A stretch of 34,308 nt of DNA from an uncultured bacterium (GTDB lineage: Bacteria > Bacteroidota > Bacteroidia > Sphingobacteriales > Sphingobacteriaceae). The notes below the pieces were generated by a model. It did not search any database. It had not been told where the DNA came from and saw only the letters and a list, made by a program, of their open reading frames with translations. This document shows, piece by piece, positions 1 to 34,308 of the stretch; positions within the stretch are counted from its first letter, which is position 1; each line of letters starts with the position of its first letter. The DNA lies in NCBI GenBank assembly GCA_903838995.1, contig CAIMAP010000170.1:1-34308 (forward strand), written 5' to 3'. Position numbers and translations under genes: made by a program.

Positions 1-1297
1 ATGCTTTTTGTTGATAATCTTTTGTAATAAAAGACCTACCAAGCTCCAGACCACTCGACATGATTGGGCCAAACCCTTTTTTTATTTTAAATAAATTATT
101 AATGTAAAAGCCACCAATTCCGTGGTGTTCCATAATTTGATCGCCTAATCCTACGCGGTAGCAACCAACAATTTTGAGGGCTTCTTGATCCCAAATAAAT
201 AAGTGTTTATAATAAATATCGTATTTGTCTAGGTCTATAGATTTGTTCGTTCCTTCGCCAACTTCTCTGAAGGTAATTTCTCGAAGCCTGCCAATTTCTT
301 GTATGATATTAGGTATCTCTTGAAAATTGGCGATATATACTTGATAGTTTTTTTCAGTTAAAATAAGATTGTTAGCAGATAGTTTGGAAATATCACTTTG
401 AATTAATTTTGCATTTACAGGAGCAATAATATCTGCTGCCTTTTTCTTGATTTTAAAAATATTTTTATGAAGAATGTTTTTAACTTCAATGCCAGAAGCC
501 AACGCATAGGTTCTGGCTCTTAAGTATAATAGCATTTTACTATTAGAATCAAAATATTCAAGATCAGTGTATTTAATGCATTTACCAATCCTTACTTTAA
601 TAACATGTCCTTTTTTATTTAATAATTCATTAGGTAACTGGGCAGTTCTTAATTTCTGATTTATCAAGCCCAATAAATTAAATAGTAAGCCATTGTTTCC
701 ATCAAAATAAATAGGCAAAACAGGCACCTTGGTTTTTGTAATTATTTTACCAATTACCGGATTCCAGTCTTTATCTGTTATTTTTCTTTTTTGACTTTGA
801 TAAGAAGATACTTCTCCTGCCGGAAAAATTCCTATAGGATTACCATTTTGCAGGTATTTAATGGTGTTTTTAATCCCAGATACACTACTGGTGTTCTTAT
901 AGTCTTCGAATGGATTAACGGCAATTATTTGATCTTGAATAGCGGGAATTTTTTTAAGAATAAAATTGGCCATTAATTTTATTTCTGGTCTAATTTCTCC
1001 TAATATTTTCAGCATGATTAATCCTTCTATGCCTCCGAATGGATGATTTGCAATGGCAATAAATGCCGATTCCAAAGGAATGTTTTTTACATCTTGCTCA
1101 TTGATATCGATTTTAATATTTAAATAATCAAGAACTGCATCTACAAATTCTAAGCCTTTTTCATCTTGATATTTATCATATAATTTATTTATTTGATCAA
1201 TTTTCATGATTTTCATAAGAATGCTGGCAATGCCGTTCATCGGCAGATTGCCTATTCTTATTGCATCTTCGAATGATTCCTTATTAATTATATCCAT
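1..1297 (-). CDS. Bifunctional PlsC-type and GNAT-type acyltransferase (ornithine/glycine-lipid synthase-like), 3' end cut by window edge
   Basis: The reading frame is open from an ATG at 1297 down to base 1, about 432 codons, with no stop, so the C-terminus lies outside the window. Residues 85-89 read HPFGG after an IAN, and residues 158-162 read FPAGE; these fit the acyltransferase motifs of PlsC/LPLAT enzymes (usual HPxxG-type and FPEG-type blocks). The second half (about residue 310 onward) has the pattern GRLRE, FREVGEG, a D/Y-rich segment, then IVGCYRVG, which fits the hemolysin-type GNAT N-acyltransferases. In known OlsF-type proteins the N-terminal half O-acylates and the C-terminal half N-acylates an amino acid; Bacteroides uses separate GlsB and GlsA proteins for glycine lipids. 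Function as an aminolipid synthase, acting at the inner membrane, is inferred from this domain pairing; the amino acid head group cannot be read from sequence. It is divergent from the next gene over 78 bp. Confidence 0.82.
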   Translation of the reverse strand, partial: MDIINKESFEDAIRIGNLPMNGIASILMKIMKIDQINKLYDKYQDEKGLEFVDAVLDYLNIKIDINEQDVKNIPLESAFIAIANHPFGGIEGLIMLKILGEIRPEIKLMANFILKKIPAIQDQIIAVNPFEDYKNTSSVSGIKNTIKYLQNGNPIGIFPAGEVSSYQSQKRKITDKDWNPVIGKIITKTKVPVLPIYFDGNNGLLFNLLGLINQKLRTAQLPNELLNKKGHVIKVRIGKCIKYTDLEYFDSNSKMLLYLRARTYALASGIEVKNILHKNIFKIKKKAADIIAPVNAKLIQSDISKLSANNLILTEKNYQVYIANFQEIPNIIQEIGRLREITFREVGEGTNKSIDLDKYDIYYKHLFIWDQEALKIVGCYRVGLGDQIMEHHGIGGFYINNLFKIKKGFGPIMSSGLELGRSFITKDYQQKA

Positions 1298-1321
1298 TTT
1301 CTGTATTCCTATTAGCTTAGG

Positions 1322-1335
1322 AAAAGGTACCTTTT
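1322..1335. promoter_or_regulatory. 14-bp perfect palindrome in the divergent intergenic region
   Basis: AAAAGGTACCTTTT is its own reverse complement and lies in the 78-bp gap between the aminolipid-type acyltransferase and the helix-hairpin-helix gene. Its right arm gives a TTTTG that could serve as a -33 element for the plus-strand gene, and on the minus strand it reads TACCTTTT, resembling a -7 element. It could be an operator or simply overlapping promoter elements. No regulator is recognisable nearby. Confidence 0.35.
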
Positions 1336-1375
1336 GAATATTAAATTAATATATTTATAAAGTTAATTTATTCTT

Positions 1376-2263
1376 ATGTGGGGAAGATTTTGGAGAGAGT
1401 ATTTGGGCTACCCTAAAAAGGAGCGTCGCGGAATTTATGTATTATTAACAATTCTGATGTTTGTTGCTTTTTATAACATAATCGAAAACCAATTATGGAG
1501 TACCGATTTGGCTTTGCCAAAAATCACCGTAAGCTCATTAAACGATGCATTTAAAGGTGCGACTGCTGAAGAAGATGTAAAAAATAAAAAATATTTCGAT
1601 AAGAAATTAAGTGAAAAGCCTATTTGCATTGACACGGCAAGTATTACAGCATTAGCTGCTATTGGCTTTTCAAAATATCAAGCAACCATTATCTTTAATT
1701 ATATTCAAAAAGGTGCTGCAATTTACACTGTCAAAGATTTAGCAAAAATTTATAGTATCGATCAAAAAACGATCGACTTAACAGTGTCTAAAATTATTTT
1801 TTCTGATTCAACTAATCGTAAATCATATCAAAAAACCAAACCATTATTTGTTAAAAAAATAGCTAAAAAAGTAGAATTAAATTCTTGTGATAGCGCTGTT
1901 TTAGATTCGGTGTTTTATATGAGCAGCCATTTGGCCGGAAGAATAATCAACTATCGAAATAGAATAGGAGGGTTTTTTGAATTAGCACAAATCCAATTAA
2001 TTTATGGCATCGATACCACTGTTTATGCTAAAATTGCCAATCATCTTAGCCTCGATACCACAAACATTAAACGAATAGATTTAAATAAAGTAAGCCTCGA
2101 AAAGCTTGCGCAGCACCCATATATTGGTTTTAAATTAGCTAAGGTAATGGTCAATTACAGGGCACAGCACGGCGCGTTTAAAAGCAAGTCAGATTTAAAA
2201 AAAATTATACTCATCAATGAAGAAATATTTCGTAAAATTGAGCGATATATTCTTATTCAATGA
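1376..2263 (+). CDS. Membrane-anchored helix-hairpin-helix (ComEA-like) protein
   Basis: The protein has 295 residues. A basic N-terminus (residues 1-20, rich in R and K) precedes one hydrophobic segment (about 21-37, IYVLLTILMFVAF), so it is probably inserted in the inner membrane with the rest outside the cytoplasm. Three helix-hairpin-helix units follow at about 67-123, 166-225 and 233-295. Each shows the pattern of an alpha-helix, a hydrophobic-G-x-x-x-A turn and a Y-R/Y-I helix, for example IGFKLAKVMVNYRAQHG near residue 250. Such domains bind DNA non-specifically in ComEA. This architecture is common in Bacteroidota, where the role is not established; DNA uptake is only a possibility. 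The stop overlaps the apt start by four bases (ATGA), so the two are likely cotranslated. Confidence 0.8.
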   Translation: MWGRFWREYLGYPKKERRGIYVLLTILMFVAFYNIIENQLWSTDLALPKITVSSLNDAFKGATAEEDVKNKKYFDKKLSEKPICIDTASITALAAIGFSKYQATIIFNYIQKGAAIYTVKDLAKIYSIDQKTIDLTVSKIIFSDSTNRKSYQKTKPLFVKKIAKKVELNSCDSAVLDSVFYMSSHLAGRIINYRNRIGGFFELAQIQLIYGIDTTVYAKIANHLSLDTTNIKRIDLNKVSLEKLAQHPYIGFKLAKVMVNYRAQHGAFKSKSDLKKIILINEEIFRKIERYILIQ

Positions 2264-2787
2264 TAGAAAATAAAATCAAATCGGTTATTCAAAGTATTCC
2301 TGATTTTCCTAAAGCAGGTATTGATTATAAAGATATCATGCCTATTTTCGAAGATGCAAATTTATGCACCGAAATCACTTTAGCATTTTGCGATCAATTA
2401 AAAAAAATTAATCCAGAAGTCATTGTTGGAATAGAAAGCAGGGGCTTTTTATTTGGCATGTTAATCGCAAATAAATTGGGTATTCCATTTGTTCCAATCC
2501 GAAAAAAAGGAAAACTTCCGGGTAAAACTTTTGCTGTTTCTTACGATTTAGAGTATGGCTCTGCCGCAATAGAAGTGCAGGCATCGGCTAGTTTAGCAAA
2601 CAAAAGAGTCGTTATACACGACGACTTACTTGCTACCGGAGGAACCGTTGATGCGGTCGGAAAACTGATGCATCAAATGAATGCAGAAGTTGTTGCATTT
2701 GCTTTCTTAATCAATTTAAATTTGATCGACTATCAAGCGAAATTAAAACCCTATTCGGATAATTTTATTACTTTAGTGAACTATTAA
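2260..2787 (+). CDS. apt: Adenine phosphoribosyltransferase
   Basis: Catalyses adenine + PRPP to AMP + pyrophosphate in purine salvage, in the cytoplasm. The 175 residues match the usual APRT length. The PRPP-binding signature is present near residues 120-132 (VVIHDDLLATGGT), and the IESRGFLFG block near residue 60 and the RKKGKLPG flexible-loop block near residue 82 are typical of APRT. The start ATG overlaps the stop of the upstream helix-hairpin-helix gene (ATGA), implying translational coupling. It is followed after 28 bp by the acyl-CoA dehydrogenase gene; no terminator is evident between them. Confidence 0.97.
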   Translation: MIENKIKSVIQSIPDFPKAGIDYKDIMPIFEDANLCTEITLAFCDQLKKINPEVIVGIESRGFLFGMLIANKLGIPFVPIRKKGKLPGKTFAVSYDLEYGSAAIEVQASASLANKRVVIHDDLLATGGTVDAVGKLMHQMNAEVVAFAFLINLNLIDYQAKLKPYSDNFITLVNY

Positions 2788-2815
2788 TTCCTACCTAGAA
2801 TTAAAATAAACACCT

Positions 2816-3985
2816 ATGATAAACAATGAAAATGTAACAAACGGTTTTGACATGAACCAATCGGAAAGTGTTAAAATGGTTGCAGATATGGCAAGAGATT
2901 TTGCCGAAAAACACATTCGTCCATATGTAATGGAATGGGATGAGGCCCAAATTTTTCCGGTTGAAACGCTTAAGAAAATGGGGGAACTTGGATTGTTAGG
3001 CATGTTGGTGCCGGAAGAATTCGGCGGTGCTGGTTTAGGCTATTTCGAATATTCTGCAGCCATTCAAGAAATTGCCAAAGTGTGCGGTTCTGTTGGTTTA
3101 TCTATGGCTGCGCATAATTCATTATGTACAGGACATATCATGTATTTTGGATCTCAAGCACAAAAAGAAAAATGGCTTAGCAAATTGGCTACTGCCGAAT
3201 GGATTGGCGCATGGGGCTTAACAGAGGCCAATACGGGCTCAGATGCGCTTAGAATGACCACAACCGCAGTACTCGATGGAGATCATTATATAATCAATGG
3301 TGCAAAAAATTGGATCACGCATGGCAAATCTGGCGATGTAGCGGTTGTGATGGTTCGTACGGGCGAAAAAGGTGATTCTAAAGGAATTAGTGCGATTGTA
3401 GTAGAAAAAGGCACACCAGGCTTTACAGCAGGTAAAAAAGAAAATAAATTAGGCATGCGTGCATCAGAAACCACCGAAATGATTTTTGACAATTGCCGTG
3501 TGCCTAAAGAAAACTTATTGGGTAATGAGGGCGAAGGCTTTAAACAAGCCATGCAAATTTTAGATGGCGGTCGTATATCAATCGCTGCATTATCCTTAGG
3601 AATTGCAAAGGGTGCTTTTATAGCAGCAACCAATTACGCCAAAGAAAGACATCAATTTGGTCAGGCGATAGCCAATTTTCAAGGCATCAGTTTTAAACTA
3701 GCCGATATGGCTACGCGCATTGAAGCAGCAGAATTGCTTATTTTACAGGCTGCCGACTTAAAAAATAATGGTAAGAAACTTACAAAAGAGTCGGCTATGG
3801 CTAAATATTATGCTTCCGAAGTGGCGGTTGCAGTAGCAAACGATGCCGTTCAAATTTTTGGTGGTTATGGCTATACCAAAGATTTTCCAGTAGAAAAATA
3901 CTACCGTGATGCTAAATTATGTACAATTGGTGAGGGAACCTCTGAAATTCAAAAGCTCGTTATTTCTAGAGAGATCTTAAAATAA
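2816..3985 (+). CDS. Acyl-CoA dehydrogenase
   Basis: FAD enzyme that introduces the 2,3-double bond into acyl-CoA in beta-oxidation or branched-chain amino acid catabolism. It carries the first family signature GAWGLTEANTGSDA (about residue 140) and the second, QIFGGYGYTKDFPVEKYYRD (about 345-365). The catalytic glutamate sits in GEGTSEIQ near residue 375, the position used by short/medium-chain and butyryl-CoA dehydrogenases. Substrate chain length is not determinable. At 389 residues it is about ten longer than typical; an internal ATG at 2852 (MNQSESVK) would give 377, so the start is uncertain. No Shine-Dalgarno is visible for either start. Confidence 0.93.
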   Translation: MINNENVTNGFDMNQSESVKMVADMARDFAEKHIRPYVMEWDEAQIFPVETLKKMGELGLLGMLVPEEFGGAGLGYFEYSAAIQEIAKVCGSVGLSMAAHNSLCTGHIMYFGSQAQKEKWLSKLATAEWIGAWGLTEANTGSDALRMTTTAVLDGDHYIINGAKNWITHGKSGDVAVVMVRTGEKGDSKGISAIVVEKGTPGFTAGKKENKLGMRASETTEMIFDNCRVPKENLLGNEGEGFKQAMQILDGGRISIAALSLGIAKGAFIAATNYAKERHQFGQAIANFQGISFKLADMATRIEAAELLILQAADLKNNGKKLTKESAMAKYYASEVAVAVANDAVQIFGGYGYTKDFPVEKYYRDAKLCTIGEGTSEIQKLVISREILK

Positions 3986-4000
3986 GCAATTATTCAATTC

Positions 4001-4034
4001 TTTTTTGAATATTAATGATTTAATCATACATTTG
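4001..4034 (+). promoter_or_regulatory. Bacteroidota-type promoter of rpsU
   Basis: TTTTTTG (4001-4007, -33 element) and TACATTTG (4027-4034, exact TAnnTTTG -7 element) are separated by 19 bp, the normal spacing for the Bacteroidota housekeeping sigma factor. The transcript should begin near 4040, giving a leader of about 30 nt. Confidence 0.75.
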
Positions 4035-4038
4035 CCGT

Positions 4039-4052
4039 CCATCCTTTGATGG
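4039..4052 (+). other. Short hairpin at the predicted 5' end of the rpsU mRNA
   Basis: CCATC (4039-4043) and GATGG (4048-4052) form a 5-bp stem with loop CTTT. It lies at or next to the predicted transcription start and just upstream of the ribosome binding site, so it could protect the 5' end or shape access to the leader. It may also be partly outside the transcript. Confidence 0.35.
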
Positions 4053-4053
4053 G

Positions 4054-4063
4054 GAAAAGAGGT
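4054..4063 (+). promoter_or_regulatory. Extended Shine-Dalgarno of rpsU
   Basis: GAAAAGAGGT can pair with the 16S rRNA tail (complement GAAAGGAGGT) with one mismatch, and GAGGT is 7 nt from the ATG. This is exceptional here because nearly all other genes have A-rich leaders without such a motif. In Bacteroidota, strong Shine-Dalgarno sequences on rpsU are known to let ribosomes lacking bS21 translate it (autoregulation shown in Flavobacterium johnsoniae). Confidence 0.7.
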
Positions 4064-4070
4064 AAATACT

Positions 4071-4259
4071 ATGATCATTATCAACATTAAAGAGAACGAA
4101 TCTATCGATAAAGCGTTAAAACGCTTTAAGAAGAAATTTGAAAAAACTGGCGTTCTTCGCGAGTTGCGTAGTCGTCAAGCATTCGAGAAACCTTCTATTA
4201 CAAGAAGAACAACTGTTAAACGCGCTATCTACAAACTAGGATTAAATTCGGAAGAGTAA
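4071..4259 (+). CDS. rpsU: 30S ribosomal protein bS21
   Basis: The 62 residues are the normal size for bS21. The N-terminal block with ESIDKALKRFKKKFEKTG and the basic middle (ELRSRQAFEKPS, then RRTTVKRA) are typical. In Bacteroidota ribosomes bS21 helps to hide the anti-Shine-Dalgarno tail of 16S rRNA, which explains why the genes here lack Shine-Dalgarno motifs. Its own leader carries a strong one, consistent with autoregulation. It has its own promoter (4001-4034) and an intrinsic terminator (4281-4320) before xerC. Confidence 0.96.
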   Translation: MIIINIKENESIDKALKRFKKKFEKTGVLRELRSRQAFEKPSITRRTTVKRAIYKLGLNSEE

Positions 4260-4280
4260 TTCCTTGTTTTTAACATATTA

Positions 4281-4320
4281 AAGTTGTATCTTGATTTTAT
4301 TCAGGGTACAACTTTTTTTT
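4281..4320 (+). terminator. Intrinsic terminator of rpsU, abutting the xerC start
   Basis: AAGTTGTA (4281-4288) pairs with TACAACTT (4307-4314), with an 18-nt loop and a continuous run of T to 4321. The xerC ATG at 4323 follows at once, so read-through transcripts would carry this hairpin as the xerC leader. Confidence 0.72.
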
Positions 4321-4322
4321 TG

Positions 4323-5207
4323 ATGCTAACCGATCCATTTTTCCAGTACCTCCAATTCGAAAAGCGAATTTCAGCACATACGCTCACTGCGTATAAAAGT
4401 GATCTTTTGCAATTTCAAACTTACTTACAATCCGAATACAGTCTAACAAACGATTTCAATGTTTCGCATACGCTTATTCGATCTTGGATAGTTTCGCTAA
4501 TGGAACAGGGTTTAAATCCTCGAAGTGTAAATCGAAAAATCACCACATTAAAAACTTTTTATAAATTTTTAATGCGCGAGGGTTTGCAGGATAAAAATCC
4601 AATGCTTAAAATCCAATCGCCCAAAACCGCAAAAAGATTACCTGTTTTTGTAGAAGAAGAAAACATCAATCATTTTTTTGACGATCAAGAACCGAGTTCC
4701 GATTTCGAATCTACTAGAGATCAATTAATTTTATTATTATTATATAGCACTGGCATTCGACTCGCAGAACTAGTAGGGCTAAAGCTTTCAGACTTTGATA
4801 TACCAGCAAAAACGATTAAAGTATTAGGTAAAAGAAATAAACAAAGAATCATTCCAATTGGCGCAGAAATTATAGCAGCGCAAGAACAATATGTGCAAAG
4901 CTGCAAGCTTATTCAATTTGAAAACCAAACCGAACATTTATTTAAATTAATTAATGGAAAGCCAATTTACCCAAAAATGGTTTATCGATTGGTAAATGAT
5001 AATTTATCAAAAATTACTACGTTAAGTAAAAAAAGCCCACACGTATTGAGGCATACATTTGCCACCCATTTATTAAATAACGGAGCCGATTTAAATGCGA
5101 TTAAAGAATTACTAGGTCATTCGAGTTTAGCAGCTACACAAGTTTATACCCATAATTCAATTGAAAAGCTGAAAAATATTTACAAACAGTCCCATCCAAG
5201 GGGTTAA
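4323..5207 (+). CDS. xerC: Tyrosine recombinase XerC/XerD type
   Basis: The 294 residues fit Xer recombinases, which resolve chromosome dimers at dif. The N-terminal SAM-like DNA-binding domain covers about 1-90 (EKRISAHTLTAYKSDL, RSVNRKITTLKTFY). The catalytic domain follows: Arg in STGIRLAEL (about 146), Lys in VLGKRNKQR (about 170), HVLRH (about 239-243), LGHSS (about 263) and the nucleophile Tyr in TQVYTH (about 275). All expected catalytic residues are present. I chose the ATG at 4323 because the upstream in-frame ATG at 4284 lies inside the rpsU terminator stem and would add 13 non-conserved residues. Placement between rpsU and hpf is the usual Bacteroidota context. XerC versus XerD cannot be settled from one gene. 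Confidence 0.9.
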   Translation: MLTDPFFQYLQFEKRISAHTLTAYKSDLLQFQTYLQSEYSLTNDFNVSHTLIRSWIVSLMEQGLNPRSVNRKITTLKTFYKFLMREGLQDKNPMLKIQSPKTAKRLPVFVEEENINHFFDDQEPSSDFESTRDQLILLLLYSTGIRLAELVGLKLSDFDIPAKTIKVLGKRNKQRIIPIGAEIIAAQEQYVQSCKLIQFENQTEHLFKLINGKPIYPKMVYRLVNDNLSKITTLSKKSPHVLRHTFATHLLNNGADLNAIKELLGHSSLAATQVYTHNSIEKLKNIYKQSHPRG

Positions 5208-5211
5208 AAAA

Positions 5212-5222
5212 AAGGAGGAAAT
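5212..5222 (+). promoter_or_regulatory. Perfect Shine-Dalgarno of hpf
   Basis: AAAGGAGG is followed by AAAT and then the ATG at 5223. Eight consecutive bases are complementary to the 16S rRNA tail, longer than for rpsU. This is the strongest such motif I found in the window and stands out against the otherwise Shine-Dalgarno-less starts. Confidence 0.75.
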
Positions 5223-5522
5223 ATGAAAATCAATGTTCAATCAATTCATTTTGATGCAGATGTGCAATTATTAGCATTTATCGAGAAAAAGGGGAGTAAG
5301 CTGGCGCAGTTTTTTGATCAAATTATTGATGCAGAAGCCATTCTTAGACTAGAAAAATCATCGGAAGACCATAAAAATAAATTAGTTGAATTTAAAGTAA
5401 ATATTCCAGGTCAATTGTTATTTGCTAAAGACTATGCAAAATCATTCGAAGAAGCAATTGATTTATGTATTGAGTCGCTGCGTAAACAAATTCTAAAGCA
5501 CAAAGAAAAGATCGCCGTTTAG
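5223..5522 (+). CDS. hpf: Ribosome hibernation promoting factor / ribosome-associated translation inhibitor
   Basis: The 99 residues match the short (RaiA/HPF) form, which binds the 30S decoding centre in stationary phase and blocks mRNA and tRNA. The start MKINVQSIHFDAD with the beta strand followed by a helix (LLAFIEKKGSKLAQFF), the second strand block (AEAILRLEKS, KLVEFKVNIPG) and the basic C-terminal helix (IESLRKQILKHKEK) fit the S30AE fold. There is no C-terminal dimerisation domain, so it is not the long form. It begins 15 bp after xerC with an unusually strong Shine-Dalgarno, and ends in a clear terminator. Confidence 0.93.
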   Translation: MKINVQSIHFDADVQLLAFIEKKGSKLAQFFDQIIDAEAILRLEKSSEDHKNKLVEFKVNIPGQLLFAKDYAKSFEEAIDLCIESLRKQILKHKEKIAV

Positions 5523-5540
5523 TCTAATTTCTAAAAATTA

Positions 5541-5570
5541 AAAAGGGGAGCTTTGGTTCCCCTTTTTTAT
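5541..5570 (+). terminator. Intrinsic terminator of hpf
   Basis: AAAAGGGGA (5541-5549) pairs with TCCCCTTTT (5558-5566) around a loop GCTTTGGT, followed by further T residues. The rest of the gap to the first tRNA (5571-5793) holds the tRNA promoter at 5697-5726 and nothing else that I can recognise. Confidence 0.85.
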
Positions 5571-5696
5571 TTTATAATATTCATTAAATCAGCTTATTAA
5601 ATATATAAAGTACTGCTTTTTACTTTTAATTGATGGCCTTTAATTTAGCGGAACTTTTAAATCCCCAAATCCTACACAAAATTATTTAAAATAAAT

Positions 5697-5726
5697 TTTG
5701 ATGCTAAATGGAAATTCGTACATTTG
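5697..5726 (+). promoter_or_regulatory. Bacteroidota-type promoter of the tRNA-tuf operon
   Basis: TTTG (5697-5700) and TACATTTG (5719-5726) are 18 bp apart, matching the -33/-7 consensus. Transcription would start near 5733, about 60 nt before the first tRNA. Confidence 0.7.
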
Positions 5727-5793
5727 CAGTCCCTAAAACAAGGCTATTCGCTATTTTTTCGGGAATGTACATTGAAATAAGCTATTTTTAAAA

Positions 5794-5866
<73 letters not shown>

Positions 5867-5876
5867 CAATATTGTT

Positions 5877-5957
5877 GGGGAGGTTCCAGAGCGGTCAAAT
5901 GGGACGGACTGTAAATCCGTTACTTCGGTTTCGAAGGTTCGAATCCTTCTCTCCCCA
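5877..5957 (+). tRNA. tRNA-Tyr (anticodon GUA)
   Basis: Acceptor GGGGAGG pairs with TCTCCCC (one G-T pair) and the discriminator is A5957. The anticodon loop is CTGTAAA. A long variable arm (TTACTTCGGTTTCGAA region) marks a class II tRNA. CCA is not encoded. A36-A37 suits MiaA, whose gene lies on the minus strand at 20710-21600. Confidence 0.95.
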
Positions 5958-5979
5958 CATTTTGATTGTTTTGAAATAA

Positions 5980-6052
5980 GCGGGAGTAGCTCAGTTGGTA
6001 GAGCGACAGCCTTCCAAGCTGTAGGTCGCGGGTTCGAGCCTCGTCTCCCGCT
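5980..6052 (+). tRNA. tRNA-Gly (anticodon UCC)
   Basis: Acceptor GCGGGAG pairs with CTCCCGC at 6045-6051 and the discriminator is T6052. The anticodon loop CTTCCAA in the CAGC/GCTG stem gives UCC. CCA is not encoded. A 158-bp spacer follows before the next tRNA; it holds a hairpin (GAAGTT/AACTTC near 6070-6090) but no recognisable gene. Confidence 0.96.
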
Positions 6053-6175
6053 CGAAAAAAAAGATAGTAGGAAGTTGGGATGCAACTTCGTTTAAATAAA
6101 ATATAGAAAAGGCATTGATTTTTCAATAAGAAGGGAAACCTTTCATGAAAAAATTAATATCCTGAGATTTTTCTT

Positions 6176-6189
6176 AGGTTTTTACGCTG
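6176..6189 (+). repeat. Left copy of a 14-bp inverted repeat flanking tuf
   Basis: AGGTTTTTACGCTG occurs here and, in inverted orientation, at 7637-7650. It sits 21 bp upstream of tRNA-Thr(GGU). No function is known to me. Confidence 0.5.
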
Positions 6190-6210
6190 TAAAGCAGAAG
6201 AAATTCAAAA

Positions 6211-6282
6211 GCCGATGTAGCTCAGGGGTAGAGTACTTCCTTGGTAAGGAAGGGGTCAGGGGTTCAATTCCCCTCATTGGCT
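6211..6282 (+). tRNA. tRNA-Thr (anticodon GGU)
   Basis: Acceptor GCCGATG pairs with CATTGGC at 6275-6281 (one G-T pair) and the discriminator is T6282. The anticodon loop TTGGTAA in the CTTCC/GGAAG stem gives GGU. CCA is not encoded. It is the last tRNA before tuf; the 57-bp gap is nearly pure A/T. Confidence 0.96.
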
Positions 6283-6339
6283 CGATTTTAAAGTATAATT
6301 AACAATAAAAAAAATAAATAAACATTAATAATTAAAAAC

Positions 6340-7527
6340 ATGGCTAAAGAAAAATTTGACCGCTCGAAACCACACTTAAACATTGGTACTATCGGTCACG
6401 TTGACCACGGTAAAACCACTTTAACTGCAGCAATTACTAAGGTATTAGCTGACAAAGGGTTATCAGAAGCAAGATCATTTGATTCAATTGACTCAGCTCC
6501 TGAAGAAAAAGAAAGAGGTATCACAATCAATACCGCTCACGTTGAATATTCAACAGCAAACCGTCATTACGCTCACGTTGACTGTCCAGGTCACGCGGAT
6601 TACGTAAAGAACATGGTTACTGGTGCTGCTCAAATGGACGGTGCGATTATTGTGGTTGCAGCAACGGACGGTCCGATGCCACAAACACGTGAGCACATTC
6701 TTTTAGCACGCCAAGTAGGTGTACCTGCATTGGTTGTATTCATGAACAAAGTAGACATGGTTGACGATCCAGAATTGTTAGACCTAGTAGAAATGGAAAT
6801 TCGTGAATTATTATCATTCTATGATTTCCCAGGTGATACTATTCCAGTTATCCGTGGGTCTGCATTAGGAGGCTTAAACGCTGATCCAAAATGGGTAGAT
6901 AAAATTATGGAATTAATGGATGCAGTAGATAACTTCATTCCAATTCCTCCACGTTTAACTGAACTTCCTTTCTTAATGCCGGTAGAAGACGTATTCTCGA
7001 TCACAGGTCGTGGTACAGTAGCAACTGGTCGTATCGAAAGAGGTATTGTTAACTCTGGTGAAGCAGTAGATATCTTAGGTATGGGTGCGGAGAACTTGAA
7101 ATCAACTGTAACAGGTGTGGAGATGTTCCGTAAGATCTTAGATAGAGGTGAAGCAGGTGATAACGTAGGTTTATTGTTACGTGGTATTGAGAAAACTGAT
7201 ATCCGTCGTGGTATGGTTATCTGTAAACCAGGTTCAGTAACTCCTCACGCAGATTTCAAAGCAGAGGTTTACGTATTATCAAAAGCAGAAGGTGGTCGTC
7301 ATACACCATTCTTTAACAAATATCGTCCACAATTCTATTTCCGTACAACAGACGTTACAGGTGAAATTACCTTAGCGGAAGGTGTAGAAATGGTTATGCC
7401 AGGTGATAACGTTACAATCAGTGTAAAATTGATCAGTCCAATCGCAATGGAAAAAGGTCTACGTTTTGCAATCCGTGAGGGTGGTAGAACAGTAGGTGCT
7501 GGTCAGGTTACAGAGATTACTAACTAA
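6340..7527 (+). CDS. tuf: Elongation factor Tu
   Basis: GTPase that delivers aminoacyl-tRNA to the ribosomal A site. The 395 residues match the family. G1 is GHVDHGKT at 19-26, the switch I region carries RGITI, G3 is DCPGHADY near residue 81, and G4 is NKVD near residue 136; domains 2 and 3 follow intact. It is cotranscribed with the four upstream tRNAs, the same order and anticodons as thrU-tyrU-glyT-thrT-tufB of E. coli. The leader has no Shine-Dalgarno. A strong hairpin follows the gene. Confidence 0.99.
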
Positions 7528-7557
7528 TCAATAGGTAAATATTAATTAGCATTTTTC

Positions 7558-7600
7558 ACAGAAGCAGTCCCGGCGTTAAGCCGGGATAGCTTCTGTTTTC
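7558..7600 (+). terminator. Two-part hairpin after tuf (terminator or attenuator)
   Basis: The outer stem ACAGAAGC (7558-7565)/GCTTCTGT (7589-7596) encloses an inner stem CCCGGC (7569-7574)/GCCGGG (7580-7585) with loop GTTAA; the tail is only TTTT then C. The short U-tract suggests partial termination, allowing some read-through into tRNA-Trp and secE. Confidence 0.75.
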
Positions 7601-7636
7601 TAGCAAATAAAGGTTACTATTAAAAAAGAGTTTTTT

Positions 7637-7650
7637 CAGCGTAAAAACCT
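7637..7650 (-). repeat. Right copy of the 14-bp inverted repeat flanking tuf
   Basis: CAGCGTAAAAACCT on the plus strand is the reverse complement of the left copy at 6176-6189. The rest of the 198-bp gap between tuf and tRNA-Trp holds the tuf hairpin and a small TGAAGA/TCTTCA hairpin near 7688-7703. Confidence 0.5.
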
Positions 7651-7725
7651 CATTTTCAAAACCAATATTATTAGAAAAATAATTTATTGAAGATTTTTCT
7701 TCAGCATTTAATAGAATAAATACTA

Positions 7726-7796
7726 ACGGGTGTAGTTCAAGGGTAGAATGTCGGTCTCCAAAACCGCTGATGGGAGTTCGAATCTCTCCACCCGTG
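7726..7796 (+). tRNA. tRNA-Trp (anticodon CCA)
   Basis: Acceptor ACGGGTG pairs with CACCCGT at 7789-7795 (one G-T pair) and the discriminator is G7796, the usual tRNA-Trp identity base. The anticodon loop CTCCAAA gives CCA. The 3' CCA is not encoded. It lies 22 bp before secE, a common position in Bacteroidota. Confidence 0.96.
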
Positions 7797-7818
7797 CATA
7801 CCTTAAACGCATAAAAAA

Positions 7819-8007
7819 ATGAATAGGTTAATTACATACATCAAAGAAGCATATAACGAACTAATGAACAAGGTAACTTGGCCAACATGGCCCGAGTTGC
7901 AAAGTAGTGCTTGGGTAGTAATGGTAGCTGCTTTAATTATTGCAGTAGTAGTATATGTAATGGATGCAGGATCCGGATCATTAATGAAGTTATTTTATAG
8001 TATTTAA
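7819..8007 (+). CDS. secE: Preprotein translocase subunit SecE
   Basis: The 62-residue short form of SecE has a basic amphipathic N-terminal helix with YIKEAYNELMNKVTWPTWPEL (the W-P-T-W block is a SecE hallmark) and a single membrane span at about 31-49. It stabilises SecY in the inner-membrane translocon. It lies directly between tRNA-Trp and nusG, the conserved order. The start has no Shine-Dalgarno. Confidence 0.95.
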   Translation: MNRLITYIKEAYNELMNKVTWPTWPELQSSAWVVMVAALIIAVVVYVMDAGSGSLMKLFYSI

Positions 8008-8028
8008 CCAAATTCAAACGCAATAACA

Positions 8029-8568
8029 ATGAGTGAAGAATTGAAGTGGTACGTAGTGCGTGCGATAAGTGGAAAAGAAAAAAAAGTAAAGCAATATCTT
8101 GAGGCCGAAATCAATAGATTAAATGCTACGCATTTGGTGACTCAAGTATTGATTCCTACTGAAAAAGTTTTTCAAATTCGTGACGGTAAAAAAGTAATTA
8201 AGGAAAGAAGTTATTTTCCTGGTTATGTTTTAATCGAAGCAAATTTAAATGGCGAATTAGGACACGTAATTAAAAATATTACGGGTGTAATTGGTTTCTT
8301 AGGTGCAGCTGGACAACCAGTGCCATTAAGACAATCAGAGGTTAACCGAATTTTAGGTAAGGTAGATGAAATGTCAGAAAGTGGCGCAGCATCTTCTGTA
8401 ACTTATTATGTAGGCGAACCAGTAAAAGTAATGGATGGTCCATTCAATGGTTTCAGTGGAGTAATAGAAGAGGTAAACGAAGACAAGAAAAAACTGAAAG
8501 TAATGGTGAAAATTTTCGGAAGAAGAACACCATTAGAATTGAATTACATGCAAGTAGAAAAAGAATAA
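8029..8568 (+). CDS. nusG: Transcription termination/antitermination protein NusG
   Basis: The 179 residues match bacterial NusG. The NGN domain opens with KWYVVRAISGKEKKV and includes the FPGYVLIE strand (about residues 65-72); the C-terminal KOW domain is seen at VKVMDGPFNGFSGVIEEV (about 130-147). It binds RNA polymerase, couples it to ribosome protein S10 or Rho, and modulates pausing. It follows secE by 21 bp. No insertion domain is present. Confidence 0.98.
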   Translation: MSEELKWYVVRAISGKEKKVKQYLEAEINRLNATHLVTQVLIPTEKVFQIRDGKKVIKERSYFPGYVLIEANLNGELGHVIKNITGVIGFLGAAGQPVPLRQSEVNRILGKVDEMSESGAASSVTYYVGEPVKVMDGPFNGFSGVIEEVNEDKKKLKVMVKIFGRRTPLELNYMQVEKE

Positions 8569-8642
8569 AAACATTGAGTGATGAGTGCATCGTATTAAAG
8601 CTTCCACTTTGTACAAATGCTCATACTTAAACAAACAAATAT
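8569..8642 (+). promoter_or_regulatory. Structured leader before rplK (possible ribosomal protein L1 target)
   Basis: ATGAGTG (8581-8587) can pair with TGCTCAT (8618-8624), counting two G-T pairs. In many bacteria L1 represses the rplK-rplA mRNA through a leader that mimics its 23S rRNA site. The position is right, but I cannot confirm the L1 motif. Confidence 0.3.
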
Positions 8643-9086
8643 ATGGCAAAACAAATAGGCGCGCTTATTAAATTACAGATCAAAGGTGGTGCGGCGAATC
8701 CATCACCTCCTGTAGGTCCTGCCTTAGGTGCTAAAGGGGTTAACATCATGGAGTTCTGTAAGCAGTTTAACGCTAGAACTCAAGATAAACCAGGAAAGGT
8801 GCTTCCAGTCGTGATTACAGTGTATATCGACAAATCTTTCGACTTTATCATTAAAACTCCTCCAGTTGCAATTCAACTGTTAGAAGTGACTAAACTAAAA
8901 GGCGGATCCGCAGAGCCTAACCGTAAAAAAGTTGCCTCAGTTACGTGGGAGCAAGTGAAAACAATTGCAGAAGAGAAAATGACGGATTTAAACGCATTTA
9001 CTATTGATTCAGCAATGAGAATGGTTGCAGGTACTGCAAGAAGTATGGGTATTACCGTTTCAGGTAATGCACCATGGAACAATTAA
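8643..9086 (+). CDS. rplK: 50S ribosomal protein uL11
   Basis: The 147 residues have the family start [20 protein letters not shown] and the [19 protein letters not shown] block, which contacts the GTPase-associated centre of 23S rRNA. The C-terminal rRNA-binding domain carries the [14 protein letters not shown] motif. It forms the base of the stalk with L10 and L7/L12 encoded just downstream. A 74-bp leader separates it from nusG. Confidence 0.99.
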
Positions 9087-9106
9087 CCAATTAAAAACGA
9101 GAGAAA

Positions 9107-9805
9107 GTGGCTAGATTAACTAAAAATCAAAAGTTGTCATTGTCCAAGGTGGAAATTGGTAAAGCTTATTCTTTGGATGAAGCTTCAAAATTAGTAAGAG
9201 AAATTTCAACTACTAAATTTGATTCATCTGTCGATTTGGATATTCGTTTAGGGGTTGATCCTCGTAAAGCGAACCAAATGGTAAGAGGAGTAGCTGTTTT
9301 ACCACACGGAACCGGAAAAACTGTCCGCGTATTAGTATTATGTACTCCAGATAAAGAGGCAGAGGCTACAACAGCAGGAGCGGATTTCGTCGGTTTGGAC
9401 GATTACATTGCAAAAATCGAAAAAGGTTGGGTTGATTTTGATATCATGATTACTACCCCAAGCTGTATGGCTAAAGTAGGTAAATTGGGACGAGTTTTAG
9501 GACCAAGAAACCTAATGCCAAATCCAAAGTCAGGAACTGTGACAATGGAAGTTGGAAAAGCTGTTGCAGATGTTAAAGGTGGTAAGATCGATTTTAAAGT
9601 AGACAAAACTGGTATCGTGCATGCTTCCATTGGAAAAGCATCTTTCGCTGCAGATAAATTGTATGATAACGCATTAGAGTTATTACAAGTTATCTCGAAG
9701 TTAAAACCTTCATCAGCAAAAGGAACTTATTTCAAAAGTATTCATATTTCGAGCACAATGAGCCCAGGTATCCAAGTTGAAACTAAATCAGTAACGGGAA
9801 TTTAA
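9107..9805 (+). CDS. rplA: 50S ribosomal protein uL1
   Basis: The 232 residues match L1, which forms the mobile L1 stalk at the E site and is a translational repressor of its own operon in many bacteria. The [14 protein letters not shown] block and the [15 protein letters not shown] signature (about residues 128-142) are intact. The start is GTG at 9107, 20 bp after rplK. It ends two bases before the rplJ start, so the genes are very likely translationally coupled. Confidence 0.99.
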
Positions 9806-9807
9806 TT

Positions 9808-10329
9808 ATGAAAAGAGAAGAAAAAAACGAAATAGTTCTCGAACTTAAAGACAAATTGTCTGCTCATAATGCATTCTATATTACTGACACATCCAACTTA
9901 ACGGTAGCTCAGGTAAATGTGATTAGAAGAAAATGTTTTGAGAGAGACATTACATTCCGCGTTGCTAAAAACACATTGATTCAAAAAGCAATGGAAGCAA
10001 GCGGTAACGATTATTCTGAATTATTTGTTGCCTTAAAAGGTACTTCATCAATCATGTTCTCATCAATAGGAAATGCTCCTGCTAAATTGATTAAAGAACT
10101 TCGCTCAACTGGCGATAAACCAGTTTTAAAAGCGGCATGTATTGATTCGGCAATCTTTGTTGGAGACAATCAATTAGACGCGTTAGTAAGTCTTAAATCT
10201 AAGGAAGAACTTGTAGGCGATATCATCGCATTATTGCAATCTCCAGCTAAAAATGTTATCAGCGGCTTAAAAGCTAGCGGTGGTAAATTAGCAGGAATTT
10301 TAAAAACTCTTGAAGAAAGAGGAAATTAA
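9808..10329 (+). CDS. rplJ: 50S ribosomal protein uL10
   Basis: The 173-residue protein has the N-terminal rRNA-binding region (KREEKNEIVLELKDKL, VIRRKCFERDITFRVAKNTLI) and a C-terminal helix that carries L7/L12 dimers. Only two bases separate it from rplA, so there is no room for the L10 leader RNA that precedes rplJ in many Firmicutes and Proteobacteria; any autoregulation must act on the rplA end or elsewhere. Confidence 0.98.
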   Translation: MKREEKNEIVLELKDKLSAHNAFYITDTSNLTVAQVNVIRRKCFERDITFRVAKNTLIQKAMEASGNDYSELFVALKGTSSIMFSSIGNAPAKLIKELRSTGDKPVLKAACIDSAIFVGDNQLDALVSLKSKEELVGDIIALLQSPAKNVISGLKASGGKLAGILKTLEERGN

Positions 10330-10360
10330 TTATTTTTTAAACAATTAAAAATTAAATAAA

Positions 10361-10735
10361 ATGGCAGATTTAAAAGCGTTTGCTGAACAATTAGTAAACT
10401 TAACAGTAAAAGAAGTTAACGAATTAGCTCAGATCCTAAAAGACGAATACGGTATTGAACCAGCAGCAGCTGCTCCAGTAATGGTAGCAGGTGGTGGTGC
10501 AGCAGCAGCAGTAGCTGAAGAGAAAACATCTTTTGATGTAATCTTGAAAGAAGCTGGTGGACAAAAATTAGCAATCGTTAAATTAGTAAAAGACTTAACT
10601 GGTCTTGGCTTGAAAGAAGCTAAAGACTTAGTTGATGGCGCTCCAAAAGAAGTAAAAACTGGAGTTACTAAAGACGAAGCTGATGCTTTGAAAAAGCAAC
10701 TTGAAGAAGCAGGTGCTGTAGTAGAAGTTAAGTAA
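10361..10735 (+). CDS. rplL: 50S ribosomal protein bL12 (L7/L12)
   Basis: The 124 residues have the standard layout: N-terminal dimerisation domain (about 1-30), an Ala-rich hinge (about 35-52, [17 protein letters not shown]) and a C-terminal factor-binding domain with [20 protein letters not shown] and the closing [10 protein letters not shown]. It recruits EF-Tu, EF-G and other GTPases to the ribosome. A strong hairpin follows before rpoB. Confidence 0.99.
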
Positions 10736-10757
10736 TTACTTAATTCAAACACTATTT

Positions 10758-10800
10758 ACAGGAAGACTCTCCCAAAATTGGGAGGGTCTATTCCTGTTTT
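10758..10800 (+). terminator. rplL-rpoB hairpin (attenuator or partial terminator)
   Basis: The outer stem ACAGGAA (10758-10764)/TTCCTGT (10791-10797) is stacked on the inner stem GACTCTCCC (10765-10773)/GGGAGGGTC (10780-10788), loop AAAATT, followed by TTTT. Its layout resembles the tuf hairpin. Partial termination here would make less rpoBC than ribosomal protein mRNA, as the rplL-rpoB attenuator of E. coli does. Confidence 0.78.
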
Positions 10801-10889
10801 AATGTGTAAAGGCGGGCACAGCCTAAATGTTGCAAAAAAATAATGAACCATTGGGGTTCGAAATCTTAGTAAACCAAAACTTTAAGGCA

Positions 10890-13800
10890 TTGGCAAAAAA
10901 AGATAACCAAGTACAAGGAAGAGTAAATTTTGCATCTGTAGTTCAGGCGTTAGATTATCCTGATTTTTTAGATGTACAATTAGAATCCTTCAGGGAGTTT
11001 TTTCAATTAGAAACGACTTCCGATAACCGTCATAGTGAGGGTTTATTTAAAGTTTTCAGCGAAAACTTTCCTATCACAGATTCAAGAAACATTTTTGTTT
11101 TGGAATTTTTGGATTATTTCATTGATCCACCAAGATATGATCTGAAAGAATGTATCGAAAGAGGTTTAACCTATAGTGTTCCATTAAAAGCAAAGCTTCG
11201 TCTTTCTTGTAATGATGCCGAGCACGAAGATTTCGAAACCATTGTACAAGATGTGTATTTAGGAACTATTCCATACATGACTCCTAAAGGAACTTTCGTG
11301 ATCAACGGTGCAGAACGAGTAATCGTTTCGCAATTACACCGTTCACCAGGTGTGTTCTTCGGTCAAAGCCGTCACACAAATGGAACGAAATTATATTCTG
11401 CAAGAGTAATTCCTTTCAAAGGATCTTGGATTGAGTTTGCAACAGACGTGAACAATGTCATGTTTGCTTACATCGATCGTAAGAAAAAATTCCCAGTAAC
11501 AACTTTGCTTCGTGCAATCGGTTACGATTCGGATAAAGACATTTTAGAATTATTTGACTTAGCTGATGAAGTGAAGGTGAGTAAATCTGGATTGAAAAAA
11601 TTCGTAGGTCGTAAATTGGCTGCAAGGGTTTTAAAGAAATGGGTAGAGGATTTCGTAGACGAGGATACAGGAGAAGTTGTATCAATTGATCGTAACGAAA
11701 TTATTTTAGAACGTGAAACTATTTTAGAAGATGATCATATTGATATGATTATTGAGGCAGGTGTAAAGTCTATCATTCTTACCAAAGAGGATGTGAATAC
11801 AGCTGACTATTCTATCATTTATAATACACTTCAAAAGGATACATCTAACTCTGAAAAAGAGGCAGTAGAATATATCTATCGTCAATTAAGAAATGCAGAT
11901 CCACCTGACGAAGAAACTGCAAGAGGTATTATCGAGCGTTTATTCTTCTCGGATAAGCGTTATGATTTAGGGGATGTTGGTCGTTACAGAATCAACAGAA
12001 AACTTAAATTAGATACACCTAATGAAGTGAAAGTTTTAACAAAAGCAGATATTATTGCAATTGTTAAATACTTAATCAAATTGATTAATTCGAAAGCAGA
12101 AGTAGATGATATTGACCATTTGTCAAACCGTCGTGTGCGTACTGTTGGAGAGCAATTATATGCACAGTTTGGAGTAGGTTTAGCGCGTATGGCGCGTACT
12201 ATTCGTGAGCGTATGAATATTCGTGACAACGAAGTTTTTACCCCTACAGATTTAATTAATGCGAGGACTTTATCTTCGGTTATTAATTCATTCTTTGGTA
12301 CCAACCAATTGTCACAGTTCATGGATCAAACCAATCCATTGGCGGAGATTACGCACAAGCGTCGTCTTTCAGCGCTTGGTCCAGGTGGTCTATCGCGTGA
12401 GCGTGCTGGTTTTGAGGTGCGTGACGTTCACTACACTCACTACGGCAGATTATGTACTATTGAAACACCAGAGGGTCCAAACATTGGTTTGATTTCTTCT
12501 TTGTGTGTGCATGCAAAAATTAACAACTTAGGTTTCATTGAAACACCATACAGAAAAGTTCAAAATGGTAAAGTTGCAGTAAACGAACCTGTTATTTATA
12601 TGTCTGCAGAAGATGAAGATGGCAAAACCATCGCTCAATCAAATGCACAATATGATGAGAAAGGTAAATTCTTAACTGCAAAAGTGAAATCAAGATTTGA
12701 AGGTGACTTCCCAATTATTGAGCCATCAAGAATTGACTTAATGGATGTAGCACCGAATCAAATTACTTCAATTGCAGCATCATTGATTCCTTTCTTGGAG
12801 CATGATGATGCGAACCGTGCATTGATGGGATCAAACATGCAGCGCCAAGCGGTGCCATTGTTGCGTCCAGAAGCACCAATCGTTGGTACAGGCTTAGAAG
12901 GCCGTGTAGCACGCGATTCAAGAGCTTTAATTAATGCAGAAGGCGAAGGAGTTGTTGAATATGTAGATGCAAATGAAATTGTGATTCGTTACACTAGAAC
13001 AGACGACGATCGTTTAGTTTCTTTTGATGGCGATACAAAATCTTATAGCTTAATCAAATTCAAAAAGACCAACCAAAATACTTGTATGAACTTAAAACCT
13101 ATCGTAAGAAAAGGTCAAAAAGTTTCTAAAGGTCAAGTACTTTGCGAAGGTTATGCAACTGAAAATGGAGAGTTAGCTTTAGGTAGAAACTTAAAAGTTG
13201 CGTTCATGCCTTGGCAAGGATATAACTTTGAGGATGCGATTGTAATTTCTGAGCGTGTTGTACGTGAAGATATTTTTACATCGGTACATATCGAAGAATT
13301 CGAATTAGAAGTGCGTGATACAAAAAGAGGAGAAGAAGAATTAACTTCTGATATTCCAAATGTAAGCGAAGAAGCGACTAAAGAATTAGACGAAAATGGT
13401 ATCATTCGCGTTGGAGCAGAAATCAAAGAAGGTGATATTTTAATTGGTAAAATTACCCCTAAAGGAGAAACTGATCCTTCACCAGAAGAAAAATTATTAC
13501 GTGCTATTTTTGGAGATAAAGCTGGCGATGTGAAAGATGCATCGATGAAAGCACCTCCATCAATTAAAGGAGTTGTAATTGATTCAAAATTATTTTCGCG
13601 TGCTAAAAAAGAGAAAAAGAGTGATGAGAAAATCTTGCTTGATAAAATCGAAAAAGAGCACAACGCAATTAACGATCAATTAAAAAATACCTTAGTAGAT
13701 AAATTATTTGTTTTAATAGGTGCTAAAACTTCGCAAGGAGTGAATAGTGTTTATAAAGAACCATTAATTGCTAAAGGCGTTAAGTTTACACAGAAAATTT

Positions 13801-14699
13801 TAGCGGAGTTAGATTACAAAAACATCAACCCTACTAAATGGACTACAGACGAAGACAAAAATGACCAAGTGAAATTATTGTTGCATAACTACAACATTAA
13901 ATTGAACGAGGAATTGGGTGCTTACCGTCGTAAGAAATTTGCGATCAGTGTAGGAGATGAATTGCCTGCAGGAATTGTGCAAATGGCAAAAGTTTATGTA
14001 GCTAAAAAGCGTAAGTTAAAAGTAGGTGATAAGATGGCGGGAAGACACGGTAACAAAGGTATTGTTGCTCGTATTGTGAGAGATGAAGATATGCCTTTCT
14101 TAGCAGATGGAACTCCAGTAGATATCGTATTGAATCCACTAGGTGTACCTTCTCGTATGAACTTAGGTCAAATTTATGAAACCGTTTTAGGTTGGGCCGG
14201 AAAAGAATTGGGTGTAAAATTTGCTACGCCAATTTTTGATGGAGCTTCCCATGATGAAGTAGAAGAATGGGTGAGTAAAGCAAATGTTCCAGCTTCGGGA
14301 AGAACTTATCTTCACGATGGTGGTACAGGAGAGCGTTTCGATCAACCAACAACAGTTGGTATCATTTATATGTTGAAATTAGGACATATGGTGGATGATA
14401 AAATGCATGCTCGTTCTATCGGACCGTATTCATTAATTACACAACAACCATTAGGTGGTAAAGCACAATTTGGTGGTCAGCGTTTTGGTGAGATGGAAGT
14501 TTGGGCATTAGAGGCATTTGGTGCAGCTAATATCCTACAAGAAATCTTAACCGTTAAATCTGATGATGTAATTGGAAGAGCGAAAACATATGAAGCAATT
14601 GTGAAAGGTGATAACTTACCAACTCCAGGTGTTCCAGAATCATTCAATGTATTGGTTCACGAATTAAGAGGTTTAGGTTTGGATATTACACTAGATTAA
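10890..14699 (+). CDS. rpoB: DNA-directed RNA polymerase subunit beta
   Basis: Forms half of the polymerase active-centre cleft. The rifampicin-binding region is conserved ([19 protein letters not shown], then [15 protein letters not shown]), with the Asp, His and Ser of the wild-type, sensitive form. The GRHGNKG block and the C-terminal [17 protein letters not shown] and [23 protein letters not shown] blocks are intact. The frame also opens at an ATG at 10827 (1290 residues). I prefer the TTG at 10890, which gives 1269 residues beginning M-A-K-K, closer to the usual Bacteroidota length of about 1270; this choice is an inference. Confidence 0.97.
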
Positions 14700-14710
14700 T
14701 TAGAAATTTT

Positions 14711-14748
14711 TGCCTGTCGCATCAAGCGATTCGACAGGCAGTATTTTT
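14711..14748 (+). terminator. rpoB-rpoC intergenic hairpin (partial terminator or processing site)
   Basis: TGCCTGTCG (14711-14719) pairs with CGACAGGCA (14732-14740); inside, after one mismatch, ATC pairs with GAT around AAGC. The sequence GTATTTTT follows. It lies in the 81-bp gap between two genes that must be made in equal amounts, so full termination is unlikely. Confidence 0.6.
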
Positions 14749-14780
14749 AAATTCATCATTTTATAATTTAATTGAAAGAT

Positions 14781-17700
14781 ATGTCATATAAAAAAGAAAA
14801 TAAGATCAAAAGTAATTTCACCTCGATCACCATTAGTTTAGCATCTCCCGAAGCAATTTTGGAGCGTTCTAGTGGAGAGGTTTTAAAACCTGAAACGATC
14901 AACTATCGTACTTACAAACCGGAACGTGATGGTTTGTTTTGCGAGCGTATTTTCGGTCCGGTAAAAGATTACGAATGTCATTGCGGTAAATACAAACGTA
15001 TTCGTTACAAAGGCATCGTTTGTGATCGTTGTGGAGTAGAAGTTACAGAGAAAAAAGTTCGTCGTGAGCGCATGGGTCATATTGCCCTTGTAGTTCCGGT
15101 TGCACACATCTGGTACTTCCGTTCTTTACCGAATAAAATCGGATACTTATTAGGTTTACCTACTAAGCGTTTAGATTTAATTATTTATTACGAGCGTTAT
15201 GTAGTTATACAAGCTGGTCTTAAAGAACAAGACGGAATCAACAAAATGGATTTCTTAACGGAAGAAGAGTACCTAGATATCTTAGATACTTTACCAAAAG
15301 AAAATCAATATTTAGATGATGCCGATCCAAATAAATTCATCGCCAAAATGGGTGCGGAAGCTATTCAGGATTTATTGAGTAGAATTAAATTAGATGAACT
15401 TTCTTATGATTTAAGAAATAAAGCTAATACCGAAACTTCTCAACAAAGAAAGAACGAAGCATTAAAACGTTTACAAGTTGTAGAAGCATTCAGAGATGCA
15501 AACAAGCACATTGAAAATCGTCCAGAATGGATGATCGTAAAAATTGTTCCGGTTATTCCTCCTGAGCTACGTCCATTGGTTCCATTGGAAGGTGGTCGTT
15601 TTGCAACTTCAGATTTAAATGATTTATACCGTCGTGTAATTATTAGAAATAATCGTTTAAAGAGATTAATTGAAATCAAAGCACCAGAAGTTATTTTAAG
15701 AAATGAAAAACGCATGCTTCAAGAAGCGGTAGATTCATTATTTGATAACTCTCGTAAAGTGAACGCTGTGAAAACAGAAGGTAACCGTGCATTGAAATCT
15801 TTATCAGATATTTTAAAAGGTAAACAAGGTCGTTTCCGTCAAAACTTATTGGGTAAGCGTGTCGATTATTCTGCACGTTCGGTAATTGTTGTTGGGCCTA
15901 CTTTGAAACTACATGAATGTGGTTTACCAAAAGATATGGCAGCTGAATTATTCAAACCATTTATCATTCGTAAAATGATAGAAAGAGGTGTGGTTAAAAC
16001 AGTAAAATCTGCTAAGAAAATTGTTGATCGTAAAGATCCAATTGTTTGGGATATTTTAGAAAATGTATTGAAAGGTCATCCGGTATTATTAAACCGTGCG
16101 CCAACATTACACAGATTAGGTATCCAAGCTTTCCAACCAAAATTAATTGAAGGAAAAGCGATTCAATTACATCCATTAGTTTGTACTGCGTTCAACGCCG
16201 ATTTTGACGGTGACCAGATGGCGGTGCATTTACCATTAGGTAATGCGGCAATTGCCGAAGCACAGTTATTGATGCTTGCATCACACAACATCTTGAACCC
16301 TGCAAATGGTACGCCAATTACAGTACCATCACAAGACATGGTACTTGGTTTATACTACATGACAAAAGGTAGAAGAACCGAGCCAGGACATGTGATCAAA
16401 GGACAAGACAGAATTTTTTATTCTCCAGAAGAAGTAATTATTTCATTGAATGAAGGTCAATTAGATTTGCATGCATTCATTAAAGTAAAAACACAAACTA
16501 TAGAGAATGGAGAGTTTGTTCAAAGAATTATTGAAACTACAACTGGTAGGGTTTTATTCAACCAAGTAGTGCCAGTTGAAATGGGATACATCAACGAGTT
16601 GTTGACTAAAAAATCATTGCGTGATATTATCGGAGACATTGTGAAAACAACCGGTATGGATCGTGCAGCTAGGTTCTTAGATGATATCAAAGAATTAGGA
16701 TTTAAAATGGCATTCCGTGGTGGTTTATCGTTTAACCTTCAAGACTTAACTATTCCTGCAGAAAAAGCAAGTTTAATTAAGAAAGCTTCTGACGAAGTAG
16801 AAGAAGTAATGGGTAACTACAACATGGGATTCATTACCAACAACGAGCGTTACAACCAAATTATCGATATCTGGACACGTATCAATTCAAGATTGACAGA
16901 TAACGTGATGAAGCAATTAGCAACCGACAACCAAGGATTCAACTCTGTTTACATGATGTTGGATTCTGGAGCGCGTGGTTCTAAAGAGCAAATTCGTCAG
17001 TTATGTGGAATGAGAGGTTTGATGGCGAAGCCACAAAAATCTGGTTCGGGTGGAGAGATTATCGAGAATCCAATTTTATCAAACTTTAAAGAAGGTCTTT
17101 CGGTATTAGAGTATTTTATTTCTACTCACGGTGCGCGTAAAGGTTTGGCCGATACTGCCTTGAAAACTGCGGATGCGGGTTACTTAACTCGTCGTTTAGT
17201 GGATGTTGCACAAGACATGATCGTAAACGTTCCAGATTGCGGTACTTTAAGAGGAATTCTTACTTCAGCATTAAAAGACAACGAAGAAATCATCGAGCCA
17301 TTATACGATCGTTTATTAGGTCGTGTTTCTGTTCATGATGTATTTGATATAGTAACCGGTGAATTATTAGTAGAAGCTGGTGCTCAAATCACAGAAGAAA
17401 TTGGAAAGAAAATCGAAACTTCAACAGTAGAAGCAGTAGAGATTCGTTCGGTATTAACTTGTGAAGCGAAGCGCGGTGTTTGTGCTAAATGCTACGGTCG
17501 TAACTTAGCATCTGGCCGTATGGTGCAGATGGGAGAAGCGGTTGGTGTTATTGCAGCACAATCTATTGGTGAGCCAGGTACTCAGTTAACATTAAGAACT
17601 TTCCACGTTGGGGGTACTGCATCTAACATTGCTGCAGAATCAACAATCGTAGCTAAGTTTGAAGGTAGAATTGAACTTGAAGGAATTCGTACAGTACAAT

Positions 17701-19049
17701 TGAAAACAGAAGAAGGCAAAACAGATGTTGTGTTAGGTCGTTCGGGTGAATTCAGAATTGTTGACGAAAAATCTGGTCGTATCATCATGACAAATAACAT
17801 TCCTTACGGTGCACATCTTTACATTAAAGATGGTCAGAAATTGAAAAAAGGTGATGTGATTTGCGGATGGGATCCATACAACGCTGTAATTATTTCTGAG
17901 TTTGATGGTAAAATTGATTTCGAATTTATTGAAGAAGGAATCACTTTCCGTGAAGAGTCTGATGAGCAAACAGGTCACAAAGAAAAAGTAATTATTGATA
18001 GTCGTGATAAAACAAAAAATCCTTCTATTAAAATCGTTGATAAGAAAGAGGTTATTAAATCGTATAACATTCCAGTAGGTGCGCATATCGCAGTAGACAA
18101 AGGCGATAAAGTAATTGCAGGACAAGTAATCGTAAAAATTCCTCGTTCAACTGGTAAGACCCGAGATATTACAGGTGGTTTACCTCGTGTAACAGAATTA
18201 TTCGAGGCGCGTAACCCTTCTAATCCAGCGGTTGTAACAGAAATTGACGGTGTAGTAACTTTAGGTGGTGTGAAGCGTGGTAACAGAGAAATTATTATCG
18301 AACCAAAAGATGGTACTTCTAAAAAGTATTTAGTTTCTTTATCGAAACACATTTTAGTTCAAGATAACGACTTTATCAAAGCGGGTATGCCATTATCAGA
18401 TGGTTCAATTACACCATCAGATATTCTTTCGATTAAAGGACCTTCTGCAGTACAAGAATACTTAGTAAATGGAGTACAAGAAGTTTACCGTTTACAAGGT
18501 GTAAAAATCAACGACAAACATTTCGAAGTAATTGTTCGTCAGATGATGCAGAAAGTAATTATCGAAGATCAAGGAGATACTAAATTCTTAGAATTAGAAT
18601 CGGCTGATAAATTTGACTTCATGGAAGAGAACAATTGGATCTACGACAAAAAAGTAGTAACCGATCCAGGAGATTCTCCAAATGTAAAAGCAGGTCAGAT
18701 TATTACTGTTCGTAAACTACGCGATGAAAACTCGGTGTTGAAACGTAAAGACCAAAAATTAGTGGAATCTAGAGATGCAGTATCTGCAACTTCAAGACCA
18801 TTGTTACAAGGTATTACAAGAGCATCATTGGGTACTAAATCATTCATCTCTGCAGCTTCCTTCCAGGAAACTACGAAGGTCTTGAATGAGGCAGCAATTC
18901 ATGGTAAAATGGATAGTTTATTAGGCTTGAAAGAAAACGTGATCGTAGGTCACTTAATTCCTTCAGGAACTGGTATCAGAAAATACGATCGTATGATTGT
19001 AGGTTCGAAAGAAGAATACGAAGCTTTATTAGCTTCTAAAGAAGACTAA
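14781..19049 (+). CDS. rpoC: DNA-directed RNA polymerase subunit beta'
   Basis: Catalytic subunit of 1422 residues. The N-terminal zinc site ([11 protein letters not shown]...CDRCG, about residues 65-85), the metal-chelating NADFDGDQM (about residue 475), the bridge-helix and trigger-loop regions, and the second zinc site ([13 protein letters not shown], about 895-908) are all present. I start at the ATG at 14781 ([13 protein letters not shown]), which matches Sphingobacteriales RpoC openings; the in-frame TTG at 14772 would add only three residues. A clear terminator follows. Confidence 0.99.
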
Positions 19050-19069
19050 TCATTTTCTAATAATATTCC

Positions 19070-19100
19070 AAAAAACCCCGCTGTTTAGCGGGGTTTTTTG
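19070..19100 (+). terminator. Intrinsic terminator of the rpoBC operon
   Basis: CCCCGCT (19076-19082) pairs with AGCGGGG (19087-19093), loop GTTT, preceded by A residues and followed by six T residues. It is a textbook intrinsic terminator 20 bp after rpoC. Confidence 0.95.
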
Positions 19101-19166
19101 TTTTTAAAATTTTACAAGAAATAAAAAGAAATATATCTTTATATTTAATATTAATCTATCAAAAAA

Positions 19167-19475
19167 ATGGAAGAGATCAACGACCCCAATCAAATTAACA
19201 TAGAATTATCGGAAGAAATTGCCGAAGGTATTTATTCAAACTTAGCCATCATTACCCATTCAAATGCAGAGTTTGTGCTCGATTTTATTCGCATGATGCC
19301 AGGTGTACCAAAAGCAAAAGTGAAGGCAAGAATTATTTTAACGCCGCAACATGCTAAAAGATTATTGGCGGCATTAACGGATAACTTGCGTAAGTACGAA
19401 GAAGTGCATGGAAAAGTAAAACTCGAGGAACAAGCATTCCCATTGAGTTTTGGCGGGCCAACGGCACAAGCTTAA
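19167..19475 (+). CDS. DUF3467 domain protein
   Basis: A 102-residue protein with no signal peptide. The sequence (SEEIAEGIYSNLAIITHSNAEFVLDF, then MMPGVPKAKVKARIILTPQHAK and a helix ending ALTDNLRKYEE) matches the DUF3467 family, which in Bacteroidota regularly follows rpoC. The core resembles a small beta-rich domain with a C-terminal helix. Its function is unknown. It lies after the rpoC terminator, so it probably has its own promoter, which I could not place firmly. It converges with the MFS gene, and the two stop codons share a TTAA. Confidence 0.85.
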   Translation: MEEINDPNQINIELSEEIAEGIYSNLAIITHSNAEFVLDFIRMMPGVPKAKVKARIILTPQHAKRLLAALTDNLRKYEEVHGKVKLEEQAFPLSFGGPTAQA

Positions 19476-20710
19476 TTTTTAATTTGCTCTTTTGCGAGGT
19501 GTGCTTTGATTAAAAAGTGATACCATAAAACAGCAATCGCATATATGCCGGCGGTGATTAAAAACACATTGGCATAGGCAAAACCATTTTTGCGTAGCAC
19601 CGAAAAAATAAGTGCAGAGAAAAACCAACTCCCCGACCAAATCGAGGCAGTTAATGCAGAAATAATTTCTTGGTTTTTGGGTCCAACATATTGCATCACT
19701 AGCTCCGAGCTAACGGGCGCAGCCATATTCATTAAGGGTTGTCTAATGAGGAAAAAGAATATGGCAAAGTAAAGGCTGTATTCGAATGTAGCGTAGAACT
19801 CGGTACAAGCCAATAGCGCCAAAGAAATAACTGCAATACTTTGTGTGCGGGTAATGGCAATTTTATAACCATATTTTGCCCGAACGTGCGGCACTAATAA
19901 AGCAGCGCCCGCAACGGTAATAGAAGAGAAGCTATTGAGCAATGCAAAATTATCGGATTCCATTTTAAATACTTTAAAGAAAAATAAATTGATGAATGGA
20001 ATCGTTAAGCCAGCGCCAATGGCTAAAAGCAAGGAAGGTGTCATAGCAAAGGCGATCGTTCCCCAGTCGAAGCCAGAGAGGCTGAGTCGACTACCCTCGA
20101 ATACAGGGATCACTTCTTTTTGTTGCATCTTAAAAATAAAGTAAATACTGATACCAGATAAAAGGGCTAACAATAATAGGCATTTAAATTCATCAAAGTA
20201 AAGTGGATTGAAATGGTTGAGCACAAAAATGATTATTCCGGCCAAAATCATGGCTAAACTATAAGTTGCATAGCTCAAAGAAATAGCTGCTGTTTTTGTT
20301 TTTTCTGATGTATTTCGAATAATAAAGGGTAGGGCTAAGACCTGAACAATGCCATAGCACATACCCCATAACGCAGCACTGGTGTATATCATGTCGATTT
20401 GTTTAAATTCTGCAGCAAGTAAAATACCGATACTAAAAATAAAAACACCAATGGCTGCGATATAAAATAAGGGTTTTAAGTTTCTTCCTTTGATAAATAA
20501 TCCTAAAGGAAAAGCCAACAACATAACCGTTAAAAATCTTAAGGAAATAAAGTCTGCAATTTGATGGTCTTCATATCCTTTTTTTGACAAATAAATATTC
20601 AGAATCATCATAAAAGAAGCATTCACCAATTGAATAAAAAATTCGGCAGCAATAAATTGCAATACTAATTTTTCAATTTGAAAATAAGGCTTTAATATTT
20701 TTGTCAGCAT
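19472..20710 (-). CDS. MFS transporter
   Basis: A 412-residue integral membrane protein with about twelve hydrophobic segments, in two halves separated by a more polar loop around residues 195-215 (FKMQQKEVIPVFEGSR). The family motif between segments 2 and 3 is weak, so it is a divergent major facilitator. The substrate cannot be inferred. I start at the ATG at 20710, whose A is also the last base of the miaA stop (TGATG), indicating translational coupling; a TTG one codon earlier is also in frame. Its stop overlaps that of DUF3467 and no terminator is visible between them. Confidence 0.85.
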   Translation of the reverse strand: MLTKILKPYFQIEKLVLQFIAAEFFIQLVNASFMMILNIYLSKKGYEDHQIADFISLRFLTVMLLAFPLGLFIKGRNLKPLFYIAAIGVFIFSIGILLAAEFKQIDMIYTSAALWGMCYGIVQVLALPFIIRNTSEKTKTAAISLSYATYSLAMILAGIIIFVLNHFNPLYFDEFKCLLLLALLSGISIYFIFKMQQKEVIPVFEGSRLSLSGFDWGTIAFAMTPSLLLAIGAGLTIPFINLFFFKVFKMESDNFALLNSFSSITVAGAALLVPHVRAKYGYKIAITRTQSIAVISLALLACTEFYATFEYSLYFAIFFFLIRQPLMNMAAPVSSELVMQYVGPKNQEIISALTASIWSGSWFFSALIFSVLRKNGFAYANVFLITAGIYAIAVLWYHFLIKAHLAKEQIKN

Positions 20711-21600
20711 CAAATTTGTTGTGCTAAAATGTAGTCTCTAATTTTTTCAAATTCGTGGTAAGCAAACCATTGGTATTCGGGGTCTCTGCGCAGCCATGTT
20801 AATTGGCGTTTGGCAAATCTTCTGGTATTTTGTTTGATAGCTTCCACACTTTGTTCGAGCGATGTTTGCCCATCTAGCATGTCAAAAATCTCTTTGTATC
20901 CAACGGTTTTCAGCGCATAACATGCGCGGTTAGCTAGGTTATTTTTCACTTCTTCCACTAAACCAGCTGCCATCATTTGATCCACTCTTTGGTTAATTCT
21001 TTCGTAAAGTTTCGCACGCTCGTCGGTAATGGCAATTTTAATAATCGCAAAATCTCTTTGTTTTTTCTTGCCAGTTAAATGGTTCGAATAAGCTTTGCCG
21101 CTGAGGGTACTAACTTCAATGGCCCGCATCATTCTTTGTTTATTTTGAATATCGACTATTGCGTAATACTCGGGATCTAAACTTAATAGTGTTGCTTGAA
21201 GTTCTTCGGTGCTTTTTTCTTGAAGTGCATTACGCAGCTCATCATCTCTAAAAGTTAAATCATCTAAACCCTCGCAAACGGCTTGGGTATATAGTCCTGA
21301 GCCGCCAACTAAAATGGCATATGATTTTTCCGAAAATATTTCTTGCAATTTAGCCAAGGCTATTTTTTCAAAACTGCCCGCATCTACTACTTCGCTTACG
21401 CTATGGGAATTTATAAAATGGTGTGTTGCTTGCGTCAGTTCGTTAGCATTTGGTTTAGCCGTGCCTATGCTTATTTCGCGGTAAAATTGACGTGCATCTG
21501 CAGAAATAATTTCGGTGTTAAAATACTGTGCTAATTGAATGGCTAAAGCTGTTTTGCCAACAGCGGTAGGACCCGATACAACTATTAGCGTAGCTTTCAA
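20710..21600 (-). CDS. miaA: tRNA dimethylallyltransferase MiaA
   Basis: Transfers a dimethylallyl group to N6 of A37 in tRNAs that read codons starting with U, such as the tRNA-Tyr and tRNA-Trp encoded in this window. The P-loop GPTAVGKT is at residues 10-17, followed by ISADARQFYREISIGTAKP, the LVGGSGLYTQAV block and the C-terminal QNTRRFAKRQLTWLRRD. The frame extends upstream to 21693, but that part overlaps the acidic tail of the preceding gene and encodes a low-complexity KTKT run. A TTG at 21600, one base after the upstream stop, gives 296 residues, the normal size, and is preferred; an ATG pair near 21640 is an alternative. Confidence 0.95.
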   Translation of the reverse strand: MKATLIVVSGPTAVGKTALAIQLAQYFNTEIISADARQFYREISIGTAKPNANELTQATHHFINSHSVSEVVDAGSFEKIALAKLQEIFSEKSYAILVGGSGLYTQAVCEGLDDLTFRDDELRNALQEKSTEELQATLLSLDPEYYAIVDIQNKQRMMRAIEVSTLSGKAYSNHLTGKKKQRDFAIIKIAITDERAKLYERINQRVDQMMAAGLVEEVKNNLANRACYALKTVGYKEIFDMLDGQTSLEQSVEAIKQNTRRFAKRQLTWLRRDPEYQWFAYHEFEKIRDYILAQQI

Positions 21601-21601
21601 T

Positions 21602-22222
21602 TTAGTCTTCGTCTTGGTTAAAGTCTTCGTCTTGAACATCATCAAATTCGGAAGGCTCTTCTTCCTCTTCCTCTGGTTCGTCGGAAGGTGCATCTGGGTG
21701 TGCTTCTATGCCCATTGCGTCCACTTCTTCTTCGTCTTCGTCGCCCATGCCAAATTCATTTAAGAAATCCAGGTCTTCATTGGCTACTGTTGGAATAATA
21801 GGGGAGATGCCAAACTGCTTCGGTGCAATGCCGCTTGTTTTAGTACAAATTGGGTATTGGAGATTTGGATCTTCGTTAATGGTAATTTTCATTAACTGAA
21901 TATAAAAAGTCCAAGGTTTTTCTAAATTAAATATATAATATATTTTTTGATGAGGATCGATAATGAAATTCTTTAAAATTGATTTTTCCATTAACACTGT
22001 TTTCGCAGCATCTTTAATGGTAGATTCGTTTAAAGTTATTTCTTTTCCTTTATGCCATTGATCGTTGCTCATGTAAAAGCTGCTATTGGCTTTTCCGTCA
22101 AACCCAATGGATGCATGTATTGCACGATGCAAATCTTCAAAACTTTGATTTGATTTTATCTCTATTTCTCTACTTACTTCGTCGTAATCTTCGAAGGTGA
22201 TTCTAAATTTATATATCGCCAT
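21602..22222 (-). CDS. Plasmid pRiA4b Orf3-like / IS1096 passenger-like protein with acidic tail
   Basis: A 206-residue protein. Residues 1-130 (YKFRITFEDYDEVSREIEI, FEDLHRAIHASIGFDG, FYMSNDQWHKGKEI) fit the pRiA4b ORF-3 / IS1096 TnpR-like fold, found in plasmid and transposon genes but also in ordinary chromosomal genes of Bacteroidota. From about residue 155 the chain is strongly acidic, with runs such as DEDEEEVD and PEEEEEEPSEFDD, and is probably disordered. It is placed directly before miaA in the minus-strand run. No transposase or terminal repeats lie nearby, so it is not a mobile element here. The function is unknown. Confidence 0.82.
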   Translation of the reverse strand: MAIYKFRITFEDYDEVSREIEIKSNQSFEDLHRAIHASIGFDGKANSSFYMSNDQWHKGKEITLNESTIKDAAKTVLMEKSILKNFIIDPHQKIYYIFNLEKPWTFYIQLMKITINEDPNLQYPICTKTSGIAPKQFGISPIIPTVANEDLDFLNEFGMGDEDEEEVDAMGIEAHPDAPSDEPEEEEEEPSEFDDVQDEDFNQDED

Positions 22223-22286
22223 AATGTAAAAACGATTGAATGCTAATGCTATTTACAAATTAATTATTTTTTTCTTCCAATCGCAA

Positions 22287-23693
22287 TTATTTTGCGATTA
22301 AACCTAATTTTTTTCCTTCCATCATCATCAGTTCCAATGCGGCTGTTTTTTCGTTCGGAATTACCCCTTCTAAAATGGCTTCTCGAATCGCATTTTTCAA
22401 CAAGCCTACTTCTTTGCCAGCGTCTAAACCAAAAGCTTGCATAATATCGTTACCATCAATAGGTGGCTGCCAATTTCTTAATTGATCTTTGGCTTCTACC
22501 TCGATGATTTTTTCTTTAACCAGCTCAAAATTATTTTTATATTTTTTGATTTTGTATTCGTTCTTGGTCGTGATGTCTGCATTACACAAAATCATGAGCG
22601 CGTCTATGTCTTCGCCTGCTTCGAATAATAATCTCCTTACTGCCGAATCGGTAACGGTATTTTGCGCCAATACAATGGGTCTTAAATGAAGCAATACCAG
22701 TTTTTGTACCAGCTTCATTTTTTCGTTTTGCGGTAATCGTAATTCTTTAAAAATTTTAGGAACCATGCGGGCGCCTTTATCTTCATGACCATGAAAGGTC
22801 CAACCATGATCGGGTTCAAAGCGTTTGGTGGCAGGCTTTGCAATATCATGTAACAATGCCGCCCATCTTAACCACAAATCATCGGTATGTTCGCAAATAT
22901 TATCGAGTACTTGTAAAGTATGGTAAAAATTATCTTTATGTGCTTTGCCATCTATGGTTTCAACACCATGCAAATTCGCCATTTCCGGAAATATGATTTG
23001 CAATAATCCGGTATTAAATAAATGTTCAAATCCAATCGAAGGTTTTGCCGAAAGCATGATTTTATTTATTTCATCGGTGATGCGTTCTTTACTCACAATT
23101 TGAATGCGGTCTTTATTTTCTGTGATGGCTTGTAAAGAAGCCGCATCAATTTTAAAATTCAATTGCGCTGCAAAACGAATGGCACGCATCATGCGCAGTG
23201 GGTCGTCGGAATAGGTTACGTTAGGCTCAAGCGGAGTTCTAATCAGCTTTTGCTCGATATCTGTCATGCCATCGAATGGATCAATTAATTTACCATAGTT
23301 TATTTTTGCTAAACTAATGGCTAAGGTATTGATGGTAAAATCTCTTCTGTTTTGATCGTCTTGTAAATTGCCATCTTCTACAATGGGCTTACGCGAATCG
23401 TTTCGATAAGATTCTTTTCTAGCTCCTACAAATTCTATTTCCCAGCCTTTGTAATTCAGCATCGCCGTGCCAAAGTTTTTGAAAACATTGACGGCTGTTT
23501 TATTGCCAATTTTTAAAGCAACTGCTTCGGCAAATTCAATTCCATTGCCAATAATTAAAAAATCAATGTCTTTAGATTTTCTGTTTAATAATAAATCGCG
23601 CACATATCCACCAATCACATAAACCGCTACTTTGCGTTCTTGTGCCACTTCGGTAATGATTGGAATAATAGGATGTGTTAAAAGATTTTTCAA
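22287..23693 (-). CDS. CCA-adding tRNA nucleotidyltransferase with HD domain
   Basis: Adds or repairs the 3' CCA of tRNAs, which is essential here because none of the five tRNA genes in the window encodes it. The class II polymerase motif is GGYVRD at residues 28-33, with the metal-binding DID at 42-44; RRDFTINTLA near residue 115 and the DPLRMMRAIRFAAQL block follow. An HD domain (LLHDIAK, about residue 280) continues to a C-terminal region, 468 residues in all. The start is TTG at 23693: the next in-frame ATG would remove the catalytic motif. The last codons and the stop lie in a small hairpin (AATCGCAA/TTGCGATT, 22279-22299) without a U-tract. Confidence 0.92.
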   Translation of the reverse strand: MKNLLTHPIIPIITEVAQERKVAVYVIGGYVRDLLLNRKSKDIDFLIIGNGIEFAEAVALKIGNKTAVNVFKNFGTAMLNYKGWEIEFVGARKESYRNDSRKPIVEDGNLQDDQNRRDFTINTLAISLAKINYGKLIDPFDGMTDIEQKLIRTPLEPNVTYSDDPLRMMRAIRFAAQLNFKIDAASLQAITENKDRIQIVSKERITDEINKIMLSAKPSIGFEHLFNTGLLQIIFPEMANLHGVETIDGKAHKDNFYHTLQVLDNICEHTDDLWLRWAALLHDIAKPATKRFEPDHGWTFHGHEDKGARMVPKIFKELRLPQNEKMKLVQKLVLLHLRPIVLAQNTVTDSAVRRLLFEAGEDIDALMILCNADITTKNEYKIKKYKNNFELVKEKIIEVEAKDQLRNWQPPIDGNDIMQAFGLDAGKEVGLLKNAIREAILEGVIPNEKTAALELMMMEGKKLGLIAK

Positions 23694-23732
23694 ATGGTAT
23701 TATTATTTGGCGTGAAAATAAGAAAAAAAGCG

Positions 23733-24296
23733 TTATTTTCTGATAAATTCAAATGTGCCGTTGGTCGCTAATTTGATAATGCTCGAAGGTTTTCCCGTAC
23801 CAATTTCATTTAAATCACAAACATAATCTGCAGCTGTTAAAAAATAAGGGTCAATGTCGCTGCGCTCAATTGCCGCTGCTTCGCCAGATAAATTGATAGA
23901 AGTAGAAACAATTGGAAATTTAAATTTTTGAATCAGTTGATGTGCAAATCCACTTTTAACAATTCGTATGCCAATACTTCCATCTTCGTTGATGGCATTT
24001 TTTGCTAAATTTTTTGCATTGGGTAAAATAATCGTCATTGGGCTATCAGCAAATTCTATAAGGCTCCAAGCTATTTCTGGTACTTCTTGTACATAAGATT
24101 GGATTTTATTTTCATTATCTAATAGTAATACAAAACTTTTAGCTGCAGGTCTTTTTTTTAGAGCGATGACTTTATCAATGGCCGCTTCGTTGCGAGCATC
24201 GCAACCTAAACCCCAAATAGTATCGGTAGGATAGAGAATGGTCCCACCTGCATTTAAAACACTAATTGTTTTTTTTATTTCTTCTGTATAATTCAT
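23733..24296 (-). CDS. L-threonylcarbamoyladenylate synthase (Sua5/YciO/YrdC family)
   Basis: Makes threonylcarbamoyl-AMP, the precursor of t6A37 in tRNAs reading ANN codons, including the two tRNA-Thr species of this window. The YrdC core is complete: GGTILYPTDTIWGLGCDA (about 18-35), IALKKRPAAKSFVLLL (about 45-60), the IVSTSINLSGEAA block (about 130-142). With 187 residues it is the short TsaC form without the C-terminal Sua5 domain. The ATG at 24296 overlaps the stop of the upstream glycosyltransferase gene (TGATG), so coupling is likely. YciO-like paralogues exist, so the exact role is a little uncertain. Confidence 0.9.
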   Translation of the reverse strand: MNYTEEIKKTISVLNAGGTILYPTDTIWGLGCDARNEAAIDKVIALKKRPAAKSFVLLLDNENKIQSYVQEVPEIAWSLIEFADSPMTIILPNAKNLAKNAINEDGSIGIRIVKSGFAHQLIQKFKFPIVSTSINLSGEAAAIERSDIDPYFLTAADYVCDLNEIGTGKPSSIIKLATNGTFEFIRK

Positions 24297-25426
24297 CAAG
24301 ATAAGATTGATTGATAGAGGCCCATTAATTCAGTTGCAATTTTTTCGCTGTTGAATTTTTCGACATATTTTTTTCCAATGGCAGCCATGCTTTTTCTTTT
24401 GCTTTCGTCTGCTAATAATTCAGCAATTAAACCAGCAAGTTCCTCTGCGTTACTTGGCTCAAAATACAAGCTGTTGGGGCCGCCGGCTTCTGCTAGGCAA
24501 GAACCTTTAGCGGCAATAACGGGTGTTTCGGAATGCAGTGCTTCTATGATTGGAATGCCGAAACCTTCAAACTTAGAAGGGTAAATAAATACATTGGCCG
24601 CTTGATAAATAGCTGGCAGATCTTTAAAATCTACTTGATTGATTTGAATAACTCGATCGTTTAATTCGTGCTTTTTTATAAATGCATCGATGATTAAGCC
24701 ATAAGATTTTTTCTTACCAACCATTACTAATTTCACATGGCTAGGCAATTGTAGCATGGCTTGTAAAATCACTAAAGCATTTTTTCTTTCTTCTATTGTG
24801 CCAACATAAAGTAAATAATTTGCTGGCAATGCATATTTTTCTTTGACAATATTTAACGCATCACTTGTTTGTTTTTTTTCAAAAATAGTATCGCAAGCTT
24901 GGTAAATAACGTCAATTTTATTTTCGGAAACTTGATAAAATTCAATGATGTCTTTTTTAGTTTGCTCCGAAATAGCAATAATTTTATGTGCAAATTTTAC
25001 CGCATGTTTAATTTTATTATCATAAATTTTTCGATCAATTTTTTTATAATAATTCGGAAATCTTTTAAAAATCAAATCATGAATGGTAACCACTGTTTTG
25101 ATAGCTGTTTTCTCAATGCCATCAGGTATTTCGTGGCTTAAACCATGGTATAAATCTAATTGATCGTGAGCAGCATCTGCGGCAATACCAAAGCGCCTCC
25201 AAGCGGCAGAAAAGGTGTCGTAAAATAAATTTCGTGGTCCGCGAATATGAGCGTTTTTAATATCAAGGATAAAATCACTTGCGCCATCTGCCACTTTCTT
25301 CGGCGTGTATAAATAATATTCGTGAGCAGGATACACTTTGCAAATATTGCTGATCGTAGACCGTGCATAGTTGCCCAGTCCTGTAAAATTTGCAAAGGCT
25401 CTTTTGGCGTCGTAACCTATTTTCAT
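24296..25426 (-). CDS. Glycosyltransferase family 4 (GT-B)
   Basis: A 376-residue cytoplasmic or membrane-associated sugar transferase. The N-terminal half opens MKIGYDAKRAFANFTGLGNY with the glycine-rich acceptor-side loop; the C-terminal half has LLYVGTIEERKN (about 205) and the E-x7-E motif in FEGFGIPIIEAL (about 285-296), which binds the nucleotide sugar. The acceptor and donor are unknown. The frame reaches an ATG at 25444 inside dapD; I chose the ATG at 25426, four bases after the dapD stop, because it gives the usual family N-terminus. Confidence 0.9.
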   Translation of the reverse strand: MKIGYDAKRAFANFTGLGNYARSTISNICKVYPAHEYYLYTPKKVADGASDFILDIKNAHIRGPRNLFYDTFSAAWRRFGIAADAAHDQLDLYHGLSHEIPDGIEKTAIKTVVTIHDLIFKRFPNYYKKIDRKIYDNKIKHAVKFAHKIIAISEQTKKDIIEFYQVSENKIDVIYQACDTIFEKKQTSDALNIVKEKYALPANYLLYVGTIEERKNALVILQAMLQLPSHVKLVMVGKKKSYGLIIDAFIKKHELNDRVIQINQVDFKDLPAIYQAANVFIYPSKFEGFGIPIIEALHSETPVIAAKGSCLAEAGGPNSLYFEPSNAEELAGLIAELLADESKRKSMAAIGKKYVEKFNSEKIATELMGLYQSILS

Positions 25427-25430
25427 TTGT

Positions 25431-26249
25431 TTATACGGCAACATTGTATTCTCTTAAGGCATTATTAAGAGAAGTTTTTAAATCTGTTGATGCTTTTCTT
25501 TGGCCAATAATTAATGCGCAGGGAACTTGGTAAGCACCGGCTGCAAATTCTTTTGTATAAGATCCAGGAATAACAACCGATCTTGCAGGTACACGGCCAA
25601 TATATTCTAAGGGTGTTGTACCGCTTACATCAATAATTTTAGTAGATGCGGTTAAGACAACATTTGCACCTAATACGGCTTCTTTTTCGACATGTACGCC
25701 TTCTACCACAATACATCTTGAACCAATAAAGCAACCATCTTCAATAATAACTGGAGCGGCTTGTAGGGGCTCTAATACACCGCCTATACCCACACCTCCA
25801 CTTAAGTGAACATGTTTGCCTATTTGCGCGCAAGAGCCTACCGTGGCCCATGTATCAACCATAGTGCCTTCGTCAACAAATGCACCAATATTTACATAGG
25901 AAGGCATCATAATTACACCCTTTGCTAAAAATGCACCATAACGCGCAACTGCATTGGGTACTACTCTTACGCCTTGCGCTACATAATTGGTTTTCAATTT
26001 CATTTTATCGTGGTAAACAAATGGTCCCACAATTATTTCTTGCATTTCGTTGATTGGAAAATATAATACCACTGCTTTTTTTACCCATTCATTTATTTTC
26101 CAGCCATCTGCTGTTGGTTCTGCAACCCTTAATTCACCTTTATCTAATTGATCTATAATTGCGTTGATGGCTTCTTTTACTTCAGTAGTATGTAAAATAC
26201 TTCTGTCATCCCATGCATTTTCGATAATTGATTTGAAATTTTCGTTCAT
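25431..26249 (-). CDS. dapD: 2,3,4,5-tetrahydropyridine-2,6-dicarboxylate N-succinyltransferase
   Basis: Succinylates tetrahydrodipicolinate in the succinylase branch of lysine and diaminopimelate synthesis. The 272 residues match the family. The N-terminal helical part (about 1-100) precedes a left-handed beta-helix with hexapeptide repeats, visible as MMPSYVNIGAFVDEGTMVDTWATVGSCAQIG (written here in part of the 112-145 stretch), followed by LSGGVGIGG and IVVEGVHVE. It is first in a seven-gene minus-strand run that also holds a glycosyltransferase and tRNA-modification genes. Confidence 0.97.
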   Translation of the reverse strand: MNENFKSIIENAWDDRSILHTTEVKEAINAIIDQLDKGELRVAEPTADGWKINEWVKKAVVLYFPINEMQEIIVGPFVYHDKMKLKTNYVAQGVRVVPNAVARYGAFLAKGVIMMPSYVNIGAFVDEGTMVDTWATVGSCAQIGKHVHLSGGVGIGGVLEPLQAAPVIIEDGCFIGSRCIVVEGVHVEKEAVLGANVVLTASTKIIDVSGTTPLEYIGRVPARSVVIPGSYTKEFAAGAYQVPCALIIGQRKASTDLKTSLNNALREYNVAV

Positions 26250-26274
26250 TTTTATGCTTAATTTTTAGAATATG

Positions 26275-26302
26275 CAAATCTAATAACAAAGTATAAACAA
26301 AA
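26275..26302 (-). promoter_or_regulatory. Possible dapD promoter
   Basis: On the minus strand TTTTG (26302-26298) and TAGATTTG (26282-26275, exact TAnnTTTG) are 15 bp apart, a little short of the usual spacing. It lies in the 73-bp divergent gap with the Hsp15-like gene and would start transcription about 20 bp before the dapD ATG. Confidence 0.4.
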
Positions 26303-26322
26303 GCGCTTATTTTTGAATTTAT

Positions 26323-26715
26323 ATGGCCCCAGCAAACGATAAATTAAGAATTGATAAATACCTGTGGGCCATTAGAGTCTATAAAACAAGAAGCATTGCT
26401 ACCGAGGCTTGTAAGGCAGGAAAGGTAAAAATAGGCAGTCTATCGCTTAAACCAGCGCATATTGTAAAAATAGGAGACCTTTATACCATTCAAAAAGACC
26501 ATCAAAAGAAAATTTTAAAAGTATTGGCATTACTCGAAAAAAGAGTTGATGCAGCCAAAGCAGCACCGTTTTTCGAAGACTTAACACCACCCGAATTAGA
26601 CCCCAAATTAATTTCTGTATTTAATTCACCTGTATTAAAGCGTGATAAGGGTTCGGGAAGGCCTACTAAGCGAGATCGTCGAGAAATAGATGACTTGCAA
26701 GACAGCTGGGACTAA
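26323..26715 (+). CDS. S4-domain RNA-binding protein, Hsp15-like
   Basis: The 130-residue protein has an N-terminal S4 domain (LRIDKYLWAIRVYKTRSIATEACKAG in part, then KVKIG and KPAHIVKIGD, about residues 7-55), characteristic of Hsp15/YrfH. E. coli Hsp15 binds 50S subunits carrying nascent chains after stalling. The C-terminal part is basic (KRDKGSGRPTKRDRRE) and ends in an acidic tail. It is divergent from dapD and is followed after 101 bp by the desaturase; no terminator is evident. Confidence 0.88.
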   Translation: MAPANDKLRIDKYLWAIRVYKTRSIATEACKAGKVKIGSLSLKPAHIVKIGDLYTIQKDHQKKILKVLALLEKRVDAAKAAPFFEDLTPPELDPKLISVFNSPVLKRDKGSGRPTKRDRREIDDLQDSWD

Positions 26716-26816
26716 TTGTTTATAGGTGTCTAAACAAATAAATACAAGCGGTTAAAAGTCATTTTAGATTTAAAATAAAATTACGATATTGAGCTTTTAA
26801 TTATACAAAAAAGCAA

Positions 26817-27890
26817 ATGATTCAAGTAAAATTTAATACCCAAAGTCAACCTTTCTTTCAAGCTTTAAGAACCCGTACTGATCAATATTTTAAATCAAAT
26901 AAAATCAGCACCAAAGGCGATAGTCGTTTGTATTGGAAGACCGCAATTCTTTCGATCACTTTTGTTGCTATTTATGTTACACTCGTTTTTTTAACGCCAA
27001 CAAGTAATTGGATTAATTTAATCTTGTGTTCCATGTTGGGCGCCAACTTTGCAGCCATTGGTTTTAATATGATGCATGATGGTGCGCACGGAAGTTATTC
27101 CGATAATAAATTTTTAAACGAATCGATGGGATTCACTTTAAATATTATGGGTGGAAATATGTATGTATGGAAACAAAAACATAACGAGAATCACCACACC
27201 TTTACAAATATTGAAGGGCACGACGACGATATTAATTTAAAGCCTTTTTTAAGAATGCATGAAGGTCAACAAAAGCTTTGGATCCACCGCTACCAACACT
27301 TTTACGGAGTATTCATGTATGGAATGTCTTTAATGTTTTGGGTATTTTACCAAGATTTTAAAAGGTATTTTTCTGGACAAATTGCCGAGCATACCAATAT
27401 GAGAAAAATGAAAACTTCGGATCACCTTATTTTCTGGTCTTCTAAATTTATACATATTTTATTATTCTTATTAATTCCAATGTATACTGTTGGAGTAGTT
27501 GCTGCAATTGTAGGTTACATTACCATGTCTTATGTATGTGGAATAATTTTAGGCATAGTTTTTCAAATAGCGCATGTAGTTGAGCCAACCTCTTTTGTAA
27601 CGCCTTCAAATGGCATAGAATCAATCGAAGATGAATGGGCAGTGCATCAAATAAAAACCACATTCGATTTTGCTACTAAAAACAAAGTAGTATGTTGGTT
27701 ATTGGGTGGCTTGAATTTCCAAGTAGAACACCACTTGTTTCCAAGGGTTAGTCATGTGCATTATCCGGCATTAAGAAAAATTGTAAGAGATACTTGTGAT
27801 GAGTTTAGTATTAGATATCACGAATTCCCTACTGTTTTAAAAGCTTTCAGGTCACATCTAACTTATTTAAGAACAATTGGTAGGGCTTAA
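26817..27890 (+). CDS. Membrane fatty acid (acyl-CoA type) desaturase
   Basis: A 357-residue di-iron integral membrane desaturase. The three histidine boxes are HDGAH (about 83-87), HNENHH (about 121-126) and QVEHH (about 302-306); the Q in the third box is the pattern of front-end (delta-5/6-like) and sphingolipid-type desaturases. There are hydrophobic spans around 45-65, 70-90, 160-175 and 198-240. It lacks the N-terminal cytochrome b5 domain found in eukaryotic front-end desaturases, so a separate electron donor is needed. The position of the double bond cannot be inferred. Spacing of 101 bp from the Hsp15-like gene leaves a separate promoter possible. Confidence 0.92.
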   Translation: MIQVKFNTQSQPFFQALRTRTDQYFKSNKISTKGDSRLYWKTAILSITFVAIYVTLVFLTPTSNWINLILCSMLGANFAAIGFNMMHDGAHGSYSDNKFLNESMGFTLNIMGGNMYVWKQKHNENHHTFTNIEGHDDDINLKPFLRMHEGQQKLWIHRYQHFYGVFMYGMSLMFWVFYQDFKRYFSGQIAEHTNMRKMKTSDHLIFWSSKFIHILLFLLIPMYTVGVVAAIVGYITMSYVCGIILGIVFQIAHVVEPTSFVTPSNGIESIEDEWAVHQIKTTFDFATKNKVVCWLLGGLNFQVEHHLFPRVSHVHYPALRKIVRDTCDEFSIRYHEFPTVLKAFRSHLTYLRTIGRA

Positions 27891-27928
27891 ACTTGAGCTA
27901 AAACCCTTATAAACACTGTGTTTCGACT

Positions 27929-27950
27929 CACATTGTGAAAATGTGGATAA
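27929..27950. other. Hairpin containing a consensus DnaA box
   Basis: CACATT (27929-27934) and AATGTG (27940-27945) form a 6-bp stem with loop GTGAA. The sequence TGTGGATAA (27942-27950) is the exact complement of the DnaA box TTATCCACA. It lies in the 196-bp gap between the desaturase and HU. A single box can occur by chance; no cluster of boxes or AT-rich unwinding element arrangement is seen. Confidence 0.35.
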
Positions 27951-27996
27951 TTTCTAAATTTTTTTTTGAAAAGAAGTTAGCAAAAGTGAAGAATAA

Positions 27997-28004
27997 TACA
28001 TTTC
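27997..28004 (+). promoter_or_regulatory. Possible -7 element of the HU gene
   Basis: TACATTTC differs from TAnnTTTG at the last base and is 83 bp before the HU start. No good TTTG element lies 17-21 bp upstream, so the call is weak. Confidence 0.3.
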
Positions 28005-28086
28005 TTAGAGGTATGAAATAGACCGCTTTTCCTTTAGGAATAGGCTATACATAAAAAACTAAATATTAAAACTTAAATTTAAAACC

Positions 28087-28362
28087 ATGAACAAAGCAGA
28101 ATTAATTGACGCAATCGCGGCAGAAACACACATGACAAAAGCAGATTCAGGTCGTGCTTTAGATGCATTCTTAAATGCAACTACAAAATCATTGAAAAAA
28201 GGTGAGAAATTAACTTTAGTTGGTTTCGGTACTTTTTCAGTTACTAAAAGACCAGCAAGAGTAGGTCGTAATCCACAAACTGGTAAAGCTATTAAAATTG
28301 CTGCTAAGAAAGTTGCTAAATTTAAAGCAGGTGCTACTTTAGCTAAAGTGGTTAACAAGTAA
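28087..28362 (+). CDS. HU family DNA-binding protein
   Basis: A 91-residue histone-like protein that bends and compacts DNA. The N-terminal helices (NKAELIDAIAAETHMTKADSG) and the DNA-binding arm with the signature GFGTFSVTKRPARVGRNPQTG (about residues 46-66, given here only in part) are intact, with the Pro at the intercalating tip. The basic C-terminus (KIAAKKVAKFKAG) is standard. The long 5' region (about 80 nt if the weak promoter is right) is A/T-rich. It ends in a strong bidirectional terminator. Confidence 0.97.
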   Translation: MNKAELIDAIAAETHMTKADSGRALDAFLNATTKSLKKGEKLTLVGFGTFSVTKRPARVGRNPQTGKAIKIAAKKVAKFKAGATLAKVVNK

Positions 28363-28383
28363 TTTTTAAAAAAATTATTTTTA

Positions 28384-28417
28384 AAAAAAAGCCTCGAATT
28401 TATTCGAGGCTTTTTTT
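28384..28417. terminator. Bidirectional terminator between HU and msrB
   Basis: GCCTCGAA (28391-28398) pairs with TTCGAGGC (28403-28410), loop TTTA, flanked by A residues on the left and seven T residues on the right, so it can serve both convergent genes. The msrB stop at 28416 lies in the T run. Confidence 0.92.
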
Positions 28418-28961
28418 ATTTCTTTTCAAAAACCAAAGAAATAGAATTCATGCAAAACCTTTTGCCTGTTGGCTTTGGGCCATCATCAAAGACATGGCCT
28501 AAATGAGCATTACACCTTCCGCAAACAACTTCTGTACGGATCATGCCATGAGATTTATCTGTAATATATTGCACGCTGGTTTCGCTATAAGTTTCAAAAA
28601 AACTAGGCCAACCACATCCACTTGCAAATTTACTATCTGATTCAAATAATTTATTTCCGCAGGCAGCACAATAATAAAATCCTCTGTCAAAAAAATTATC
28701 ATACTTTCCAGTATAGGCTCTTTCGGTTGCTTTTTTTCGAGCAATTTCAAATAATTCCGGACTTAATGTTTTTTCCCATTCTTGTTCCGAAATATTTATT
28801 TTTTCTTTACTCGTTTTATTGAAATAGGGATTAGTGGATGTAGTCATTTTTTTATTGGTTTGTTGTGGTTTTTTAATGGTAGCATTAGATGTATTTACTT
28901 GTCCTTCACAATTAATGTTCAAGCAAATGGCTAATGCCACAAATGATATAATTGGTTTCAT
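28416..28961 (-). CDS. msrB: Exported peptide-methionine (R)-S-oxide reductase
   Basis: Reduces methionine-R-sulfoxide in proteins. The C-terminal 130 residues are MsrB: two CxxC pairs (CAAC and CGRC) bind zinc, CGWPSF is conserved, and the catalytic Cys lies in RFCMNS near residue 172. Residues 1-20 (MKPIISFVALAICLNINCEG) look like a signal peptide, followed by a polar Thr/Lys/Gln-rich linker to about 45, so the enzyme is probably periplasmic or lipid-anchored; the lipobox match is poor. An internal ATG (MTTSTNPYF, residue 39) could give a cytoplasmic form. No msrA is adjacent. Confidence 0.92.
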   Translation of the reverse strand: MKPIISFVALAICLNINCEGQVNTSNATIKKPQQTNKKMTTSTNPYFNKTSKEKINISEQEWEKTLSPELFEIARKKATERAYTGKYDNFFDRGFYYCAACGNKLFESDSKFASGCGWPSFFETYSETSVQYITDKSHGMIRTEVVCGRCNAHLGHVFDDGPKPTGKRFCMNSISLVFEKK

Positions 28962-28975
28962 TTTTAATAATTATA

Positions 28976-29007
28976 AGGTGCTACTAATTTAGACAAATAC
29001 AGCACCT
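28976..29007. promoter_or_regulatory. Inverted repeat over a possible msrB promoter
   Basis: AGGTGCT (28976-28982) and AGCACCT (29001-29007) are perfect inverted repeats with an 18-nt gap. On the minus strand the gap contains TATTTG, a possible -7 element, with TTTTG at 29022-29018 as -33. An operator for msrB is a possibility. Confidence 0.35.
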
Positions 29008-29106
29008 AATTGTTTGCCAAAATTGGATTTCAACCGTTGGGGAAAAGTTGTGCTGTTTGCAGGGTGTTTTTCTGCTTCAAAAACTTTTATTTGTCACAAA
29101 AAATAA

Positions 29107-29114
29107 TATTTTTG
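29107..29114 (+). promoter_or_regulatory. Possible -7 element of the flavoprotein-kor operon
   Basis: TATTTTTG fits TAnnTTTG and lies 66 bp before the TTG start. A TTTG at 29090-29093 is only 13 bp away, too close; the T-rich 29085-29088 stretch is at the right distance but imperfect. Confidence 0.4.
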
Positions 29115-29179
29115 TTATGGGCTGATTATCTATAAATTTATTTTCTAAGCCCCTATTTACCCTTAAAAAAACAACAAAT

Positions 29180-30967
29180 TTGGAACCTACTCAAACTAAA
29201 GATCCAGAATACTATCACAAGGTGGTAGATTGTCAATATGCTTGCCCTGCACATACACCAGTTCCAGAGTATATTCGATTAATTGCTGCAGGTAAATATA
29301 CAGAAGCCTATATGGTTAATTGGGAATCCAATGTTTTCCCTGGTATTTTAGGAAGAACCTGCGATCGTCCATGCGAACCAGCATGTAGAAGAGGTAGGGT
29401 GGAAGAAGAGCCCGTTGCCATTTGTAGATTAAAGCGCGTAGCCGCAGACCACAAATCGGATGTTACAGATTTGATGCCAATTATTCCTTCAGAAAAAAAT
29501 GGTAAACGCATTGCCTTAATTGGTGGAGGTCCAGCTTCCTTAACAGTTGCTCGAGACCTAGCACCTTTAGGATATTCAATAGATTTATACGACAATCAAA
29601 ACAAAGCAGGCGGTATGATGCGTAGTCAAATACCATCGTTTCGTTTACCCGATTCGGTTTTAGATGAAGAGGTTGGTTATGTTTTAAATATGGGTATTGA
29701 AACTCATTTCAATACTTATGTAAATAGTTTAAAAGAAATTACGGATAAAAAATATGATGCGGTTTTTATTGGTACCGGTGCACCCAAAGGAAAAGATCTT
29801 TCCGATTTACCTGGTAGAAAAGAAGCAAGCGCAAATGTACATATAGGTATTGAATGGCTTGCCAGTGTTGCATTTGAGCATACCAATAAAATAGGGAAAA
29901 AAGTAATTGTACTTGGTGGTGGAAATACCGCAATGGATTGTTGCCGTACTTCTCGTCGTTTAGGTGGCGATCAAGTGAAAGTAGTGGTAAGAAGTCCATT
30001 CTCCGAAATGCGCGCATCGGAGTGGGAAAAAGAAGATGCATTGCACGAAGATATTCCAATTATTGATTGTCATGTGCCGCAAAGTTTTGTGGTGGAAAAT
30101 GGCAAACTAATGGGAATGAATTTCGATAAAGTGCATGCGGTTTACGATGACAATGGAAAGCGTAAATTAGTAAGCACAAACGAAGCGCCTGTATTTATTG
30201 AAGCAGACGATGTCTTAATTGCCATTGGGCAAGAAAATACTTTCCCTTGGATAGAAAGAGATTTAGGATTAGCATTCGATGAATATGGAATGCCGGTGGT
30301 AGATAAAAATACTTTTCAATCTACCAACGAAAAAATATTTTTTGGTGGAGATGCGGCATTGGGTCCTAAAAATGTAATCACTGCAGTAGCACAAGGACAT
30401 CAAGCGGCCATTTCCATCGATTTATTTTGTAATCAACAATCATTAACAGAAAGACCAAGTCCATATGTAAATTTGGTCAGTCAAAAAATGGGAATTCACG
30501 AATGGAGTTACGACAGTGATGTGGTAACAGACAACAGATATATTGTACCACAAGTGAATAAAGAAATTGCACTCAAAGACCGTAAGGTGGAAGTAGAGCT
30601 TGGCTTTGATGGCTTACATGGCTACAAAGAAGCCAAGCGTTGTTTAAATTGTGATGTGCAAACCGTGTTTACAGAAAATAAATGTATAGAGTGTGATGCC
30701 TGTGTAGACATTTGTCCAACGGCTTGTATTTCTTTTACATTTAATGAAGACGATGAAAATACATTGAGAAATAAACTTCAAGTACCTGCCTTAAATTTAA
30801 GTCAAGATTTATTAATCTCGGCACCATTACCTACCCAAAGAGTGATGGTGAAAGATGAAGATGTTTGTTTGCATTGTGGTTTATGTGCAGAGCGTTGTCC
30901 AACATCTGCATGGGATATGCAAAAGTTTTTTTATACTACCAGTAAAGCAGGAAATCAATGTCAGTAA
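29180..30967 (+). CDS. GltD-like FAD/NAD(P) oxidoreductase with C-terminal 2x[4Fe-4S] ferredoxin domain
   Basis: A 595-residue protein. The N-terminal iron-sulfur module has Cys 18, 22, 61, 65 and 69 (CQYAC, CDRPCEPAC), as in GltD, NfnB and DPYD. The FAD Rossmann motif GGGPAS is near residue 114 and the NAD(P) motif GGGNTA near 256. GGDAALGPKNVITAVAQG (about 392) is the second FAD contact. Two ferredoxin clusters follow: CIECDACVDICP (about 502-513) and CLHCGLCAERCP (about 563-574). It likely moves electrons between NAD(P)H and ferredoxin-type clusters. The start is TTG at 29180; no ATG is available before the first cluster. It overlaps the next gene by ten bases, so it is probably the electron-transfer partner of KorAB. 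Confidence 0.9.
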   Translation: MEPTQTKDPEYYHKVVDCQYACPAHTPVPEYIRLIAAGKYTEAYMVNWESNVFPGILGRTCDRPCEPACRRGRVEEEPVAICRLKRVAADHKSDVTDLMPIIPSEKNGKRIALIGGGPASLTVARDLAPLGYSIDLYDNQNKAGGMMRSQIPSFRLPDSVLDEEVGYVLNMGIETHFNTYVNSLKEITDKKYDAVFIGTGAPKGKDLSDLPGRKEASANVHIGIEWLASVAFEHTNKIGKKVIVLGGGNTAMDCCRTSRRLGGDQVKVVVRSPFSEMRASEWEKEDALHEDIPIIDCHVPQSFVVENGKLMGMNFDKVHAVYDDNGKRKLVSTNEAPVFIEADDVLIAIGQENTFPWIERDLGLAFDEYGMPVVDKNTFQSTNEKIFFGGDAALGPKNVITAVAQGHQAAISIDLFCNQQSLTERPSPYVNLVSQKMGIHEWSYDSDVVTDNRYIVPQVNKEIALKDRKVEVELGFDGLHGYKEAKRCLNCDVQTVFTENKCIECDACVDICPTACISFTFNEDDENTLRNKLQVPALNLSQDLLISAPLPTQRVMVKDEDVCLHCGLCAERCPTSAWDMQKFFYTTSKAGNQCQ

Positions 30968-32760
30968 ATAATTTAATTAATAATTTTGTAGTTCGATTTG
31001 CTAATATAAATGGAACAGGTTCTGCTTCTGCCAATTATTTATTTGCAAAAGCAGTTTTTAGAATGGGTATTTTTGCCACGCCTAAAAACATTTTTCCTTC
31101 TAACATTCAAGGATTACCTACTTGGTATGATGTGCGAGTGTCTGAAAAGGGCTACCTAGGCCGAAGAGAAGGCGTTGATATGATGGTGTCGGTGAATCCA
31201 CAAAGTATGGCTAACGACATTAAAAGTGTAAAAACAGGAGGTTATTTTTTATATGATAGCACCAAAGATTTACCAGAAGATTATATCAGAGAAGACATCA
31301 ATTATATAGGTGTACCCTTAATGGAAATGTGTATTAACGAATATTCAGATCCAAGACAAAGACAACTATTTAAAAATATTATTTATGTAGGAGCGCTTGC
31401 TGCACTCATGAATATTGAGTTTGAAGTATTGGAGCAATTATTTAAAGAGCAATTTGCAGGCAAAGAAAAATTAATTGCTCCCAATGTAAAAGCACTACAA
31501 TTAGGAATGGATTATATCAAACAACATTATGCATATCCATTGCCTATTCGATTAGAGAGAAGAGATTTAATTGGAGATAAAATTTTAATTGATGGTAATT
31601 CTGCATGTGGTTTAGGTGCCGTATATGGAGGCGCAACGGTAGCGGCTTGGTATCCTATCACCCCTTCCACCTCTGTTGTTGAAGCCTATTCGGAGTATGC
31701 CAATAAATACAGAGTAGATCCTAAAACAGGTAAAAATAATTTTGCAATTGTTCAAGCAGAAGACGAATTAGCCGCCATTGGAATGGTGATTGGTGCCAAT
31801 TGGAATGGAGCAAGATCTTTTACTGCAACCAGTGGGCCAGGCGTTTCTTTAATGAACGAATTTTTGGGCTTAGCTTATTTTGCGGAGATTCCAACCTTGC
31901 TCATTGATGTGCAAAGAAGTGGACCTTCTACAGGTATGCCTACTAGAACGCAACAATCAGATATTACGATTGCTGCCTATGCATCTCATGGCGACACCAA
32001 ACAAGTGCTGGTAATTCCAAGTACCCCAAAAGAATGTTTCGATCTTACTGCCGATTCGCTTGATTTAGCGGAGCATTTGCAAACGCCAATTATTATGCTG
32101 ACCGATTTAGATTTGGGAATGAATGATCATGTTTCGGAACCATTTGTTTGGGATGATACTCGAAAATATAACAGAGGTAAAGTTTTGAATGCAGAAGAAC
32201 TAGAAAAAATGGGTCGCTTCGGAAGGTATTTAGATGTTGATAATGATGGCATAACTTATCGAACCTATCCAGGCACGCATCCAACAAAAGGTTCGTTTTT
32301 TACCCGCGGTACTTCTAGAGATGAATACGCTGTATATACCGAAGACAGTGGCGCTTACGTTCAAAACATGGAACGCTTACAATTGAAATGGGAAACCGCA
32401 AAAACATTAGTGCCTACACCAATCATTTATCAAGAAAAAAATAAATCTAACATCGGATTTATATTTTTTGGTACTACTTTATTTGCAGCCGAAGAATCAA
32501 TGGATATGTTAGCCGAAAATAATATCACAATAGATGCTATGCGTTTAAGAGCTTTTCCATTTAATAATCAAGTTGTTCAATTTATTGAATCGCACCAAAC
32601 CATTGTGGTGATTGAACAAAATAGAGATGCGCAAATGAGAAGTTTATTAATCAATGAGTTGAATTGTAATCCATCTAAAGTTAAATCGATTTTAAATTAC
32701 GATGGTATGCCCATTACAGCAGACATGATCGTTACCCAATTTCATCATTTATCATTATAA
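30958..32760 (+). CDS. korA: 2-oxoacid:acceptor (ferredoxin) oxidoreductase, fused gamma-alpha subunit
   Basis: A 600-residue protein. Residues 1-190 are the gamma domain (FANINGTGSASANYL, FPSNIQGLPTWYDVRVS) and the rest is the alpha (PP-type pyrimidine) domain, with YPITPST at about 232-238, AEDELAAIGMVIGA near 272, and TSGPGVSLMNEFLG near 295. Together with the beta subunit it interconverts a 2-oxoacid + CoA and acyl-CoA + CO2 with ferredoxin; the architecture is that of 2-oxoglutarate enzymes, but the substrate is inferred. The ATG at 30958 lies inside the end of the flavoprotein gene. Confidence 0.92.
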   Translation: MSVNNLINNFVVRFANINGTGSASANYLFAKAVFRMGIFATPKNIFPSNIQGLPTWYDVRVSEKGYLGRREGVDMMVSVNPQSMANDIKSVKTGGYFLYDSTKDLPEDYIREDINYIGVPLMEMCINEYSDPRQRQLFKNIIYVGALAALMNIEFEVLEQLFKEQFAGKEKLIAPNVKALQLGMDYIKQHYAYPLPIRLERRDLIGDKILIDGNSACGLGAVYGGATVAAWYPITPSTSVVEAYSEYANKYRVDPKTGKNNFAIVQAEDELAAIGMVIGANWNGARSFTATSGPGVSLMNEFLGLAYFAEIPTLLIDVQRSGPSTGMPTRTQQSDITIAAYASHGDTKQVLVIPSTPKECFDLTADSLDLAEHLQTPIIMLTDLDLGMNDHVSEPFVWDDTRKYNRGKVLNAEELEKMGRFGRYLDVDNDGITYRTYPGTHPTKGSFFTRGTSRDEYAVYTEDSGAYVQNMERLQLKWETAKTLVPTPIIYQEKNKSNIGFIFFGTTLFAAEESMDMLAENNITIDAMRLRAFPFNNQVVQFIESHQTIVVIEQNRDAQMRSLLINELNCNPSKVKSILNYDGMPITADMIVTQFHHLSL

Positions 32761-32778
32761 GAATAGCCCAAGCATATT

Positions 32779-33831
32779 ATGACTTATATCAAACCAAAAT
32801 TTCGTCATCCTTCTTTACCTAAAAATGATTTAGGCTATACCAAAACAGTGTATGAAGGTTCCCTATCTACGCTTTGTGCGGGTTGTGGTCACGATTCAAT
32901 CAGTGCGGCCATTGTTCAGTCTTGTTACGAATTGGCTCTTGAGCCTCATCGTATCGCCAAACTTTCGGGCATTGGATGTTCTTCCAAAACGCCTGCTTAT
33001 TTTTTAAGTCAATCGCATGGTTTTAATTCTGTGCATGGTAGAATGCCTTCGGTTGCAACCGGTGCTAGTTTAGCCAATAAAGATTTAATTTATTTTGGTG
33101 TTTCTGGCGATGGCGATACTGCATCTATTGGTATGGGACAATTTGTGCATGTAGTGAGAAGAAATTTAAACATGGTTTATGTTGTCATGAACAATGGATG
33201 TTATGGATTAACCAAAGGACAAGATTCTGCCACTGCAGACGAAGGTTCTAAAAGTAAAGCTGGATCTGTTAATTTATTTAATGCCATTGATTTGCCAAGT
33301 TTAGCTTTAGAACTAGGTGCTTCGTTTGTAGCTCAAAGTTTTTCTGGCGATAAAGCACAACTGATTCCATTGATTAAAGCAGCCATCAAACATCCTGGGT
33401 TTGCACTCATTAATGTTATTTCGCCCTGTGTAACTTTTAATAATAATCCGGGCTCAACTAAAGCATACGATTATGTAAGAGAACACCTCGACGCAACTTC
33501 AACAGTAGACTTTATTCCTTTGCAAGAAGAAATTAGCGTGGCCTACGAAGCGGGTTCTACTAAGAATATCGAATTACACGATGGTTCATCTTTACAATTA
33601 AATAAATTAGCAACTAATTGGAATCCCGAAGATAGAATGTCTGCTATGACTGCCATGCAGCAAGCAAAATTAGATGGAGAAATTTTAACAGGCTTAATTT
33701 TTATTGAACCTGAAACCACCGATTTGCATGCCATGATTAAAACTTCCGATACACCATTAAATACAATGGATGAATCGCAGTTGTGTCCGGGATCACAAGC
33801 GCTCGAAGCACTCAACGAAGAATTTAGATAA
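32779..33831 (+). CDS. korB: 2-oxoacid:ferredoxin oxidoreductase, beta subunit
   Basis: The 350-residue subunit binds thiamine diphosphate: GDGD at 110-113 with NN at 138-139. The four cysteines expected to hold one [4Fe-4S] cluster are present: C33 and C36 (CAGCG), C67 (GIGCSS) and C217 (SPCVTF). It follows korA by 18 bp. Such enzymes are normally studied in anaerobes; many Bacteroidota that look aerobic also have this cluster. It ends in a strong terminator shared with the convergent DoxX-like gene. Confidence 0.94.
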   Translation: MTYIKPKFRHPSLPKNDLGYTKTVYEGSLSTLCAGCGHDSISAAIVQSCYELALEPHRIAKLSGIGCSSKTPAYFLSQSHGFNSVHGRMPSVATGASLANKDLIYFGVSGDGDTASIGMGQFVHVVRRNLNMVYVVMNNGCYGLTKGQDSATADEGSKSKAGSVNLFNAIDLPSLALELGASFVAQSFSGDKAQLIPLIKAAIKHPGFALINVISPCVTFNNNPGSTKAYDYVREHLDATSTVDFIPLQEEISVAYEAGSTKNIELHDGSSLQLNKLATNWNPEDRMSAMTAMQQAKLDGEILTGLIFIEPETTDLHAMIKTSDTPLNTMDESQLCPGSQALEALNEEFR

Positions 33832-33862
33832 AAAAAATAGCGCTTATTCAGCGCTATTTTTT
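33832..33862. terminator. Bidirectional terminator between korB and the DoxX-like gene
   Basis: TAGCGCT (33838-33844) pairs with AGCGCTA (33850-33856), loop TATTC, with A residues before and eight T residues after. The DoxX-like stop codon (33844-33846) and its last codons lie in the hairpin. Confidence 0.92.
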
Positions 33863-34224
33863 TTGATAAATATTTTGTGGTATTGTAAATAGGATATCCA
33901 AAGAATAGCCATAATTACTAATGGGAAATAGGTGAGACCTGTAAAGCCATCAACCATTCCATGACTTAAGAATGCAAAAATAAAATTAAATGTAAAACCG
34001 GCATAAGCCCATTCTTTAATTTTTGCAGGCACAATGGGTATCAAAAGCGATAGCGCTCCTAATACTTTAAAAATAACTAATATATTTCCAAAGTATCCAG
34101 GATAGCCCAAGTGACTGATTCCTTGTTTTGCCATTTCTGTTTGAGAGGTAAGGGCCGGCATAACACCCTCCATTAAAAAAACAATAATGGTACATACCCA
34201 ATAAGCAATGATTCCTTTTTTCAT
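33844..34224 (-). CDS. DoxX-like small membrane protein
   Basis: A 126-residue protein with four hydrophobic segments (about 4-22, 45-63, 72-90 and 98-113) typical of the DoxX/DUF4870-like four-helix family. The GYPGYFGNILVIFKVLGALSLL region (shown in part, about 40-62) is characteristic of DoxX-like proteins. The function is unknown; relatives have been linked to thiosulfate:quinone oxidoreductase and to redox stress. It is probably in an operon with the gene that ends at 34229, only four bases upstream. Its last codons encode part of the shared terminator. Confidence 0.85.
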   Translation of the reverse strand: MKKGIIAYWVCTIIVFLMEGVMPALTSQTEMAKQGISHLGYPGYFGNILVIFKVLGALSLLIPIVPAKIKEWAYAGFTFNFIFAFLSHGMVDGFTGLTYFPLVIMAILWISYLQYHKIFIKKNSAE

Positions 34225-34228
34225 AAAA

Positions 34229-34308
34229 TTATCTTCCTTCTTCGTTTAAGATGTTGGTATTACTTTTAATATATTTTAAAATAATGTATAATAAAGATGA
34301 TAAAGCTG
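34229..34308 (-). CDS. 3' end of an unidentified minus-strand gene (partial)
   Basis: An open frame of 26 codons runs from the window edge to a TAA at 34231-34229, ending in LYIILKYIKSNTNILNEEGR. The hydrophobic start of this piece suggests a membrane protein tail. The four-base gap to the DoxX-like ATG fits an operon. Too short to identify, and it could be chance. Confidence 0.4.
   Translation of the reverse strand, partial: ALSSLLYIILKYIKSNTNILNEEGR

Follow-up and report, generated by a model that had tools for sequence, protein, structure and literature searches.

Bacteroidota for the most part make no use of the classical Shine-Dalgarno (SD) sequence. The question raised by this locus is whether the gene for the ribosome hibernation-promoting factor, hpf, starts from a genuine SD sequence, and whether such a sequence could tie HPF production to the state of the ribosome. 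We analyzed a window of 34,308 nucleotides (the whole stretch of DNA under study) from an uncultured member of the Sphingobacteriaceae. A sequence-only reading of this DNA had proposed that hpf carries the strongest SD in the window and that ribosomes lacking bS21 would translate it preferentially. The relevant features, all on the forward strand, are as follows.

4054..4063, +, degraded extended motif of rpsU, GAAAAGAGGT, with one internal mismatch relative to GAAAGGAGGT
4071..4259, +, rpsU, encoding bS21 (62 aa; PF01165), with Tyr54 present on alignment with F. johnsoniae bS21 (7jil)
4280..4315, +, intrinsic terminator-like stem of 15 pairs plus a T run between rpsU and xerC, predicted from sequence
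4323..5207, +, xerC-like tyrosine recombinase (PF00589, PF02899); ATG 4323 adopted, where the ORF list gives TTG 4284
5211..5218, +, hpf SD motif AAAGGAGG, complementary to the assumed 16S tail over 8 consecutive bases, -10.35 kcal/mol
5219..5222, +, spacer AAAT, 4 nt, read from the sequence
5223..5522, +, hpf, short ribosome hibernation-promoting factor, 99 aa (PF02482; TIGR00741 above cut-off), ATG 5223-5225
5540..5567, +, predicted terminator-like hairpin (intrinsic type) 3' of hpf

We scored start sites as contiguous helices with Watson-Crick and G-U pairs, using Turner-2004-type stacks plus initiation, against the tail UCACCUCCUUUCU. This tail is assumed, on the basis of what is known of Bacteroidota and of the GAAAGGAGGTAT rpsU motifs in relatives, which match it; we found no 16S gene in the assembly of the source organism, and the tail pattern had no match in relatives. 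Open reading frames were delimited by a mechanical rule that takes the first ATG as the start, so individual starts may be wrong. On this scale, a full 13-bp rpsU-type helix scores -21.0 kcal/mol and AGGAGGU scores -10.28 kcal/mol. Among the 31 ORFs of the window, we found that hpf (-10.35 kcal/mol) ranks ahead of rpsU (-5.39) and of the third-best start (-4.9), as had been proposed. The eight bases complementary to the assumed tail and the 4-nt spacer were also found as described. AAAGGAGG occurs once in the window when both strands are counted. The xerC stop lies at 5205-5207, which leaves 15 nt between the end of xerC and the hpf ATG, and xerC itself starts without a motif (-2.62 kcal/mol). 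A 4-nt spacer is short for an SD.

To determine if related hpf genes lack a strong motif, which would have spoken against the proposal, we collected 74 Sphingobacteriaceae loci with leader sequence and set aside a divergent hpf paralogue of genome G012. We found that all 74 hpf starts score at or below -7 kcal/mol (about -7 to -12 kcal/mol), compared with 1 of the 74 adjacent xerC starts. GGAGG is present in 72 leaders and GGAG in the other 2. Among the 72, the motif lies 4 nt from the ATG in 61 and 5 nt in 11. This constancy accompanies synonymous drift in the gene, where the commonest base at hpf third codon positions averages 0.56, and shuffled leaders contain GGAGG in 1.6% of cases. The motif is found in the named genera Pedobacter, Sphingobacterium, Mucilaginibacter, Daejeonella, Parapedobacter, and Pelobium; among named records, a Lake Erken metagenome bin (L215; 94% HPF identity) is the nearest. 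There are two exceptions: one Sphingobacteriales MAG (L235) has no motif, and Mucilaginibacter hurinus has a weaker CGGAGG. Local RNA structure gave no consistent pattern of SD sequestration in nine leaders. Because all 74 hpf starts but only one xerC start in the same loci carry such complementarity, we concluded that the hpf site is a genuine SD sequence under selection.

We also noted several features of hpf within the family. The rpsU motif stands about 7 to 13 nt from its start, and in the same genomes hpf has a much shorter spacing, 4 to 5 nt (hpf leaders L009-L104). The second, divergent hpf copy of G012 (L083, G012:C2; 48% identity) has no motif. In G022:C1:88602-88889 (L098), part of the hpf match is interrupted by several in-frame stops, and the gene is possibly decayed or frameshifted. 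No hpf match was present in 10 of 151 family genomes, e.g., G033, G127, and G132; 5 of these 10 reach a completeness of 90% or more and show little contamination, and some of the absences may thus reflect genuine loss.

The genome was said to lack SDs otherwise, and this did not hold. In a 587-kb sample of the genome with 498 ORFs, 9 starts score at or below -8 kcal/mol, versus 2 in a mock region further upstream. These are rplE (-14.85 kcal/mol), hpf, rsmH (-10.35), rpsR (-10.31), a lytic transglycosylase-like gene (named from its sequence, without a profile scan), rplI (-9.42), rplX, rplF, and rplN. Thus, rplE is stronger than hpf, and rsmH and rpsR equal it. Strong motifs occur in 9 of 498 starts (about 2% of sampled genes), and hpf is one of a set made up chiefly of ribosomal protein genes. 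A whole-genome search for AAGGAGGN3-9ATG gave 9 matches and 9 control matches. Of the 8 matches read, the real starts were those of rplI, the transglycosylase-like gene, rsmH, nuoJ, a deoxyhypusine synthase-like gene, and hpf. Across the Sphingobacteriaceae, forward counts of this pattern were broadly similar to control counts, with a modest excess in some genera. In a relative (G005; 800 kb), hpf is fourth of 733 starts by energy. We concluded that strong motifs are rare and that hpf belongs to a small set leaning to translation genes.

Some members of this set were observed in their own right. The strongest SD found in the source genome is that of rplE, AGGGGAGGTGATAAAATA-ATG (L449 8553 (+), contig C56 of G000). 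The SD of rsmH, which encodes the 16S rRNA C1402 methyltransferase (L170 11250 (-), L295-L321), equals or exceeds that of hpf, reaching -14.8 kcal/mol; the majority of the Sphingobacteriaceae genera sampled have it, though some do not. The rplI SD (L325-L351) is found in nearly all sampled genomes of the family, which agrees with earlier reports of SDs on ribosomal protein genes. In G005, a gene judged from its sequence to be murC-like (G005:C1:96091 (+), L387) has AGAAAGGAGG immediately before its start (-14.78 kcal/mol).

The adjacency of rpsU, xerC, and hpf had been put forward as a sign of shared control, and the evidence did not support this. The terminator-like stem and T run part rpsU from xerC, which weakens the argument, and such an element is present in the window and in 62 of 67 Sphingobacteriaceae loci. 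Extended rpsU motifs score -14 to -16.5 kcal/mol in most genera of the family. In the window's genus (g1) and in g23, the rpsU motif is GAAAAGAGGT, whose internal mismatch reduces it to -5.4 kcal/mol as a contiguous helix; with the mismatch allowed (duplexfold, on a different energy scale), rpsU scores -11.2 and hpf -12.2. Across families of the class, both genes carry the motif (the extended one for rpsU) in 2, hpf alone in 13, rpsU alone in 7, and neither in 17 (Fisher p = 0.44). We therefore rejected, at the level of families, a coupling of the hpf motif to the rpsU motif. There was also no association with the rpsR motif (6/15 versus 4/14, p = 0.70). Single mismatches break the rpsU motif in other genera too, as AGAAGGGTGGTAT or AGAAAGGTGGTAT, while hpf keeps GGAGG (broken motifs at window positions 4054-4063 and in L022, L027, L082, and L099).

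Outside the Sphingobacteriaceae, the hpf motif is patchy. Of 51 families sampled from the class, 17 have it (the family itself and 16 of 50 others); a family counted as positive if at least half of its sampled loci had the motif, and most of the other families were represented by one or two genomes. Two thirds of the sampled families are without it. A XerC tree gave 11 changes for gains and losses of the motif with most branches unresolved, and hence we make no claim on its origins.

How might the hpf SD be used? In F. johnsoniae, the 16S tail is held by bS21, bS18, and bS6, and mutation or depletion of bS21 raised the output of strong-SD reporters, a tuf reporter with AGGAGGU among them, by 1.4- to over 2-fold (PMC9976891). 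The residue mutated there, Tyr54 (PMC9976891), is conserved in the bS21 of the window and in 67 of 67 Sphingobacteriaceae bS21 proteins. The pairing energy of hpf (-10.35 kcal/mol) is about that of AGGAGGU on our scale. It falls short of the -13 kcal/mol that is characteristic of rpsU autoregulation (McNutt et al. 2023, PMC9976891); in F. johnsoniae, rpsU is the sole gene reported with such a motif (PMC9976891). By this analogy, a link between hpf and bS21 is not unreasonable, and the conserved motif suggests that HPF production may depend on a special ribosome state.

We propose that in the Sphingobacteriaceae and some other Bacteroidia, a small, mostly translation-related set of genes would be initiated through pairing to the 16S tail, unlike the majority of genes. 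In Bacteroidia, the tail is normally held by bS21, bS18, and bS6, and for this reason hpf would be translated best by 30S subunits with a free tail, e.g., those without bS21. Because its energy equals that of the responding tuf reporter, the preference of hpf for such subunits would be modest, about 1.5- to 2-fold, unlike an rpsU-type switch. We give an even chance to this explanation as a whole, in which selection keeps the hpf SD, hpf belongs to the small SD-using set, and tail-free 30S subunits favor it modestly. The motif, its conservation, its fixed spacing, its independence from the rpsU and rpsR motifs, and the bS21 Tyr54 are established by comparison of the sequences; from the analogy we infer that ribosomes with an exposed tail use the motif, and likewise whatever effect this may have on hibernation. 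A more speculative extension, which we think unlikely, is that 30S subunits whose tail is exposed, either because they are incomplete or because they have lost bS21, would selectively translate a small set including hpf and rsmH, so that defective subunits would promote their own silencing or completion.

The main rival is reinitiation, in which the motif would hold ribosomes that finish xerC 12 to 20 nt upstream and let them start again on hpf; the motif would then set the xerC:hpf ratio, with no role for bS21. Consistently with this, the xerC-hpf gap is 12 to 20 nt in nearly all family loci, and the motif-bearing rplI and rsmH also appear close behind an upstream gene. The gap data weaken this reading. 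In L025 and L037 the gap is 91 to 92 nt, yet AAAGGAGG or TGGAGGT still adjoins the hpf ATG, and in other families the motif persists at gaps of up to 227 nt. Families without the motif have similarly short gaps of 11 to 38 nt, so closeness to xerC is neither needed nor sufficient. We therefore rejected a dependence of the motif on a short gap and regard reinitiation as a doubtful, though still plausible, account. Alternatively, the motif could be an ordinary booster of strength for a single well-expressed gene, if normal ribosomes of this lineage free the tail often enough, with no regulation by ribosome composition. Similar motifs on several ribosomal protein genes fit this idea. In contrast, tuf with a strong motif was slightly less active in wild-type F. 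johnsoniae (PMC9976891), and the equal numbers of genome-wide and control matches (9 versus 9) show no enrichment of the motif before ATG. This makes a simple booster rather unlikely.

The full circuit of the sequence-only reading is that bS21-deficient ribosomes preferentially make HPF, so that ribosome composition would trigger hibernation jointly with rpsU. The match in energy to the responding tuf reporter and the conserved Tyr54 favor such a circuit, but rpsU is probably terminated separately, its motif is degraded in the genus, and the rpsU and hpf motifs do not co-occur. As a full circuit we consider it improbable. That the motif arose by chance or is a functionless inherited relic is very hard to credit; AAAGG is cheap to form in an A-rich leader, but GGAGG is kept across some 23 genera at the frequency given above, far from what shuffled leaders yield, despite synonymous drift.

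The preferred reading, modest use of the hpf SD by tail-free 30S subunits, could connect ribosome composition with hibernation. The widely conserved SD also offers a second, ready target on which the idea of specialised ribosomes could be examined, and Pedobacter and Sphingobacterium are among the culturable genera that carry it. Full-text literature searches turned up no account of an SD before Bacteroidota hpf (supplementary tables and Jha et al. 2021 being outside their scope), in keeping with the suggestion that the motif was previously undescribed. In the Flavobacteriales, SD-dependent control appears limited to rpsU, and SD-bearing ribosomal protein genes are listed in other orders; the survey of McNutt et al. 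beyond the Flavobacteriales covers ribosomal protein genes (PMC9976891).

Among known systems, Francisella shows ribosome heterogeneity tied to S21 (PMC9578407) and one bS21 paralogue in hibernating ribosomes (PMC13122176). The likeness is that the state of bS21 is linked to gene expression; the difference is that bS21 paralogues vary there and no hpf start-site motif is involved. With rpsU autoregulation in F. johnsoniae (PMC9976891), the hpf case shares a strong SD in an SD-scarce Bacteroidia genome, a ribosome-associated product, and bS21 Tyr54. It differs in having 8 bp, -10.35 kcal/mol, and a 4-nt spacer rather than 9 to 13 bp and energies below -13 kcal/mol, in being read here from sequence alone, and in being unlinked to the rpsU motif across families. 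The SD-bearing ribosomal protein genes of Bacteroidia include rpsR, rplE, rplF, rplI, and rplX (Jha et al. 2021, as summarised in PMC9976891). As far as that summary goes, hpf resembles them in comparable energies (modes of -8 to -12), a role in the translation machinery, and a lineage-patchy distribution, and differs as a hibernation factor outside that ribosomal-gene screen. Like the SD-bearing translation genes, hpf has strong complementarity at the normal position, above background and conserved in relatives; unlike the ribosomal-gene set, its motif is found in families whose rpsU and rpsR are without one. Thus, hpf is a new addition to the known motif-bearing translation genes of Bacteroidia, and its part in a hibernation circuit is hypothetical.
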